Shown piece by piece: positions 1 through 64,000 of a stretch of 64,000 nucleotides of DNA. Location: assembly GCA_023667285.1 (NCBI GenBank), contig JAMPAK010000001.1, positions 154,091-218,090 of the forward strand, written 5' to 3'. Every line of letters begins with the position of its first letter. Position 1 is the first letter of the stretch. The notes beneath the pieces were generated by a model. It searched no databases. It saw only the letters and a program-made list of their open reading frames with translations, and was not told where the DNA came from. The translations under genes were made by a program, and so were the position numbers. Origin of the DNA: Muribaculaceae bacterium. Lineage in GTDB: Bacteria > Bacteroidota > Bacteroidia > Bacteroidales > Muribaculaceae.

Positions 1-1
1 G

Positions 2-484
2 CTTATACTCATCGATTCGCAGGTTGGCATCCTTATAGCCCCGTTTTGGCTGGCAGCGAATGCTACAGGCAAAATCCTGAGGAATCAAGTCTATGGCCGT
101 GTCTTTATTCTTCTATCGTTGCCCATATCCTTTTTGGTACTTAAGATATGGGCCAATCCCATTGTGCCTTTTGTGGTCAATATCGCTGCCCAGGCCGCCT
201 ATCTGGCATACTCTCTCTGGGACATCCACGACCAGATGCACTTCGGTTACAAATCTTATTTCAAGGATGTTATTTCTCCTATACTGATTATCTCCATTAT
301 AACAATATTTATAGGAGTGATTGAAAAAGTTTGCATCACCTCAGAGTGGGTTCTCCTCTTTGTCTCGATTGCCACACTGCCGGTTGTCATCCTGAGTCTT
401 ACTTATAAGATGACCCTGACCTCTGAGGAGAAACTGAAAGTAAGAGAAATTATCAGGCTTCACACTAATAAAGATTCCCGATGA
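2..484 (+). CDS. Polysaccharide flippase-like membrane protein, C-terminal part
   Basis: The reading frame is open from the first bases of the window, so only the last 160 codons are present. The visible protein is very hydrophobic, with at least four probable membrane segments, and ends in a short charged cytoplasmic tail. Position directly before a GT2 glycosyltransferase, joined by an ATGA start/stop overlap, suggests a Wzx/MOP-type flippase of a capsule or O-antigen cluster. No family motif is visible in this fragment, so the assignment rests on hydrophobicity and context. A TTG at 119 could be read as a start, but the open upstream frame argues for a truncated longer gene. Confidence 0.6.
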   Translation, partial: LILIDSQVGILIAPFWLAANATGKILRNQVYGRVFILLSLPISFLVLKIWANPIVPFVVNIAAQAAYLAYSLWDIHDQMHFGYKSYFKDVISPILIISIITIFIGVIEKVCITSEWVLLFVSIATLPVVILSLTYKMTLTSEEKLKVREIIRLHTNKDSR

Positions 485-1629
485 TTAATAAAGAAAAGAT
501 TGCATTTGGACTTGCTCGAAGATGTGGGCTGAAGAAAACGGCTTACAACTTTTTGAAGATAGCTTCACCAAAAAGAATCAAGGACAAACAATGGATGCAT
601 GACGGAGATGGCCGGATAGATTTTGAGCGAGTAAGCAGTTTCCTAGGTTCTATAAGTCCTGACCCTAAAAGCAGCACGATATGCCATAATGAGGCCACTG
701 AGTATAAATATGACCTCCAGATAATTATGCCTGTCTATAATGTTGGGAAGTATCTCCGTGAATGCCTTGAAAGTGTATTTGCCCAGATTGAGGATCTCGA
801 CTATAAGGTCATTGTCATTGCAGTGAACGATGGCTCGACAGATTCTTCACTTGAGATACTTAAGGAATATCAGAATCGTAGAAATTTCAGAATCCTGGAT
901 CAGAAGAATGGTGGTTTGTCTGTTGCCAGAAACAATGGGTTGAAGAAAATTCAATCGGAATATATAATGTTTATAGATTCTGATGATATGTTGGCCCCCG
1001 GGAGCATTAAATTGTTGATGGATTGTATTGTTAAGAACGACTATTCCATTGTTCAAGGCAATTATGATTTATTCGATGGCCGGAAATCATTGGGAATAGT
1101 GAGAGAGAAACATCTGTTGGGCTATCCGTGGGCAAAAATCTATAAGAGTTCACTGTTCAGGAATTTGCATTTCCCACCTGGATATTGGTTTGAGGACACT
1201 TTCGTCCATTTCCTAATTCATTCCTACTGTAGAAAAGATGAATTTAAGTGTCTTGATGAAGTAGTCTACAGATATAGGGTAAATGAGGGGGGGATAGTCC
1301 ACTCTTCTGTAGGAAAACCAAAGAATCTCGACACCTTGTATGTGACGGCTAGCCTTCTAAGGGATGCATCGGAATTGAACATGGAGATGGATAACCTTAG
1401 GGTTCCATTTCTAGAGCAGCTTGTTGTGAATTACAGACGCATTTCCAACATTGGATCTGACACCATAAATCATGCAGTTTTCTTATATACCTGCTGCTTA
1501 TATCAAAGATATTTCTCAACAATGGTCGACATAGAGAATCCAGAACTGTCAAGTCTTGATGAGGCACTGAGAGAGTTGGACTATAGAAAATATATACTCA
1601 CTTTGTTCAGAATCATGAACAATTTATAG
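481..1629 (+). CDS. Glycosyltransferase family 2 protein
   Basis: This 382-residue protein is a predicted inverting GT-A glycosyltransferase that would add a sugar to a lipid-linked surface polysaccharide at the cytoplasmic membrane face. The catalytic domain starts near residue 79 with the IIMPVYN strand. It has NDGSTD near residue 116, KNGGLSVARN near 140, and the metal-binding DSDD at about 166-169. The 78 residues before it have no recognisable motif, which is longer than usual for the family. The start ATG overlaps the stop of the preceding flippase-like gene, so the two are translationally coupled. Donor and acceptor sugars cannot be read from sequence. It is the last gene of its cluster, and a tRNA transcription unit follows. 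Confidence 0.85.
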   Translation: MINKEKIAFGLARRCGLKKTAYNFLKIASPKRIKDKQWMHDGDGRIDFERVSSFLGSISPDPKSSTICHNEATEYKYDLQIIMPVYNVGKYLRECLESVFAQIEDLDYKVIVIAVNDGSTDSSLEILKEYQNRRNFRILDQKNGGLSVARNNGLKKIQSEYIMFIDSDDMLAPGSIKLLMDCIVKNDYSIVQGNYDLFDGRKSLGIVREKHLLGYPWAKIYKSSLFRNLHFPPGYWFEDTFVHFLIHSYCRKDEFKCLDEVVYRYRVNEGGIVHSSVGKPKNLDTLYVTASLLRDASELNMEMDNLRVPFLEQLVVNYRRISNIGSDTINHAVFLYTCCLYQRYFSTMVDIENPELSSLDEALRELDYRKYILTLFRIMNNL

Positions 1630-1670
1630 CGGTCTGAAATACGGCATACAGTAACAAATGAAAAATAAAA

Positions 1671-1702
1671 TTTGCACAGTTCAGTAAAAAGGCTTAACTT
1701 TG
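1671..1702 (+). promoter_or_regulatory. Bacteroidota-type promoter of tRNA-Gln
   Basis: TTTG at 1671-1674 and TAACTTTG at 1695-1702 are separated by 20 bases, matching the TTTG-N19/20-TAnnTTTG consensus of Bacteroidota primary sigma factor promoters. The leader that follows has a GGGGT/ACCCC inverted repeat at about 1714-1730 before the tRNA. Confidence 0.8.
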
Positions 1703-1746
1703 CAACGCTTTAGGAGGGGTGTCAAACCCCGACTGGGCGCATGGAT

Positions 1747-1817
1747 TGTCTTATGGTGTAATGGTAGCACTGCAGTTTTTGGTTCTGCCTGTCTTGGTTC
1801 GAATCCAGGTAAGACAA
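1747..1817 (+). tRNA. tRNA-Gln (anticodon TTG)
   Basis: The cloverleaf can be drawn by eye. The acceptor arm TGTCTTA (1747-1753) pairs with TAAGACA (1810-1816). The D arm is GTG/CAC around 1756-1770. The anticodon stem GCAG/CTGC has a 7-base loop TTTTGGT (1777-1783) with anticodon TTG at 1779-1781. The T arm CTTGG/CCAGG encloses loop TTCGAAT (1798-1804). One T-T mismatch closes the anticodon loop. The 3' CCA is not encoded. The gene stands alone with its own promoter and terminator. Confidence 0.93.
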
Positions 1818-1824
1818 CAATGAG

Positions 1825-1867
1825 ACAAGAGGTCGAATCTTGATGATTCAGCCTCTTGTATTTTCTT
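1825..1867 (+). terminator. Rho-independent terminator of tRNA-Gln
   Basis: ACAAGAGG (1825-1832) pairs with CCTCTTGT (1852-1859). An inner GAATC/GATTC helix extends the stem, and the T-rich stretch ATTTTCTT follows. Confidence 0.75.
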
Positions 1868-1891
1868 AGATGAAACTGACTGCAATCAGTC

Positions 1892-2248
1892 TTACGCCTT
1901 GTTATCTAGAAGATTTTTGACAACCACAGCGTTGTTGTGAGCCTCATCTCTAGAGGAGTAGAGCAGGGTAACTTCGGGTCTGCCGGCTATCATCTTCTTC
2001 AGTGTAGTGAAGGCCGGATTCTCACGCAGTTCTGTGGCATATCGCTTCTCGAATTCCTCCCATCTCGAGTCAGGGTCGGCGTGAAACCATTCTCTCAACT
2101 CAGTGGACGGCGCGATTTCCTTATCCCACCAATCATAGTGGAAATTCTCATGAGACAATCCCCTGGGCCATAATCTGTCTATGTAAACTCTATATCCGTC
2201 GGCCGGCGAAAGTGGAGCATATGCTCTCTTTAGATTGATGCTACGCAT
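1892..2248 (-). CDS. DUF488 family protein (YeaO-like)
   Basis: This 118-residue soluble protein belongs to the DUF488/YeaO family. Visible hallmarks are the N-terminal YRVYIDRLWPRG block (about residues 19-30), the WWDKEIAPS-x-ELREWF block (about 40-54), and the late LLYSSRD-x-x-HNNA block (about 95-106). These match conserved family motifs across its usual length of roughly 115-120 residues. The biochemical role of the family is not established. The gene is transcribed away from the divergent MATE transporter across a 110-base gap. A weak -7-like TATGTTTT lies upstream. No partner gene hints at function. Confidence 0.85.
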   Translation of the reverse strand: MRSINLKRAYAPLSPADGYRVYIDRLWPRGLSHENFHYDWWDKEIAPSTELREWFHADPDSRWEEFEKRYATELRENPAFTTLKKMIAGRPEVTLLYSSRDEAHNNAVVVKNLLDNKA

Positions 2249-2346
2249 TGTCTTGATTTTTTCTTTATATTAAAACATATTTGTGGACAGTTTGTTTCGA
2301 TAGGATGATAATTCCATATATCTGTGTTAGACCGTGAAAATTTGCG

Positions 2347-2354
2347 TAACTTTG
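2347..2354 (+). promoter_or_regulatory. -7 promoter element immediately before the MATE start codon
   Basis: TAACTTTG at 2347-2354 matches the Bacteroidota -7 element exactly and ends four bases before the ATG at 2359. The -33 position holds only TGTG (2323-2326). If this is the active promoter, transcription starts at or next to the start codon, giving a leaderless mRNA. Confidence 0.6.
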
Positions 2355-2358
2355 TAGC

Positions 2359-3672
2359 ATGAAAGCATATTCATCAATCAATCGGAGCATCGCATCTCTG
2401 GCCTTTCCTGCTATTGCCAGTAATATTACTGTCCCTCTGCTCGGCCTTTGTGACACAACTGTGTCAGGGCATCTGGGCGATGAGACATATCTTGCCGCCA
2501 TAGCTGCAGGTGGAATGATGATTAATGTGGTGTTCTGGGTGTTTGGCTTCCTGCGGATGGGGACTACAGGGCTCACGGCAGAAGCTCATGGAGCCGGAAA
2601 TGACGACATGGTAGCAAGGGTCTTCTCGCGCGCAGTTTTGCTCGCTTTGCTCTCGGGAATTGTGATTGTTGCTTTAAGGGAGCCACTGATGAGACTGCTC
2701 ATCAGTGTCATAGGCGTAGAGTCACGCTCGGCTGCCCTCGCTTCTGAATATTATTCTTTATGCATCTGGGGCGCTCCGGCATTGTTGGTGACTCTATCAA
2801 TAAACGGATGGTTCATAGGTATGCAGAACACCTTATGGCCCATGCTCGTGTCTATTTCGATCAACATTATCAATGTGTCGTGCAGCCTGGTAGCTGTGTT
2901 TCTCATCGGCTTAGGATTCAAGGGTGTTGCCATGGGTACATTGATAGCAAATTGGGCCGGACTCTTCATTGCAGTTGCTGCCGTCCTTAGATTCTCAAAG
3001 GGACGTAGATTGTGGTGTGGACTTCGAGAGATACTTCATGGAAGCAATCTCGGGAAGTTTTTTAATGTAAGCGGCGACCTTATGATCCGCTCTTGCTGCA
3101 TTATGCTTGTCACTTTGGCTGTCACATCTTATGGCGCGCGTCTAGGTGACCTTACACTTGCGGTCAATGCTGTGATGATGCAGTATTTTATATTGTTTTC
3201 CTACTTCATGGATGGACTTGCGTTCAGCGGCGAGGCCCTGTGTGGGAAGAGCAGCGGAGCCGTAGACCGAAGAGGGCTTGTAAGGGTGATCAAGGCTCTA
3301 TCAATGTGGGGCGTGCTTGCCTCACTGGTGTTTATGACAGCATATATATTTTTCCATTCAACTATAACTTCGATTTTGACAGACGTTTCAGATGTCAGGA
3401 GTGGCGTAGACAGAATGTGGATATACGTAGTGCTGATTCCTCCGGTGTCTGCAGCGGCTTTTCTTTTTGATGGATTTTTCGTTGGCCTTACATCAACCCG
3501 TCGTATGCTCATCACTACTCTCCTTGCGTCCGGTATATTCTTCATCATCATTTCCCTTGGAATTCACGACAATTCTACTCTGTGGACAGCCTTCCTGTCA
3601 TATCTTCTTATCCGTGGGGTGGGGCTAGCCGTGCAACTACCGTCAGTGGTGAAAAAAATTCCGGATCGTTGA
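2359..3672 (+). CDS. MATE family efflux transporter
   Basis: This 437-residue integral membrane protein of the multidrug and toxin extrusion family has about 12 predicted helices and probably exports small organic cations or drugs using an ion gradient. The N-terminus (SLAFPAIASNITVPLLGLCDTTVSGHLG, quoted in parts: LAFPAIASN and GLCDTTVSGHLG) is the typical first-helix signature, placing the start within about ten residues of family starts and supporting the ATG at 2359. It resembles the DinF-like subgroup. It is a single gene, divergent from DUF488 and convergent with the ftsH operon. The substrate is unknown. Confidence 0.88.
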   Translation: MKAYSSINRSIASLAFPAIASNITVPLLGLCDTTVSGHLGDETYLAAIAAGGMMINVVFWVFGFLRMGTTGLTAEAHGAGNDDMVARVFSRAVLLALLSGIVIVALREPLMRLLISVIGVESRSAALASEYYSLCIWGAPALLVTLSINGWFIGMQNTLWPMLVSISINIINVSCSLVAVFLIGLGFKGVAMGTLIANWAGLFIAVAAVLRFSKGRRLWCGLREILHGSNLGKFFNVSGDLMIRSCCIMLVTLAVTSYGARLGDLTLAVNAVMMQYFILFSYFMDGLAFSGEALCGKSSGAVDRRGLVRVIKALSMWGVLASLVFMTAYIFFHSTITSILTDVSDVRSGVDRMWIYVVLIPPVSAAAFLFDGFFVGLTSTRRMLITTLLASGIFFIIISLGIHDNSTLWTAFLSYLLIRGVGLAVQLPSVVKKIPDR

Positions 3673-3683
3673 GACCCGGAATT
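3652..3683 (-). terminator. Terminator of the ftsX-ftsH operon
   Basis: On the minus strand AATTCCGG (3683-3676) and CCGGAATT (3664-3657) form an 8-bp stem with an 11-base loop, followed by seven Ts (3658-3652). The hairpin overlaps the stop codon of the convergent MATE gene and may serve both strands. Confidence 0.8.
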
Positions 3684-3691
3684 CATTTCTT

Positions 3692-5773
3692 TCAAACTCC
3701 CTTAAACGGAGGTGGCGTTGGTGTGGAGGGTTTCTCGCCGTCATCAGAAGCCTTCTGGGCATTCTCCTCAGGCTTCTCTGTCTCCTTCACAGGCTCTCCT
3801 TCATTATCCTTTTGAGCCTTCTCACGCTCGGCATCGCGCGCTGCCTGGAGCTGCATGATCTCCTCCGTGCGCGACTTCCATTGTCTTGGGCCAAAAATCT
3901 CCTTGAGATCCTCACTATACATAACCTCTTTGGTGAGGAGTGTCTCAGCAAGTTTACCATGGCCTTCGGCATGAGTGCGGATTATCTCCTTGGCTCGCTC
4001 ATACTGTTCGTTGATTATACGCGACACCTCAGCGTCGATGGCTGTGGCCCGCTCTCCGCCATAAGGCTTGGAGAATCCATAAGCCTGACCTGTAGAGTCA
4101 TAATAGCTCACATTGGGAATCTTGTCGCTCATGCCATAGTAGACCACAATGGCATATGCCATCTTAGTCACCTTCTCGAGGTCATTGAGGGCGCCGGTAG
4201 ATATCTGGCCCAGCACAATCTCCTCAGCAGCGCGACCTCCGAGGGTCATGCACATCTGGTCGAGCAGCGCCTGGAGCGGTGTGATCTGGCGTTCCTCCGG
4301 CATATACCATGCGGCACCAAGAGCCATTCCGCGTGGCACGATGGACACCTTGACCATCTCGTTTGAGTACTCGAGGAACCACGACACCGTAGCATGTCCT
4401 GCCTCATGTATGGCGATGGCACGCTTCTCCTCATTTGAGATGATCTTCGAAGAATGTTCAAGACCGCATATGATGCGGTCGATAGCGCTCATGAACGAAT
4501 CTCGGTCGACGGTCTTCTTGTTGTTTCTGGCGGCTATCAGCGCGGCCTCATTGCAGACATTTGCAATGTCAGCGCCTGAGAATCCTGCTGTCTGCCTGGC
4601 CATGACCTCAACATCTACATCATCTGCCTTCTTGATATTTCTCAAATGGACATTGAAGATTTCCATGCGGTCTCTCAGTTCAGGGAGATCTACCTGAATC
4701 TGACGGTCAAAGCGACCTGCGCGCAGCAGTGCCTTGTCAAGGATGTCAGCGCGGTTAGTGGCTGCAAGGACTATGACACCACTGTTTGTGGCAAATCCGT
4801 CCATCTCTGTGAGGAGTTGGTTTAGAGTATTCTCCCTTTCATCATTGGCTCCCATATTAGGATTTTTGCCACGGGCACGGCCCACAGCGTCAATCTCATC
4901 AATGAAGACAATGCAGGGAGCCTTCTCCTGAGCCTGTCGGAACAGGTCGCGGACACGTGAGGCTCCTACACCCACAAACATCTCGACAAAGTCTGAACCA
5001 GACATAGAGAAGAAGGGGACTCCAGCCTCTCCGGCTACTGCCTTTGCAAGCAGGGTCTTACCGGTACCGGGAGGGCCTACAAGCAGGGCTCCTTTGGGAA
5101 TTTTTGCTCCAATGTCAGTGTATCGCTGTGGATTGCGCAGAAACTCCACAATCTCCTTGATTTCAGTCTTTGCCTCGCGCAGTCCGGCTACGTCCTTGAA
5201 TGTCACATTTGTACCTTCCCCTTTCTCAAAGACTTTGGCTTTAGATTTGCCCACATTGAAGACACCGCCGGCTCCGCCGCCAGCACCACCACTCATGCGC
5301 TTCATCATGATGATCCAGAAAGCGACAAGAAGGATGATTGGTCCGAATGTCCATAGGATTGAGGAGTAGTCAGAAGACTTTTCATAGTTCACCTCACCCT
5401 TAAACTTGCCTTCAGAGCGCCATGTGTCAATCTGGTCCTGCATCTTGTCGGCCGACGGGATGTCTGTGACTATATGTGCGACAGTCCCTTTGCCGGGCTG
5501 ATATTGGCTCTCATGAAATATGGTGCGGGCGAGCGAGTCTGTCACAGTGGCCTCGGCTCTGTTTGTGTTTGTGAAGACGGTGATTTTCTCAACGCCTCCT
5601 GAACTTACATACTGCTCGAATTTGGTGAAACTGACATCTTTTGTCAGCGTGTTGTCATCAATATAGAGCATTCCGAGGAGAAAGACGATGATGATGGCAT
5701 AAGCCCAGTACATGCTGAACTTTATGCCTCCCCCTTTCTTCTGTCCGGGTTTATTTGGAAAATTGGTGTTCAT
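3692..5773 (-). CDS. ftsH: ATP-dependent zinc metalloprotease FtsH
   Basis: This 693-residue membrane-anchored AAA+ protease degrades misfolded membrane proteins and regulatory substrates. Two transmembrane helices (about residues 22-37 and 139-157) flank a periplasmic domain. The AAA domain has Walker A GPPGTGKT at 233-240, Walker [12 protein letters not shown] at 288-298, and the second region of homology around [19 protein letters not shown]. The zinc site HEAGH is at 456-460. The C-terminal tail (about 650-693) is rich in Glu, Lys and Pro, as in other Bacteroidota FtsH. It follows rsfS by 11 bases and ends the operon at a clear terminator. Confidence 0.98.
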
Positions 5774-5784
5774 GTCAGTGATAA

Positions 5785-6147
5785 TTAGTCGGGATCAGGA
5801 ACCTCTGTGATCACAGCGTCGTTCCACAATTCCTCAAGGTCATAGAGGCTTCGGGTCTCTGGCTGGAAAACGTGGACCATGGTGTCGCCATAGTCAATCA
5901 CAATCCATGAAGAGTTGGTGTAGCCGTCGTAGTTGTAGGGTTTCACCCGGGCATTCTCCAAGAGATATTCGCGGACGCTGTCAGCGACAGCAGCCACATG
6001 CTGAGAGGATGTGCCTTGACATATCACGAAACGTCTGGCGGCCGCACTTTCTATCTCGCTGAGGTCAACGACTGTGATTTTGTGACCCTTACGGTCGTGG
6101 ATTCCTTCTATGATTAATGGCAGAAGGTCTTTATTGTTGTCTGTCAT
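5785..6147 (-). CDS. rsfS: Ribosome silencing factor RsfS
   Basis: This 120-residue RsfS/Iojap-family protein binds ribosomal protein uL14 and blocks subunit joining during starvation. The conserved core is visible: KGHKITVVDLSEI near the start, FVICQGTSSQHVAAVADSV (about residues 37-55), and the SSWIVIDYGDTMVHVFQPETR block (quoted in part: DYGDTMVHVFQ) near 85-100. It lies directly upstream of ftsH, an arrangement I recall as common in Bacteroidota. The 78-base gap to yigZ shows no clear promoter, so co-transcription with the upstream genes is likely but unproven. Confidence 0.95.
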   Translation of the reverse strand: MTDNNKDLLPLIIEGIHDRKGHKITVVDLSEIESAAARRFVICQGTSSQHVAAVADSVREYLLENARVKPYNYDGYTNSSWIVIDYGDTMVHVFQPETRSLYDLEELWNDAVITEVPDPD

Positions 6148-6225
6148 GCTATAATGTGTCGAGTGTGGTGATGGAGTCTTTGTTTTTTAATTAACAATGT
6201 AGGTTGACCAATAGTTTTAGCCTGA

Positions 6226-6828
6226 CTAAAGTATTGATGTACCTGAGATGGCTTCAAGGCGAGATGAGAGTTCATCGCGAAGATCAAGAGGCAAGGAGAG
6301 GGTGAGGGAGCATGTATTATCGAAACTCTGATTTGTGATATGGACCGGTTCCTTTGAGCCATAACCCTTCAATAAAGTCATCACGGGATTCATGGCAAGA
6401 TATGGGAAAATGAGAGAGAGAGTTGTCATCTCCCGTCCCTCCTGCGTCCCGGCATCCTCAAGCGCCATTCTGGCCGCTTCCCGGTAAGCTGCAATCAGAC
6501 CGGATGTGCCGAGCTTAATGCCGCCGAAATATCTGACAACAATCACAACCACATCTGTCAGCCCCATGGAGTTGATCTGCCCTAAGATGGGCTTTCCGGC
6601 AGTGCCTGAGGGCTCACCATTGTCCGATGAGAGATACGTAAGCCTGTCGGCTCCAATCATATATGCCCAACAGACATGGCGTGCATCGTGATATTCGTTG
6701 GTGTAGAGCGCTATGGTCTCACGCGCTTCATCGACTGTAGTCACATGGAGCGCAAAAGAGAGGAAACGGCTCATCTTCTCACGGACAATTCCCTCACCTG
6801 AACGGGCTATCGTTAGAAACCTTGCCAA
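6226..6828 (-). CDS. YigZ/IMPACT family protein
   Basis: This 200-residue protein of the YigZ/IMPACT family has an N-terminal UPF0029 domain carrying EYHDARHVCWAYMIG (about residues 44-58), DNGEPSGTAGKPIL (about 69-82) and VRYFGGIKLGTSGLI (about 98-112). It also has a short ferredoxin-like C-terminal domain. The bacterial role is uncertain; some members are described as translation regulators or peptidase-associated. The start is a TTG at 6828: the family N-terminus begins about 19 residues before MSRFLSF, and the frame is closed by the queA stop four codons upstream, with no ATG or GTG between. It sits 9 bases after queA. Confidence 0.88.
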   Translation of the reverse strand: MARFLTIARSGEGIVREKMSRFLSFALHVTTVDEARETIALYTNEYHDARHVCWAYMIGADRLTYLSSDNGEPSGTAGKPILGQINSMGLTDVVVIVVRYFGGIKLGTSGLIAAYREAARMALEDAGTQEGREMTTLSLIFPYLAMNPVMTLLKGYGSKEPVHITNQSFDNTCSLTLSLPLDLRDELSSRLEAISGTSIL

Positions 6829-6837
6829 TATCCGATG

Positions 6838-7887
6838 TCAGATTATGAGCATTGAGTCACCGTAGACACCAAACTTATATTCCTCCTTTACCGCTTTCTT
6901 GTATGCCTCCATGACAAGGTCATATCCTCCGAAGGCCGCTACCATCATAAGCATGGTCGAGTAGGGGAGATGGAAGTTTGTGAGGAGTGCGTCTGTGACC
7001 GTGAAGTCATAGGGCGGGAAGATAAACTTGTTGGTCCAGCCGGTGTATGTCTTCATATGGCCACCCATGCTGACTGCACTGGCAATAGCTCGAAGCACAG
7101 ATGTGCCTACAGCACAAACCTTATGTCCGGAGTCCTTGGCGGCATTGACAGTGTCGACAAGAATCTCATCTGCCTTCATCTCCTCTGAGTCCATGCGATG
7201 CTTGGTCAGGTCCTCTACATCAATTTCCCTGTAGTTTCCGAGACCACTGTGGATGGTTATGAAAGCCTGGCCAACACCTTTGATCTCAAGACGTTTAAGA
7301 ATCTCGCGTGAGAAGTGGAGTCCTACGCCCGATGCCACAACCGCACCCTCGCGTGAGGCATAGATGGTCTGATAGCGGTCTGTATCCTCAGGGGTAGACT
7401 CTCTCTTTATATAGAAGGGGAGAGGGGTAGAGCCAAGATTGAAGAGTTCACGTTTGAACTCGTCATGAGGGCCGTCGTAAAGGAAGCGCAGAGTGCGTCC
7501 GCGTGAGGTTGTGTTGTCTATGACCTCAGCCACCATTGACTCGTCATCCCCGAAATATAATTTATTGCCTATACGTATTTTCCTAGCAGGTTCTACAAGC
7601 ACGTCCCAGAGTTTGCCCTCGGCACTCAATTCGCGCAAAAGGAATACTTCAATCTTTGCGCCGGTCTTCTCCTTGTTTCCATAGAGGAGCGCAGGAAAAA
7701 CCATAGAGTCGTTGTAGACAAAGAGGTCACCGTCCTCAAAGAAGTTTATCACTTCCTTGAATTCATGGTCTTCGATAGTCCCGGTCTTGCGGTTGATCAC
7801 CATGAGCCTTGCATCGTCGCGCTCAGGCGCCGGATGCTGGGCAATCAGTTCCTCAGGAAGCTTGAATTTGAATTGGGAAAGTTTCAT
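6838..7887 (-). CDS. queA: S-adenosylmethionine:tRNA ribosyltransferase-isomerase QueA
   Basis: This 349-residue enzyme converts 7-aminomethyl-7-deazaguanine in tRNA to epoxyqueuosine using SAM as ribosyl donor. Family landmarks are the N-terminal [23 protein letters not shown] region (quoted in parts: LPEELIAQ and RDDARLMV), the [15 protein letters not shown] block near 185-200, and the C-terminal [17 protein letters not shown] block near 305-321. Length matches the family. It lies in an operon with truB upstream (24-base gap) and yigZ downstream. No other queuosine gene is in this window. Confidence 0.97.
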
Positions 7888-7911
7888 CCTCTAATTTAAT
7901 ATGTGAAGCGT

Positions 7912-8679
7912 TTAATTAGTTACTATATTTGTATTTTCCTCGGGCAATATGATATCGGCAGCCCTTATAATCTCGACAGCCTTATCGACGCTAAGGCAAT
8001 CCTCAATGCCGACATCACCGACACGGGTGCGCCTTAGCTCAATCAGATGTGCGCCTGAATTGAGAGCCTCTCCAAGGTCTCGAGCCAGAGCCCGTATATA
8101 TGTCCCCTTGCTGCAGACAATCCTGAGCCTCAGTGTCATTTCCTCGAGATTGAAGTTTTCGACCTCAATCTCGTCTATGACAAGGATTTTGGGCTTAAGT
8201 TCAGGATCCTTGCCTTTTCTGGCCATTTGATAGGCTCGCTTGCCGTCCACCTTGCATGCAGAGAACGAAGGAGGCACCTGCTCAATTCTCCCCTTGAATC
8301 GCGTGATGACACTGTCTATGAGCTCGCGTGTGATGTGGTCGGTGGGAAATGTTGCATCTATTTCGGTCTCAAGGTCGTGGGAAGGGGTTGTCGCACCCAG
8401 TTTGAGTGTAGCCACATACTCCTTTACTCCGGCCTGAAGTTCCTCAATCAGTTTAGTCGATTTACCGGTCACCACAATCATGACACCGGTGGCTAGCGGG
8501 TCGAGCGTCCCTGCATGACCAACCTTCAGTTTCTTGACATGCATACGATGCTGCATCACACCACGCAGACGTTTGACAACATCAAACGAGGTCCATTCCA
8601 GAGGCTTGTCTATGTAAAGTGTTTCTCCGCTTAAGAAGTCAAAGGTCATAAGATTGTTGTTGAGTTCAGACTTGCTCAT
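7912..8679 (-). CDS. truB: tRNA pseudouridine(55) synthase TruB
   Basis: This enzyme isomerises U55 in the T loop of tRNAs. From the ATG at 8679 it is 255 residues. The conserved GHAGTLDPLATG block carries the catalytic aspartate at about residue 60, and SKGTYIRALARDLG follows near 185-198. I chose the 8679 ATG because its A is shared with the uppP stop codon (TAATG), giving tight coupling. The open frame continues 12 codons upstream into uppP, but that extension has no family similarity. An ATG ten codons further in is also possible. Confidence 0.96.
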   Translation of the reverse strand: MSKSELNNNLMTFDFLSGETLYIDKPLEWTSFDVVKRLRGVMQHRMHVKKLKVGHAGTLDPLATGVMIVVTGKSTKLIEELQAGVKEYVATLKLGATTPSHDLETEIDATFPTDHITRELIDSVITRFKGRIEQVPPSFSACKVDGKRAYQMARKGKDPELKPKILVIDEIEVENFNLEEMTLRLRIVCSKGTYIRALARDLGEALNSGAHLIELRRTRVGDVGIEDCLSVDKAVEIIRAADIILPEENTNIVTN

Positions 8680-9497
8680 TACCAGCACAGACAGAGTATG
8701 CCCACTGCAAGACAATAGACCGCAAACCAGATGAGTTTACCTTTCTTGACAATATTGATCATCCATTTGCATGCCATACAGCCCACGATGAACGATGCCA
8801 GGAAACCTACTATCAAGGGATCGGTTCCGACACTTTCGCCTACACCCTCACCTGAAATTATGTCCTTGACTCCAAGTAATGCCTCGCCGAGGATAGGGAT
8901 GATAACCATGAAGAATGAGAATTGGGCCATCTTGTCGCGTTTGTCGCCGAGAAGGAGTCCGGTGGCTATGGTGGTTCCTGAACGGCTAAGTCCGGGCAAT
9001 ACAGCCACTGCCTGGGCACAACCTATGATGAAAGCATCCAGCCATGTTATCTCATGGCCTGTCTCATGATAGCGGCTTTCTCTCTCAGGATTCCTGAAGA
9101 AATACGCAAACGCCAGCAGCAATGCCGTCACTAGCAGACAGATTCCGACTATTGAGAGGTTGGTGCCAAAGAAACTTTCGACATAGTCCTTGAAACATAG
9201 GCCGACAATGGCCACCGGGATACATGAGAGAAGAATCTTGCAGACATAATAAAAGTTGTCATCGCGCGCAATGGTGAAAAACGACTTGCATAAAGGCAAA
9301 AATTCTTTCCAAAGCACAACGATGGTGCTCAACACAGTGGCCACATGAAGCACCACATCAAACTCCAGCGCGTCCTCTCCTGAGAGCTCAAGGCCAAGTA
9401 TGTCTCGGAAGATCTCGAGATGTCCGCTGCTGCTTATAGGGAGATACTCAGCAAGACCCTGGACAATGCCGAGTATGAGAGCGTCAATACAATCCAT
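8679..9497 (-). CDS. uppP: Undecaprenyl-diphosphate phosphatase UppP
   Basis: This 272-residue integral membrane enzyme dephosphorylates undecaprenyl pyrophosphate, recycling the lipid carrier for peptidoglycan and polysaccharide synthesis. The N-terminus has the signature [22 protein letters not shown] with the catalytic-region glutamate at residue 17 and SSSGHLEI at 22-29. [17 protein letters not shown] near 190 is the second conserved motif. The start is placed at the ATG encoding [10 protein letters not shown], 21 codons inside the longest frame, because homologues begin there. It overlaps truB by one base and follows the DUF3098 gene by 7 bases. Confidence 0.96.
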
Positions 9498-9504
9498 CGG
9501 TCTG

Positions 9505-9777
9505 TTATTTTTTCTTGTGGGGAGAATACATGATGGCAAATCCCATAAAAATGAAGCCAAGGAAGGAGACCGTGGGGCCTACGACAATTCTGCGAACTGA
9601 GAAAATGTCTGGGTTGAATACATCCCATCCGGTTGAGCCACCGGCCATCAGCAGGAATCCTATCACAATTATGGCCGCTGCGACAGCCATAAGTTTGAAG
9701 TTTGCCGGGAGTAGAGGCATCAGTGAGCGATCTTCTCGATTGAGCCTTTCATCCGGTGTTGATTTCTTTTCTGCCAT
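9505..9777 (-). CDS. DUF3098 small membrane protein
   Basis: This 90-residue protein has a charged N-terminus, two transmembrane helices (about residues 30-48 and 67-85) and a C-terminal HKKK tail. The middle [22 protein letters not shown] block is characteristic of DUF3098, a Bacteroidota family nearly always found between ftsX and uppP. The start is the ATG of [10 protein letters not shown], 16 bases after ftsX; the longer frame would run into ftsX coding sequence. Its function is unknown. Context suggests a role in envelope biogenesis or division beside FtsX and UppP. Confidence 0.88.
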
Positions 9778-9793
9778 ATTAGAAAATATGTAG

Positions 9794-10672
9794 TTACTTG
9801 TATAATTCGTCAAAAGAGAGTGAGAGATAACGTGAGCAAGCCATCCAGGCACCGACAAAACATATGATGATACCCGTCAGAATCATCCCCACCATTACGG
9901 TCAGGGCATCCTCCGGTCTGATTGCTTCAGCAATGTTTGGATCCATTCGGGATGCGCCGTAGAGAACCACAGCCAATGCCCCGGATGCCAGGATTCCGGC
10001 TATGAGTCCATTGAGGGCATTCTCAGCCAGAAAGGGACGCATCACAAACCCGCGGGTAGCACCTACGAGTTGCATTGTGTTGATTAGAAATCTGCGGGAA
10101 TATACCGTCAGCCTGACGGTGTTGAATATCAGCACAAATGACACTATGAGGAGTGCTGCGGCTATGATGATCAGTGTGAGCGATATGCTCTTTGTTGTCT
10201 TGCTCACGGTGTCAATGAGTTCTCCACTCACACGCACATCACTCACATTGGGCATGAGCGATATCGGTGTCGTCAGCATTGTTATGGAGTCCGGATTGGC
10301 ATAGTCTGACGTCACGCTTACCTCAAGTTCGGGCGTGAACGGGTTTACACCTGCGAGCCTGAGAATATCCTCGTCATCGCCCACGAGTCTCTGCCATTTT
10401 TCAAGTATAGCCTCCGAAGATGAGTAAGTCATCTTTCTGACAGCTCCGATGGTCTTCAACCTGGAGGATATGGCATCGATATCCGTGGCTGAGGCATTGT
10501 CGGTGAGAACAACGACAAAACCCATACTCTCCCTGACAGACTCAGATGCTCTGGCCGCTGTCATACCTACCATGGCCGCGAGGCCAAGTATGACAAGCAC
10601 AAGTGCCACTGAAATGGTGGCGGTGGCGCGAGTGCCGAAAACCGGAATCCTGAGATGTAGCCGTTTAGCCAT
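9794..10672 (-). CDS. ftsX: Cell division protein FtsX (ABC permease)
   Basis: This 292-residue membrane protein is expected to pair with the ATPase FtsE and control peptidoglycan hydrolysis at the division site. There is one transmembrane helix near residues 20-40, a periplasmic domain of about 120 residues, then three helices in the C-terminal FtsX permease domain (LMQLVGATRGF-type block near 225, here MQLVGATRGFVMRPF). The start is the ATG of MAKRLHLRIP, preceded by a consensus promoter. It is the first gene of the operon that ends with ftsH. No ftsE is present in this window. Confidence 0.9.
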   Translation of the reverse strand: MAKRLHLRIPVFGTRATATISVALVLVILGLAAMVGMTAARASESVRESMGFVVVLTDNASATDIDAISSRLKTIGAVRKMTYSSSEAILEKWQRLVGDDEDILRLAGVNPFTPELEVSVTSDYANPDSITMLTTPISLMPNVSDVRVSGELIDTVSKTTKSISLTLIIIAAALLIVSFVLIFNTVRLTVYSRRFLINTMQLVGATRGFVMRPFLAENALNGLIAGILASGALAVVLYGASRMDPNIAEAIRPEDALTVMVGMILTGIIICFVGAWMACSRYLSLSFDELYK

Positions 10673-10690
10673 AATATTGAAAATTAGCGA

Positions 10691-10722
10691 CAAAATTACA
10701 ACCTCATAAGCCCCTTGTCAAG
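10691..10722 (-). promoter_or_regulatory. Promoter of the ftsX-uppP-truB-queA operon
   Basis: On the minus strand TAATTTTG (10698-10691) is preceded after 20 bases by CTTG (10722-10719), one mismatch from TTTG. It lies in the 54-base gap between the CPBP stop and the ftsX start. Confidence 0.65.
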
Positions 10723-10726
10723 GATT

Positions 10727-11584
10727 TTAATATACCTTAACATTGTGTCGGGACTTCGACAGCCACATTATAATTACAGCGGTAACAATAATTGAGCCTA
10801 CAATCAGCCATGTATCTCCAATCCCAAATTGATTGACAACCTCATTCACGCCATGCTTTGTAGAGAGGACATAGATAGAGTTATTAAAGGCATGTATTAT
10901 GACCGGGAGCCATATTGAGCCTGACCAATAGAGGAGATAGCCGAAAAATGCTCCTAATAATACTCTAGGGAAGAATCCATAGAACTGGAAATGGAAGATG
11001 CTGAATATCACTGCCCCTAGCCATATCGAAGTGTGGATGCTCATCCTGCCCGACGAGAGCAGCCTCTGAAGCGTCCCTCGGAAGAAAAGTTCCTCGCTGA
11101 AGCCGGCTAGCACGCCTACTATCAGGAGCGTGACCAATGTGGCTCCAGTGCTGTCGCCTGACAGCATCAGCCCGACTGATGAGGCAGCACGGTCCTCGGC
11201 CTGCCTCATTGCCTGTTCAATCCCTGATGCCCACCCAGGAAGTGTTATTGAGGAATTCCAGTCAATGATTAGATTCATGAATGGTGTCGACGCAATCATC
11301 ACCCCGACTGCCATGACAAGTTGTGGCAGACTGAAACACTTGTCAACCCCAAGAAAGGAGGCCGGAAGTTGGGAGATTACAACAGCAGTGGCAAAGGAGG
11401 GGAGAATGAAACCGATTACATCCTGCACAACCGTGGCTATTCGCATCAGCCTGACATTGGCACCATCGCCTGCCCCTAAAACTATCCCCATTATAATCCC
11501 GGCTATAATTAGACATATAAGGGATATGATGAGAAAAATGAGAATCCTCTGAAGATAGTCGAAGCGCAATTTGAACTGATTCAT
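10727..11584 (-). CDS. CPBP family intramembrane glutamic endopeptidase
   Basis: This 285-residue multi-pass membrane protein of the CPBP (CAAX/Abi, Rce1-like) family has the key motif GFSEELFFRG with glutamates at about 164-165 and arginine at 169. The second histidine motif IFHFQFYG is near 208. Such proteins are intramembrane proteases or protease-like factors; the substrate is unknown. The start codon overlaps the stop of the tRNA methyltransferase gene by ATGA (11581-11584), so the two are coupled. The C-terminus ends in a short basic tail. Confidence 0.87.
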   Translation of the reverse strand: MNQFKLRFDYLQRILIFLIISLICLIIAGIIMGIVLGAGDGANVRLMRIATVVQDVIGFILPSFATAVVISQLPASFLGVDKCFSLPQLVMAVGVMIASTPFMNLIIDWNSSITLPGWASGIEQAMRQAEDRAASSVGLMLSGDSTGATLVTLLIVGVLAGFSEELFFRGTLQRLLSSGRMSIHTSIWLGAVIFSIFHFQFYGFFPRVLLGAFFGYLLYWSGSIWLPVIIHAFNNSIYVLSTKHGVNEVVNQFGIGDTWLIVGSIIVTAVIIMWLSKSRHNVKVY

Positions 11585-12297
11585 TTGTCAAGATAGAATG
11601 GTGAAGTGATATGGCGATAGTTTGCTGTCAGATTATTCCAGGCATCCCTTATGATAATTTCTGTGCGTCTACAACAACCGGTGCCGATGCCTGCAAGCCA
11701 CATTGTGCGCATAGGGAATCTCCCCTCGCGAGACAATACTGAGCATCGCTCTATGGGATGTAGTCTTTTGAGACTGAGAAGAAACTCTATCTCATTGTCG
11801 CGGTCAGAAGGAGCGATGAATGAGAGTCTGTCCTCATTATTGGCCATGAGAGATGCACTGAGATTGATGAGTGATTCAACGCCGAACGTATTCCCATGCC
11901 GTGCAAGTGCCCTGTCTGAGTCAGGTGAGTGAAGTGCCTCAGTGAAAAAGGGCGGATTTGAGATAATGAGTATTGGCGAGTCTAATTGAGGCATTTCAAT
12001 GGCAAGAATATCACCATGGATTATATTTATCCTATGACTCCACGGGGACTCCGAGACATTGCCTACGGCATCCTTAAAAGCACCCTCATCAATCTCCACA
12101 CCTGTAATATTGGTATTCTCTCCTGTACGCTGGGCCATCATCAAGGCAATAAGTCCTGAGCCGCAACCAGCATCGATGACACAGGAAGGAGCAGGACTCA
12201 GAGGGGTCCATGCACCAAGCAGGACACCGTCTGTGCCAACCTTCATTGCTGAATTATTGTCGGATACAGCAAATTGTTTAAACATGAACTTTCCCAC
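11581..12297 (-). CDS. tRNA1(Val) (adenine(37)-N6)-methyltransferase (TrmN6-like)
   Basis: This 238-residue Rossmann-fold SAM-dependent methyltransferase has the N-terminal MKVGTDGVLLGAW block (about residues 18-30), SAM motif I IDAGCGSGLIALM (about 41-53) and the catalytic NPPF motif (about 113-116) expected of N6-adenine methyltransferases. The family modifies A37 next to the anticodon of tRNA-Val. The longest frame starts with GTG at 12297; an ATG four codons later (12285) is an alternative and loses no conserved sequence. It is divergent from lplA and coupled to the downstream CPBP gene. Confidence 0.85.
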   Translation of the reverse strand: MGKFMFKQFAVSDNNSAMKVGTDGVLLGAWTPLSPAPSCVIDAGCGSGLIALMMAQRTGENTNITGVEIDEGAFKDAVGNVSESPWSHRINIIHGDILAIEMPQLDSPILIISNPPFFTEALHSPDSDRALARHGNTFGVESLINLSASLMANNEDRLSFIAPSDRDNEIEFLLSLKRLHPIERCSVLSREGRFPMRTMWLAGIGTGCCRRTEIIIRDAWNNLTANYRHITSPFYLDK

Positions 12298-12331
12298 ATT
12301 CTTATAACGGAAACTAATGCCAAAAAATTAT

Positions 12332-12362
12332 TTTGGGGATTTATGAAAATTGTCTATATTTG
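12332..12362 (+). promoter_or_regulatory. Promoter of the lplA-gcv operon
   Basis: TTTG (12332-12335), 19 bases, then TATATTTG (12355-12362) matches the Bacteroidota consensus exactly. The predicted transcript starts near 12366, leaving a leader of about 30 bases before lplA. That leaves no room for a glycine riboswitch. Confidence 0.8.
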
Positions 12363-12396
12363 CCGATGGAAACCCAAAAAATCCACTCACGTCACA

Positions 12397-13401
12397 ATGA
12401 AACTTGTCCGTCTGCCTGACACTTCATCTCATCCCCTTGCCTTCTGGCTGGCCATGGAAGAGTGGATAGCCTCACGTATGGCTGACAAGGTAGTTCGAGG
12501 CGATTGCTTCTTTATTTGGCAGCCATCAGATACAACAGTAATCATTGGGCGCAATCAGATGCTTGAGAGTGAGGTCAATACTAATTTCTGCGAGTCTGAG
12601 GGGATTGCGCTTGTCAGACGTAAGAGCGGAGGAGGTGCAGTCATCTCTGATGATGGGAATCTGATGATGTCTTATATCACTCAGACCCCCGGAGATGTGT
12701 CAGGCACTTTCTGCAAATACACATCAATGGTTGTAAAGTCCCTCCGTGAACTTGACCTTAATGCCTCAGATAACTCGCGCAACGACATCCTGATTGGCGA
12801 TAGAAAAATTTCCGGAAACTCATTTTATCTGACGCCCTCCGGGATAAGCATTGTCCACGGAACAATGCTCTATGACTGCAATCATGGTCTGATATCGAAA
12901 GCACTCACACCATCCATTTCAAAATTAAGCAGCCATGGTGTGAGGTCAGTCAGCTCGCGTGTGACATCTGTTAAGGAATATCTCCCATTCATCTCCTTGT
13001 CCGAGTTGTGCAGCCATCTAACACAGACCATACCTGACGAACCTATTCCGGTTATTCTGTCAGCGCAAGACGTCGAGGAGATTGAAGAGTTGGCAAAAAG
13101 GACTTACACCCCCGCCTGGTTGTCAGGAAATAACCCCAAAGGGACACTTACGGCATCAGGGAGAATTGATGGAGTGGGGGAGATGAACCTCTTTATTTCC
13201 CTTTCCAAGGGATTCATAAAAGATATAAATGTCACCGGTGATTATCTTGAGATTGGAGATGCAGGAAAAGTCCTGTCTGACACTCTTACAGGCTTGCCGC
13301 TTGACAAGACACTGGTTCACGATGCTCTCACCAGGTCGAGGATTGAAGCGGTTATCCCCGGGCTGACCCCAGAAAGACTCACTGCACATATTTTTACCTG
13401 A
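12397..13401 (+). CDS. lplA: Lipoate--protein ligase A
   Basis: This 334-residue enzyme activates lipoate with ATP and attaches it to a lysine of lipoyl-domain proteins. Seen motifs are GRNQMLESEVN (about residues 50-60), RRKSGGGAVISDDGN (about 75-89) and the lipoate-binding lysine context DRKISGNSF (about 131-139). I start at the ATG of MKLVRLPDTS because a strong promoter lies just upstream and the longer frame would begin before that promoter. As first gene of the glycine cleavage operon, its likely substrate is GcvH encoded two genes downstream. Confidence 0.92.
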   Translation: MKLVRLPDTSSHPLAFWLAMEEWIASRMADKVVRGDCFFIWQPSDTTVIIGRNQMLESEVNTNFCESEGIALVRRKSGGGAVISDDGNLMMSYITQTPGDVSGTFCKYTSMVVKSLRELDLNASDNSRNDILIGDRKISGNSFYLTPSGISIVHGTMLYDCNHGLISKALTPSISKLSSHGVRSVSSRVTSVKEYLPFISLSELCSHLTQTIPDEPIPVILSAQDVEEIEELAKRTYTPAWLSGNNPKGTLTASGRIDGVGEMNLFISLSKGFIKDINVTGDYLEIGDAGKVLSDTLTGLPLDKTLVHDALTRSRIEAVIPGLTPERLTAHIFT

Positions 13402-13423
13402 AATATTTTAAATCAGTATATCC

Positions 13424-14524
13424 ATGGAAAACGAAAACATCAAACAAACGCCACTACATTCACGCCATGTGGCAATGGGCGCTCAAATGAGTCCATTTGC
13501 AGGCTATGATATGCCTATTCAATACAAAGGGATTGTCGAGGAGCATAATGCTGTACGCAGTTCATGCGGAGTCTTCGACGTCTCACATATGGGAGAGGTA
13601 ATCGTCAGGGGCGCAGAAGCCGAGATGTTCGTAAACCGTCTTTTCACAAATGACATATCAGGAATTCCGGCTGGCAAGATTCTCTACGGAATGATGTGCC
13701 ATCCACATGGTGGCGTGGTAGATGACCTCCTTGTCTACAAACTTGAGGATGGAGGTTATCTCCTGGTGATAAATGCGGCGAATATTGCAAAGGATCTTAT
13801 GTGGATTCGTGCCAACGCAGCCGGATTTGCCGTCGTTGTCGACAATGTCAGCGACAAGTATGCACAGATAGCTCTTCAGGGACCTGACTCAGAAAAGGTC
13901 ATGGCCGAATTGTTCGGACTGGACCTCTCTCAGATGGCTTTCTACACCTTCGAACGCTATAATATCGAAAATGAAGAGGCTCTGGTGAGCCGCACAGGTT
14001 ATACCGGCGAGGATGGATTTGAGATATATGGTTCACCCGAGTTGATAGGCGCTATGTGGGACAAGATTGTAGCCTCAGGGAAGGTTGAGCCTTGCGGCCT
14101 TGGATGCCGCGACACTCTCCGCTTTGAGGTGGGTCTGCCTCTCTATGGCGATGAGCTCACAGATGAAATTTCTCCGCTCGAGGCAAGCCTTGGATACTTT
14201 GTGAAACTTGACAAGAGTTTCATTGGGCGAAAGGCTCTCCAGGAGCAGAAAGAGGCCGGGCTCAAGCGCAAGCTCGTGGGTCTGGAACTCAAAGACCGCG
14301 CCATCCCGCGCCATGGATATGAAGTCCTCAATGCCGAAGGTGAGGTGATAGGCCATGTCACCACCGGATACCGAGGAATCTCTGTCGACAAGAGCATAGC
14401 AATGGCTCTCATCGACTCAAAATATGCCGAAAAGGGGACTGATGTACAGGTGAAGATCCATCGTAAACTCTATCCTGCAACAGTTACAGCAAAGAAATTT
14501 TTCAAAAAATCATATAAAGCCTGA
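13424..14524 (+). CDS. gcvT: Glycine cleavage system aminomethyltransferase GcvT (T protein)
   Basis: This 366-residue T protein transfers the methylene group from aminomethyl-lipoyl-GcvH to tetrahydrofolate and releases ammonia. The N-terminus has the typical PLHSRHVAMGAQMSPFAGYDMP sequence (quoted in part: MSPFAGYDMP, near 21-30), then FDVSHMGE (near 51-58) and SRTGYTGEDGFEIY (about 188-201). Length matches the family. It follows lplA by 22 bases and precedes gcvH by 9. Confidence 0.98.
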   Translation: MENENIKQTPLHSRHVAMGAQMSPFAGYDMPIQYKGIVEEHNAVRSSCGVFDVSHMGEVIVRGAEAEMFVNRLFTNDISGIPAGKILYGMMCHPHGGVVDDLLVYKLEDGGYLLVINAANIAKDLMWIRANAAGFAVVVDNVSDKYAQIALQGPDSEKVMAELFGLDLSQMAFYTFERYNIENEEALVSRTGYTGEDGFEIYGSPELIGAMWDKIVASGKVEPCGLGCRDTLRFEVGLPLYGDELTDEISPLEASLGYFVKLDKSFIGRKALQEQKEAGLKRKLVGLELKDRAIPRHGYEVLNAEGEVIGHVTTGYRGISVDKSIAMALIDSKYAEKGTDVQVKIHRKLYPATVTAKKFFKKSYKA

Positions 14525-14533
14525 AAATAGACT

Positions 14534-14905
14534 ATGACTACTTACTATTCACCCACTCACGAATACATCCGCGTCGACGGAACAATCGGATTCATCGGAA
14601 TCACAGACTACGCCCAGAAAGCACTCGGCAACATCGTGTATGTCGACATGCCTGAGCAGGGAGACGACATCACTGCAGGCGAGGAGTTTGGTGCTGTCGA
14701 GAGCGTAAAAGCCGCCAGCGACCTCTTTGCACCCGTCAGCGGGGCTGTGACCGACATCAACGAACAACTCATCGACAATCCCCGACTGCTGAACGAGGAT
14801 CCCGTAGAAAACTGGATTATCAAAATCGAACTCACAGATCCATCACAACTTGACGGCCTCCTTGACGAAGCAGCCTACCGGGAACTAATCAAGAACGAAC
14901 ACTGA
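14534..14905 (+). CDS. gcvH: Glycine cleavage system H protein
   Basis: This 123-residue carrier protein shuttles the aminomethyl group on a lipoyl arm between the P, T and L proteins. The lipoylated lysine is residue 59 in the motif ESVKAASD. The N-terminal THEYIRVDG and ITDYAQKALGNIVYVDMP blocks are typical. The lplA gene at the head of the same operon probably encodes its lipoylating enzyme. Confidence 0.98.
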   Translation: MTTYYSPTHEYIRVDGTIGFIGITDYAQKALGNIVYVDMPEQGDDITAGEEFGAVESVKAASDLFAPVSGAVTDINEQLIDNPRLLNEDPVENWIIKIELTDPSQLDGLLDEAAYRELIKNEH

Positions 14906-14910
14906 TTAAT

Positions 14911-16263
14911 ATGACGCCATATTTTCCGCATACGGCGGCTGATATTGGCAAGATGCTGGAACGTTGCGGAATGAAGACTCTTGACAATCTTTATTCCGAT
15001 GTCCCGGCATCCTTGCGCCTTAACCGCCCATACGACCTTCCGGAGGCCAAGAGCGAGGACGAGGTCAGAGAGTATTTTGAGGGACTAACTGCTCATAATA
15101 CACCCCTCATATGTTATGCCGGAGCCGGTTTCTATGATCACTACGCCCCTGCAGCCATATCTTACATCCTCTCTCGATCGGAGTTCCTGACGGCCTACAC
15201 ACCCTATCAGCCTGAAATTTCGCAGGGGACGCTAAGATATATATTTGAGTATCAAACCATGATGTGTGAACTGACGGGGCTTGATGTCTCAAATGCATCC
15301 ATGTATGACGGCTCTACAGCCATGGCTGAGGCCATGATGATGGCGGTTGCATCCACACGCAAGCGCAGCCGTGTTCTGGTCAGCGAGACAGTCAATCCCA
15401 TATATCGGGAGGTCATGGCAACGTATGCTCTCTATCACGGCATCAAACTTGACGTCATACCATCAAAGGATGGTGAGACAGACCTCGATGCTTTGGCAGA
15501 GATGCTGAAGGCAGGCGATGTCGCAGGTGTGGCTCTCTCAACCCCGAATTTCTATGGGATTCTTGAGGATTACACCGGTGTGGCCGAAACAGTACACGCT
15601 GCAAAAGCATTGTTGATTATGAACGCCCCGGCCTCGGTACTTGCTGTCGTGCGCACTCCGGCTGAATGGGGCGCGGATATTGCCGCCGGTGAGGCTCAAA
15701 GTCTTGGTATGCCGCTGAATTTCGGTGGTCCCGGTTTGGGCTACATGTGCTGCACAAAAGCACTTATGCGCAAACTTCCTGGCAGAATCGTGGGACGCAC
15801 CAAGGACGCCACGGGAAAGACTGCATATGTTCTGACTCTTCAGGCCAGAGAACAACACATCCGTCGAGACAAGGCCACCTCAAACATCTGCTCGAACCAA
15901 GGACTAATGGCACTCTATGCCGCAGTGTATCTCTCACTCATGGGGCCGCAAGGGATGGCCGATGTAAACCGTCTCAGTTGTGACGGCTCTCATCAACTTG
16001 CCTCCGGACTATGTGCCACAGGATTATTTGAGATGACATATCCCGACAAGCCATTCCTCAATGAGTTTTCATTGACATGCAAAGACGCAGAGGGACTGAA
16101 AAGATTCTGCAAGCTTTGCTCCGAGCGAAATATTCTCCCCGGTGTGTGTCTTGACGACCGGACTATACTCATCGCTGTAACAGAGCGCAGAACACTGGCT
16201 GACAATAATATTATGATCTATAACGCCACCCTTGCCGCCGAAGGGAAGGACACAATCATCTGA
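14911..16263 (+). CDS. gcvPA: Glycine dehydrogenase (decarboxylating) subunit 1, GcvPA
   Basis: This is the N-terminal half of the split P protein (450 residues), which decarboxylates glycine with pyridoxal phosphate together with GcvPB. The family N-terminus MTPYFPHTAADIGKML, the YDGSTAMAEA block near residue 132 and the GEAQSLGMPLNFGGPGLGYM region (quoted in part: LNFGGPGLGYM, near 270) are clear. The lysine that binds PLP is in the partner subunit. Split P proteins are common in Bacteroidota and Gram-positive bacteria. It is 3 bases upstream of gcvPB. Confidence 0.97.
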   Translation: MTPYFPHTAADIGKMLERCGMKTLDNLYSDVPASLRLNRPYDLPEAKSEDEVREYFEGLTAHNTPLICYAGAGFYDHYAPAAISYILSRSEFLTAYTPYQPEISQGTLRYIFEYQTMMCELTGLDVSNASMYDGSTAMAEAMMMAVASTRKRSRVLVSETVNPIYREVMATYALYHGIKLDVIPSKDGETDLDALAEMLKAGDVAGVALSTPNFYGILEDYTGVAETVHAAKALLIMNAPASVLAVVRTPAEWGADIAAGEAQSLGMPLNFGGPGLGYMCCTKALMRKLPGRIVGRTKDATGKTAYVLTLQAREQHIRRDKATSNICSNQGLMALYAAVYLSLMGPQGMADVNRLSCDGSHQLASGLCATGLFEMTYPDKPFLNEFSLTCKDAEGLKRFCKLCSERNILPGVCLDDRTILIAVTERRTLADNNIMIYNATLAAEGKDTII

Positions 16264-16266
16264 GCC

Positions 16267-17748
16267 ATGAACGGAAAGCATTACGACAAACTGATATTTG
16301 ACCTTTCCTCGCCCGGACGACGTGGCACATTGATTAGAAAGGATCAATTTGAGGATTCCTTTTCCTCGCTTCCATCCTCGCTTATGAGAGCCACCACCCT
16401 GCACCTTCCGGAGGTAGATGAGCCAACTGCTGTCCGTCACTATACCAATCTGTCGCTTGGCAATTTTGGCGTAGATACGGGATTCTATCCACTTGGATCG
16501 TGCACAATGAAATATAACCCCAAGATCAATGAGGAGATTGCCTCGATGCCTGCTTTCACCCATCTCCATCCCTTTCAGCCAGAGGAGACAGTGCAGGGGG
16601 CGCTCGAGGCTTACTATGACCTTCAGAAGTCTTTGTGTGAGATAGGCGGGATGGCTGAGTTTACGCTCAATCCCTATGCCGGAGCTCACGGCGAGTTGAC
16701 CGGCCTGATGGTGATAAGGGCTTACCATATGAGCAGAGGCGACCATGCGAGGACCAAGGTGATTGTGCCTGATTCCGCACACGGAACCAACCCTGCATCT
16801 GCAGCAGTGGCCGGACTTAAGGTCGTAGAGGTGAAATCGCTTGATGATGGCACGGTAGATGTCGAGGCGCTGAAGCCTCTTCTTGATGAGACTGTTGCAG
16901 CCGTTATGATGACCAACCCCAACACGTTGGGGCTCTTTGAGCGTTCTATACCCGAGATTGCTGAAGCAGTTCACACATGTGGCGCTCTGATGTATTATGA
17001 CGGTGCCAATCTCAATCCTCTTTTGGGTGTTTGCCGCCCCGGAGATATGGGATTTGATGTCATGCATATCAATCTCCACAAGACCTTCTCTACGCCTCAT
17101 GGTGGCGGAGGCCCGGGGAGCGGCCCTGTTGGCGTGAGAGCCGGACTTGAGAGATATCTTCCCAATCCTAGGGTTGTGAAACTTGAGCCTGAGGAGATAA
17201 ACCCCTTCGGGACAGTTAGATTCCGTGTAGAGAACAGAGATGGTTCCATGGGCTGTATCTCATCCTTCCTTGGTAATTTCACTGTAGAGCTGAAGGCGCT
17301 GGCATACATCCTCTCACTCGGACGTGAAGGTCTTGCCATGGCAGGTCCTCTCGCAACGCTTGCAGCCAACTATGTCAAAGAGTCACTGAAGGATTGCTAT
17401 CTACTTCCAATTCCTAACGTGTGCAAGCATGAGTTTGTGTTTGACGGACTGATTGACAAGTCGACAGGCGTCACTACTCTCGATGTTGCCAAGCGTCTTC
17501 TCGACTACGGGTTCCATGCTCCTACAATCTATTTCCCACTGCTTTTCCATGAGTCACTCATGATTGAGCCTACGGAGACTGAGAGCATGGAGACTCTCGA
17601 CAGATTCATCGATGTGATGCGCACAATTGCCAGTGAGGCTAAGGAAAATCCTGAATTAGTGAAGTCTGCTCCTCACGATACCCCTATTGGGCGTCCTGAC
17701 GACACAACCGCAGCACTTGATCCTGTCCTGCGTTATGAATTCAGCTGA
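16267..17748 (+). CDS. gcvPB: Glycine dehydrogenase (decarboxylating) subunit 2, GcvPB
   Basis: This 493-residue C-terminal half of the P protein carries the PLP-binding lysine in [19 protein letters not shown] (lysine near residue 274). The [14 protein letters not shown] block near 77-90 and [14 protein letters not shown] near 171-184 are further P-protein hallmarks. With GcvPA it forms the active decarboxylase. The start is the ATG 3 bases after gcvPA. The 3' end overlaps the lpd start by 14 bases. Confidence 0.97.
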
Positions 17749-19045
17749 CATTCTAATTATCGGAGCGGGCCCGGGCGGCTATGAGACGGCCGCCCGGGCT
17801 TCCGCATCGGGCAAGCGCGTCACCCTCATTGAGCGTGGCTTTCTGGGGGGGACATGCCTTAACCGTGGCTGCATCCCCACAAAGGCGCTTTGTCGTGCAG
17901 CCGAGGTGGCAGACACGCTGTCTGTGGCTCCTGAATTTGGCTTCGAGATTTCAGGTCTGAGTGTCGATTATTCAGTAGCGGCTGAACGCAAGGATACAGT
18001 TGTCGCATCGTTGAGAGAAGGGGTTACCCAGATACTGAAAGGTGTAAATGTAGTGAAGGGTGAGGCGATATTTGAGACTGCCAATCAAGTAGTGGTGGGC
18101 AATGAGATTTACACTGCGCCACAGATTATCATCGCTACCGGATCGACACCTGCACAACCTCCTATCAAGGGGATTGAATATGCACTCACAAGCGATGATT
18201 TCCTCTCATTAAACTCGCTGCCTGATTCCATCACCGTCATTGGGGGTGGTGTGATAGGGCTGGAGTTTGCCTCTATCATAAGAAGTTTTGGCAAGGATGT
18301 CACTGTTATTGAAGGTCAGAAAGAGATCCTTCCGACTTTTGATTCTGAGATAGCCAAGCGTCTCAGAATGTCTCTGAAAAGAAGAGGCATAAGTATAGTC
18401 ACTGATGCACTGGTGACAGAAATTCTTGAGAACGGCGGTGTCAGATATGTCACCAAGGGGAAGGAGAAAGCCACAGAGTCATCCATGACACTTATTTCTG
18501 TAGGCCGTCGTCCGGTACTCCCATCCGGTCTTAAAGAGGCTGGAATAGAACTGACAGATCGCGGTTTTATCAAGGTCGATTCTCTCATGCGGACAAACCT
18601 TCCCGGGGTCTATGCCATAGGTGATGTCAATGGCCTTTCGATGCTTGCACATGCGGCCACAGCACAAGGCGAGATTGCTATAGGTGAGCGCGAGAGTTTT
18701 GAACCCGTGCCGGGAGCTGTATTTACGCGTCCGGAATGTGCGATGGTCGGACTCACAGAGCAACAGTGTATTGATCGAGGTATTGAGTACAAGGTGGGCC
18801 GCTCAACTTTTCAGGCCAACGGTAAAGCGCGCGCCATGGGTGAGCCTGATGGCATTGTCAAGACAATCGTATCAACTGATGATGGGAAACTGCTTGGATG
18901 CCACATCCTTGGGCTACATGCCTCAGACCTCATCGCCGAAGCAGTGTTGTGCATCACTTCCGGCCTACCTGCTGATTCTATCAGAATGGCTGTCCATTCA
19001 CACCCCACGATCTCAGAGACTCTTCCAGCCTCGATTCCTCAATGA
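17735..19045 (+). CDS. lpdA: Dihydrolipoyl dehydrogenase (L protein / E3)
   Basis: This 436-residue flavoprotein reoxidises dihydrolipoyl-GcvH with NAD+. The N-terminal FAD motif GAGPGGYE (about residues 9-16), the redox-active disulfide [13 protein letters not shown] (about 37-49), the NAD-binding GGGVIGLE (about 170-177) and the C-terminal HSHPTISE histidine-glutamate dyad are all present. The ATG at 17735 lies inside the end of gcvPB and puts the FAD motif at the usual distance. Its place in this operon implies use in glycine cleavage, though it could also serve other lipoyl complexes. Confidence 0.96.
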
Positions 19046-19050
19046 TTTGA

Positions 19051-22000
19051 TTAGTTCTGTATCTCGATGATTTCACCTGAGTCAAGGTAATAGAGGAAAG
19101 CGCGGACCCCCGGATAACCAATCGACTTGAAAAAATTAAGATAGCCTTGCAGCTGCCTGCGGTAACGCTTGGGTGGCTGCGAGCCTGTCTTATAGTCTAT
19201 AAGATGTATCTGTCCGTCTGAAGTCCAGACCACACGGTCGAAACGTTTGATCTCACCCTTGTCTGTCATCACCTCGCGTTCTCTCAAAGCCCTCTTGAAG
19301 CCATTGAACCACATGCGGGCTCGGTCATCGTTGACCCTCTCCTCGACTATGCGGCGAAGTTCATCCCTCTCGTCAGAGGTGATTTCACGCCAGTCTTCAG
19401 TGGCTGATGCTACTCTGACGGCCGTGTCTATATCTTCCGGAGTCATTATAGATGCCATCAGGTCATGCAGGATTATACCCCTCTCACGTGCAATCTCTAA
19501 ATTGGAAGTTTTTTTGCCGCCGAGCCTTGTCCGACTCCATGGTGAGGAGACAGCATTGACATCATAGGCTGAGATTCTGTCACCCTCTCTCGGTTCTATC
19601 GCACTGGCTTCTTTATCCTTTGAGCCCGTGCTCTTGGTGTATTTGCCGAGTTCATATACATTCACGTCCGAGAAGGGTAGGTGAGAAGACTGCAATGAAT
19701 CTGATAAAACCTTGGCAATTGGCTTAATCGTGGTGTCGCTCTTCTCGTTCATCACTTTAACACTGATGATAAGTTCGTCCACAGCGCGTGTGAATGCCAC
19801 ATACAACAGATTTATCCGGTCGAGCTGTTTTTGCCGTTGAATCTCATCATACTGGTCAGCCAGAGGAGTTGATTTCATGGCCTTTGTTATGTCCAGGGGC
19901 ATCATCGGTGGTATTACCTCCTCCGGGAATCCGTCAAGTTCTGGAATCTCAAACCACGCACGGTCCACGAACGCTCCTGAATCTGTGAATCCGGCAAATG
20001 GCACATGCACACATGGGAACTCAAGTCCCTTTGACTTATGTATTGTAAGGATATTGAGCGCCGATGGGTCATCTCCGGCTCCTGAAACCGGTGTGGTTCT
20101 CCCTTTGTCATCCCACCATTCCAGGAAAGAGCGAATATCTGAGCGTCCCTTAGAGACAAAATCAGCCACCATGTCCTGAAAAGCGGTTATGAAAATCGCT
20201 TCACTATTTCGGTTGTCTTCGGGGACATATCTCTCGACAATGGACTCGACCAGCGATGTGAGGTCGAGTGACTGCGTCTCCTCAATATCATCCATTATCG
20301 ACTGGTTCGCCTCACTTTCCTTGTCGCGCCTTCTTTTCAACCCTTCAAGGGCATCTAAGAGAGATACTGTCCCTGAGCGTGTCTCCGCAAATCTTTTTTC
20401 AAAATCGTTCAGCACACGGGTCACATCTTTGCGGCTGCGCTTATGTCCATGAGGAGTGAACTCAATGGATGATATATAACGAAGCCTGCTGACAATCAGC
20501 ATAACCGACGCCGAGCGCGACACCTGGAGCGATTTATCTGAGACAATATTGAACTCCGGGAATTCAGGGTCTTCAATCTTCTTGTTCTCAAGATAACTTA
20601 TCACCTTCTCTCCTTCTTTCCAGGTCCTGACAAGGATGGCTATGTCTCCGGGTTTATAGCCGCTCTGGAGTTGTCTTTTCAGGTGAGTCGACAGGTTTTT
20701 CAACGCCTTGTCATCAGCCTCAGGATTTCCACGTTCTCCTGCTAGAATCTCCACTCTCACATATCCCGGTTTCTCATTGTGAGCAGGATGTTGCTCGACC
20801 CCAGCATAGATGTCTGAGAATCCTTGAGATTCTGCGATTGACTTGAAAAGTGTGTTATTGAATCTCACCACTGGCCCAGACGAACGCCAGTTAGTGTTCT
20901 CCTCGATACACTCTCCTCTCACAATAGCCTCACCATCCGGCCTACCTTCATGAAGACTGTGAAGAAGTGTCGGGTCACTTCCTCTGAAGCGGTAGATGCA
21001 TTGTTTCTCATCACCAATCACAAGGTTGTCGTTGCCTGACGACAGACTCTCCTCCATCAGGGGATTGAGATTCTTCCATTGGCTCCACGATGTGTCCTGG
21101 AACTCATCTATAAGATAGTGAGTGAAGCGTGTTCCCATCTTTTCGTACAGAAAAGGGGAGTCACTGTCTCCGATAACTTTTGAGAGAAGTGAATTGGTGT
21201 CACTCAGCAAAATCGCGGAGTTCTCTGTGCGATAGCGGTCTAGATACTCACTGACACGTGATATCAGACCCAATTGGTAGATATTGGCACTAATTATCCT
21301 TAAGAAGCCAATGGCCCGTACACATTTGTCAATGGCCGATAAAGCATTTGACAGAATCGGGTCAAGAGTGTCTCTATAAGGAGACTTCTTTCCATCCTTC
21401 ACATATGCATCCTCAATGTCAATAATGGCCTTGACCACAGTGGCTGAGAGCTCAGCGCTCTTGGACGCTCCGGTGTAATAGCCGTTTGAGGCCCAGTTTT
21501 TCACAGCCCCAGCCACATGGTTATTGACCACTCCTTTTCCCGGTCCAACGGGGTTGATAGAGTTCATTTCGGTGACAGCGTCCCGACATGCGGTGGCAGT
21601 CTCGCTCTTGATTGTTCTGATTCGTCCCTCGATCAACGATCTGAATCTGTCAAGTTTAGAACTGTCACGGAGATAGTCCATGATAAGTTTCTCATTATCC
21701 TTGAACGTGTCATCAGAAATATCCGCGATAAACAGAATCAGGTTTTCATGAACCTGAGATGTCCGGTTGAACAGGTTGAACCCTGAGCCCTCCTCAATCA
21801 GTTTCGTCATGAAGCGGGTGAGCCATTCGGTAATCCTCAGTGTCTCATTGTCTCTCTTGACGTGGTTGAGGTCCTGAAGCAGATTGTCGATGCTCATGGC
21901 TATGACGCTGCGGTCATCCAGCTCGACGTTATATGTGCTTGACACCTCTGCCTCATGGGCAAATGACCTCAGTACCATCTGGAAGAACGAATCGATGGTG

Positions 22001-22365
22001 CTGACATTAAAACTGTTGAAGTCGTAGAGGAGGTCTTTCAGTGCTTCCCCGGCCACTATGGTAAGCTTTTGGGCATCACATTTAAATGTGTCGCATAGAT
22101 ACTTCTTATAGGGACTCTCCTTCGCCCATCCTTTCTCGGCTCCTGCCAGGACAGCAAGCTCATGGATGATTCTCCCCTTCATCTCCTCCGTAGCCTTGTT
22201 TGTAAAGGTGATGGCAAGGACAGAGTGATGGCACGGCCTACTTCCCGGTTGGCGGAGATGATATCTGCCATCCTCACCTTTAATCCCAAGAATCAATTTG
22301 ATATATTCTCGGGCGAGAGTAAACGTTTTGCCCGAACCTGCAGAAGCCTTATATATCTGGATCAT
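19051..22365 (-). CDS. UvrD/RecB-like helicase-nuclease (AddA-type)
   Basis: This 1104-residue superfamily 1A DNA helicase has Walker A ASAGSGKT at residues 7-14, motif II LIDEFQDTSW near 420, motif V-like LTIHKSKGLEFP near 770, motif VI YVAFTRAVDELI near 850, and a C-terminal PD-(D/E)XK-type nuclease segment with DYKTGS starting at 1057. The layout is that of AddA/RecB, which process double-strand breaks for recombination. Its start codon overlaps the SUI1 stop by ATGA. No AddB-like partner is in this window. It converges on lpd with only five bases between stops and no visible terminator. Confidence 0.9.
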   Translation of the reverse strand: MIQIYKASAGSGKTFTLAREYIKLILGIKGEDGRYHLRQPGSRPCHHSVLAITFTNKATEEMKGRIIHELAVLAGAEKGWAKESPYKKYLCDTFKCDAQKLTIVAGEALKDLLYDFNSFNVSTIDSFFQMVLRSFAHEAEVSSTYNVELDDRSVIAMSIDNLLQDLNHVKRDNETLRITEWLTRFMTKLIEEGSGFNLFNRTSQVHENLILFIADISDDTFKDNEKLIMDYLRDSSKLDRFRSLIEGRIRTIKSETATACRDAVTEMNSINPVGPGKGVVNNHVAGAVKNWASNGYYTGASKSAELSATVVKAIIDIEDAYVKDGKKSPYRDTLDPILSNALSAIDKCVRAIGFLRIISANIYQLGLISRVSEYLDRYRTENSAILLSDTNSLLSKVIGDSDSPFLYEKMGTRFTHYLIDEFQDTSWSQWKNLNPLMEESLSSGNDNLVIGDEKQCIYRFRGSDPTLLHSLHEGRPDGEAIVRGECIEENTNWRSSGPVVRFNNTLFKSIAESQGFSDIYAGVEQHPAHNEKPGYVRVEILAGERGNPEADDKALKNLSTHLKRQLQSGYKPGDIAILVRTWKEGEKVISYLENKKIEDPEFPEFNIVSDKSLQVSRSASVMLIVSRLRYISSIEFTPHGHKRSRKDVTRVLNDFEKRFAETRSGTVSLLDALEGLKRRRDKESEANQSIMDDIEETQSLDLTSLVESIVERYVPEDNRNSEAIFITAFQDMVADFVSKGRSDIRSFLEWWDDKGRTTPVSGAGDDPSALNILTIHKSKGLEFPCVHVPFAGFTDSGAFVDRAWFEIPELDGFPEEVIPPMMPLDITKAMKSTPLADQYDEIQRQKQLDRINLLYVAFTRAVDELIISVKVMNEKSDTTIKPIAKVLSDSLQSSHLPFSDVNVYELGKYTKSTGSKDKEASAIEPREGDRISAYDVNAVSSPWSRTRLGGKKTSNLEIARERGIILHDLMASIMTPEDIDTAVRVASATEDWREITSDERDELRRIVEERVNDDRARMWFNGFKRALREREVMTDKGEIKRFDRVVWTSDGQIHLIDYKTGSQPPKRYRRQLQGYLNFFKSIGYPGVRAFLYYLDSGEIIEIQN

Positions 22366-22682
22366 TTCACCCTATATCCCAATTCTCTGAGCAATCCCTT
22401 GACCCTCTCAGCGACGTCTCCCTGAATGAGAATCTCTCCTCCACGAACTGATCCACCTGTCCCTAGTTTAGTTTTCAGGCGTGAGGCAATCGTCGCCACT
22501 TCTTCTTCAGGACAAGAGAAACCTTCGATAATGGTTGCGGTTTTACCCTTGCGACCTTTTCTGTCTATCAGCACATGGAGTGTGTCAGCTATCTGGACAG
22601 ACATAGCCTCAACGGGAGTGAAATCCTCCCGCTCAAGGTCTCCGTCCTCGATTTTCTTGCTCAGTATTTCTTTCCAGTCCAT
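22362..22682 (-). CDS. SUI1/eIF1-like translation initiation factor (YciH type)
   Basis: This 106-residue protein carries a SUI1 domain. The middle RKGRKGKTATIIEGF and C-terminal LKTKLGTGGSVRGGEILIQGD blocks (quoted in part: KLGTGGSVRGGEI) correspond to the conserved bacterial YciH/eIF1 core. It may influence start-codon selection, as shown for E. coli YciH, but the role in this phylum is untested. It overlaps the helicase by 4 bases and follows a lipoprotein gene by 6. Confidence 0.9.
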   Translation of the reverse strand: MDWKEILSKKIEDGDLEREDFTPVEAMSVQIADTLHVLIDRKGRKGKTATIIEGFSCPEEEVATIASRLKTKLGTGGSVRGGEILIQGDVAERVKGLLRELGYRVK

Positions 22683-22688
22683 TCTTAG

Positions 22689-23138
22689 TCAAATAGAGTC
22701 AACATACTCATGTGATTCATCTGTATAATCCTCAATCGCTTTGGGATTATCAATGGCGTGTACTATTGATGAGAGGGTCATGGCATACTTAACCTCATCC
22801 GGGGGGAGGCTCTCATAATAGGCACGGGCTGAGTCTGCATTAGCCTGAAAGGCTTCTTTGTAGCAGTCTGCGGCGAGTTTCACTGCCTCTTGATCATCAG
22901 TGCGGTCATTGAGCTGCATGTATAGGATTGAGAGGCGGGCAAGTTCTGTGGCGGTGACTGAGCCGTTTGCCGATGATTCAGACATGATGTCGTCACACAG
23001 TTTGCGCGTAGACTCTACATCTTCGGCGGCAAATGCCATCTCGGCAGCCGCAATCCGCTCTGACATTGTGTCAGAACCACATGAGACAAGCATCTGTAAA
23101 GTCGCTGAGAGGATGATGAGGAGATTGAATTTTTTCAT
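22689..23138 (-). CDS. Putative lipoprotein, helical repeat-like
   Basis: This 149-residue protein has a lipoprotein signal peptide: MKK, a hydrophobic core, and a lipobox ending in LVSC with cysteine at about residue 20. The mature part is helical and rich in Ala and Glu, with a weakly TPR-like pattern (IAAAEMAFAAEDVEST, LYMQLNDRTDDQEAVKLA). I do not recognise a family. It lies between another small lipoprotein gene and SUI1 in a minus-strand series starting at pyrK. The mature N-terminus GSDTMSE lacks the acidic cluster right after cysteine that directs surface export in this phylum, so a periplasmic location is more likely. Confidence 0.8.
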   Translation of the reverse strand: MKKFNLLIILSATLQMLVSCGSDTMSERIAAAEMAFAAEDVESTRKLCDDIMSESSANGSVTATELARLSILYMQLNDRTDDQEAVKLAADCYKEAFQANADSARAYYESLPPDEVKYAMTLSSIVHAIDNPKAIEDYTDESHEYVDSI

Positions 23139-23168
23139 AAGTTAAAGTGATGTTATGCCGGAATTATG

Positions 23169-23576
23169 TCACTGTTTGTGCCGTTGATATAGATATATTG
23201 CACCTCCCTGTTCAAGTTGGAGATTGAAGTCGGAGTGTTCTATGATCTTGCTTGAGTATGTTGTTGGGATATTGCCTACTAGATGTGGGTCTCCATCCGT
23301 TTTAAGTGTCGTAGGGTCAAGTTGCATCACAAGCGAGTCGTTGAGGACATTCCATTTCCCTTCCACACTATAGGTGAGAACTCCCGGCCTGATTGCCCGG
23401 ACGAGACAAGAACCGTCTGGCCGCAATTCCATCACAGCCTCAGTCTGAGAAAGTTCGGGGTTGAAATATGTGCCGATGATTTCCTTTGCCTCAGAAGACA
23501 GCCTGCTGCAGGAAGACATCACCATCAGGAACAGACCGACGGATATGGCAGTTAAAGACAGAAAAGGTCTTCTCAT
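23169..23576 (-). CDS. Putative lipoprotein, lipocalin-like
   Basis: This 135-residue lipoprotein has a signal peptide ending VMSSC with cysteine near residue 23. The mature domain starts [21 protein letters not shown] and continues with [19 protein letters not shown] (quoted in parts), a pattern of short beta strands seen in small lipocalin-like domains of Bacteroidota. No specific family or function can be claimed. The start is the ATG at 23576, which overlaps the pyrD stop as ATGA; the longer frame would need a TTG two codons earlier. Coupling to pyrD shows they share a transcript. Confidence 0.78.
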
Positions 23577-24481
23577 ATACAACCCACAATCTCGTTAATA
23601 TCCTTGATGCCATGGCGTTGACAGTACTTCTCCATAAAATCAATCACCTTCATGGTGACTGTCGGATCTATGAAGTTTGCTGTACCTATCTCTACCGCTC
23701 TGGCGCCTGCAAGCATAAACTCTATGGCATCGCGGCCATTCATAATTCCGCCCAGACCGATTACAGGTATATCGACAGCCTTTGCAGTCTGCCAGACCAT
23801 ACGTACGGCCACAGGTCTTACAGCAGGGCCGGAGAGCCCTCCTGTTATGGTTGACAGATGTGGCTTACGTTTCTCCACATCGATGCTCATTCCCATCAAA
23901 GTGTTGATGAGCGAAACGGAGTCCGCTCCCTCGGCCTCAACAGCCTTAGCGATTTCGGCAATATTAGTGACGTTAGGAGATAGTTTCACAATCAGCGTCT
24001 TGTGATAGACATCCCTTATGGCGCGTGTCACTTCTGCAGCCCCTTTAGTGGTAGTGCCGAAGGCCATGCCCCCCTCCTTGACATTTGGACATGAGATATT
24101 GACCTCAATAGCACTTACCTTGTCAAGCGAGTCGAGGCGGTGCGCTGTCTCCACATAATCCTCCACCTTTGCACCTGAGACGTTCACAATTAGGTGAGAT
24201 TTATATTTCTCTGATATTCTACCGTAAATATGCTCTATGAAATAGTCAACGCCCTTATTCTGCAGACCAACGGCATTGAGCATTCCTGAAGGGGTCTCAA
24301 CCATGCGAGGATATGGGTTGCCCTCCCTACTGTTGAGTGTCGTTCCCTTAACGATATAGCCACCGAGACGGTTCAGGTCGATGAAGGGCTCAAATTCTTC
24401 GCCATAGCCAAAGGTGCCGGAAGCGGTGAGTACCGGGTTGTTCAATTTGAGCGCTCCTATATTTACTGACAGATTTGCCAT
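23573..24481 (-). CDS. pyrD: Dihydroorotate dehydrogenase B, catalytic subunit PyrD
   Basis: This 302-residue FMN enzyme oxidises dihydroorotate to orotate in pyrimidine synthesis. Features include [16 protein letters not shown] near residue 15-30, the catalytic-cysteine block [12 protein letters not shown] near 127-138, and a C-terminal [19 protein letters not shown] phosphate-binding region (quoted in part: [12 protein letters not shown]). Class 1B enzymes need PyrK, encoded immediately upstream. The start is the ATG of [10 protein letters not shown], 5 bases after pyrK; the longer frame runs into pyrK. Confidence 0.96.
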
Positions 24482-24486
24482 AGTTT

Positions 24487-25257
24487 TTACCAGTTCAATT
24501 GTTTGATGTTGAACACCGGGCCTTCGGTGCAGACACACACGTTGCCCTTTACTGTATTCTCTACACAGCACAGGCAGGCTCCCAGTCCGCAGGCCATCAT
24601 ATTTTCGAGTGAGACCTCACAATCAATTCCTTTATCGCGCGCTATTGCGGCGACAGCCTTCATCATCGGAGCAGGTCCACAGCAACAGATGCGTCCAACT
24701 CCAGAATTCCATACTGAGTGATTGGTGACAAGTCCTTTTTCTCCGGCTGTGCCATCTTCTGTCGACAGATGCACCTTGCCTAATCGCTTGAAATCCTCAA
24801 GTCTCAACAGGTCTGATTCACTTCTTGCTCCAAGCAGGAATTCCGGCTCTACACCCGCAATCCTCAGACAGCGGCCCAGATAGAGCAGAGGTGCCACTCC
24901 TACACCGCCACCAACAAGAAGCATTTTTCCTTCTGCCTTCGGTGCTCCAGTTGAGAAGCCATTCCCCAGCGGGAGCATTATGTTAAGTGTATCACCAGGC
25001 TTGAGCGAAATGAGGGCAGCGGTTCCCTTACCGGCTCTACGGATAAGAAGATCGAGCATATTAGCCTCCCTGTCCACATCGTTGACGGAGATGGGACGAC
25101 GCAGGAACACTCCGGGAGTCTCTACCGCTATCTGGACAAACTGCCCCGGGAGCATCTCCGGAAGGAGCTCTCCATCGGCCGGAGTTACCCTCAGAAGGGT
25201 GTATAGATTATTGTAATGTACGGTCTCTTTGACTGTGAAATCCTTTATCTGTTTCAT
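24487..25257 (-). CDS. pyrK: Dihydroorotate dehydrogenase B electron transfer subunit PyrK
   Basis: This 256-residue FAD and [2Fe-2S] subunit passes electrons from PyrD to NAD+. The FAD-binding block RRPISVND is near residues 53-60, the NAD-binding [13 protein letters not shown] near 116-128, and the iron-sulfur cysteines lie in [13 protein letters not shown] from about 223, followed by VCVCTEGP. It is the first gene of the pyrK-pyrD series and has a promoter-like sequence just upstream. Confidence 0.96.
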
Positions 25258-25285
25258 TCCTTTCGTAGAAATGTGATGAGTATTG

Positions 25286-25317
25286 CAAAGGTAGTCAATT
25301 CCATGGAGGAAATCAAC
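25286..25317 (-). promoter_or_regulatory. Promoter of pyrK-pyrD
   Basis: On the minus strand TACCTTTG (25293-25286) matches the -7 consensus. GTTG (25317-25314), one mismatch from TTTG, lies 20 bases upstream. The leader to the pyrK ATG would be about 25 bases. Confidence 0.65.
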
Positions 25318-26668
25318 ATTCTTTTACATAAATCTGGGCATTCTCATATTTCATCACCCTTATTTCAGTGCCTGCATGTATGAACCCGTCGATTGACACT
25401 GCGTCCAGCCTCTCTCCATTGATTTCGGCTTTGCCCGAGGGTCGCAGGTCTGTAGCCGCGATTCCGGTGAGCCCTACTAGGCCGGCCGGCTGCATGTCCA
25501 CACCTATGAATCCCTCGCTGTTTCGCAGCTCAGTGGTGAGATTGACATTGCGTCTCACCCAATTCGGGCCATGTGAGGATGTGAGATAGCCTATTAAGAT
25601 AATAGCAAGAAAGACTCCGGAAAGGAATGTCCCCACGGACCACCATATGGCCGCCCCTGTGGTGTGTGTCACGGTGAAAGTATAGTTCTCAATTAGGCCC
25701 AGCATGAGAGAAGCGCAGACGCACACGATTCCTGCAATGCCGGTTACACCAAATCCCGGCACCACAAATATTTCCAATAATATAAGTATTAAACCGAGCA
25801 CAAATATCAATATGATCCACGAAGAGGCTATACCCGTGATATATATAGGAAGGAAATACAAGCATGCTGCTATCAATGCAGCGGCCGATGGGAAGCCCAT
25901 CCCTGAGGTGTGGAGTTCCATATATATTCCTCCTACGATTATCATTATCAATATGGCCTGCACCGCAGGGTTTGTAAAGAACCCTATCAAATGGTCAGTC
26001 CATGTGGGCTTATATTCCTCGATTTGATAATCATTTACACCAATTTGAGATAAAGCCTCTTTAAGGGATTCGGCCTTTGAGTCGGCATATTTCCATTTGA
26101 TGGCCTCATCAACTGTAAATGTCAGCACACGTGTCGAGTCAATCAGACCAGGCACTTCGACACGGCTATCGACCATAGCCTCAGCTATCAGAGGGTCTCT
26201 TCGCCATGATCCATCGGGAAGTTTGCCGTGGCTCTCGGCTGTCGAACGCATCATAGCGCGCATATATGACTGATATTTGTCAGGCATTGCAGCCCCGTCT
26301 GTCCCATTGACCACAGTGACGGCTCCCATAGTGGCTCCACGGCGCATCACAACCGTGTCGCATGCAAGTGCAATTAATGCTCCGGCTGAAGCAGCATTGT
26401 TATCGACATATGCAACGACCGGAAGTGGTGAGTTCAGGAGTGATGTGCGGATGGAATCGGCATGCACCACCGAGCCGCCATATGTATTGAGATGAACGAC
26501 AATCAAATCGGCACCGTTATCAGTAGCCTCTTTTAAAGCCTGGCGCGTATAATGCCAAGTCGAGGAGCCGATCTCATCATCGAGACGGAGCATATAGACC
26601 TTGGTGGATGCACAGACTGAGAGAAAGAACGCAATTAGAAGCGCGAAAGAAGTGAGGAGTCTTTTCAT
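25313..26668 (-). CDS. NfeD family membrane-bound serine protease
   Basis: This 451-residue long-form NfeD protein has an N-terminal signal peptide (about 1-21) and a ClpP-like domain with the probable nucleophile serine 94 in NNAASAGALIALA. About five transmembrane helices follow (roughly 225-370), then a C-terminal OB-fold domain (GLTGIAATDLRPSGKAEINGERLDA, quoted in part: GIAATDLRPSGKAEI). Family members cleave membrane proteins such as stomatins and are linked to membrane quality control. The ATG at 26668 overlaps the stop of the upstream gene as ATGA. No stomatin/SPFH partner is present here. Confidence 0.9.
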   Translation of the reverse strand: MKRLLTSFALLIAFFLSVCASTKVYMLRLDDEIGSSTWHYTRQALKEATDNGADLIVVHLNTYGGSVVHADSIRTSLLNSPLPVVAYVDNNAASAGALIALACDTVVMRRGATMGAVTVVNGTDGAAMPDKYQSYMRAMMRSTAESHGKLPDGSWRRDPLIAEAMVDSRVEVPGLIDSTRVLTFTVDEAIKWKYADSKAESLKEALSQIGVNDYQIEEYKPTWTDHLIGFFTNPAVQAILIMIIVGGIYMELHTSGMGFPSAAALIAACLYFLPIYITGIASSWIILIFVLGLILILLEIFVVPGFGVTGIAGIVCVCASLMLGLIENYTFTVTHTTGAAIWWSVGTFLSGVFLAIILIGYLTSSHGPNWVRRNVNLTTELRNSEGFIGVDMQPAGLVGLTGIAATDLRPSGKAEINGERLDAVSIDGFIHAGTEIRVMKYENAQIYVKEC

Positions 26669-27738
26669 ATACTTGATTTTTTCCTGAGACCACGGCGAAT
26701 CCATCCGGGGATGATACATGCGCCGATGATCAGATATACATAATATGACACTATTCTCCAAAAGAGGGCTATCACCAAAGCCATTCCTCCTGAATGTATT
26801 AGGTCACCATAATAGGTGGTGAAAAGCCATTCGCTCACACCTGAGCCGCCCGGTGTAGGACTGACCATGAGTACCACCCACACCACAAATTGCCGGGCGA
26901 AGACCGTCAACTGGCTGGCTGCCGGTACAAATCCAAGAAAAAGTGCATTGACTACCAGGTACCTCGAGCACCAGGAGATCACAGTAGCACCAAATACCTT
27001 CACCCACCACCTCCATCGTCGTTGGCGCAGATCGGCGCTTGTATGCTCCATGTCCAGCCCGAGTTTGTCTGCCATCTCCCTCCATCGTCTCAGCAATCTG
27101 AGGGAGAACAGCCTGTTGATGATATTGTGGATAGCCTTTGGTTTAATAATTATTCCGGTAAAAAGCAGCGCGGTCCATGCCAGAAGGACGGTATATATTA
27201 TCCAGAAAACAGTCTGAAGCCCGGTGGTGAAGACTCCACCTGCAAATCCAAAGAGATCTCTGTATGGCACCACCAACATCATCACCGGCAAGGAGGCGAC
27301 AAAGAAAAACTCATCCATGAAAAGGGTAGTCATCATCAATGTGGTCGCTCTCCCCAGCGGGACACCCTCCCTATTGAGATATATCATGCCGAACGCACTC
27401 CCCCCCACGGCTGAGGGTGTGACGCACGATGTAAACTCACAAAGCATATTCACCCTGATGGCTTGTCCCCATCTGAGACGGCCGTCTGTGAGTGTCCTGA
27501 ATCTCCAAGAAAGACCGAAGTCTCTGCCCACCATGAAAAACCATGCAAGAAATATGCACCCTATAACGCGGATATTCCAATGAATGGAACTCCACACCGA
27601 GGGATCAAACTCCCTTCGGAACATCCAGATGACGACACCGACACCTATAGCCACAGGAAGGAAAATCTTCCATGCAAGTCTAAGGAATCCCAGCCTTTCT
27701 GATTGCTTTTCGTTGTCGGGTCTATCCATGGTATTCAT
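26665..27738 (-). CDS. Lysylphosphatidylglycerol synthase TM-region/UPF0104 family protein
   Basis: This protein of about 357 residues has seven to eight predicted membrane helices. It resembles the flippase half of MprF and the UPF0104 family, with the conserved SAVGGSAFGMIYL (near 100) and VSPTPGGSGVSEWLF (near 300) blocks. It lacks the soluble aminoacyl transferase domain, so it is more likely a lipid transport or flippase-like protein than a synthase. Two ATGs (27738 and 27729) are possible starts. It has its own promoter-like sequence and is coupled to the NfeD gene by ATGA. Confidence 0.83.
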   Translation of the reverse strand: MNTMDRPDNEKQSERLGFLRLAWKIFLPVAIGVGVVIWMFRREFDPSVWSSIHWNIRVIGCIFLAWFFMVGRDFGLSWRFRTLTDGRLRWGQAIRVNMLCEFTSCVTPSAVGGSAFGMIYLNREGVPLGRATTLMMTTLFMDEFFFVASLPVMMLVVPYRDLFGFAGGVFTTGLQTVFWIIYTVLLAWTALLFTGIIIKPKAIHNIINRLFSLRLLRRWREMADKLGLDMEHTSADLRQRRWRWWVKVFGATVISWCSRYLVVNALFLGFVPAASQLTVFARQFVVWVVLMVSPTPGGSGVSEWLFTTYYGDLIHSGGMALVIALFWRIVSYYVYLIIGACIIPGWIRRGLRKKSSI

Positions 27739-27756
27739 ACAGTCGAACTGACAATG

Positions 27757-27788
27757 CAAAGATAGTCATAAGCAGCGACTATCTCAAC
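27757..27788 (-). promoter_or_regulatory. Promoter of the UPF0104-NfeD pair
   Basis: On the minus strand TATCTTTG (27764-27757) is a perfect -7 element with GTTG (27788-27785) 20 bases upstream. It overlaps the end of menE, implying that the two downstream genes can be transcribed apart from the men genes. Confidence 0.6.
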
Positions 27789-28747
27789 TTTTTACGGATT
27801 ATTTTGCCAGACGATGTTCTCTCCAGACACTTTTGATAGATGATATCCTTCGGCCGCAAACGCGATGGAAGCATCTCAAAACTATCCATCGTTAGACCGA
27901 TCCAGTCTGTGACAGCCACCATCTCCTCACCCCATACAGACGATGGCCGCGAAGTTATATATGCCGCAAATCCTTCCGGAATATTTTTCAGGGCCTTACG
28001 CTCAATCTCCTCAGGATGAATCTTTATGCCCCCCGAGTTAATGACATTGTCAAAGCGGCCTTTGAAGATGAATCCTCCATCTTCACAAAGTTCAACCATG
28101 TCATTCGTGACAAGGCGTTTGAATGAAAGGGTCTCAGTGTCAATTACGAGACACCCCTTCTCATCGGTTGAGAATCTGAAACCGGCCAAAGGTGTGAACT
28201 CCTCATGCCCAAGTCGGCGCAGAGCCACATGACTGCATGTCTCCGTCATCCCGTATGTGGCCCATGCGTTTACCCCAGACCGGACAAGCACCTCCTCAAG
28301 GCTTGTAGGAATCGGAGCGCCACCTATTATAATAGCACCAATCTTTCTGAAAGCCGGACTTCTTATCAGCCCCTCAATCTGCGATGGTACAATTGCGGCC
28401 ATTGAAGATGAGGACACCTCCTCAAATCTCCGGTCGGCAAACGGAGTCAAGGATGGCGTCTCTATCCATAACTTGCAACCACCAACCATCGCTCTGACTA
28501 TCTGCATTTTTCCTGCAATATAAGATGGCGAGAGCGGGAGCAGGAGTTGTGAATCCTCACTTATGCCGAAGAATTTTAGCGTTGCCCTGGCTGACGCACA
28601 CATATCCTCCTTAAGTAATCTCACCTCCTTTGGTGAACCGGTGGAGCCTGAGGTATGAGCCGTTACATAAGGTAAAGGAGAGTTCCATTCCTCAATAAAG
28701 GCCTCAGCCTCAGGTGTCAGTTCCATTCCAATTGTGGTATCAGCCAT
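27779..28747 (-). CDS. menE: o-Succinylbenzoate--CoA ligase MenE
   Basis: This 322-residue ANL-superfamily enzyme activates o-succinylbenzoate to its CoA ester in menaquinone synthesis. The P-loop TSGSTGSPKEV is near residue 33-43, the adenylate motif ATYGMTETCSH near 163-173, FKGRFDNVINSGGIKIHPEEIE (quoted in part: NSGGIKIHPEE) near 230-245, and the catalytic lysine lies in SGKIIRKKLR at the very end. It is shorter than E. coli MenE, as usual in Bacteroidota. The start overlaps menC by 31 bases; an ATG seven codons later is an alternative. Confidence 0.92.
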   Translation of the reverse strand: MADTTIGMELTPEAEAFIEEWNSPLPYVTAHTSGSTGSPKEVRLLKEDMCASARATLKFFGISEDSQLLLPLSPSYIAGKMQIVRAMVGGCKLWIETPSLTPFADRRFEEVSSSSMAAIVPSQIEGLIRSPAFRKIGAIIIGGAPIPTSLEEVLVRSGVNAWATYGMTETCSHVALRRLGHEEFTPLAGFRFSTDEKGCLVIDTETLSFKRLVTNDMVELCEDGGFIFKGRFDNVINSGGIKIHPEEIERKALKNIPEGFAAYITSRPSSVWGEEMVAVTDWIGLTMDSFEMLPSRLRPKDIIYQKCLERTSSGKIIRKKLR

Positions 28748-29766
28748 TGTCTGTGGTTGTCATACATGATTCTGTCCCCCTCAAGTCGGAGAGGAGACGG
28801 AATATTATTTTCAAAGAGTTGGCCTGTGCCGAGTCCTTGAGGGAGGGTGGGAGAATGGTGCGCTGTCCACTGGGCTATTGCATTCAACCCAATATCGCTC
28901 TCAAGTGCAGACGTGGCCCACCATCCAGTCCCATGCTCTCCGGCCGCCTCTATCCACTCATTCCCGGCAGTGAAGCCACCTATTAATGTAGGCTTGATTA
29001 TTATATATTTGGGCTTGATTGTCTCAAGCATTCTATGACGCTCATCATGGGTTGTGATAGATATCAGTTCTTCATCGAGAGCAATGGGGATAGGCGACTG
29101 ACGGCATATTCTCGACATCTCCTCCCATTGCCCTGCCTTGATGGGCTGTTCAAGTGAGTGAATGTTGAATGCTGCCAGACGCTCAAGTTTTCTCAGCGCC
29201 TCTTCTCGCGTGAATGCACCGTTTGCATCCAGTCGCAACTCAGCCTCCGGGGCTATTGAGCGAAGAAGCCCAAGCAGCGCCATTTCACGTTCAAAGTCAA
29301 TTCCTCCTATCTTGATTTTGACACAAGTGAACCCTGCCTCAATCTTATCTTTCATTCTCCCGACCATCTCCTCCTCAGTCCCCATCCAGACCAGGCCGTT
29401 AATTTTGAGGGAACTCTCGCCATTCCTCCAGTCTCCGGGAAAGAGGGTTCTCAGGCTTCCTCTCCGATAGTCCAATATGGCTGATTCAAGCCCCATCCTT
29501 ATTGATGGCCAATGCACAATCTCAGGTGAGACCAATGCACTCAATGGGTCAGCACATATCAACTTTAGCATCCTCTCATATCCGGGCCGGTCATCATAAC
29601 TCAAGCCTCTGAACAAGGCTGACTCACCTATTCCATAAGAATCAGGCATTTCATCGTCCCAAACCTTTATGAAATAAGTGTCCTTCTGCCTCATCCGCTC
29701 TCTAGATGTGACGGCAGTGAAACGGAAATCAAGCCGATAACGGCACCAGGCTCCTCTCAACATCAA
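28717..29766 (-). CDS. menC: o-Succinylbenzoate synthase MenC
   Basis: This 349-residue enolase-superfamily enzyme dehydrates SHCHC to o-succinylbenzoate. Visible elements are the catalytic lysine motif VKIKIGG (about residues 148-154), the metal ligand strand [10 protein letters not shown] (about 176-185), LEQPI (about 209-213) and ALDEEL (about 233-238), with a late lysine in [11 protein letters not shown]. It overlaps menB by ATGA (29763-29766). Together with MenB and MenE it covers consecutive menaquinone steps; menF, menD and menH are not in this window. Confidence 0.94.
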
Positions 29767-30581
29767 GGGAACATGGGAAATTGACCGAAATCAGGATCTC
29801 TTTTTTCCAGGAAGGCATTCTTACCCTCCTGAGCCTCCGGCATGAGATAGTAAAGCAGAGTAGCATCTCCTGCAAACTCCATCAGTCCGGCCTGTCCGTC
29901 GAGTTCGGCATTTAAGGCACGCTTTATCATGCGTATGGCCATGGGTGATCGTTTCAGAATGGTCTCACACCATTCCACGGTCTCATCCTCAAGTCTTTCT
30001 AAAGGAACGACAGCATTAATCATCCCCATATCCAGTGCTTCCTGTGCTGAGTACTGTCGGCATAGATACCAGATTTCCCTCGCTTTCTTCTGCCCGACAC
30101 ACCTGGCAAGATAAGAGGAGCCGAAGCCGGCATCAAAACTTCCCACTTTAGGCCCAGTTTGCCCAAACCTTGCATTTTCCGATGCGATAGAGAGGTCACA
30201 CACCACATTCAGCACATTTCCTCCGCCGATGGCATAGCCGTTGACCATGGCTATCACAGGCTTGGGAATCGAACGGATAGCCCTATGCAGTTCAAGCACA
30301 TTGAGCCTTGGAGTACCATCATCATCAATATATCCCCCTGATCCTTTGTAATTCTGGTCGCCTCCAGAACAGAATGCCTTGGTTCCTGCACCCGTCAGTA
30401 TCACTACTCCGATGCCTGAGTCGGAACGGCATATCGACATGGCATCCAGCATCTCTGTGTTGGTTTTGGGCCGGAAAGCATTATATACCTCCGGGCGGTT
30501 AATTGTTATCTTCGCTATGCGGCCATAACGCTCAAAAAGTATATCTTCATACTCCTTTATCTCAGTCCATTCTCGTTTCAT
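29763..30581 (-). CDS. menB: 1,4-Dihydroxy-2-naphthoyl-CoA synthase MenB
   Basis: This 272-residue crotonase-family enzyme cyclises o-succinylbenzoyl-CoA. The oxyanion-hole [10 protein letters not shown] block near residue 90-100, [17 protein letters not shown] near 132-148 and [16 protein letters not shown] near 164-179 are MenB-specific. The start at the ATG of [10 protein letters not shown] matches homologues; the longer frame begins upstream of the likely promoter. It heads the menB-menC-menE operon. Confidence 0.96.
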
Positions 30582-30607
30582 ATCAGTAATATTGAGTTTT
30601 CGAAGGG

Positions 30608-30615
30608 CAAATTTA
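30608..30615 (-). promoter_or_regulatory. -7 element of the menBCE operon
   Basis: TAAATTTG on the minus strand (30615-30608) fits the -7 consensus and lies 26 bases before the menB ATG. No good -33 TTTG is seen. It is back to back with the rpsO promoter. Confidence 0.5.
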
Positions 30616-30629
30616 CAAAAAATCATCTG

Positions 30630-30637
30630 TATATTTG
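30630..30637 (+). promoter_or_regulatory. -7 element of rpsO
   Basis: TATATTTG at 30630-30637 matches the -7 consensus. The predicted leader to rpsO is about 90 bases, long enough for S15 autoregulation, but I cannot identify a specific structure in it. Confidence 0.55.
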
Positions 30638-30733
30638 CACACTTCGTGGATTATTACTAATTTTGTGCGCTCATTCAGAGCAACACCAATTCATAATCAT
30701 TCCCATATACTAACACTTTAAACATCTGTCTCA

Positions 30734-31009
30734 ATGCATTTGAACTCTGATGAAAAAGTAGAAATCTTTGAGAAGTACGGTAAGGGTAAGACTGACACTG
30801 GCTCGCCTGAAGCACAGATTGCATTATTCTCCGTCCGTATCGCTCACTTGACCGAACATCTTCGGGCAAACCACAAAGATTATACCACAGCCCGCGCCCT
30901 CAAGGCCCTTGTAGGCAAGCGTCGTCGTCTCCTTGACTATCTCATCCGCAAGGACATCAACCGCTATCGTGCCATCATCGCCCAGAAGGAGCTCGGCATC
31001 CGTAAGTAA
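30734..31009 (+). CDS. rpsO: 30S ribosomal protein S15
   Basis: This 91-residue primary 16S rRNA-binding protein organises the central domain of the small subunit. The sequence has the conserved TGSPEAQIALFSVRIAHLTEHL stretch (quoted in part: GSPEAQIALFSVRI, near residues 23-36) and the C-terminal KRRRLLDYL near 62-70. Length is standard. It is a single-gene unit with a perfect-stem terminator. Confidence 0.98.
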   Translation: MHLNSDEKVEIFEKYGKGKTDTGSPEAQIALFSVRIAHLTEHLRANHKDYTTARALKALVGKRRRLLDYLIRKDINRYRAIIAQKELGIRK

Positions 31010-31039
31010 TTCCAACTTCGGATATCAGCGACCGCTTAA

Positions 31040-31086
31040 GTGTCCCGAATCTTGTTCCAATGCAGGATTCGGGACACTGAATTTTT
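31040..31086 (+). terminator. Terminator of rpsO
   Basis: GTGTCCCGAATC (31040-31051) pairs perfectly over 12 bases with GATTCGGGACAC (31066-31077), with a 14-base loop and a TTTTT run just after. Confidence 0.9.
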
Positions 31087-31128
31087 ACAATAAATGTTAA
31101 ACACACCTAGCGTATGCGGAATCTTTAC

Positions 31129-31136
31129 TATATTTG
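31129..31136 (+). promoter_or_regulatory. -7 element upstream of the ECF sigma factor gene
   Basis: TATATTTG fits the primary-sigma -7 consensus, with no recognisable TTTG at -33. The leader would be about 45 bases. An additional autoregulatory sigma site cannot be excluded. Confidence 0.45.
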
Positions 31137-31182
31137 TACTCGTTATCCACAGAGTTAGTTACAATCCCCCGAAGGACTAGGC

Positions 31183-31767
31183 ATGACTGAGAAAGCCAAT
31201 ACCACCACACAGAACAAGGCCAATCTCGACAATGAGGATCTTGTGAATCGTCTGCGCGACCCGCAGACACGACGCAGTGCCTTCGGGGATATGATAAGAC
31301 TATATTCCGATCCTCTCTATCGACAAATTCGCCGTCTGGTGCAGAGCCATGAGGATGCTAATGACCTTCTGCAGAACACATTCATGAAGGCATGGCAGAA
31401 CATCGACAACTTCCGGGGCGATGCCCGGCTATCAACCTGGCTGTATAAGATAGCCATCAACGAGAGCATATCCCATCTTGAGAGGGAGCGCAAACGTCAG
31501 GGCATTTCCATAGATGACCAAGAGGGATATCTCATAAATCTCATTGAAGCCGACAAGGATGTGGACGGCGACGAACTGGCCAAGCGGCTCAGGGAAGCCG
31601 TTGCTACACTCCCTGAGAAACAGAGGATTGTCTTCAATATGAAATATTATGACGACATGAAATACGAACAGATGTCTGAGATTCTTGGGACATCTGTCGG
31701 GGCGCTTAAGGCTTCATATCATCTCGCTGTAAAGAAAATAGAAAAAATTTTTTCAGATGATGATTAA
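31183..31767 (+). CDS. ECF-type RNA polymerase sigma factor
   Basis: This 194-residue sigma-70 family protein has only regions 2 and 4. Region 2 includes DANDLLQNTFMKAWQNIDNFRGDARLSTWLYKIAINE (quoted in parts: LLQNTFMKAWQNI, STWLYKIAINE, near 57-105). Region 4 includes LPEKQRIVFNMKYYDDMKYEQMSEIL (quoted in part: LPEKQRIVFNMKYY, near 145-158). It heads a four-gene plus-strand group with a small membrane protein, a Spy-like exported protein and an alpha-2-macroglobulin, pointing to an envelope-stress regulon. The target promoters are unknown. Confidence 0.92.
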   Translation: MTEKANTTTQNKANLDNEDLVNRLRDPQTRRSAFGDMIRLYSDPLYRQIRRLVQSHEDANDLLQNTFMKAWQNIDNFRGDARLSTWLYKIAINESISHLERERKRQGISIDDQEGYLINLIEADKDVDGDELAKRLREAVATLPEKQRIVFNMKYYDDMKYEQMSEILGTSVGALKASYHLAVKKIEKIFSDDD

Positions 31768-31814
31768 ACCTATGGCTCCCCGTAAAGTCTAATATTATAA
31801 ATGCGTAATAAGAT

Positions 31815-32246
31815 ATGAATAACATTCTTGACAAGGCCGATCGAAGAGACGGTATCACCGTCCCTGACGGATATTTCGAGGAGTTTGCCCGAAAAATGGA
31901 GGCAACGCTCCCCGAAATGGAATGGGAGCGCCCCGCCACAAGGGTTATCCCGCGCTCTCTATGGCAGAGAGTTAGGCCATATGTCTATCTCGCTGCAATG
32001 TTCCTCGGTGTGTGGACAATGATGAATGTGTTCGATTTTGTCCGCTCATCTGCAGGGCTTGGTGTCGAGAACAGCGTTGTTCTGGCAGAAGCCCTTGGCA
32101 ATGACCACTTCATGAACTACTATTTCATGGGAGAAGGGGATATTGATGAATATTCAATCATGGAGGATCTCTACGACGACGGATTCACACCGGCCGAACT
32201 CGCAGACTTCCCGTCTGATTCTGAATCCTATACAATAGACATCTAA
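31815..32246 (+). CDS. Small single-pass membrane protein, possible anti-sigma factor
   Basis: This 143-residue protein has a basic and acidic cytoplasmic N-terminus (VPDGYFEEFARKMEATLPEME), one transmembrane helix at about residues 57-76, and a very acidic C-terminal tail. The N-in, C-out topology and position right after an ECF sigma gene suggest an anti-sigma factor. The VPDGYFEEF motif recurs in such Bacteroidota proteins, from memory. No canonical ZAS zinc motif is visible. Functional assignment is inference from context. Confidence 0.75.
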   Translation: MNNILDKADRRDGITVPDGYFEEFARKMEATLPEMEWERPATRVIPRSLWQRVRPYVYLAAMFLGVWTMMNVFDFVRSSAGLGVENSVVLAEALGNDHFMNYYFMGEGDIDEYSIMEDLYDDGFTPAELADFPSDSESYTIDI

Positions 32247-32256
32247 ATCTATCGAC

Positions 32257-32793
32257 ATGCAAAGATTTATATCGATTGTGTTTTCCATCCTTCTTACTCT
32301 CGGCGCGATGGCTCAGAAGCAGACCAGCAAGGATGAGTGGATGAAGGAGATGCAGCAGTACAAGAACGAATTCATGGCTCGTCGCCTCGAACTCACTGAG
32401 GAGCAGAAAGCCAAGTTTATACCTCTCTATACTCAGATGGACAAAGAGGTCCGTTCTGTTGTCGACCAATCCATGAAGATGGTTTCTGATGTAAAGAAAA
32501 AAGGTGCAGCCGCGACTGAACTGGAAAAAGAGAAGGCAGCACAGGCTCAGTTTGAATGTAAGGTGAGGGAGGGTCAGATTGAGATGAAATATTACAAGAA
32601 GTTCAAGGAGATTCTGACCCCTGACCAACTTCTTCGGGTTAAGGACGCCGAGCGCAAGTTTGCCAAAGAACTCTGGAAGAAACATCGTGAGCGCAATGAC
32701 AAGGCAAAGACTACTTCTAAGCCCAAACCTAAAACCGACAAGCCAAAAACTGAAAGTAAAGATAAGAAACCCGATAAGAAAGATAAGAAGTAG
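32257..32793 (+). CDS. Exported Spy/LTXXQ-like protein
   Basis: This 178-residue protein has a signal peptide (about 1-19, ending AMAQ) and a helical mature part. The segment LELTEEQKAKFIPLYTQMDKEVR (quoted in part: LTEEQKAKFIPLY, near 45-57) and a second LTPDQLLRVKDAERKF near 124-139 resemble the LTXXQ repeats of Spy/CpxP periplasmic chaperones. The last 35 residues are a Lys/Pro/Thr-rich tail. It lies 10 bases after the putative anti-sigma gene. A sensory or chaperone role in envelope stress is plausible but unproven. Confidence 0.8.
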   Translation: MQRFISIVFSILLTLGAMAQKQTSKDEWMKEMQQYKNEFMARRLELTEEQKAKFIPLYTQMDKEVRSVVDQSMKMVSDVKKKGAAATELEKEKAAQAQFECKVREGQIEMKYYKKFKEILTPDQLLRVKDAERKFAKELWKKHRERNDKAKTTSKPKPKTDKPKTESKDKKPDKKDKK

Positions 32794-32817
32794 GGTAGTA
32801 TATCCCTAATCTCAGAA

Positions 32818-35800
32818 ATGACACGTTTACTATTTTTGCTTATATTTTATTGGGCGTTTCTTCAGGCATCAGCTGTAGAGACGCCTGATTTTGCTTATCC
32901 TAAGACGGTAAGTGAAGAATCCGTCCGTAATCTTGCCAAGGCGCTTGCTTCAAACGATGGGCCGTTGACGGTGCGTTCTGCCATGGATCTCTTCATGGCC
33001 AAGTCCATGATCTCAACTGACAGTATCTCCTCATCTCTTCATCTACTTGACAATCTGAGGAGTAACGTGAAGTCTCCCGTCGCTGCATCACTCCTTTCGC
33101 TTCTAGAGGCCGAGGCATATAGTCAGTTGTACAGCCGTGACCGTTGGAAATATGACAGGCGCGAACTTCCGCTATCTCCCATCCCCGGTCTCTATACAGA
33201 ATGGAGCGGACTGCAGTTCCGGACAAGGATCAAGCAATTGACAGACAGCGCCATCATGGATATTCCAGGTCTGATGAACACTCCTATTTCAGCCTGGAAA
33301 GATGTGATTGTTGTAGACCACGAGACTGAAATATATTACCCATCGATGTTTGTCTTTGTCGCAAGAAAAGTCATTGACATTCTGGGTGACATGAATATCC
33401 GAAATTCCGGTAATGACAAAGCAGAGATTTTGAGACTGTACGACAGTCTGCTTCATTCATGCTCACCGGGCACTGCGCCATACATCTCTGCTCAATTAGG
33501 CAAGATGCAGTTTCTTGGACAGAATAGTTTCAAGGAAATGATGTCGTTCTACAACGGCTATACAAGCGCTGCTACCGGCTCACCAACATCAGAATATGCA
33601 GGGGACATCCTTTGCGACATAGGTATGCCAGAAATCGGCTCACTGGAATCTCGACTGCTTTACACAACCATAAAAGACTTTCTGAAATCCTATCCTGATT
33701 TTCGTCGCAAAGGCTGTCTGAAGAATCAGATTTCCAATCTTTCTGCCCAAAGTGTGAATGTCGAGGCTCCACAACTGACCGGGCCCGGGCGTGACAACCA
33801 GATCAGAGTCACACTCACTAATGTAGCTGAAGCGAGAATTATGATTTATAATGTCTCGTCGACTTCCTCAAAAGAAAGGAACTACACCCTTAAGCGTGGA
33901 ACCTCACTTCCTCAGCCTATTGCGTCTATCGGCTTGAAACTTACGGGGAGAAGTGTACCGTTTCAAACAGATACAGTCATCAACTACTCATTTAATAGGC
34001 CAGGCCTCTATATAGCTGTCCCTGAATTTGATGGGATGAGAAAAGGTGGCACGAAGAGTTGGAATAAAATCTTTGTCAGCGACATCTCACTCTCCACAAC
34101 GGGTTTTAATAAAACAGACGTATGGGCAGTAAACCCGATGGACGGCAAACCGCTGGAGGGCGTTGAGATGGCCATCCATTATGATTCCCGTCGTTCAGAA
34201 CAAGGTCCATACTCTCTAGGCAAGACAAACACAGACGGTTATGTCTCTGTCCAAGAAGGCTCAGGGTTGGTCACAGCCAAATTTGGCAACGACCGCTTTG
34301 CTTATCCCGTATATGCCTATACATACTCCAATTATACTCCTCAAACATGGAGAACCGCAGTCGAAGGCTACTCATCGCTTCCTATATATCATCCGGGCGA
34401 CACGGCCCGGTGGTGTGCCGTCATATATGAGTATAAGTTTAACGAACATCGTCCCTGCCCGGGGAAGAGTGTTCAGGCAATTCTGACAGACCCTTCCGGC
34501 GTCGAACTCGACACACTCAATCTCACCTCAGATCGTTGGGGCAGAGTTGTGGGCGAGTTCCATCTCCCGTCGGCCGGCCTTACCGGAAACTATAATATCC
34601 GTGTGGATAACAGTTGGGGCGTTGTACAATTCATGGTGTCTGATTACAAACTGCCATCCTTCTTGATTGATTCTGCCAAGGCCACAAGGGGAATCCCGGT
34701 TGATGGAGATTTCACTATCTCAGGATTGATCAGAACCTATTCAGGCTTCCCATTGGCCGGTGCAAAAGTGAACATCGCGGTCTCAGTCACACAACGGCCC
34801 CGCTGGTGGATGCCGGGACAGACTTATAAGTTCTATGACACGGACACCATTGCTGATAATAATGGTAGATTCTCCATTCCCCTAACAAAGGAGACCATTG
34901 GGGCTTCACCTATTAAAAACGGATTTTATACAGTGACTATCTCCGCCACCTCCCCCTCAGGTGAATCTCAGGTAACTGAGGTTTACTTCACCAAGGGAGA
35001 GCGCTATATTATCAAATTGAATCTGCCTGAAAATTTGGAGATAAGAAATGGGAAAGTTCCATTAAAGGCTGAAGTAGTGACTTCCACAGATTCATTGACT
35101 GAAATTCCTGTCCGCCTTTCTGTCCTGAGACCTGACTCCACACTTGTACTATCAAGTTTTTTCACAGATATTGACCTCAACTCTGTTCCCTCCGGGAGAT
35201 ATATATTCAAGTTCACGGTCCCTGCTCCTTATGAGGCTGAGCCTGTGACGTCCACCACCATCTTATATCGTCCCTCTGACAAGGCCACACCACTCCCGGG
35301 CGCTCTACTGTGGAGTCCCGATTCAAATGTGACCACACATCCGTTAGGAAAAGGTGAATGGCTGTTCGCTACTGATTGCCCCACACACCTTCTTGTGGCT
35401 ATAACGACAGCCGACTTTCTGATTTCCCGTCGATGGGTCGAGGTGCCAGCAGGGATGGGACTTCTGCCAGTATCCATCCCCGAAGGTATAGATAATGCGA
35501 CTATGACCGTTGCTGCAACCGGCCTCTTCCGCTCGACCTCCAAGACAATCGAAATCAAAAGAGGCAAATCTGAGCGAGGCATCAGGCTGAATCTATTGAC
35601 TTTCCGCGACAGGCTTAAACCAGGTTCACGAGAAAGTTGGACTATCAAGGTCACAGACCTTGATGGAAAGAGCCGTGAAGCAGCAGTAGTAGCTGACCTC
35701 TATAACACAGCGCTAGATGCGCTCTCCTCATCTTCATGGACATTCTCCCCAGCCCGTACAGGTGGACGATACTTTTCATGGAACAGTTCACCCTTCGGAT

Positions 35801-38328
35801 CAATGGCATGGACATCGGCATATTCTGTTAATGACAAGATGAGCGAGTGTCCGGCTGAAATCATCTCAGACTTCAATACTTATGGCTACGGTCTTGTCCA
35901 GTCTCCGAGCCTCAGGAACGTCATGATACGAGAATATAAGTCCGCGGCGAAAAGCAGTGGTACAGAAGTGATTGCTACAGATGAAGTGATGGATATGGCC
36001 GGTGATTACGAAATGGCCGGGGTTTCTCTGTCAGCGGCTGATGCCGGGGGCACCGAGGAGTCTGCTGTTGAGGCAAACTCAGAGGCATCAACTATCACTC
36101 AGTTCAAGTACCGTCAATCTGAAGTTCCTCTGGCATTCTTCCATCCTGAGCTGACATCAGCACCGGATGGCACTCTGAGATTAGATTTTGAACTCCCTAA
36201 CGCCAACACTAAATGGGGTTTCAGAACCATAGCATGGACAGATTCCATACTCACAAGCAGCCTCTGCAAGGACTTCATTGCGGCTAAGCATGTGATGGTA
36301 CAGCCAAACCTGCCTCGGTTCCTGCGATCAGGCGATGTCGCTACATTGTCATGCCTTGTTATGAACTCAACAGACAGCGTCATGTCTCTGACTGTCGACA
36401 TTGAGTCTTTCAATCCCGAGGATGGCACAGTCATTGCCCGACAGTCCACAGATGTTATCCTCGCCCCGTCAGGATCGGACACCGCCGACTTCACATTAAC
36501 CGCACCTCAGCAGTCATCATTCATTGGCTATCGTGTCAAGGCCACTTCTTCGACGGGAGATTCGGATGGAGAACAGACTTTGATTCCAATACTGCCTGTC
36601 ACAACTGAGGTGATTGAGACCAGACCGTTCTATATTGCCCCTGATAGTTCGGTATTCGCCATGGACATCCCGCCAATCTCATCGGAAGGACGGCTGACAC
36701 TTCAATTATGCGAGAATCCTGTCTGGTATGTGGTGACAGCCCTTCCGGGACTTATTGACAAGGAGGCCACTACCTCCCCTGAGGCTGCGCGCTCTCTTTT
36801 TAGCGCCGCTGTCGCTGCCGGTCTCATGCATGACAACCCCATGATTGAGCAAGCGTTTCATGAGTGGGAGAATTCAGACAAGTCTGCATCCACCCTCACA
36901 TCCATGCTTGAACGCAATGACGAGTTGAAGACAGTACTTCTAAACTCCACTCCGTGGATGACAGAGGCGAGATCTGACACCGAGCGGATGGCACGCCTGA
37001 GTCTGCTTTTCGACAGAAAGATAATCTCAAGGACGATTTCTGATAATATCTCACTTCTCGCCAAACTATATCAGAATGGCGGATGGGCCTGGTGTTCTCA
37101 ATATCCTGAGAAATCCACATGGGCAACACGGTCAGTTCTCTCCCTTGCTGGTTATCTTGCCAGGCTCGGCTATCTCCCTGAGTCCAAGCAACTGAGGACA
37201 ATGCTATCGGAGGCTCTTGACGCCGACACCCGTGAGACTGTGAAGAGTTTTAATAAGCACCCTGAGAGCGACTACACATCCTATGTGATTCTCCATGACT
37301 TGTTCTCATCGCTAGGCATCGGATCTCCTGACCCCTCAGTGACCGATGCCACTATCAATAGAATAATCTCAGGATGGAAGCATCATTCTCTATCTGTCAA
37401 AGCGATGGATGCTATATTGCTCTACAATCATGGATATAAGCAGATGGCAAAGAAGTTGCTTTCTTCTATAAGCCAATTTGGCCAATCATCTCCCGAGAAG
37501 GGACTATGGTTCCCATCGCTTGGCGCAGATGCTGTTGTGCCGACAGCATTGATCCTGGAAGCATTCTCGCTGATAGAACCTGGTTGCGTAGAGGTTGACG
37601 CAATACGCCAATGGCTCGTTTTGCAGAAGGGCGCACAAGACTGGGGAAGTTCCATTGCGACTACAGATGTCATAGCAGTTTTCCTGCATTCTTCCACAAA
37701 ATGGATTGTTCCTGCAGGGGGGTGTCGTGTAGAACTCAATGGAGATGAGTTAAACATCTCAACGTCTGATCGTTTCATAGGTGAATATACCATCCCGCTT
37801 CCTACAACCGGAGGGACACTAAATATAACGAGACAGAGTGACACTCCGTCATGGGGAGCAATCTATAGTCAATCAACTGACTCCATCACGTCCGTGAAAA
37901 GTTCATCGTGTCCTGAACTCTCAATTAATAAACAACTGCTGTTGAAAAGGGCAAATATGCCTCCGGTCGTTGTAGATCAATCAACACCGCTTCATGTCGG
38001 AGACCGCATCACTGTCTCGCTGACTCTTCATGTGGACATAGACATGGATTATCTTGTCATTACCGACAGCCGTCCTGCCGCTTTCGAGCTTGTTGACCAA
38101 CTGCCTGGGCGAATTTACAGTGACGGTGTGTGCTTCTATAGAGAGAACCGTGATTCAGAAACACGGATTTTCATCGATAGGATTTCCCGTGGAGACTACA
38201 TCCTGACATATGATGTGTGGGTGAATAATCCCGGAACATTCTCATCGGGAATTGCGACCGTTCAGAGTCAGTATGCCCCACGCTTCTCTGCTCATTCCTC
38301 CGGATCGCTCATTGAGATATTCAGATAA
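32818..38328 (+). CDS. Alpha-2-macroglobulin family protein without thioester motif
   Basis: This 1836-residue exported protein has a signal peptide ending near ASA (residue 19). Long beta-rich repeats follow (MG domains), including an MG2-type segment near 425-520 (DVWAVNPMDGKPLEGVEMAI region) and the A2M segment PNLPRFLRSGDVATLSC near 1163. The C-terminal alpha-alpha toroid has LYQNGGWAWCSQYPEKSTWATR (quoted in part: NGGWAWCSQYPEKS) near 1417. The thioester motif CxEQ, which should sit near residue 1310 after NPVWYVVTALPGL, is absent, and no CxEQ occurs elsewhere. A bait-type insert rich in Ala, Glu and Ser is at about 1040-1095. It may be a noncovalent protease trap or structural envelope protein. 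Confidence 0.88.
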   Translation: MTRLLFLLIFYWAFLQASAVETPDFAYPKTVSEESVRNLAKALASNDGPLTVRSAMDLFMAKSMISTDSISSSLHLLDNLRSNVKSPVAASLLSLLEAEAYSQLYSRDRWKYDRRELPLSPIPGLYTEWSGLQFRTRIKQLTDSAIMDIPGLMNTPISAWKDVIVVDHETEIYYPSMFVFVARKVIDILGDMNIRNSGNDKAEILRLYDSLLHSCSPGTAPYISAQLGKMQFLGQNSFKEMMSFYNGYTSAATGSPTSEYAGDILCDIGMPEIGSLESRLLYTTIKDFLKSYPDFRRKGCLKNQISNLSAQSVNVEAPQLTGPGRDNQIRVTLTNVAEARIMIYNVSSTSSKERNYTLKRGTSLPQPIASIGLKLTGRSVPFQTDTVINYSFNRPGLYIAVPEFDGMRKGGTKSWNKIFVSDISLSTTGFNKTDVWAVNPMDGKPLEGVEMAIHYDSRRSEQGPYSLGKTNTDGYVSVQEGSGLVTAKFGNDRFAYPVYAYTYSNYTPQTWRTAVEGYSSLPIYHPGDTARWCAVIYEYKFNEHRPCPGKSVQAILTDPSGVELDTLNLTSDRWGRVVGEFHLPSAGLTGNYNIRVDNSWGVVQFMVSDYKLPSFLIDSAKATRGIPVDGDFTISGLIRTYSGFPLAGAKVNIAVSVTQRPRWWMPGQTYKFYDTDTIADNNGRFSIPLTKETIGASPIKNGFYTVTISATSPSGESQVTEVYFTKGERYIIKLNLPENLEIRNGKVPLKAEVVTSTDSLTEIPVRLSVLRPDSTLVLSSFFTDIDLNSVPSGRYIFKFTVPAPYEAEPVTSTTILYRPSDKATPLPGALLWSPDSNVTTHPLGKGEWLFATDCPTHLLVAITTADFLISRRWVEVPAGMGLLPVSIPEGIDNATMTVAATGLFRSTSKTIEIKRGKSERGIRLNLLTFRDRLKPGSRESWTIKVTDLDGKSREAAVVADLYNTALDALSSSSWTFSPARTGGRYFSWNSSPFGSMAWTSAYSVNDKMSECPAEIISDFNTYGYGLVQSPSLRNVMIREYKSAAKSSGTEVIATDEVMDMAGDYEMAGVSLSAADAGGTEESAVEANSEASTITQFKYRQSEVPLAFFHPELTSAPDGTLRLDFELPNANTKWGFRTIAWTDSILTSSLCKDFIAAKHVMVQPNLPRFLRSGDVATLSCLVMNSTDSVMSLTVDIESFNPEDGTVIARQSTDVILAPSGSDTADFTLTAPQQSSFIGYRVKATSSTGDSDGEQTLIPILPVTTEVIETRPFYIAPDSSVFAMDIPPISSEGRLTLQLCENPVWYVVTALPGLIDKEATTSPEAARSLFSAAVAAGLMHDNPMIEQAFHEWENSDKSASTLTSMLERNDELKTVLLNSTPWMTEARSDTERMARLSLLFDRKIISRTISDNISLLAKLYQNGGWAWCSQYPEKSTWATRSVLSLAGYLARLGYLPESKQLRTMLSEALDADTRETVKSFNKHPESDYTSYVILHDLFSSLGIGSPDPSVTDATINRIISGWKHHSLSVKAMDAILLYNHGYKQMAKKLLSSISQFGQSSPEKGLWFPSLGADAVVPTALILEAFSLIEPGCVEVDAIRQWLVLQKGAQDWGSSIATTDVIAVFLHSSTKWIVPAGGCRVELNGDELNISTSDRFIGEYTIPLPTTGGTLNITRQSDTPSWGAIYSQSTDSITSVKSSSCPELSINKQLLLKRANMPPVVVDQSTPLHVGDRITVSLTLHVDIDMDYLVITDSRPAAFELVDQLPGRIYSDGVCFYRENRDSETRIFIDRISRGDYILTYDVWVNNPGTFSSGIATVQSQYAPRFSAHSSGSLIEIFR

Positions 38329-38357
38329 AAAAATAAGGCCTTCGGGCCTTATTTTTT
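38328..38357. terminator. Bidirectional terminator between A2M and nitroreductase genes
   Basis: AATAAGGCC (38332-38340) pairs with GGCCTTATT (38345-38353) around a TTCG tetraloop. An A-run precedes it and a T-run follows it, so it can terminate both convergent genes. Confidence 0.9.
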
Positions 38358-38361
38358 ATCC

Positions 38362-39114
38362 TTATCTTTTGACATCAAAACCTCTTCGTTGCAGCGCACG
38401 GAGCATCCCATGGTTCATTGCCTCACGGTAGTAGTTTATAATGTGTGAGGCCCAGTCGTTGTCGGTCTTGTCACCTGATCGGGTGGCATTATAGTTTCGG
38501 ATTGTCTCATTATATTCGTTGAGCTTCTCCACCATTTCATCATTGTGGGTGGGATATGTGTCCTTGAACACCACAAGATCGCGTGGCTGTTTAGGCTTGA
38601 GATCGGGAGACTCACGTGGGACACCTATCGAGAGGCCACATACCACAAAGGTTTTCTTAGGCAGCCCAAGCAGTTGTGACACCGCCTCAGGAGCCACTGT
38701 TCGTGCATATCCGATGGGGCAGCATCCCAGGCCCAACGATTCTGCCATGGTTACGGCACTCATCATTGCGAGCGAAGCGTCGACCACACCAACCACTAGG
38801 CCGTCAACCGTATTCGTGAAATCAGGCATATCCTCCCCGAGTTCCTCTCCTATAAGAGATATCTTATTGTAATCAGCAAGAAAGAGGAGGAAATGAGAAC
38901 AGGTCTTCACCTGCTTCTGCCCAATGAGTGCATACAATTTAAGTTTGAGTTCAGGGTCAGTGACATCTATGACAGAAAATTGCTGTCCGTTGTAACTTGT
39001 AGGGGTGTTGCGGATTGCATCATAGATGAGGTCCATGTCTTCCTGACGGACTTCATCGCGCTCATAGCGACGGATGCTGCGGCGGTCAAGTAATGTGTCT
39101 TTTACGCTCTTCAT
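38362..39114 (-). CDS. Nitroreductase family protein (NfsA/FRP-like)
   Basis: This 250-residue FMN-dependent oxidoreductase begins with the signature LLDRRSIRRYE and TSYNGQQFSVIDV near residues 39-51. The block LGLGCCPIGYAR lies near 132-143, and SIGVPRESPDLKPKQPR near 168-184 is typical of the NfsA/flavin reductase P branch. It probably uses NADPH to reduce quinones or nitro compounds; the physiological substrate is unknown. The start is the ATG of MKSVKDTLL. It is a single gene facing the A2M gene. Confidence 0.88.
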   Translation of the reverse strand: MKSVKDTLLDRRSIRRYERDEVRQEDMDLIYDAIRNTPTSYNGQQFSVIDVTDPELKLKLYALIGQKQVKTCSHFLLFLADYNKISLIGEELGEDMPDFTNTVDGLVVGVVDASLAMMSAVTMAESLGLGCCPIGYARTVAPEAVSQLLGLPKKTFVVCGLSIGVPRESPDLKPKQPRDLVVFKDTYPTHNDEMVEKLNEYNETIRNYNATRSGDKTDNDWASHIINYYREAMNHGMLRALQRRGFDVKR

Positions 39115-39336
39115 AATCTGAAATTGCATTTATGAGGTTCTGTAGATCTGAGGTGTCTGTATGAGTAAGCATGTGGCGATATCCTAGAATATTTGCCACA
39201 CCCAAAGGTAATAATTTATATTCAATTTAATGGCATTGACCTGCGATTTTTTTAATGTGATTAACATTTTTAAACACGCGCTCTCTGCACGGATTAGAAA
39301 TTCTTTCACCTTTACAACAAACGAGTAAGCAAAAAG
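39115..39336. other. Intergenic region between nitroreductase and carA promoter
   Basis: This AT-rich stretch separates the divergent nitroreductase and carA genes. Apart from the carA promoter just downstream I see no RNA gene, repeat or convincing coding frame. A clear promoter for the nitroreductase gene was not found. Confidence 0.5.
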
Positions 39337-39368
39337 TTTCACGGTCACTGAAAAAATTTGTAACTTTG
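39337..39368 (+). promoter_or_regulatory. Promoter of carA-carB
   Basis: TTTC (39337-39340), one mismatch from TTTG, then 20 bases and a perfect TAACTTTG (39361-39368). The leader to carA is about 50 bases, with no obvious attenuator. Confidence 0.75.
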
Positions 39369-39422
39369 CACAGTCAATCACCCGGGCCTCCTTTCATCAG
39401 GCTCAAAAGAACCACTTAACGA

Positions 39423-40493
39423 ATGCGACAGTTTAAGCGCGCCACCCTGATTCTTGAGGATGGCACCACCTTTGAAGGAAAGTCTTTCGGCCACGATGCT
39501 TCTACGGCCGGCGAAGTAGTGTTCAACACCGCGATGACAGGCTACCCTGAGAGCCTTACAGATCCCTCTTATGAGGGACAGATACTCGTGACGACTTATC
39601 CGATGTTGGGCAATTATGGTGTTCCGCCACGCAGGGAGAAAGATGATGTCAGTGAGTATTACGAGAGCGACCACATTCACGCTCGTGCCATCGTGGCTCA
39701 GGATTACAGTTATGACCACTCTCACTGGCAGGCTGACAGGTCGCTGTCTCAATGGCTCAAGGAAGAGAAAATCCCCGGAATTTATGGAATCGACACGCGC
39801 GCCCTCACAAAGCATTTGCGCGAGCATGGCTCTATGCTCGGGAAAATTGTGATTGAGGGTTCCGAAGAGCCTGAATTATACGACCCTAACCTTGAGAATC
39901 TTGTAGGCAAGGTAAGTTGCAAGGTTGTTGAAGTTCACGGCAATGGAGAGAAGACCGTCGTTCTGGTGGACTGTGGAGTGAAGCACAACATCATCCGCTG
40001 TCTCACACGCCGTGGAGTCAAAGTGATCCGTGTCCCCTGGAACTACGATTTCACCACCATTCCATATGACGGACTTTTCATCTCAAATGGGCCCGGCAAC
40101 CCCGACATGGCTGAAGAGACTGTAGTGAACATACGTAAGGCTATGGAATTGGACAAGCCTATTTGCGGCATCTGCATGGGCAACCAACTTCTTGCCAAGG
40201 CCGCCGGCGCCAAGACATATAAACTCAAGTATGGCCACCGCTCACACAATCAGCCTGTGCGCCGAATTGATTCCGAGAAATGTTTCATCACATCTCAGAA
40301 CCATGGCTTTGCCGTCGACAACGACACACTCCCTGATGATTGGGAACCTCTGTTCATCAACATGAACGACGGAACCAACGAGGGAATCCGACACAAATCC
40401 AAGCCTTTCTTCTCTGCTCAGTTCCACCCTGAGGCAAGCTCAGGCCCAAAGGACACCGAATTCCTCTTCGACGAATTCATTTCAATGCTTTAA
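39423..40493 (+). CDS. carA: Carbamoyl-phosphate synthase small subunit
   Basis: This 356-residue glutaminase subunit supplies ammonia to CarB. The N-terminal domain has TAGEVVFNTAMTGYPESLTDPSY (quoted in part: NTAMTGYPESLTDP, 35-48). The class I amidotransferase domain has nucleophile Cys251 in CGICMGNQ, with His335 and Glu337 in FHPEASSGP. It lies 30 bases upstream of carB. The product feeds pyrimidine and arginine synthesis. Confidence 0.97.
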   Translation: MRQFKRATLILEDGTTFEGKSFGHDASTAGEVVFNTAMTGYPESLTDPSYEGQILVTTYPMLGNYGVPPRREKDDVSEYYESDHIHARAIVAQDYSYDHSHWQADRSLSQWLKEEKIPGIYGIDTRALTKHLREHGSMLGKIVIEGSEEPELYDPNLENLVGKVSCKVVEVHGNGEKTVVLVDCGVKHNIIRCLTRRGVKVIRVPWNYDFTTIPYDGLFISNGPGNPDMAEETVVNIRKAMELDKPICGICMGNQLLAKAAGAKTYKLKYGHRSHNQPVRRIDSEKCFITSQNHGFAVDNDTLPDDWEPLFINMNDGTNEGIRHKSKPFFSAQFHPEASSGPKDTEFLFDEFISML

Positions 40494-40523
40494 AATTCCC
40501 TTCATCATCCATAAATCACAGAC

Positions 40524-43500
40524 ATGCGTAACGAAAATATCAAGAAAGTGCTGCTCCTGGGCAGCGGCGCGTTGAAAATCGGTGAAGCCGGCGAGTTTGA
40601 CTATTCCGGTTCTCAGGCTCTAAAGGCTATGAGAGAGGAGGGGATTACTACCGTATTGATCAATCCTAATATAGCTACAGTCCAGACTTCTGAAGGCTTT
40701 GCCGATAAGATATATTTCCTTCCCGTCACACCCTACTTTGTCGAGAAGGTCATAGCCAAGGAGCGTCCTGATGGAATCCTGCTCGCCTTCGGCGGACAGA
40801 CCGCCCTAAACTGCGGTGTGGAACTCCATCGCTCAGGCGTCCTCGAAAAATATAACGTAGAAGTGCTCGGCACACCCGTCCAGGCTATCATGGACACCGA
40901 GGACCGTGAACTCTTCGTGAAGAAACTCGACGAGATTGACATTAAGACAATAAAGAGCGAGGCCGTTAACTCCGTTGATGATGCTATACAAGCCGCATCA
41001 GACCTGGGTTATCCCGTCATTGTCCGCGCCGCTTACGCTCTCGGTGGTCTCGGCTCAGGCTTCTGCGACAACAAGGAGGAACTCGTAGCCACTGTAGAGA
41101 AGGCTCTCGCATTCTCCCCTCAGGTGCTTGTGGAGAAATCTCTCAAAGGATGGAAGGAAGTCGAGTATGAGGTGGTGCGCGACCGCTTCGACAACTGCAT
41201 CACAGTCTGTAACATGGAGAACTTCGACCCACTGGGCATCCACACAGGAGAGTCCATCGTCGTCGCACCCTCACAGACCCTCTCTAATGAGGATTACCAC
41301 TGGCTGCGCAAACTGGCCATAAAGATTATTCGCCACATTGGCATTGTGGGCGAGTGTAACGTTCAGTATGCCTTCGACCCCGCATCGATGGACTATCGAG
41401 TCATCGAGGTCAACGCACGTCTGAGCCGCTCTTCCGCATTGGCATCAAAGGCAACAGGCTATCCTCTGGCATTCGTTGCTGCCAAACTCGGACTCGGCTA
41501 CGGATTGTTCGATCTCAACAATTCAGTCACAAAGGTAACCTCAGCATTTTTCGAGCCGGCTCTCGACTATGTCGTCTGCAAGATTCCCCGCTGGGACCTT
41601 GGCAAGTTCCATGGCGTCAGACGCGAGATTGGCTCCTCAATGAAATCAGTGGGCGAGGTCATGGCCATTGGACGCACATTTGAAGAAGCAATCCAGAAGG
41701 GTCTGCGTATGATTGGCCAGGGGATGCATGGCTTTGTCGGCAACAATCAGCGCGATCTTCCTGAACTCGAGCATGCTCTAAAAGAACCTACGGACAAGCG
41801 CATTCTCGCCATTGCACAGGCTATGTTCAAAGGCTATACAGTAGAACAGATTCACGACCTCACCAAGATTGACCGATGGTTCCTGTTTCGCCTGCAAAAC
41901 ATTGTCAACACAGCTTCTGAATTGCGTGGATATAACGAAATAGAATCCCTGCCGGAGACCCTTCTCCGTCAGGCGAAGGAACAGGGGTTCAGCGATTTCC
42001 AGATTGCCCGCGAAGTCCTTCAGCAGGACATGACCGAGGCTGAGAAAGCCCTGCTGAGAGTCAGAGCATTTCGCAAGAGTCTCAACATCCTGCCCGTTGT
42101 CAAACAGATTGATACACTGGGTGCCGAATATCCCGCCCAGACCAACTATCTGTATCTCACATATAATGGCTCAGAGAACGACATCAAGTATCTCCACGAC
42201 CATCGCTCAATTGTCGTGCTTGGATCAGGCGCTTATCGCATTGGCTCTTCTGTCGAGTTTGACTGGTGTTCTGTCAACGCACTCCTTACAGTCAAGAAGC
42301 AGGGCTGGCGCTCAGTGATGATCAACTACAATCCTGAGACCGTCTCCACTGACTATGACATATGCGACCGTCTCTACTTCGATGAGCTCACATTCGAGCG
42401 TGTCATGGACATCCTCGAACTTGAGCAGCCTCATGGCACTATTCTCTCTGTAGGCGGACAGATACCAAACAATCTTGCAACTCGCCTTGACGAGCAGGAC
42501 GTCAATATCCTTGGGACATCTGCCAAGAGCATCGACAACGCAGAGGACCGCAATAAGTTCTCAGCCATGCTCGACCGTCTTGGCATCGACCAGCCAAGAT
42601 GGCGTGAGCTTACGAGCCTTGAGGACATCAACGGCTTTATCGAGGAGGTCGGATTCCCCGTCCTTGTGCGTCCCAGTTATGTTCTGTCAGGCGCCGCTAT
42701 GAACGTGTGCCACAATCAGGACCAACTGACACGTTTCCTTCGACTCGCAGCCAATGTCTCCAAACAGCACCCCGTCGTTGTCTCACAATTCATCTCATCG
42801 GCCAAGGAGATTGAGATGGATGCTGTCGCAGACGGAGGTGAAATCATAGCTTATGCAATATCTGAGCACATTGAATATGCCGGAGTTCACTCAGGCGACG
42901 CCACAATCCAGTTCCCGCCTCAGAAACTCTATGTCGAGACAATGCGCCGCATCCGAAAGATCTCACGCCAGATTGCCAAGGCGCTCGAGATTTCTGGTCC
43001 CTTCAACATCCAGTTCCTCGCTAAGAATAACGACATCAAGGTGATTGAGTGTAATCTTCGAGCATCTCGTTCATTCCCATTCGTGTCAAAGGTACTGAAG
43101 ATAAACTTTATCGACCTTGCCACACAGGTGATGCTTGGCCTCAAACCTGATAAGCCCTCTAAGAGCGCATTCGATCTCGACTATGTCGGCATTAAAGCAT
43201 CTCAGTTCAGTTTCTCCCGCCTTCAGGGTGCCGATCCGGTCCTTGGAGTCGATATGGCTTCTACAGGTGAGGTTGGCTGCATCGGAACAGACTCATCTGA
43301 GGCCCTCATTAAGGCCATGATCTCTGTCGGCAATCGCATCCCCTCAAAAGCAATCCTCATGTCAACCGGAACGGCTAAACAGAAGGCCGATATGCTTGAT
43401 GCGGCTCACGAACTGGCAAACCGAGGCTACACCATTTATGCCACAGGTGGCACGCATGCCTTCCTAAATGACAATGGCATCCCCGCCATCCGTGTCTATT

Positions 43501-43748
43501 GGCCCTCTCAGCCCGACATGCACCCCCAGGCCATAGATCTCTTGCAAGAGCACAAGATTGACATGGTGGTCAATATCCCCAAGAACTTCACAGCCGCTGA
43601 ATTGACCAACGGATATAAGATTCGTCGCGCCGCCATAGACCTCAACATTCCGCTGCTCACCAACGCTCGTCTGGCATCGGCCTACATCGATGCCTTTACG
43701 ACCCATCCTCTCGACACAATCGAGATAAAGAGTTGGGACGAGTATTGA
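40524..43748 (+). CDS. carB: Carbamoyl-phosphate synthase large subunit
   Basis: This 1074-residue enzyme makes carbamoyl phosphate from bicarbonate, ammonia and two ATP. It has two homologous ATP-grasp halves, each starting with a glycine-rich nucleotide motif (VLLLGSGALKIGEAGEFDYSGSQA near residue 9 and VVLGSGAYRIGSSVEFDW near 564, quoted in parts), and a C-terminal MGS-like allosteric domain after about residue 940 (GYTIYATGGTHAFL). The second motif has SSVEFDW instead of the more common GIEFDW, a small substitution. A 16-bp inverted repeat follows the gene. Confidence 0.97.
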   Translation: MRNENIKKVLLLGSGALKIGEAGEFDYSGSQALKAMREEGITTVLINPNIATVQTSEGFADKIYFLPVTPYFVEKVIAKERPDGILLAFGGQTALNCGVELHRSGVLEKYNVEVLGTPVQAIMDTEDRELFVKKLDEIDIKTIKSEAVNSVDDAIQAASDLGYPVIVRAAYALGGLGSGFCDNKEELVATVEKALAFSPQVLVEKSLKGWKEVEYEVVRDRFDNCITVCNMENFDPLGIHTGESIVVAPSQTLSNEDYHWLRKLAIKIIRHIGIVGECNVQYAFDPASMDYRVIEVNARLSRSSALASKATGYPLAFVAAKLGLGYGLFDLNNSVTKVTSAFFEPALDYVVCKIPRWDLGKFHGVRREIGSSMKSVGEVMAIGRTFEEAIQKGLRMIGQGMHGFVGNNQRDLPELEHALKEPTDKRILAIAQAMFKGYTVEQIHDLTKIDRWFLFRLQNIVNTASELRGYNEIESLPETLLRQAKEQGFSDFQIAREVLQQDMTEAEKALLRVRAFRKSLNILPVVKQIDTLGAEYPAQTNYLYLTYNGSENDIKYLHDHRSIVVLGSGAYRIGSSVEFDWCSVNALLTVKKQGWRSVMINYNPETVSTDYDICDRLYFDELTFERVMDILELEQPHGTILSVGGQIPNNLATRLDEQDVNILGTSAKSIDNAEDRNKFSAMLDRLGIDQPRWRELTSLEDINGFIEEVGFPVLVRPSYVLSGAAMNVCHNQDQLTRFLRLAANVSKQHPVVVSQFISSAKEIEMDAVADGGEIIAYAISEHIEYAGVHSGDATIQFPPQKLYVETMRRIRKISRQIAKALEISGPFNIQFLAKNNDIKVIECNLRASRSFPFVSKVLKINFIDLATQVMLGLKPDKPSKSAFDLDYVGIKASQFSFSRLQGADPVLGVDMASTGEVGCIGTDSSEALIKAMISVGNRIPSKAILMSTGTAKQKADMLDAAHELANRGYTIYATGGTHAFLNDNGIPAIRVYWPSQPDMHPQAIDLLQEHKIDMVVNIPKNFTAAELTNGYKIRRAAIDLNIPLLTNARLASAYIDAFTTHPLDTIEIKSWDEY

Positions 43749-43771
43749 GAACTTGACATTCAAAACTTTTT

Positions 43772-43814
43772 GAAAGGTTACACAAAAAGTCCCTGGTCTT
43801 TTGTGTAACCTTTC
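43772..43814 (+). terminator. Long perfect hairpin after carB, probable terminator
   Basis: GAAAGGTTACACAAAA (43772-43787) is perfectly complementary over 16 bases to TTTTGTGTAACCTTTC (43799-43814) with an 11-base loop. No T-run follows the stem, so it is atypical as a Rho-independent terminator. It could instead protect the carB 3' end or hinder translation of the next gene, whose possible TTG start is four bases downstream. Confidence 0.6.
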
Positions 43815-43853
43815 AGTTTGATAAGATACACACTATTTTACCTAGATCCAATT

Positions 43854-44834
43854 TTGGAGAAGAAGAAAAATATTGCCGTTGAATTCCTGAAATTCTTCGC
43901 CGTTTTTTTAGTGATAAATTCACATTCAGACATCATGTATGTCCACTTTAACGCATTAGCCACGGGTGGAGCCATCGGTGATTGTCTGTTCCTTTTCGTG
44001 TCAGGCTTCACTCTTTTCCTGTCGCAACCTCGGCGCTTCGACAATTACTATAAGAGGCGAATATCGCGCATTTTCCCCTCGGTAATCGCTGCTTTGATCT
44101 TCATGCGTATATTAAACTTCGACAGAATATTCACTCCTCTGGAACTGGCCGGCGGAGAGTTCATTGTTGCCTTGATGCTTTACTATGTGGTACTCTATCT
44201 CATCAGGAACTACGCTTTACACCACATCCCGGCTGTACTGACAGGATGGGGTGCTATGACGCTGATAATCTACATATTCTTCTTCCCATATAAATATGAG
44301 ACGGGCGAAAACGGCCTCTATGGCATAACCACATATTTCCGATGGATCCCGTTCTTCATGTTCATGCTTGTGGGAGCATGGCTAGGCTGGCTGAAAACAT
44401 CTGAGAAGGACAACTATAAACCATCTGCCATGCGCGATTTCTCATTAATGATTATGTCTCTCATTCTCTTCTACGGCATTCAGCTCGCAGCAAAGCAAAG
44501 ACCTGAGTTTGCGCCTTGGCAGATAGTTTCGTTGTTGCTGCTCATGGGCATAATATATTACATGTATCGATGGTGTGAGGCTCCGTTCTTCGACCGAATT
44601 TACAGGAAAAAGTTTGGACGCTTTGTCTCAATCATTGCCGGGCTTTGTTTGGAATCTTACCTGATTCAATTTGCCATTATCACCGATAAACTCAACTCCC
44701 TCTGGCCGCTGAATCTGTTGATTATGACATGCGTGATTCTCTTCTGTGCCTACGCCGTAAGGTGCGGAGCGCGTTTCATCAGTCAAACATTTTCTCCTAC
44801 AGATTACAATTGGCCCGCGATTTTCAAACTTTGA
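43854..44834 (+). CDS. Acyltransferase 3 family membrane protein
   Basis: This multi-pass membrane protein of about 326 residues opens with KKKNIAVEFLKFFAVFLVINSHSD, quoted in part as FLKFFAVFLVINSHS, which is the first helix of acyltransferase 3 (OafA/WbbC/YjiB-like) proteins with the conserved histidine. About ten helices follow. Such enzymes O-acylate surface sugars or lipids. No ATG exists before the first helix: the candidates are TTG at 43854 (chosen, as it directly precedes the basic stretch) and TTG at 43818 next to the hairpin. No clear promoter was found. The target polysaccharide is unknown. Confidence 0.83.
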   Translation: MEKKKNIAVEFLKFFAVFLVINSHSDIMYVHFNALATGGAIGDCLFLFVSGFTLFLSQPRRFDNYYKRRISRIFPSVIAALIFMRILNFDRIFTPLELAGGEFIVALMLYYVVLYLIRNYALHHIPAVLTGWGAMTLIIYIFFFPYKYETGENGLYGITTYFRWIPFFMFMLVGAWLGWLKTSEKDNYKPSAMRDFSLMIMSLILFYGIQLAAKQRPEFAPWQIVSLLLLMGIIYYMYRWCEAPFFDRIYRKKFGRFVSIIAGLCLESYLIQFAIITDKLNSLWPLNLLIMTCVILFCAYAVRCGARFISQTFSPTDYNWPAIFKL

Positions 44835-44840
44835 TCCGGA

Positions 44841-45773
44841 TTAATCCACAAAGAGAGGCGTTGAAAGATATCTCTCACCGGTGTCTGGGAGAATAACCAC
44901 TATCGTCTTGCCCTCATTCTCCGGATCCTTAGCCAGGGTCAAGCCGGCTGACAGGGCTGCGCCTGAGGATATTCCTGCCAATACACCCTCCTCATGTGCG
45001 AGCATTCGGGCAGAATCGCGGGCTTCCGGCCATGTCACACCCATCACCTTATCGACAACATTCGGGTCATAATTACCGGGAACAAACCCTGCACCTATAC
45101 CCTGTATCTTATGTGGGCCTGGATTCCCGCCTTCCAGTACAGGAGAATCCGTTGGCTCGACACCAACAGCCTCAATCAGTGGATTGTGAGCCTTAAGGCC
45201 ACGGGCAGTCCCGGTAAGGGTTCCACCCGTTCCCACTCCGGCCACGAATATATCCACCTTCCCGTCTGTGTCCTCCCATATCTCCCGGGCAGTCGTAGTT
45301 TCGTGTATCGCCGGGTTGGCCGGATTTGAGAATTGTCCAGGCATCCATGCCCCGGGATTCTCCTTGAGAATCTGCTCCGCGCGGGCGATAGCACCTTTCA
45401 TACCTTCGCTGCCTGGAGTCAGAATCAACTCAGCCCCCAGTGCCTTCAGCAGGCTCATGCGTTCCTTGCTCATTGTCTCGGGCATTGTCAGGATCAGTCT
45501 GTAGCCTTTGGTCGAAGCAACCCACGCCAGTCCGATTCCTGTATTTCCCGATGTAGGTTCAACGATTATGGCACCCGGCTTGAGCAATCCATTCTCCTCG
45601 GCATCAAGAATCATTGAGAAGGCCGCGCGGTCCTTCACACTGCCTCCAGGATTGAACGACTCAAGTTTCACAAGCACCCGTGCTTTCAGTCCAAGCGATT
45701 TCTCTATACGGCTCACCTCCAGAAGGGGGGTATGTCCGATCAGTTCTTTCAATGATTTGTAAATTCTTGCCAT
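44841..45773 (-). CDS. cysK: Cysteine synthase A (O-acetylserine sulfhydrylase)
   Basis: This 310-residue PLP enzyme makes cysteine from O-acetylserine and sulfide. The PLP lysine is residue 47 in [12 protein letters not shown]. The substrate loop [13 protein letters not shown] is near 68-80, the phosphate-binding [14 protein letters not shown] near 175-188, and [11 protein letters not shown] near 263-273. Length is typical. A -7-like TAAATTTG at 45792-45785 (minus strand), overlapping the stop of the SGNH gene, may give it a separate short-leader transcript. Confidence 0.96.
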
Positions 45774-45789
45774 ATACGCTAAAACAAAT

Positions 45790-46467
45790 TTATCTGATGT
45801 TTGATGAGACCTGTTCTGCTATTGACCTCATACCTTTTATATTAGGATGACCGTGTTGTTTATCAATATCATGAAGAGTGATAACAGGAACATTATAGTG
45901 CTCACAAATGGTGTATACCGATGCGTTGATTTCTGTTTTCAACTCAGTGTTGAGTATGAAATACACGTTAGCCTCTGGATATAGACCCTTCAGCCCATCC
46001 ATCAGCCGGGCCATGGCCGGGCGGAAAGAGTAAAGCTGCTCATCCGTCCAATCAGAATATATATAATCCCCGATAGGCGAGTTAGCCCACGAATCGTTTG
46101 TGCCACCAAACACAAGAATAATATCAGGGTTCCCCAGATTATCCATTCTTGAGATGAACGCACGGTCCGTATAGTCATCTCCATTATAACCCGTCCGGCA
46201 GATGGTAGAGCCTGAGTAGGAATTGTTGACTCCGAGTGTCCATGCTGAGTCAGGCGACGTGATGATGCCCCACCATGTCTGTTGCATAGAGTCTACATCA
46301 GTTGTCTTCGCTCTGCGCGGAGAATGATACCACACAAGATTCGTGTCTGGCTCGACATATCCCTGGAACGTCGAATATGAATCACCAAGAATCGAGACCA
46401 CCGGATTCTTGGAATATGCGCTGAATAACGTGATAAACAGCACCGAGATTAAAACTATCTTTTTCAT
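45790..46467 (-). CDS. Exported SGNH/GDSL-type hydrolase
   Basis: This 225-residue protein has a signal peptide (about 1-19, LFSAYS) and an SGNH hydrolase fold: block [10 protein letters not shown] with the nucleophilic serine near residue 29, block [11 protein letters not shown] near 118, and block V D-x-x-x-x-HPN ([11 protein letters not shown]) near 206-216. It probably deacylates a carbohydrate or lipid in the periplasm or outside the cell. The start is the ATG of MKKIVLISV, only five bases after a perfect -7 element, implying a leaderless mRNA. It is divergent from ilvE. Confidence 0.88.
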
Positions 46468-46472
46468 ATCGG

Positions 46473-46480
46473 CAAATTTA
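46473..46480 (-). promoter_or_regulatory. -7 element adjacent to the SGNH hydrolase start
   Basis: TAAATTTG on the minus strand (46480-46473) ends five bases before the ATG at 46467, so transcription would begin at about the start codon. The -33 region has only TTTA at a short spacing. Confidence 0.55.
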
Positions 46481-46489
46481 ACTCTTTTT

Positions 46490-46521
46490 TTTCGGATTAA
46501 ATCAGATTTTTTGTAATTTTG
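46490..46521 (+). promoter_or_regulatory. Promoter of ilvE
   Basis: TTTC (46490-46493), 20 bases, then TAATTTTG (46514-46521). The leader is about 25 bases. It shares the 82-base gap with the divergent SGNH hydrolase promoter. Confidence 0.7.
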
Positions 46522-46549
46522 TGGACAACAAAACGTAATCCGCAAACCT

Positions 46550-47572
46550 ATGGATAAAGAGTTAGATTGGAAGAATCTCTCCTTTGGCTATATGCCCACC
46601 GATTATAACGTCCGCTGCTACTTCCGCGACGGCAAATGGGGTGAAATAGAAGTGTCATCGAGTGAGGAGGTTAACCTCCACATCGCTGCCACATGTCTCC
46701 ATTACGGCCAGGAAGCATTCGAGGGTCTCAAAGCTTTCCGTGGCAAGGACGGAAAAATCAGAATTTTCCGACTTGAGGAAAACGCCCACCGTATCCGCGA
46801 ATCGGCCAAAGGTATCCTCATGGAGCCCATCCCTGAGGAGAAGTTCCGCGAGATGGTTCTCAAGGTTGTAAAACTCAACGAACGCTTCATTCCTCCCTAT
46901 GGTTCCGGCGCCTCCCTCTACATCCGCCCCCTCGAGATCGGCATCTCGGCTCAGGTCGGAGTAAAGCCTGCCCGTGAGTATCTCTTCATCATCCTTGTCT
47001 CACCCGTAGGGCCCTATTTCAAGACCGGTTTCAAGCCCACCAACATCTGCATTATGCGCGAGTATGATCGTGTGGCACCCCGTGGGACAGGCAGATGGAA
47101 GGTGGGAGGCAATTACGCGGCATCCCTCATGGCCGGAGAGCATGCCCACGATATGGGCTATTCAGCTGTTCTCTATCTCGACCCCAAGGAGAAAAAATAT
47201 CTTGATGAGTGTGGCCCCGCCAATTTCATGGCAATCAAGGATGGGACATACATCACCCCCGCCTCTGACTCAATCCTTCCCTCTATCACAAATAAGAGCA
47301 TGATGCAGATTGCAGAGGACCTTGGCCTCAAAGTGGAACAGCGCCACATTACCGTCGATGAACTTGAGACCGTCGAAGAGGCTGCCGCCGTCGGCACCGC
47401 CGCCGTTGCATCGCCAGTTGGAGAGATTGACGATCTCGACACCGGAAAGAAATACATCATCGCCAAGGATGGACAGCCCGGTCCCATCGTCACCAAACTC
47501 TACAACACCCTGCGTGGAATTCAGTATGGCGAACTTCCCGACACCCACGGATGGTGCACTATTGTAGAATGA
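46550..47572 (+). CDS. ilvE: Branched-chain amino acid aminotransferase
   Basis: This 340-residue fold-type IV PLP enzyme transaminates leucine, isoleucine and valine. Features are LHYGQEAFEGLKAF near residues 51-64, PRGTGRWKVGGNYAASL near 179-195, the PLP-lysine region DPKEKKYLDECGPANFM near 212-228, and GTAAVASPVGEI near 283-294. Length and motifs fit the class II (BCAT2-like) group. Its stop overlaps the start of the HD gene by ATGA. Confidence 0.95.
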   Translation: MDKELDWKNLSFGYMPTDYNVRCYFRDGKWGEIEVSSSEEVNLHIAATCLHYGQEAFEGLKAFRGKDGKIRIFRLEENAHRIRESAKGILMEPIPEEKFREMVLKVVKLNERFIPPYGSGASLYIRPLEIGISAQVGVKPAREYLFIILVSPVGPYFKTGFKPTNICIMREYDRVAPRGTGRWKVGGNYAASLMAGEHAHDMGYSAVLYLDPKEKKYLDECGPANFMAIKDGTYITPASDSILPSITNKSMMQIAEDLGLKVEQRHITVDELETVEEAAAVGTAAVASPVGEIDDLDTGKKYIIAKDGQPGPIVTKLYNTLRGIQYGELPDTHGWCTIVE

Positions 47573-48111
47573 AAGACTACTTCCAGACAATCGACAAATA
47601 TTACCCGGCGGACACCCTCCGCCGGGCAATTTATTTGAAACACTGCCGCGCTGTTGCTGACCTCTCACTCTCAATAGCACGAAGACTCTCTCTCCCCCTG
47701 GACGAGTCTGTGATAGAGACCGCAGCTATGCTCCACGACATTGGCATCTTCTTGACCTCTGCGCCTGATATTGGGTGTAACGGCTCTGAACCATACATTA
47801 AACATGGAATCCTTGGCGCCAAACTTCTCAGAGAAGAAGGCTATCCTGAAGAAATAGCCCGTGTGGCCGAACGTCACACCGGAGCCGGCATAACGGCTGA
47901 AGAAGTCATACGCCAAGGTCTCCCTCTACCCGTTGCTGACTACATGCCACAGACATTGCTTGAGAGACTTGTCTGCTATGCAGACAAATTCTATTCAAAG
48001 AACGGAGACATGAAGCGTAAGCCTCTCGACAAGGTGATTGCCTCGATGCAGAGAATCTCACCGGCCTCCACACAGCGCTTCCTTCAACTGGGAAAAGAGT
48101 TCGGAGAGTAA
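47569..48111 (+). CDS. HD domain-containing phosphohydrolase
   Basis: This 180-residue protein has an HD metal-binding signature: His25 (LKHCRAV), His56-Asp57 (LHDIGIF), a histidine near 79 (YIKHGILGA) and ERHTGAG near 106. This is the uncharacterised single-domain HDIG-related family, likely to hydrolyse a nucleotide or phosphoester. The start is the ATG that overlaps the ilvE stop; the longer frame would begin inside ilvE. Co-translation with ilvE is clear, but a functional link is not. Confidence 0.88.
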   Translation: MKDYFQTIDKYYPADTLRRAIYLKHCRAVADLSLSIARRLSLPLDESVIETAAMLHDIGIFLTSAPDIGCNGSEPYIKHGILGAKLLREEGYPEEIARVAERHTGAGITAEEVIRQGLPLPVADYMPQTLLERLVCYADKFYSKNGDMKRKPLDKVIASMQRISPASTQRFLQLGKEFGE

Positions 48112-48112
48112 T

Positions 48113-49015
48113 TCACTTGCCTAAACCATCTATAATCCCCATAGCGTCCCTGAGAGGTGAGAGATGGGAGAGAATCTTCACATCCGGATCTTTGGACAGC
48201 CAGAGCAATTGCTTCTTGGCATACACCCGTGTGTTCTTTGCTATGCGCGCTATGGCCGTCTCCCTATCCATTAGGCCGTCAAACATCGCAAACATCTCCT
48301 TAAATCCTACGGTGTTGAGCGAATTGAGATGCCTCAGATGATAGACACTTTTTGCCTCCTCTTCCAGACCAGCCGCTATCATTTTGTCTACACGCTTGTT
48401 TATTCTCTCAAAAAGCGCCTGACGCTCAAAGCCCACGGACATCTTGATAATCCTGAAGGGACGTTCCTTCACTTGCCCGGTCCGAAGAGACGAGGCCGCC
48501 ACTCCGGCTTGAAGCGAAATCTCAAGGGCATGGATGAGACGTCGGTGGTTCTGCGGATCTATCGTGCTGACCGACAGCGGATCCAGACGCCCAAGGTGTT
48601 CTTTTATCGCCTCAAGCCCACCTGCCTCATACTCAGCCAGCGTCTGCTTCCTAATCTCAGCCGAGATAGTCGGGAGCGGATCTATCCCTCGTGTGATGGC
48701 ATCAATATACATCATCGACCCACCGCACATCACTACATAATCCCCTTTCTGCCAAAGTTTATCAAGCAGACCAAGCACCTGCTCCTCATAAATGGCCGCG
48801 CTGTAATATTGATCCAAATCAAGGATGCCAACAAAATGATGACGCACTCGTGCCATCTGTTCTGCTGTCGGAGCAGCGGTGCCGATGGGGATGCCGCGAA
48901 AAATCTGCCGGGAGTCGGCTCCGATTATCTCGGCTCCGATTCTCCCGGCAATATCTATGGCTAAATCTGTCTTTCCGCTCCCCGTGGGGCCTGTGACAAT
49001 GATAAGCGTTTTCAC
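48113..49015 (-). CDS. miaA: tRNA dimethylallyltransferase MiaA
   Basis: This 300-residue enzyme adds a dimethylallyl group to A37 of tRNAs reading UNN codons. The P-loop [11 protein letters not shown] is at residues 9-19, [20 protein letters not shown] near 34-53 (quoted in part: [16 protein letters not shown]), and the [15 protein letters not shown] block near 97-111. The C-terminal [15 protein letters not shown] block is also typical. The start overlaps the pepT stop by ATGA. It converges on the HD gene with a one-base gap. Confidence 0.96.
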
Positions 49016-50229
49016 AGAGCGGCCAGACGGGCTATCTGAACAATGACCTCGGTGGCTTTCTGCATTGAAGGTATGGGGACAAACTCATAGCGCCCATGGA
49101 AGTTAAGGCCTCCGGCAAAGATGTTGGGGCAGGGGAGTCCCTTGAACGACAGTTGGGCTCCGTCTGTGCCTCCACGGATTGGAGTGACCTTTGGCTTGAC
49201 TCCGGCCTCCTCCATAGCCTTTATGGCTATGTCTATAATATGCATGACCGGCTCAATCTTCTCACGCATGTTGAAGTACTGGTCCTTGATTTCGAGTGAT
49301 GCACAACCGGGAAACTCATTGTTGATTTTCCGTGTGAGATGCTCGAGTTCTTTCTTCCTGCGCTCGAATCTGTCGCGGTCATGGTCTCTGACAATGTATG
49401 TGAGCACAGTCTTCTCCACGGTTCCCTCGATGTTCACAAGATGATAGAACCCCTCATAACCCGCTGTATGTTCGGGGGTCTCCCAGCGAGGGAGCATGAT
49501 GGCGAACTGATTTGCCACTCTGAGCGAGTTGAGCATCTTATGCTTGGCATATCCGGGATGGACATTGCGGCCCTTGAAAGTTACCCTCGCAATAGCGGCA
49601 TTGAAGTTCTCATATTCAAGTTCTCCAATCTCTCCCCCATCCATTGTATAGGCCCAATCAGCGCCAAATTTCTCAACATCAAATTTATGGGCTCCCTGGC
49701 CGATCTCCTCATCAGGATTGAATGCTATTCGGATCTTACCGTGCTTTATCTCAGGATGGTGAATGAGATAGTCAACTGCGGTGATAATCTCAGCGATTCC
49801 GGCCTTGTCATCAGCTCCAAGGAGGGTATTTCCATCGGTCACAATGAGATCCTGACCCTTGTAGTCTAGAAGTTCAGGGAAATCAGAGGGGGAAAGTACA
49901 ATCCCCTCAGCAGCGTTAAGAGTGATGTCTGAGCCATCATATGCCTCAACGATTCTCGGCGACACATGCCGCCCGCTCATGTCTGGCGATGTGTCCAGAT
50001 GAGCTATGAAGCCTATAGTTGGAACTTCACGGTCAGTGTTTGCCGGGAGGGTGGCCATTAGATAGCCGTTGTCATCAAGCGATATTTCGTCAAGCCCCAT
50101 TGACTCGAGTTCCTCCTCTAGTTCACGGGCAAAAACCATCTGCCCCGGTGTCGATGGGGTGAGGTTGGTGAGTTCATCGCTCTGTGTGTCAAACTTCACA
50201 TATTGCAGGAAGCGGTCTGTTACATTCAT
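49012..50229 (-). CDS. pepT: Peptidase T (tripeptide aminopeptidase)
   Basis: This 405-residue dizinc M20 aminopeptidase cleaves N-terminal residues from tripeptides in the cytoplasm. Metal-site motifs are [11 protein letters not shown] (about residues 76-86), [12 protein letters not shown] (about 137-148) and [12 protein letters not shown] (about 169-180); [17 protein letters not shown] near 195 is PepT-specific. It is preceded by a good promoter and translationally coupled to miaA. Confidence 0.96.
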
Positions 50230-50254
50230 TTCCGGTATCAGGTTTAAATTTTTG

Positions 50255-50286
50255 CAAAGTTACAAATTTTCACGACAATACCCACA
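50255..50286 (-). promoter_or_regulatory. Promoter of pepT-miaA
   Basis: On the minus strand TAACTTTG (50262-50255) is a perfect -7 element, with TGTG (50286-50283), one mismatch from TTTG, 20 bases upstream. The leader is about 22 bases. Confidence 0.65.
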
Positions 50287-50290
50287 GAAT

Positions 50291-52843
50291 TTAACCACAT
50301 TTAGATGTGCCGCATGAGGTGCATATTAGACACCCCTCCTGATAGACCAGGGTCTCCTGCCCGCAGTTAGGACATTTCTGCCCCGCAGCGTGAGTCCCGG
50401 AGGGCAGATATTTCTTCAGCGCACGCTCCACACCCATCTTCCATGTGTTGATGTTCTGTGAATCGAGTTCAAGACCGTTGACAAGTTTGATTACCTGATC
50501 TATGGGCATCCCATATCGGAGCACACCTGAAATAAGCTTGGCATAGTTCCAGTACTCTGGGTTAAACTTATCCGAGAGTCCCTCGATGGTTGTCTTGTGA
50601 CCCCTCTTGTTGATGAACTGGAAATCATAGCGCTTAACTCCCTTCTCGTCCACAGCCTTGATGATCTTACCCTTAGTCACAGATTTCGGACAGAAGATGC
50701 CATCCTCATCATCAGCAAGTCCGGTGAAGATTTCATATGGTCGCCCATCCTTGAGCCCCACAAAGGCTATCCACTTCTCCTTATTGTTCTGGAAGCGGAC
50801 CACATCAGCATCGAGTTCGATGGGGCGGATCAGCGATTGGGGCTTCTCGAGAGATGGTGTCCCCTTGGGTGTCTCTTTCTCTTTTTTCTTGTCGGTCGAG
50901 ATGAGTACACCTGATCGCGATCCGTCGCGATATATTGTGCATCCTTTGCATCCTGACTTCCATGCCTCAAGATAAAGCCGGTTCACAAGCTCGACTGTAG
51001 TGTCGGCCGGCAGGTTGATGGTGACCGAGATAGAATGGTCTACCCATTTCTGCACTGCGCCCTGCATCCTTACCTTCTCAAGCCAGTCAATATCGTTGGC
51101 TGTGGCTTTATAATAAGGCGATTTTTCCACAAGAGCGTCAATCTCAGCCTGTGTATAGTCGTGGCGCGGCTCAATGCCGTTTATCCTCATCCACTCCAGG
51201 AACTTGGGATGATACACTATATATTCCTCAAATTTATCTCCCGACTCATCAACGAAGTCCACACGGGCGTCAACGTCATTTGCATTAACCTTTCGGCGAC
51301 GCTTATAGACGGGCATGAACACCGGCTCTATGCCTGAGGATGTGCGCGTCATCAAGGAAGTTGACCCTGTCGGAGCTATAGTTAGACATGCTATATTACG
51401 ACGGCCATATTTCTCCATATCCGCCACAAGTTCCGGTGCCTCAAGCCGCAGACGTGAGATGAAGGGATTGCCGCTCTCTCGCTCGGCGTCATAGATTTCA
51501 AATGCGCCGCGTTCACGCGCCATCTCCACACTGGACCCAAAGGCCGCTATGGCTAGCGCGCGATGGACTCTCACACTCATCTCTGTAGCCTCCGCTGTGC
51601 CATAGCGCAGTCCCAGGGCTGCGATCATATCCCCCTCAGCTGTTGTGCCAAGTCCAGTGCGGCGTCCCTTCAATGTCTTAGCCTTGATCTTCTTCCACAG
51701 ATTCAGTTCAGTCTCCTTCACCTCCTCGCTCTCCGGATCTGATTCAATCTTTGATATGATGAGGTCTATCTTCTCCATCTCAAGGTCGATGATGTCATCC
51801 ATGATGCGCTGCGCCTTGCGGATGTGGCTTCCAAACAGTCCGAAGTCAAATTCAGCCTCAGGAGTGAAGGGATTCTTCACATATGAATAGAGGTTCACGG
51901 CCACAAGACGGCAACTGTCATAGGGACAGAGCGGAATCTCGCCACAAGGATTGGTCGAGACGGTTTGGAATCCAAGGTCTGCATAGCAATCTGGGATAGA
52001 CTCGCGGGTGATGGTGTCCCAGAAAAGCACTCCCGGCTCGGCAGACTTCCAAGCATTGTAGACAATCTTGCTCCAGATGGCGCGGGCATCAGTGTCGACG
52101 CTCACCAGTGGAGTGGGGGAGTCGATGGGGAAGGTCCGCTTATAGTTCTCGCCACTCTCCACAGCGCGCATGAACTCATCATCTATTTTCACCGAAACGT
52201 TTGCCCCTGTTATCTTTCCCTGCTCCAGTTTCGCGTCAATGAAACGCTCTGAGTCAGGATGCTTGATGGCCACAGTGAGCATCAGCGCCCCTCGGCGTCC
52301 ATCCTGAGCCACCTCACGTGTGGAGTTGGAATATCTCTCCATAAAAGGCACAAGCCCCGTGGAGGTCAAGGCGGAGTTCTTAACTGGCATACCCTTAGGA
52401 CGTAGGTCACTCATATCATGGCCCACACCTCCACGGCGCTTCATCAACTGCACCTGTTCCTCATCTAGTTTTATGATGCTCCCATATGAGTCGGGATGCC
52501 CGTCAAGCCCGATAACAAAACAGTTACTCAGCGACCCTGTCTGGAAGTCGTTGCCTATACCGGCCATGGGTGAGCCCTGTGGAACTATGTATTTGAAATT
52601 CCTGAGTAGCCCCATCACTTCTTCCTCGCTCATGGGGTTAGGATATTTCTTTTCGATGCGAGCCAGTTCCGATGCCAGGCGCCGGTGCATATCCTCAGGG
52701 GTCAGTTCATATATGTTGCCATAAGAGTCCTTGAGGGCATACTTGCTCACCCACACCCTGGCGGCAAGCTCATCTCCCTCAAAATAGTCTACCGAGGCCT
52801 TGTATGCCTCATCAAATGTATAGTTCTTTCTTTGCTGGTTCAT
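50291..52843 (-). CDS. nrdJ: Vitamin B12-dependent (class II) ribonucleotide reductase NrdJ
   Basis: This 850-residue enzyme reduces ribonucleotides to deoxyribonucleotides using adenosylcobalamin and needs no oxygen. The N-terminus has TGSLSNCFVIG (first redox cysteine), then GGVGHDMSDLRP, the active-site NPCGEIPLCPYDSC region, and the LTIAPTGSTSLM motif near residue 480. A C-terminal extension ends in four-cysteine zinc-type pairs, CPNCGQ and CTSCGTSKCG, as in long NrdJ proteins. I start at the ATG of MNQQRKNYTF because the promoter lies just upstream; the longer frame begins before it. No cobalamin riboswitch precedes it. Confidence 0.96.
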   Translation of the reverse strand: MNQQRKNYTFDEAYKASVDYFEGDELAARVWVSKYALKDSYGNIYELTPEDMHRRLASELARIEKKYPNPMSEEEVMGLLRNFKYIVPQGSPMAGIGNDFQTGSLSNCFVIGLDGHPDSYGSIIKLDEEQVQLMKRRGGVGHDMSDLRPKGMPVKNSALTSTGLVPFMERYSNSTREVAQDGRRGALMLTVAIKHPDSERFIDAKLEQGKITGANVSVKIDDEFMRAVESGENYKRTFPIDSPTPLVSVDTDARAIWSKIVYNAWKSAEPGVLFWDTITRESIPDCYADLGFQTVSTNPCGEIPLCPYDSCRLVAVNLYSYVKNPFTPEAEFDFGLFGSHIRKAQRIMDDIIDLEMEKIDLIISKIESDPESEEVKETELNLWKKIKAKTLKGRRTGLGTTAEGDMIAALGLRYGTAEATEMSVRVHRALAIAAFGSSVEMARERGAFEIYDAERESGNPFISRLRLEAPELVADMEKYGRRNIACLTIAPTGSTSLMTRTSSGIEPVFMPVYKRRRKVNANDVDARVDFVDESGDKFEEYIVYHPKFLEWMRINGIEPRHDYTQAEIDALVEKSPYYKATANDIDWLEKVRMQGAVQKWVDHSISVTINLPADTTVELVNRLYLEAWKSGCKGCTIYRDGSRSGVLISTDKKKEKETPKGTPSLEKPQSLIRPIELDADVVRFQNNKEKWIAFVGLKDGRPYEIFTGLADDEDGIFCPKSVTKGKIIKAVDEKGVKRYDFQFINKRGHKTTIEGLSDKFNPEYWNYAKLISGVLRYGMPIDQVIKLVNGLELDSQNINTWKMGVERALKKYLPSGTHAAGQKCPNCGQETLVYQEGCLICTSCGTSKCG

Positions 52844-52875
52844 GTCTGTATGTGAGATAGAGATTTTTCTGGTTG

Positions 52876-52907
52876 CAAAATTGAAGATTTTTCCTTCAAA
52901 GGCCAAA
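52876..52907 (-). promoter_or_regulatory. Promoter of nrdJ
   Basis: On the minus strand TTTG (52907-52904), 20 bases, then CAATTTTG (52883-52876), one mismatch from TAnnTTTG. The predicted start leaves a leader of about 30 bases. Confidence 0.6.
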
Positions 52908-52963
52908 TAATTCACCCATAAGTTATTAACAATCTCGCAAAAATTGGGTTTTTCCATGAAAAA

Positions 52964-52995
52964 TTTGCGAAATTCACATTTTTATGTTAATTTTG
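52964..52995 (+). promoter_or_regulatory. Promoter of rprX-rprY
   Basis: TTTG (52964-52967), 20 bases, then TAATTTTG (52988-52995): a full consensus match. The 5' leader is about 118 bases and AT-rich, with no structure I can name. Confidence 0.7.
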
Positions 52996-53116
52996 ACGCG
53001 AAATGTTAATACGCTTCGAAAATCTTTAATAAATTTCACAACAATTAGGGATTCAAATTGTTAACAAGATATAGGTCACTCTGCCAGGTGCGCAGAGACA
53101 TGCTATACAATAGATT

Positions 53117-54610
53117 ATGAAAAAGTCTACAATCTGGTTTCTCACTATAATCATGGCCCTGACATTCGTCGGGTTGCTCTATATACAGATAATGTATATG
53201 AACAACATGAAGAAGATGCGCGACGACCAATTCGACGAGGGCGTCAAGCGGTCACTTTATGCCGTGACCACACGTCTGGAACAAGATGAGACAAAGCACT
53301 TCCTCGAGGAGGATATGGCACAAATGGAGATTCGACCCATCTCCGGGCGTGGAGAAGGCTCCGTAGGCATAACAAATAAGTTCTCTACTCCTGAGGGAAT
53401 CAACTACGACCTCACTCTGCGCATGAACGTCGACCGCCAGGCGGCGTCCCCATCCATGAAGGAACTGCTCAAGGGCAAGTATCTCTATCAGAAGGGGCTG
53501 CTCGATGATGTGATCCTCAACATCATCAACCAGTCGAGCAACCGCCCCATTCTCGAGCGAGCCGACTCAGCCGAGGTGTCACGCTATCTTAGGTCTGAGC
53601 TCGACAACAACGGACTCACACTCCCATTTGAGTTTGCCGTAGTCAACAGGGTAGGGGCCTACGTCTATCATTCTCCCGGATTCTCACCATCGCCAGATGA
53701 GCGCTCCGGCATGTTTATCCAGACCCTTTTCCCCAACGACCCCAGGAATAAGACATATTATCTTAAGGTGTATTTCCCCACCAAGAGCGACTATATCTTT
53801 GACTCTATACGATTCATGATACCGTCGTTCATTTTCACGTTTATACTCCTTGTCACCTTTGTCTGCACAATCATCTTGGCCTTCCGCCAGAAGAAACTCA
53901 CGGAGATGAAAAACGATTTCATCAACAACATGACCCATGAGTTCAAGACACCTATATCTACAATCTCGCTCGCAGCCCAGATGCTCAACGATAATGCCGT
54001 GCTGAAGTCTCCATCGATGCTGTCTCACATATCCACGGTCATCAACGATGAGACCAAGCGCCTGCGCTTCCAGGTTGAGAAGGTGCTTCAGATGTCTATG
54101 TTCGACCGTCAGAGAGCCACTCTCCGTCTTCAGGACGTCGATGCCAACCAGTTGATAGCAGGTATCACATCTACCTTCAAACTCAAGGTCGAGAAGTATG
54201 GCGGACATATCGAGACCATCATTGGCGCTCGCGAAGCAACCGTCAATGTCGATGAGATGCATTTCACCAATGTCATCTTCAACCTGCTTGACAATGCCGT
54301 CAAGTATCGCAGAGAAGAAGTGCCTCTCCAGCTCACCGTCAGCACCCGCAATGTCAAGGCCCACGGCCATGAGCTCTTCGAAGTAGTCATTCACGACAAC
54401 GGCATCGGCATCAAGCGTGATGACCTCAAGAAAATATTTGAGAAATTCTATCGCGTCTCTACCGGCAATCGTCACGATGTCAAGGGATTCGGCCTCGGTC
54501 TAGCATACGTCAAGAAGATGGTCGACGAACTGGGTGGACAGATTACTGTGGAGAGCGAACTCGGAATAGGAACGAAATTTATAATAACACTACCAATAAC
54601 CCAAAACTGA
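53117..54610 (+). CDS. rprX: Sensor histidine kinase (RprX-like)
   Basis: This 497-residue membrane kinase has a first helix at about residues 6-26, a periplasmic sensor domain to about 233, and a second helix at about 234-256. The H-box NNMTHEFKTPIST has the phosphorylated histidine at 274. The ATPase domain has the N-box NLLDNAVKYR near 392, DNGIGI near 431 and GFGLGLAYVK near 457. It closely resembles the RprX sensor of Bacteroides fragilis, including the MKKSTIW N-terminus as I recall it. The signal is unknown. It is followed after 7 bases by its regulator. Confidence 0.9.
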   Translation: MKKSTIWFLTIIMALTFVGLLYIQIMYMNNMKKMRDDQFDEGVKRSLYAVTTRLEQDETKHFLEEDMAQMEIRPISGRGEGSVGITNKFSTPEGINYDLTLRMNVDRQAASPSMKELLKGKYLYQKGLLDDVILNIINQSSNRPILERADSAEVSRYLRSELDNNGLTLPFEFAVVNRVGAYVYHSPGFSPSPDERSGMFIQTLFPNDPRNKTYYLKVYFPTKSDYIFDSIRFMIPSFIFTFILLVTFVCTIILAFRQKKLTEMKNDFINNMTHEFKTPISTISLAAQMLNDNAVLKSPSMLSHISTVINDETKRLRFQVEKVLQMSMFDRQRATLRLQDVDANQLIAGITSTFKLKVEKYGGHIETIIGAREATVNVDEMHFTNVIFNLLDNAVKYRREEVPLQLTVSTRNVKAHGHELFEVVIHDNGIGIKRDDLKKIFEKFYRVSTGNRHDVKGFGLGLAYVKKMVDELGGQITVESELGIGTKFIITLPITQN

Positions 54611-54617
54611 AAAAATT

Positions 54618-55325
54618 ATGGAAGAACGTTTGCGCATACTGCTGTGTGAGGACGACGAGAATCTCGGCATGCTCCTCCGCGAATATCTGCAGGCAAAGGG
54701 CTTCAATGCCGACCTCTTTGCCGACGGCGACAGTGGATACAAAGCCTTCCTCAAAGGTAAATACGATCTCTGTGTGCTTGATGTCATGATGCCTAAGAAG
54801 GACGGATTCGCACTCGCTCAGGAGATAAGGACAGTCAACTCCGAGGTTCCCATCATATTCCTCACTGCAAAGTCTCTCAAAGACGACATCCTCGAAGGAT
54901 TCAAGATTGGTGCCGACGACTATATCACCAAGCCATTCTCGATGGAGGAGCTCGTATTCCGCATTGAAGCCATTCTCCGCCGTGTCAAAGGCAAGAAGGG
55001 CAAGGAAATCACCATGTATAAGATTGGTCGTTTCACCTTCGACACCCAGAAGCAGGTGCTCCTTATCGACGACAAAGTCACTAAACTCACCACCAAGGAG
55101 TCAGAACTACTCTCCCTTCTCTGCGCTCACGTCAATGAGATTCTTGAGAGAAACTTCGCCCTCAAGACCATCTGGATTGACGACAACTACTTCAACGCTC
55201 GCTCAATGGACGTCTACATAACCAAGTTGCGCAAGCATCTCAAGGACGATCCATCCATCGAAATCATCAACATCCACGGCAAGGGTTACAAGCTCATTGC
55301 TCCGGAAATGGAGTCACAGGCTTAA
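54618..55325 (+). CDS. rprY: OmpR-family response regulator (RprY-like)
   Basis: This 235-residue regulator has a receiver domain with acidic pocket CEDDEN (about residues 11-16), phosphoacceptor Asp55 in VLDVMMPKKDG, a conserved TAK near 83-85 and lysine in YITKPFS near 105. The C-terminal winged-helix domain (about 135-232) ends in SMDVYITKLRKHLKDDPSIEIINIHGKGYKL (quoted in part: INIHGKGYKL). It is the partner of the adjacent RprX-like kinase. In B. fragilis RprY is reported to regulate stress and metabolism genes; targets here are unknown. Confidence 0.93.
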   Translation: MEERLRILLCEDDENLGMLLREYLQAKGFNADLFADGDSGYKAFLKGKYDLCVLDVMMPKKDGFALAQEIRTVNSEVPIIFLTAKSLKDDILEGFKIGADDYITKPFSMEELVFRIEAILRRVKGKKGKEITMYKIGRFTFDTQKQVLLIDDKVTKLTTKESELLSLLCAHVNEILERNFALKTIWIDDNYFNARSMDVYITKLRKHLKDDPSIEIINIHGKGYKLIAPEMESQA

Positions 55326-55348
55326 CCTTTATAGGCCACATAAACATC

Positions 55349-55386
55349 AGGCAGAGTCCTCTCGGACGGGGACTTTGCCTTTTTAT
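55349..55386 (+). terminator. Terminator of rprXY
   Basis: AGGCAGAGTCC (55349-55359) pairs with GGACTTTGCCT (55370-55380) with one G-U pair, followed by TTTTTAT. Confidence 0.88.
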
Positions 55387-55626
55387 ATTCATCTATGCCA
55401 CCTTATTTAACATATCAAATGCACGCCTATGTAACATATATAATAAGGTGTATCATATGCCTAAACCACACCTTTCAATGACAATAGTGTAAAGCAGGAA
55501 AACCTGCAGACTCGTGCGCAACCCTCTATAGTATGAGCCATTTGTTAAATTTGTGATAATAATTATACAATAATTTGCATAGATTAACTTAATTTCGACT
55601 CCTTATGAAAATATCACTAAAAAAAG
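55387..55626. other. AT-rich gap upstream of the small lipoprotein gene
   Basis: This stretch between the rprXY terminator and the next promoter has no coding frame I can support. The only structure seen is a 9-bp inverted repeat, CACCTTATT (55399-55407) with AATAAGGTG (55442-55450). It could be an operator or the foot of a hairpin, but there is no further evidence. Confidence 0.4.
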
Positions 55627-55657
55627 TTTGGCATCTCAAAATTTTGTCTTAACTTTG
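55627..55657 (+). promoter_or_regulatory. Strong promoter of the small lipoprotein gene
   Basis: TTTG (55627-55630), 19 bases, then TAACTTTG (55650-55657): a complete consensus match. The leader is about 47 bases and AT-rich, a pattern that favours high expression in this phylum. Confidence 0.78.
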
Positions 55658-55707
55658 CATCGTTTTTGAAGCTTAAATATTGTTCAATAATTTAACAAAA
55701 CAAGAAA

Positions 55708-55911
55708 ATGAAAAAGTTAGTCTTAGTTGCTGCTGTTGCTTTCAGCGCATCTCTCTTCTCTTGCGGTTCAGCTGACAAGGCTGCCGATAACGCTGCTGAT
55801 TCTGCAGTTGTTGTAGAGGAGACTGTAGTTGAGGAAGTTGCAGTTGTTGATTCTGCTGCTGCAGACAGCACTGTTGCTGCTCCCGCTGACTCTGCTGTAG
55901 TAGCTGAATAA
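55708..55911 (+). CDS. Tiny Ala/Val/Glu-rich lipoprotein
   Basis: This 67-residue protein has a lipoprotein signal peptide (MKKLVLVAAVAFSASLFSC, cysteine at 19). The mature part of 48 residues is built almost only from Ala, Val, Asp, Glu and Ser in short repeats (ADKAADNAADSA, VVVEETVVEEVAVVDSAA). It has its own full-consensus promoter and a strong terminator, so it is a genuine single-gene unit and probably abundant. I do not recognise a family. A structural or periplasmic spacer role, loosely like small Lpp-type lipoproteins, is speculation. Confidence 0.8.
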   Translation: MKKLVLVAAVAFSASLFSCGSADKAADNAADSAVVVEETVVEEVAVVDSAAADSTVAAPADSAVVAE

Positions 55912-55969
55912 TCCATTCACAACAGCGCGACTGCCAGAACAATGTTTTTGGCATTCATCAGAAAAGCTC

Positions 55970-56007
55970 AAGCTGATTGCCCAATATGTGGGTGACCAGC
56001 TTTTTTT
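55970..56007 (+). terminator. Terminator of the small lipoprotein gene
   Basis: AAGCTGATTGCCC (55970-55982) pairs with GGGTGACCAGCTT (55990-56002) with one mismatch and two G-U pairs, a 7-base loop, and a run of seven Ts from 56001. Confidence 0.85.
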
Positions 56008-56034
56008 ATGCACCTAACTTTTATGCTGAAAATG

Positions 56035-56066
56035 TTTGCCAGTGTCGGCAGAAGTTAGTACCTTTG
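56035..56066 (+). promoter_or_regulatory. Promoter of the cobalamin riboswitch operon
   Basis: TTTG (56035-56038), 20 bases, then TACCTTTG (56059-56066): a full consensus match that places the transcript start near 56070, at the 5' edge of the riboswitch. Confidence 0.8.
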
Positions 56067-56071
56067 CTGCT

Positions 56072-56280
56072 GTTTTGGTGTCGCGCCTGCAGCGCGATGA
56101 AAAGGGAACCAGGTGAGAATCCTGGACAGACCCGCTGCTGTGAATCCCTCCAAACTCCCTGAGGATTATTCCACTGTCAGCCCTCGCTGATGGGAAGGAC
56201 CTCCGAGAGGGGATGAGTCAGAAGACCTGCCAAGACTGAGACCCTGTTTTGTAATTTTCGGGATACAAGATGACAAAACG
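56072..56280 (+). promoter_or_regulatory. Cobalamin riboswitch with expression-platform hairpin
   Basis: The leader carries the conserved cobalamin aptamer core. GGGAACCAGGTGAGAATCC begins near 56104, followed by ACAGACCCGCTGCTGTGAA and the B12 box AGTCAGAAGACCTGCC (about 56215-56231). Downstream, TGTTTTGT (56245-56252) can pair with ACAAAACG (56273-56280), ending three bases before the ATG, so the hairpin would hide the ribosome-binding region. There is no T-run after it. This suggests translational control, with B12 binding lowering expression, as for most riboswitches of this class. The exact 5' boundary is estimated from the promoter. Confidence 0.93.
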
Positions 56281-56283
56281 AAC

Positions 56284-58446
56284 ATGAAACATCTAAAGCC
56301 GGACATCTATTTATTAATTCTACTATGGCTGTGGATGCCGCTCGACGCGGTGTCTGCGACCATTGATGTCCCCGAATTGCCCGAGGATACTCTCACGCTG
56401 CAGTCTGTCCAGGTCTTTGGCAAATCCGCAGGCAGAAAATTGTCTGAAGGAGCGCTCTCCGTCAATGCCGTCGAACTAAAGACAGATGTCAACAGACTCA
56501 TAAATCTCAACGACCTCATCAACCACAGCGCAGGCGTGAAAGTCAGACGCCAGGGAGGAGCCGGTTCTGACCTCGACCTCTCAATCAATGGTCTATCAGG
56601 TAACTCCATACGTTACTTTATTGACGGTGTTCCACTCGACTCAAAGGGCAGCGAGGTCAACCTCGACAACATACCCGTCAACCTCGTCGAGAGAGTGGAA
56701 CTATATAAAGGTGTTGTCCCCGCTCTCCTGAGTTCCGACGCACTCGGAGGCGCCGTCAACATCGTCACAAAGAAACGCCGTCAAAACTTCATTGATGCGT
56801 CTTACGGAATAGGATCCTTCCACACACAAAGCGCGGATCTCACCGGACAAGCCTTCATCCCGCGGACAGCAATAGCCGTCCGCCCCACATTCGGCATAAA
56901 CTACTCCAAGAACGATTATATCATGCGTGATGTTGAGGTTTGGAGCGAGAGCCAGGATCGCTATATCAAGGCCGACAAGCGCCGCTTTCATGACGACTAT
57001 CTATCCATGCTTGGCCAAATCGAGGTGGGTGTTTCAGATGTCAGATGGGCCGATGCATTCTTCATCACAGGATCATACACACTCATCAACAAAGAGATAC
57101 AGACTGGAGCAATCCAGAGCAAAGTCTATGGAATGGCCGAGCGCAAAGCTCATGCATGGAACATCGGACTTCGATATCGAAAACAGTGGGGAGCCGTGAA
57201 CACACGCCTCAATCTCTCCCATACCTGGGACCACAGCGAGACCGTTGACTCAGCCTACAGAAAATACTCCTGGGACGGCACTTGGCTCCCCTCAGGCGGC
57301 AACGAGATGAACAACCGCACACGCTCCATCAGAGTCTATAACCGGCCCCTCACCATCCTCAATGCCGGCGCAGACTACTCCTTCATCCCCGGACACACCG
57401 TGAGCCTCAACTACATGCTCAACCGTCGCGGCAACGACCGCTACGACAAACTTGACGCGACATTTGAACCCTCAAACGATGTAGTGAGCAAATACATCCT
57501 CTCATTGACATATTCCCAGGAATTTTTCGACGGAAGATGGCAGAACATGTTTTTCGGGAAAGATTACATAAACGCCCTCTCCATCGAGCAGACTGAGAAC
57601 GCCTCAATATCCGGCGCCGACAAAATAGACAGCCATGCCACCAAAAACTACTGGGGCGGGGGAATAGGATCTCGACTTACCATCATTCCATTGCTTGCCT
57701 TGAAGGGCTCATACGAACACAGTATCCGACTCCCCCAGTCACGCGAGCTGCTTGGCAATGGAACCACCATCTATCCCAGTCTTACTCTAAAACCTGAACA
57801 GAGCAACAACTGGAACCTTGGCATATACGGCGAATGGCGCCCCACATCAGACCACTATCTCACATATGAAGTCAACGGCTTCATACGCCACGTCCAGAAT
57901 TACATCCGCGCCGTGGTATCAGAGCGCGAGGGAATGATGCAATATACCAACGAACCCGCCATTGACATCAAGGGCTTTGACTTCGATATCCGCTACACAT
58001 GGCGAGAAGCGCTCCAAGTGGTCGTCAACGGCTCATGGAACGACGCACGAAACCTGAGGAAGTATAAGACAGATGGAAACCCCTCCGCCACATATAAGAA
58101 CCGTGTCCCCAATCGCCCATGGGCCTACGGCAATGTCGAGGCCTCCTATACATTTCGAAATCTGGCCAAGGGGATGGCTGACCGCCTCCGTCTCGAAGCC
58201 TCATGGGAATGGATCCACTGGTACTTCCTGAACTGGGAAGCCTATGGCTCTCTTCAGTCCAAGGCCCGCATCCCCACCCAGAGCATCTTCAACCTCTCTG
58301 CCACATACTCAATCCTTGATGGCCGATACAATCTCTCACTTGAGTGCGACAACCTCTTCGACCACCTTGCCTACGACAACTACATGCTCCAGAAACCCGG
58401 CAGGGCTTTCTATGCTAAATTCCGCATATTTTTAAACAATCTATAA
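56284..58446 (+). CDS. btuB: TonB-dependent outer membrane receptor (BtuB-like)
   Basis: This 720-residue outer membrane transporter has a signal peptide (about 1-25), a plug domain at about 38-155 (ending ERVELYKGVVPALLSSDALGGAVNIVTKK, quoted in part: SSDALGGAVNIVT) and a 22-strand-type barrel to the C-terminus. The N-terminal LQSVQVFGKS segment may include the TonB box. It lacks the carboxypeptidase-like domain of SusC proteins. Control by a cobalamin riboswitch makes corrinoid the likely substrate, with heme, cobalt chelates or other tetrapyrroles as alternatives. It is followed by the DUF4374 lipoprotein gene after 18 bases. Confidence 0.9.
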   Translation: MKHLKPDIYLLILLWLWMPLDAVSATIDVPELPEDTLTLQSVQVFGKSAGRKLSEGALSVNAVELKTDVNRLINLNDLINHSAGVKVRRQGGAGSDLDLSINGLSGNSIRYFIDGVPLDSKGSEVNLDNIPVNLVERVELYKGVVPALLSSDALGGAVNIVTKKRRQNFIDASYGIGSFHTQSADLTGQAFIPRTAIAVRPTFGINYSKNDYIMRDVEVWSESQDRYIKADKRRFHDDYLSMLGQIEVGVSDVRWADAFFITGSYTLINKEIQTGAIQSKVYGMAERKAHAWNIGLRYRKQWGAVNTRLNLSHTWDHSETVDSAYRKYSWDGTWLPSGGNEMNNRTRSIRVYNRPLTILNAGADYSFIPGHTVSLNYMLNRRGNDRYDKLDATFEPSNDVVSKYILSLTYSQEFFDGRWQNMFFGKDYINALSIEQTENASISGADKIDSHATKNYWGGGIGSRLTIIPLLALKGSYEHSIRLPQSRELLGNGTTIYPSLTLKPEQSNNWNLGIYGEWRPTSDHYLTYEVNGFIRHVQNYIRAVVSEREGMMQYTNEPAIDIKGFDFDIRYTWREALQVVVNGSWNDARNLRKYKTDGNPSATYKNRVPNRPWAYGNVEASYTFRNLAKGMADRLRLEASWEWIHWYFLNWEAYGSLQSKARIPTQSIFNLSATYSILDGRYNLSLECDNLFDHLAYDNYMLQKPGRAFYAKFRIFLNNL

Positions 58447-58464
58447 TCACAAATCAACTGCAAA

Positions 58465-59739
58465 ATGAGAAAGATGAAATTTCTTGCCGCTTCATTCATG
58501 GCATTGTTCCTGTCATTTGGTCTGACAGCATGCTCTGATGACGACGACAAGACCCAAAACGAAGACGACCCCACACTCATACAGGACTACCATTTCGACT
58601 TATGGGTAGCCCTTGACCGTCACGGTGGCATGGGCCGTGATGTCCAGACTCTCGTCCGTAGTATGGACAACCTCGATGCTGACCAACCCGTCATCACATT
58701 TACTCGAACCGGAACTGAGGTGAATGCCAAACTTTCACTGGAGACCATCCTCAAAGGCGCCTACTATTATCAGGTCCCTGTCGATGGAGACCGATTCGGC
58801 AAATATCGCATCACGGACAACCAGATTGAAGTTGTAGCCGAGCGCAGGTTTGCCAAGAACGTTTTCTCAACACGCAAGTACACTCATGCATGGATTGACG
58901 ACAACACCCTCATCATCATGGCCGCCGACGGAGAGGCAAAGAACATCATTTGGACTAAACTTAATGCCGATGACCTCACCATCATCGACGAGGGTACCCT
59001 CAACGTCCCCATGCCTGAGGGTGCTACAACATTCACGACATCCGGCATCCTAACATATCGCAAGAGCGACAACAAACTCTTCTACTTCTACTATGGCAAA
59101 TCGGGAGGTGCCCGTGGCAAACGTGTTGGCAACATGCTTACGGCTGTCATAACCCCCGGCAATATGAATGTTGAATCAAACACCCCGACAACCTTCATTG
59201 ACTGTGAGATGGTCGGAACTGCCTATGGCGAGCTTCTCCAGACAACCACCTTCATCGATGACCGCAACAATCTCTACCTCGCATGCGTAACAGACGATAC
59301 CGACGGCAACGAGCACAGCCATCTCCTCCGAATCAATGCCAACTCAACAACCTTCGACCCCAACTATGACGGCTTCACCGCAGGCGGAAAACTTATCTCC
59401 GTCATGTATCTCGGCGGCGATAAAGTCATGGCTTATGCCCGCGATGACCAATATGGGACAGACATCGACGCCTTCAGCCACTACTACACCGTCATCGATA
59501 TCGTCAACAAGACCTCCAGCCCCGTCTCATTCGAGGGTCAACCTCTCGCATTCAGCAGCGGCCGCTTCTCTTCGCGTATGGCCTATGTCAATCACAAGGC
59601 TTACATCGGAATTGACGCCGAAGGTTCTAACCCACAGATCTATATCTATGATGCACTTAACGGAAACGTGGTGAAAGGTGCTGAGATGAAAGCCGGATAC
59701 TACTTCGAGCAAATCCGCGTTGTTGAGGATCTCAAATAA
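58465..59739 (+). CDS. DUF4374 surface lipoprotein
   Basis: This 424-residue lipoprotein has cysteine 23 in the lipobox LTAC. The next residues, SDDDDK, form the acidic cluster that acts as a surface-export signal in Bacteroidota, so the protein should sit on the outside of the outer membrane. The body has the repeated beta-strand pattern of a propeller (for example HAWIDDNTLIIMAADGEAKN and FTTSGILTYRKSDNKLFYFYYG, quoted only to show pattern) and matches DUF4374. From memory, a DUF4374 protein (XusB) binds siderophores for a TonB receptor, and BtuG propellers bind B12 for BtuB; this gene occupies the equivalent position. Confidence 0.88.
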   Translation: MRKMKFLAASFMALFLSFGLTACSDDDDKTQNEDDPTLIQDYHFDLWVALDRHGGMGRDVQTLVRSMDNLDADQPVITFTRTGTEVNAKLSLETILKGAYYYQVPVDGDRFGKYRITDNQIEVVAERRFAKNVFSTRKYTHAWIDDNTLIIMAADGEAKNIIWTKLNADDLTIIDEGTLNVPMPEGATTFTTSGILTYRKSDNKLFYFYYGKSGGARGKRVGNMLTAVITPGNMNVESNTPTTFIDCEMVGTAYGELLQTTTFIDDRNNLYLACVTDDTDGNEHSHLLRINANSTTFDPNYDGFTAGGKLISVMYLGGDKVMAYARDDQYGTDIDAFSHYYTVIDIVNKTSSPVSFEGQPLAFSSGRFSSRMAYVNHKAYIGIDAEGSNPQIYIYDALNGNVVKGAEMKAGYYFEQIRVVEDLK

Positions 59740-59789
59740 TCTCTTAGGTAACCAAGACTTTTTCATATATTTCACTTTTTTCTGCTTCA

Positions 59790-59820
59790 TTCCCGGGATG
59801 ATGTGACTTCATCCCGGGAA
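59790..59820 (+). terminator. Intercistronic hairpin before cbiK
   Basis: TTCCCGGGATGA (59790-59801) pairs perfectly with TCATCCCGGGAA (59809-59820) around a 7-base loop, followed by ATTTTC. It lies 18 bases before the cbiK start. It could be a partial terminator or an RNA-processing and stability element that lowers chelatase expression relative to the receptor genes. Confidence 0.65.
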
Positions 59821-59838
59821 ATTTTCAACCCTTTTATC

Positions 59839-60741
59839 ATGAATAAATACATCCTGGTGATATTCCTCCTCGCCTTGAGTCTGAACGCTAATGCCTTTGA
59901 TAACCTCGACAGTGGCAAAGGCGACAAGGCAGCCCTCCTGATGGTCCACTTCGGCACCACATTCGACGACACACGAGAGAAGACCATAGATGCAATCAAT
60001 CAGATGGCCGTCAATCAATTCTCAAACATGAAGGTAGTCGAGGCATACACCTCTCGCATCATTATCTCACGCCTCGCCAAGAGAGGCATTGAGAAACTCA
60101 CGCCTCGACAGGCGCTCCTCAGACTTGCAGCCGAGGGCTACACTCACGTCTTTATTCAGAGCACCAACATTATAGATGGCATCGAATCCGAAGCCCTCAG
60201 AGTTGAGGCCGACTATATGGTCCCGTTTTTCAAGGAGGTTAGGATAGGGCGGCCCCTTCTTTACTCTGTACAGGATTGCCAGGAGGTCACAGAGATATTG
60301 GCCTCGCGCTATGACGCTCACCCCGCCGACAAACGTGCCCTGGTGTTCATTGGCCACGGCACACACACACCCGCCAACGCCATCTACTCGCAGATTGACT
60401 ATATGTTTAAGGCCGATGGACATCCCGACTGCTATGTCTCAACCGTCGAAGGCTACCCATCGTTCGACACAACCTCCGACCTCCTCCTTAAGAATAAGGT
60501 TAAGGAAGTCACTCTCATTCCCTTCATGTTTGTTGCCGGAGACCATGCCAAGAACGACATAGACGGTGAGTGGCGCGAGCAGTTGACTGCTAATGGCTTA
60601 AAAGTCAACACAATCCTTGAGGGCCTAGGGCAAATCCCGGAAATTCGTAGCATCTTCATCCGCCACATTCATGATGGCTTGAAAGAAAAGCCGCTTTCAC
60701 CCGTAGAAAGAAAGGCCGCATTCCTTCAGGAGAATCTCTAA
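59839..60741 (+). CDS. cbiK: Exported CbiK-type sirohydrochlorin cobaltochelatase
   Basis: This 300-residue class II chelatase is related to CbiK. A clear signal peptide (about 1-19, ending ANA) indicates export, unlike cytoplasmic CbiK. Catalytic features are present: HFGTTFDDTREKTI near residue 37, metal-site GHGTH with His173, VEGYP with Glu204, and FVAGDHAKND with His236. Periplasmic CbiK proteins are known from Desulfovibrio, where a role in cobalt or heme transport was suggested. I start at the ATG of MNKYILVIF; the longer frame begins inside the upstream hairpin. CobN follows after 10 bases. Confidence 0.9.
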   Translation: MNKYILVIFLLALSLNANAFDNLDSGKGDKAALLMVHFGTTFDDTREKTIDAINQMAVNQFSNMKVVEAYTSRIIISRLAKRGIEKLTPRQALLRLAAEGYTHVFIQSTNIIDGIESEALRVEADYMVPFFKEVRIGRPLLYSVQDCQEVTEILASRYDAHPADKRALVFIGHGTHTPANAIYSQIDYMFKADGHPDCYVSTVEGYPSFDTTSDLLLKNKVKEVTLIPFMFVAGDHAKNDIDGEWREQLTANGLKVNTILEGLGQIPEIRSIFIRHIHDGLKEKPLSPVERKAAFLQENL

Positions 60742-60751
60742 TTGCACATTG

Positions 60752-63700
60752 ATGTCTGCACCCCGCACAAAAACAGTTCTGATAATACTTGCCTCAATAC
60801 TCACGATAACCATCGCGGCTATCGTGAGTATCAGGCATTTTACCACTACAAGGATCCTTGTTGTCAATCCGTTACCCACCCAGGCTGCCGAGCTCACTCT
60901 CAATAACGACACGGACATCCGGGTTACATGTGTGAAAATGGAGGAGGCTAAAGACTTCGGCAAATATGACGCCATCCTTCTCTATGGCCGCGGTCTTTAT
61001 CTCGACTCTCTCCAAACAGCCGAACTTGACAAAGCCTCACTCAAGGGAGTCAGAATTTTTACCATAGGCCGCAGCGAGGTCGAGGGTAACATCCCCTCCC
61101 CTCAGGCAGACACCTTGAAGGCATATTTCAAAAATCCATGCAGAAGCAATTATGTGAATATGCTGAAATATGTCCGTCACCTATGCAGGACCAGCCACAA
61201 CATCGACCGTGACTATGATGCCCCCATACTTCTCCCGGACGGCTTGTTCTATCACCTTGAGCCAGAGCTATATTTCTCAAGCGCAGACAGCCTCACAGAC
61301 TACCTCAAATCTAACAGACTCTATATCCCTGACGGCCACAGAGTGGCACTCATTTCAGGCATGACCTTCCCGGTCGAGGGAAACCGCGCCCACATCGACT
61401 CACTCATCTCCCGTCTGACCCGCGTGGGTTACAATGTCTATCCGCTGTCAGCCGGCGGACAACTCCGTGATAAATTGATAAAAGACGTTGATCCCCATGC
61501 CATAATCTATCTCCCCATGGGTCGGCTTGCTGACAAGTCCTTCATCGATTGGTGCTACGACCGTGGTGTGCCAATCTTCATGCCGTTCCCCCTCACCGTC
61601 GACAGAGCCTCATGGCTCGACAAGAATAAACCCATAAGCGGGGGGACTCTCACAGCCCGTATAGTCATCCCAGAAACCGATGGCGGCATGTCGCCTCTCT
61701 GTCTTGCCACTCAGGATCCCAATGAGGACAACATACCTGTCTATCATCCCGTAGAGGAGCGCATTGATGCTTTCATCGAGCAATTCACCCGTTTTATGAG
61801 GCTGAGACATAAGGACAATGCCGACAAACACATAGCGATCGTCTACTATAAAGCACCCGGCCATGATGCTCTGCTCTCCTCCGGCCTGGAAACAATCCCC
61901 TCTCTCTATAATTTCCTCAAACGCTTGAAACGAGAAGGCTATGATGTCGGTAGTCTTCCTGAATCACTCAAAGTCTTCATGAGAATCATCAAGAAATCCG
62001 GCGAGGTGATGGGCGACTATGCCTCGGCGGCACAGACAAGATTCATGGATGAGGCAGACCCCGTATGGCTCCATAAAGACGAGTATGAGTCATTGGCTTC
62101 TAAGGTTCTCGACCCTGAGAAATATCAAGAGATCATAGAAAGATATGGCGACGCACCCGGCGGTATCCTATCACGTGGCGACAGTCTGGCCATGGCCATG
62201 GTCAGGTTTGGCAACATCCTTCTCTTCCCTCAGCCACGTCCCGCTGTCGGTGATGATGATTTCAAAATGGCTCACGGTGTCGACGTGGCTCCCCCTCACA
62301 GTTACATTGCCCCTTATCTATACATGCAAGAGGTGTTCGACGCTGATGCCCTGATACATTTCGGCACACACGGCAACCTCGAGTTCACTCCTGGAAAGAA
62401 CGCAGCCCTCTCAGGCGCTGATTGGGCCGATGCACTTGTGGGAAACAGACCACATTTCTACTTCTACACCACCGGTAATATTGGTGAGTCCGTCATCGCG
62501 AAGCGCAGGTCTCACGCTGTGATTGTGAGCCATCTCACACCCCCCTTCATCGAGACTGGAATATCCGAAAAATACCGGGGTATTCTCAATGAGATACACT
62601 CAGCCATCTCAGACGAATCCACCAACTCTCCGGCTTTAAGATCTCTGGCCAGAAAGTCGGGAATACTTAAAGACCTGAGGATTGACACAGTCTCTCCAAC
62701 ACCTCTCACCAGAGATGAACTGTTTAAGATTGATGAATATCTCGAAGACCTTTCCGTTGAGAAAGTCACAGGAAAATTCTATACGATGGGCGAGCCGTAT
62801 TCCGACAAAGATATGCAATCCACCCTCAAGGCCATGACACTCGATAAAATTGCCTACGGCATGGCCCGTGACGATTTCAAGAACGGCCTGATCAGCAGGG
62901 ACAATCTGAATGATATATCCTTCGTCAGACATCACTATCACCGACAGGCTGAGAAAGAGATATCTGACGGTAACAACGATGAGGTCGACGAATACCGCAG
63001 ACTGCTCATGTCATCGGCAGGGGCGGAGATTGAATCCATGATCGGCGCTCTCTCAGGCCGACCCGTCAGGCCTGCTCCAGGAGGAGATCCGGTCCTTGAA
63101 CCAAATGTCCTCCCGATGGGGCGGAATATGTATAGCATCAACGCTGAGGCTACTCCTGGCGAAAAAGCTTGGGAAGACGGCCTGCTGTTTGCCGATAAGA
63201 CACTCAAGACATATATTGAGACGCATGGAGGCTATCCCCGTAAAGTGAGTTACTCCCTTTGGGCCGGAGAGTTCATATCCACAAAAGGGGCCACTTTGGC
63301 CCAAGTGTTGCGTATGTTGGGTGTAGAGCCTGTGCGCGACAGCAAAGGGCGTGTGATGGATCTGCGGCTCACTCCGTCAGCTGAACTTGGCAGGCCACGT
63401 ATCGACGTGATGGTTCAGGTCTCCGGACAATTGAGGGACATTGCAGAGTCCAGGCTCAAAATCATCACCGATGCCATTCGCTTGGCCTCAAGTGCAGAGG
63501 ATGATCTCTATCCAAACTATGTGGCCGAGGGAACACTCACGCAGGAAAAGAATCTTGTTGATAGGGGCATTCCCCCTCGTGAGGCAAGGGAGATGTCTGT
63601 GATGAGGGTTTTCGGACCTGTCAACTCCGGCTACAGCACCGGCATGCTGTCATACACCGAGAATTCAGGCCGATGGGAAGACCGACAGGAACTTGTCCAA

Positions 63701-64000
63701 GGATACGTCAACAACATGTGTGCCATGTATGGCGACAGCACCTATTGGGGACGGATGGAACCGTATGCAATCGAGGCAGCGGTCTCAGGGACTGACATCA
63801 TCGTCCAGCCGCGCCAAAGCAACACATGGGGGCCTCTATCGCTCGACCATGTATATGAGTTTACAGGTTGTCTATCCATGCTCTGCAATGAGGTCAACGG
63901 GAAGACTCCCGATGCCATAATGGCAGACTATCGCAATGCCAATCTACCTAAGATACAGTCATTGGAAACAGCCATTGCCGTTGAGACCCGCACCAGCCTG
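60752..64000 (+). CDS. cobN: CobN-type chelatase with N-terminal membrane anchor (partial)
   Basis: The frame is open from the ATG at 60752 to the window end: 1083 codons with no stop. Residues 8-26 form a hydrophobic helix after a short basic N-terminus (MSAPRTK), so the rest probably faces the periplasm. The CobN/BchH/HmuS family signature HFGTHGNLEFTPGK is at 536-549, with TTGNIGES shortly after. Classical CobN inserts cobalt with CobS and CobT in the cytoplasm. The anchored Bacteroidota relatives include HmuS, which, as I recall, is reported to remove iron from heme. No cobS or cobT is visible. The function here is therefore open. Confidence 0.88.
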   Translation, partial: MSAPRTKTVLIILASILTITIAAIVSIRHFTTTRILVVNPLPTQAAELTLNNDTDIRVTCVKMEEAKDFGKYDAILLYGRGLYLDSLQTAELDKASLKGVRIFTIGRSEVEGNIPSPQADTLKAYFKNPCRSNYVNMLKYVRHLCRTSHNIDRDYDAPILLPDGLFYHLEPELYFSSADSLTDYLKSNRLYIPDGHRVALISGMTFPVEGNRAHIDSLISRLTRVGYNVYPLSAGGQLRDKLIKDVDPHAIIYLPMGRLADKSFIDWCYDRGVPIFMPFPLTVDRASWLDKNKPISGGTLTARIVIPETDGGMSPLCLATQDPNEDNIPVYHPVEERIDAFIEQFTRFMRLRHKDNADKHIAIVYYKAPGHDALLSSGLETIPSLYNFLKRLKREGYDVGSLPESLKVFMRIIKKSGEVMGDYASAAQTRFMDEADPVWLHKDEYESLASKVLDPEKYQEIIERYGDAPGGILSRGDSLAMAMVRFGNILLFPQPRPAVGDDDFKMAHGVDVAPPHSYIAPYLYMQEVFDADALIHFGTHGNLEFTPGKNAALSGADWADALVGNRPHFYFYTTGNIGESVIAKRRSHAVIVSHLTPPFIETGISEKYRGILNEIHSAISDESTNSPALRSLARKSGILKDLRIDTVSPTPLTRDELFKIDEYLEDLSVEKVTGKFYTMGEPYSDKDMQSTLKAMTLDKIAYGMARDDFKNGLISRDNLNDISFVRHHYHRQAEKEISDGNNDEVDEYRRLLMSSAGAEIESMIGALSGRPVRPAPGGDPVLEPNVLPMGRNMYSINAEATPGEKAWEDGLLFADKTLKTYIETHGGYPRKVSYSLWAGEFISTKGATLAQVLRMLGVEPVRDSKGRVMDLRLTPSAELGRPRIDVMVQVSGQLRDIAESRLKIITDAIRLASSAEDDLYPNYVAEGTLTQEKNLVDRGIPPREAREMSVMRVFGPVNSGYSTGMLSYTENSGRWEDRQELVQGYVNNMCAMYGDSTYWGRMEPYAIEAAVSGTDIIVQPRQSNTWGPLSLDHVYEFTGCLSMLCNEVNGKTPDAIMADYRNANLPKIQSLETAIAVETRTSL

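What the first reader, a model, noticed from the sequence alone, without database searches (positions are those of the whole stretch)
56035..64000. B12-riboswitch operon encoding two exported chelatases of different classes
One transcription unit, controlled by a cobalamin aptamer, carries an outer membrane receptor, a surface lipoprotein, a CbiK with a signal peptide and a CobN with a membrane anchor. Both chelatase types normally act in the cytoplasm on corrin precursors and belong to alternative pathways. Finding both, each with an export signal and with no corrin ring synthesis gene between them, suggests metal insertion into, or removal from, a tetrapyrrole after uptake. Possibilities are cobalt salvage from damaged corrinoids, remetallation of metal-free corrinoids, or heme dechelation misregulated in appearance by B12. 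Seen: genes, signals, riboswitch. Inference: location and chemistry.
Basis: partly seen in the sequence, partly recalled or inferred. Interest (0 to 1): 0.78.

Follow-up and report, generated by a model that had tools for sequence, protein, structure and literature searches.

The report
Periplasmic cobalt-insertion operon feeding B12 synthesis
A bacterium that seems unable to build tetrapyrrole rings carries a vitamin-B12-controlled operon that may import a ready-made ring and swap its metal for cobalt outside the cytoplasm, which could explain how such bacteria make B12.

Summary
In detail: cobalamin riboswitch (111 bits), XusA-like receptor, XusB-like lipoprotein, exported CbiK, and a CobN-like protein anchored at both ends. 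The parts are known kinds; cbiK with CobN-like btuS1 is published in Bacteroides fragilis. In four relatives the same genes run on into BtuF-BtuC, in two of them further into corrin-ring genes. This genome has corrin genes too, about 640 kb away, but no HemC (0 of 198 genomes of its family). Its only PF06180 chelatase is the exported one. BtuS1 keeps the cleft residues of the heme dechelatase HmuS except one, but lacks both ligands of HmuS's extra heme and its methionine-rich insert. Best explanation: an imported tetrapyrrole is de-metallated by BtuS1 and loaded with cobalt by CbiK in the periplasm, then imported for corrin synthesis. That makes the 'corrin pathway without precursor' puzzle testable. 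Substrate and chemistry are inferred. Against: CbiL is missing in this family; seven of eleven corrin-plus-CbiK genomes of the family have no CobN-like protein, so demetallation is not general; BtuFCD was not located here; B. fragilis mutants gave no sign that BtuS removes iron; a hairpin before cbiK leaves co-transcription open.

The parts
56059..56248 (+). Cobalamin riboswitch aptamer (RF00174)
   Evidence: cmscan 111 bits, E 5.8e-27, positions 1-189; one of two found in the genome
56284..58446 (+). TonB-dependent receptor, XusA-like
   Evidence: PF07715 Plug; best solved match 9GBC, the XusAB complex, E 5.8e-94; far below BtuB equivalog cut-offs
58465..59739 (+). Surface-type lipoprotein, XusB-like
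   Evidence: Lipobox with acidic residues after the Cys (by eye); profile A1 hits XusB 9HQE, E 3.4e-7; 8 sequences aligned, the others 39-75% identical to this one
59790..59820 (+). 12-bp GC-rich hairpin in the xusB-cbiK gap; a hairpin also stands in the gap after xusB in 3 of 4 relatives compared
   Evidence: not listed as terminator-like by the scan
59839..60741 (+). Exported CbiK-type class II chelatase
   Evidence: PF06180 253 bits; 1QGO E 6e-43, 2XVX E 3e-40, FetB 9B86 E 4e-33; Glu/His/His recalled as metal site are kept; signal peptide by inspection
60749..64000 (+). BtuS1-type CobN-like protein, continues to window-equivalent 64588; N- and C-terminal membrane segments, body predicted periplasmic
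   Evidence: PF02514; HmuS 9D26 is the best solved match; clade and residue signature

Best explanation
The operon is the extracytoplasmic front end of a B12-making pathway in a bacterium that cannot make tetrapyrroles. When B12 is scarce the riboswitch allows expression. The XusA/XusB-like pair captures a tetrapyrrole (or metallo-tetrapyrrole) and brings it into the periplasm. BtuS1, a membrane-anchored paralogue of the heme dechelatase HmuS, removes an unwanted metal. Exported CbiK inserts cobalt. A BtuFCD-type ABC importer (next in line in four relatives; not located in this genome) takes the cobalt-tetrapyrrole into the cytoplasm, where CbiH-C, CbiG-F, CbiE-T, CbiJ-D, CbiA and CbiP finish the corrin ring. 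Shown here: gene content, riboswitch, export signals (by inspection), active-site conservation, absence of HemC, exported CbiK as the only PF06180 protein found, and linkage to importer and corrin genes in relatives. Inferred: the substrate, the direction of the BtuS1 reaction, the order of steps, and import of the cobalt form.
For: HemC 0 of 198 family genomes including this one (the same search finds it in 27 of 149 order genomes). CbiD in 12 of 198 including this genome at C11:864761, with CbiHC, CbiET, CbiGF, CbiA, CbiJD and CbiP beside it. CbiK occurs in 11 of those 12, and in 17 of 198 in all (Fisher p 4e-13, not corrected for shared ancestry); in the order sample all 9 full-length CbiK genomes have CbiD. 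The only PF06180 match in this genome is the exported CbiK. In four relatives XusA-XusB-(PepSY)-CbiK-BtuS1 continues into BtuF-BtuC(-BtuD) (G331, G200, G272, JAMPAV) and in G331 and G272 on into corrin genes. All 24 CbiK rows from HemC-negative genomes show an export signal by inspection; the only two of 30 without one are in HemC-positive genomes, one of them (G087) clustered with CbiMN, HemA, HemC and CobA-HemD. BtuS1 keeps F502, H506, H538, S1067, S1199, W1202 and H1209 of HmuS in 5 of 5 and Q1198 in 4 of 5, but replaces M79, H254 and S1014 in 5 of 5. The 4 family genomes with full-length BtuS1 are all CbiD+, and one (G272) has no other CobN-family match.
Against: CbiL, the C20-methylase that should act on cobalt-sirohydrochlorin, is missing in 12 of 12 CbiD+ genomes of this family but present in 11 of 12 of other families, so sirohydrochlorin or siroheme as the imported ring is doubtful here unless another methylase substitutes. 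Demetallation is not a general part: 7 of the 11 family genomes with CbiD and CbiK have no CobN-family match at all, and a record with a 67%-identical CbiK (L046) has no BtuS1 between CbiK and BtuF. BtuFCD is not next to BtuS1 in this genome and was not searched genome-wide. Six family genomes have CbiK without a riboswitch found ahead of it, 5 of them CbiD-negative, and two HemC-positive genomes have an exported CbiK (G029, G082), so export is not unique to this use. G193 has a riboswitch-XusA-XusB-PepSY-CbiK locus but no CbiD match (87% complete). In B. fragilis the btuS1 btuS2 double mutant grew poorly on heme iron yet made more, not less, protoporphyrin, and the authors concluded that the BtuS proteins have little or no dechelatase activity (PMC6460266 passages). 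The hairpin before cbiK may separate expression.
Confidence: 0.45

Rival explanations
1. Heme-iron acquisition: BtuS1 is a second heme dechelatase or a helper of one, CbiK a heme-binding partner like FetB, and the riboswitch is incidental.
For: B. fragilis btuS1 btuS2 double mutant defect on heme iron (PMC6460266 passages); HmuS is reported as a heme dechelatase with structure (PMC12583661 passages); CbiK matches FetB 9B86; cleft residues mostly kept.
Against: The same genome has a separate operon with HmuY, receptor, HmuS and an ExbB-like gene. In B. fragilis the btuS1 single mutant had no significant defect, and cbiK disruption (unpublished there) did not affect heme-iron use. Both ligands of the extra HmuS heme and the Met-rich insert are missing in BtuS1. 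B12 riboswitch and corrin linkage. G272 has BtuS1 and no other CobN-family match.
Confidence: 0.14
2. Corrinoid repair: the system removes a wrong metal from, or puts cobalt into, imported metal-free or damaged corrinoids.
For: B12 riboswitch; hmu-like operons with a cobalamin riboswitch were suggested to serve cobalamin metabolism (PMC10100974 passages); absence of CbiL in this family fits import of a later intermediate.
Against: Would not need the other ring-building enzymes that co-occur; the known CbiK substrate is an early ring, sirohydrochlorin (NCBIfam name); the receptor is XusA-like, far below BtuB cut-offs.
Confidence: 0.15
3. Cobalt piracy: the XusAB-like pair imports a cobalt-loaded metallophore, PepSY proteins reduce it where present, and CbiK and BtuS1 handle the cobalt.
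For: XusA/XusB resemblance; a PepSY_TM gene in L045 and PepSY-like genes by BLAST in other loci; the corrin route needs cobalt.
Against: Does not explain a 1279-residue protein with the HmuS cleft residues, nor the source of the ring in HemC-negative genomes. It could act together with the best explanation.
Confidence: 0.12
4. A remnant: this genome's copy was cut off from importer and corrin genes by the neighbouring integrase/tRNA event and is decaying.
For: BtuS1 is followed directly by a GH88 ORF, a tRNA and an integrase-like ORF instead of BtuFCD.
Against: All four genes are open with conserved sites, the riboswitch is full length, and a corrin cluster exists elsewhere in the genome.
Confidence: 0.1

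Closest known systems
BtuS1 / cbiK operon of Bacteroides fragilis 638R (BF638R_2501-2512; PMC6460266, abstract, outline and passages seen)
   Same: CobN-like, predicted periplasmic membrane-anchored protein in a putative operon with cbiK
   Different: There tested for heme-iron use; no cobalamin role in the passages seen (the BtuS name and a metalloporphyrin-salvage idea are cited there to Rodionov 2003, not held). Here: XusAB-like uptake, B12 riboswitch, corrin linkage
HmuS heme dechelatase (PDB 9D26; PMC12583661, passages seen)
   Same: Family, two membrane anchors, most cleft residues
   Different: BtuS1 lacks the M79/H254 heme ligands, S1014 and the Met-rich insert; different operon and regulation
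Hmu-like operons with cobalamin riboswitch (PMC10100974, passages seen)
   Same: Same observation that some hmu-like operons carry a cobalamin riboswitch; suggested to serve cobalamin rather than heme
   Different: No mechanism, no CbiK, no link to the missing tetrapyrrole pathway in the passages seen
CbiK-family proteins of Desulfovibrio (2XVX) and FetB (9B86)
   Same: CbiK-type proteins with solved structures; that both are exported, and their source species, is recalled
   Different: The position I recall as a heme-binding His of the Desulfovibrio protein is Asn here and in 7 of 29 aligned CbiKs, this one and its five closest relatives among them
XusABC xenosiderophore system (PMC13142918, passages seen)
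   Same: Receptor and lipoprotein are XusA/XusB-like; a PepSY gene stands in some related operons
   Different: B12 riboswitch; associated with chelatases and corrin genes rather than iron release
Tetrapyrrole precursor salvagers, including a precorrin-2 class (PMC6461909 and PMC8123684, passages seen)
   Same: Corrin pathway without upstream precursor synthesis; Porphyromonas gingivalis is cited there as lacking the steps to precorrin-2
   Different: Experiments there concern 5-aminolevulinic acid users; no import or metallation machinery for Bacteroidetes in the passages seen

Membership tests
Cobalamin riboswitch RF00174 | Score above gathering threshold, full-length aptamer | tested here: met
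   111 vs 31.5 bits, positions 1-189
CbiK cobaltochelatase (class II) | PF06180 above cut-off and metal-site Glu/His/His | tested here: met
   253 vs 26.2 bits; residues kept (residue roles recalled)
CbiK cobaltochelatase (class II) | NCBIfam equivalog NF047852 cut-off (400 bits) | tested here: not met
   201.6 bits
CbiK cobaltochelatase (class II) | Cytoplasmic location of the classical enzyme | tested here: not met
   N-terminal signal peptide by inspection only; no localisation experiment
CobN of the aerobic B12 pathway (class I) | NCBIfam CobN equivalog cut-offs | tested here: not met
   460 vs 1248 and 377.6 vs 822 bits, for the 1084-aa part in the window
CobN of the aerobic B12 pathway (class I) | CobS and CobT partners | not tested
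HmuS heme dechelatase | Cleft residues F502, H506, H538, S1067, Q1198, S1199, W1202, H1209 | tested here: met
   All kept in this protein; across 5 BtuS1, Q1198 is His in one
HmuS heme dechelatase | Extra-heme ligands M79 and H254, S1014, Met-rich insertion | tested here: not met
   R, M and A in 5 of 5 BtuS1; insert segments of HmuS gapped in all 5; M/H in 20 of 20 HmuS rows with an N-terminus
HmuS heme dechelatase | hmuYRSTUV operon | tested here: not met
   No HmuY; XusA-XusB-CbiK instead; the genome's hmu operon is elsewhere
BtuS1-type CobN-like proteins | PF02514, membrane anchors, next to cbiK, clade apart from HmuS | tested here: met
XusAB | XusA-like receptor and XusB-like lipoprotein encoded together | tested here: met
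   9GBC E 5.8e-94; XusB profile hit E 3.4e-7
XusAB | DUF4374 Pfam match | tested here: not met
   not among Pfam hits up to E 5
XusAB | Binding of iron-siderophores | not testable with these tools
   needs a binding assay
BtuB B12 receptor | BtuB equivalog score | tested here: not met
   TIGR01779 88 vs 599.7 bits, NF007926 82.5 vs 836
Tetrapyrrole precursor salvager | Corrin-ring genes present, uroporphyrinogen III synthesis absent | tested here: inconclusive
   Corrin cluster present and HemC absent, but CbiL also absent, and HemA, HemB and HemD not searched

The most novel reading that the evidence does not exclude
In some Bacteroidales, B12 synthesis begins outside the cytoplasm: the only cobalt chelatase of the corrin pathway is periplasmic and acts on a tetrapyrrole taken from neighbours or host through a Xus-type receptor, in this genome after a HmuS paralogue has stripped its metal, and the cobalt-loaded ring is then imported. 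This would supply the missing first steps in corrin-making bacteria that lack uroporphyrinogen III synthesis.
Probability: 0.35. Interest if true: 0.85.

Novelty: new variant of a known kind. Interest (0 to 1): 0.64.

Why it matters
Bacteria that have corrin-ring genes but no way to make the ring precursor are an open puzzle (Porphyromonas gingivalis is cited for it in PMC6461909, passages). This operon names specific proteins for the missing steps, suggests for BtuS1 a role distinct from HmuS, and predicts that an early tetrapyrrole is exchanged in gut communities. If true, genome-based labels of such species as B12 makers would need revision, because their B12 supply would depend on rings made by others.

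Tried and rejected
Structure prediction of the lipoprotein was asked for with alignment A1; the machine was busy each time, so no model exists and the XusB assignment rests on a sequence profile only.

Pfam alone gave no lead for the lipoprotein, and phmmer of the single sequence against solved structures gave nothing better than E 0.045; the profile search gave XusB.

The idea that both chelatases are ordinary cytoplasmic B12 enzymes was dropped because of the signals and the CobN scores. The idea that the receptor is a BtuB was dropped on scores. The idea that BtuS1 is simply HmuS was weakened by the residue signature.

The genome-collection scan with the CbiK protein found only 2 relatives. 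Rodionov 2003 (BtuS naming) and Roper 2000 (P. gingivalis corrin pathway) are not held and are cited only through other papers. Paper searches on precursor import or exported CbiK listed 1, 13, 3, 2 and 0 papers; no title or abstract start proposes this route, but most were not opened.

Rows dropped: one HmuS (G336) was read in a wrong frame, corrected. Of 25 HmuS-type places, 21 were aligned; G213 and the fragments of G176 and G334 (two) were left out, and whether those fragments are HmuS or BtuS1 was not settled. HmuS of G200 lacks its N-terminus and was left out of the ligand count. G193's CbiK and CobN are contig-end fragments, left out of residue counts. In the order sample, G132 (124-residue hit) and five genomes with sub-cut-off hits were counted as CbiK-negative. 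In one search the script stopped at a masked residue in the last row (HmuS_G226) after the figures used here were printed. One search stopped part-way through the operon table; one search printed the rest.

Full report
What is there. At 56059-56248 is a full-length cobalamin riboswitch (111 bits), one of two found in the genome. Behind it lie a TonB-dependent receptor (56284-58446), a lipoprotein (58465-59739), a CbiK with a signal peptide (59839-60741) and a CobN-family ORF that leaves the window and ends at window-equivalent 64588. One base after its stop an ORF of the GH88 family opens, then come a tRNA and an integrase-like ORF (the integrase by eye).

What the proteins are. The receptor's best solved match is 9GBC (E 5.8e-94), the XusAB complex of the xenosiderophore system (PMC13142918, passages). 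The lipoprotein has no usable Pfam hit, but a profile of eight sequences hits XusB (9HQE, E 3.4e-7). CbiK matches Salmonella CbiK (1QGO), a chelatase 2XVX (recalled as Desulfovibrio) and the heme-binding protein FetB (9B86). The residues I recall as the metal site are kept: both His in 29 of 29 alignable CbiKs and Glu in 28 of 29 (30 rows, one contig-end fragment set aside). The CobN-family protein is closest to HmuS (9D26) and far below the CobN equivalog cut-offs.

BtuS1 is not HmuS. The same genome has a second CobN-family protein in an operon with HmuY, a receptor and an ExbB-like gene. Five BtuS1 and 21 HmuS sequences were aligned. In an unrooted tree without outgroup BtuS1 is one group with local support 1.0 on a long branch (0.92) that joins among the HmuS sequences. 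All five BtuS1 keep F502, H506, H538, S1067, S1199, W1202 and H1209 (HmuS numbering; residue roles from PMC12583661 passages); Q1198 is His in one. The ligands of the extra heme, M79 and H254, are R and M in 5 of 5 BtuS1 and M and H in 20 of 20 HmuS with an N-terminus (one is truncated). S1014 is A in 5 of 5. The methionine-rich insert is absent. So BtuS1 probably still handles a tetrapyrrole in the central cleft but without the extra-heme site.

The system around it. In four relatives the front end is followed by importer genes: XusA-XusB-(PepSY)-CbiK-BtuS1-BtuF-BtuC(-BtuD) in G331, G200, G272 and a Muribaculum record (JAMPAV). In G331 and G272 it runs on in the same direction into CbiHC and, in G331, CbiET and CbiGF; in G200 corrin genes follow on the opposite strand. 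The second named record (L046) has CbiK-BtuFCD-CbiHC-CbiET-CbiGF-CbiJD-CbiA without BtuS1. Outside the family, G093 has riboswitch-CbiK-receptor-PepSY-BtuFCD-CbiL-CbiHC, and G029 has riboswitch-CbiK-BtuFCD-CbiA-CbiL-CbiHC-CbiET. In all, 20 of 29 CbiK loci examined have a cobalamin riboswitch ahead of the CbiK on the same strand; G331's locus starts inside the receptor at a contig end, so its riboswitch state is unknown. Labels are best BLAST matches to a small set of references that I chose; representatives were checked with Pfam or NCBIfam, but of the PepSY references only the one in L045.

Corrin pathway without a precursor. CbiD is in 12 of 198 genomes of the family, including this one. This genome's cluster at C11:855180-865804 encodes CbiGF, CbiET, CbiHC, CbiA, CbiJD and CbiP, about 640 kb from the operon. 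HemC is in 0 of 198, although the same search finds it in 27 of 149 genomes of the order. The CbiL search showed no uroporphyrinogen methylase in this genome while it picked up the CobA-HemD protein of G087; this is weak evidence, since it also missed the known CbiE of this genome. CbiK is in 17 of 198 and in 11 of the 12 CbiD genomes (exception G250). In the order sample, 10 of 149 genomes have CbiK over the cut-off; one (G132) is a 124-residue hit; the other 9 are all among the 13 with CbiD over the cut-off. Fisher p values are 4e-13 and 9e-12, not corrected for shared ancestry. The only PF06180 match in this genome is the exported CbiK; CbiX was not searched by its own model.

Export and precursor synthesis. 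Of 30 CbiK rows read, 28 have a hydrophobic signal or lipobox ahead of the domain by my inspection (no signal-peptide program was used). All 24 rows from HemC-negative genomes are among them. Of four HemC-positive genomes, G087 and G143 lack a signal, G029 and G082 have one. G087 is the textbook contrast: CbiK without signal beside CbiMN, an energy-coupling ATPase, HemA, HemC and CobA-HemD, with no riboswitch found in that stretch. Two rows (L045, L046) come from records whose HemC status was not tested.

Results against. (a) CbiL is absent in 12 of 12 CbiD genomes of this family (best scores 27-54 bits) but present in 11 of 12 CbiD genomes of other families (143-214 bits; the exception is G082). 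Only 3 of those 11 pass the curated cut-off of 163, but there is a gap from 61 to 143 bits. If sirohydrochlorin were the imported ring, this family would lack the next enzyme; either the imported ring already carries the C20 methyl group, or another methylase substitutes, or the step is skipped. (b) Of the 11 family genomes with CbiD and CbiK, 4 have BtuS1 and 7 have no CobN-family match at all, so a demetallation step is an addition in some genomes and not a rule. (c) Six family genomes have CbiK with no riboswitch found ahead of it, five of them without CbiD (G151, G330, G305, G282, G288; the locus of G282 begins at a contig end), so an exported CbiK beside a receptor is also used for something other than B12. 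(d) G193 has riboswitch-XusA-XusB-PepSY-CbiK at a contig end but no CbiD match (87% complete, 490 contigs). (e) This genome's operon lacks BtuFCD next to it, and its location was not searched. (f) A stable hairpin lies between xusB and cbiK, with hairpins in the gap after xusB of L045, L047 and L048 but not L049 (only that of the window was tested against shuffles), so the two halves may be expressed at different levels. (g) In B. fragilis the btuS1 btuS2 double mutant is impaired on heme iron but released more protoporphyrin than its parent, from which the authors concluded little or no dechelatase activity of BtuS; the btuS1 single mutant had no significant defect, and cbiK disruption, reported as unpublished, did not affect heme-iron use (PMC6460266 passages). 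The later HmuS work reports dechelatase activity for a protein of the other group (PMC12583661 passages).

What is already in print. BtuS1 with cbiK in one putative operon of B. fragilis (PMC6460266, abstract, outline and passages); cobalamin riboswitches ahead of hmu-like operons, with the suggestion of a cobalamin role (PMC10100974, passages); a probably periplasmic HmuS (PMC13227078, passages); tetrapyrrole precursor salvage as a class, with P. gingivalis named (PMC6461909, passages) and a precorrin-2 class counted (PMC8123684, passages). What I did not find in the searches is the joining of these: an exported CbiK as the only PF06180 chelatase of a corrin pathway that has no precursor supply, with BtuS1 and a Xus-type uptake pair ahead of it. 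Those searches cover an open-access library only, and not all listed papers were opened.

Verdict. The parts are known kinds; the arrangement is a new variant. The chemistry and the substrate remain untested.

Noticed in passing
G000:C11:1-16000 (L004), outside the window: A separate hmu operon: HmuY, receptor, HmuS (1413 aa), a 250-aa membrane protein and an ExbB-like protein.
   Followed up: partly
G000:C11:433394-433600 (L006, L096): The only other cobalamin riboswitch found; it precedes a siderophore-type receptor (756 aa) and a 452-aa protein that looks PepSY-like by eye, possibly a second B12-controlled uptake pair.
   Followed up: partly
window-equivalent 64590-67433 (L003 10681-13524): GH88 family ORF, tRNA and integrase-like ORF directly downstream of BtuS1, where relatives have BtuFCD; looks like a mobile-element boundary.
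   Followed up: no
59790-59820 and gaps after xusB in L045, L047, L048: GC-rich hairpin in the gap after xusB in four of five loci compared; three share a CCCGGG-type core, loops differ. Possible attenuator or mRNA processing element.
   Followed up: partly
L049 4719-6132: In G272 an ExbB-like HmuU homologue and two small ORFs sit between BtuS1 and BtuF, as in hmu operons.
   Followed up: no
L050, L051, L052, L053, L054, L055: Receptor plus exported CbiK genes with no cobalamin riboswitch found ahead of them; five of these six genomes have no CbiD match. A different use of exported CbiK.
   Followed up: partly
12 CbiD genomes of the window's family: No CbiL in any of them, although the cluster read in G000 keeps CbiH, C, E, T, G, F, D, J, A and P.
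   Followed up: partly
G164, G241, G310, G326, G333, G339 (L056-L058, L098-L100): Six family genomes with riboswitch-receptor-CbiK-receptor, in five of the six loci running on into corrin genes, and no CobN-family match in the genome; their CbiK is a longer lipoprotein type.
   Followed up: partly
53117-55325: ORFs that look like a sensor histidine kinase and a response regulator upstream of the operon (by eye); no link tested.
   Followed up: no
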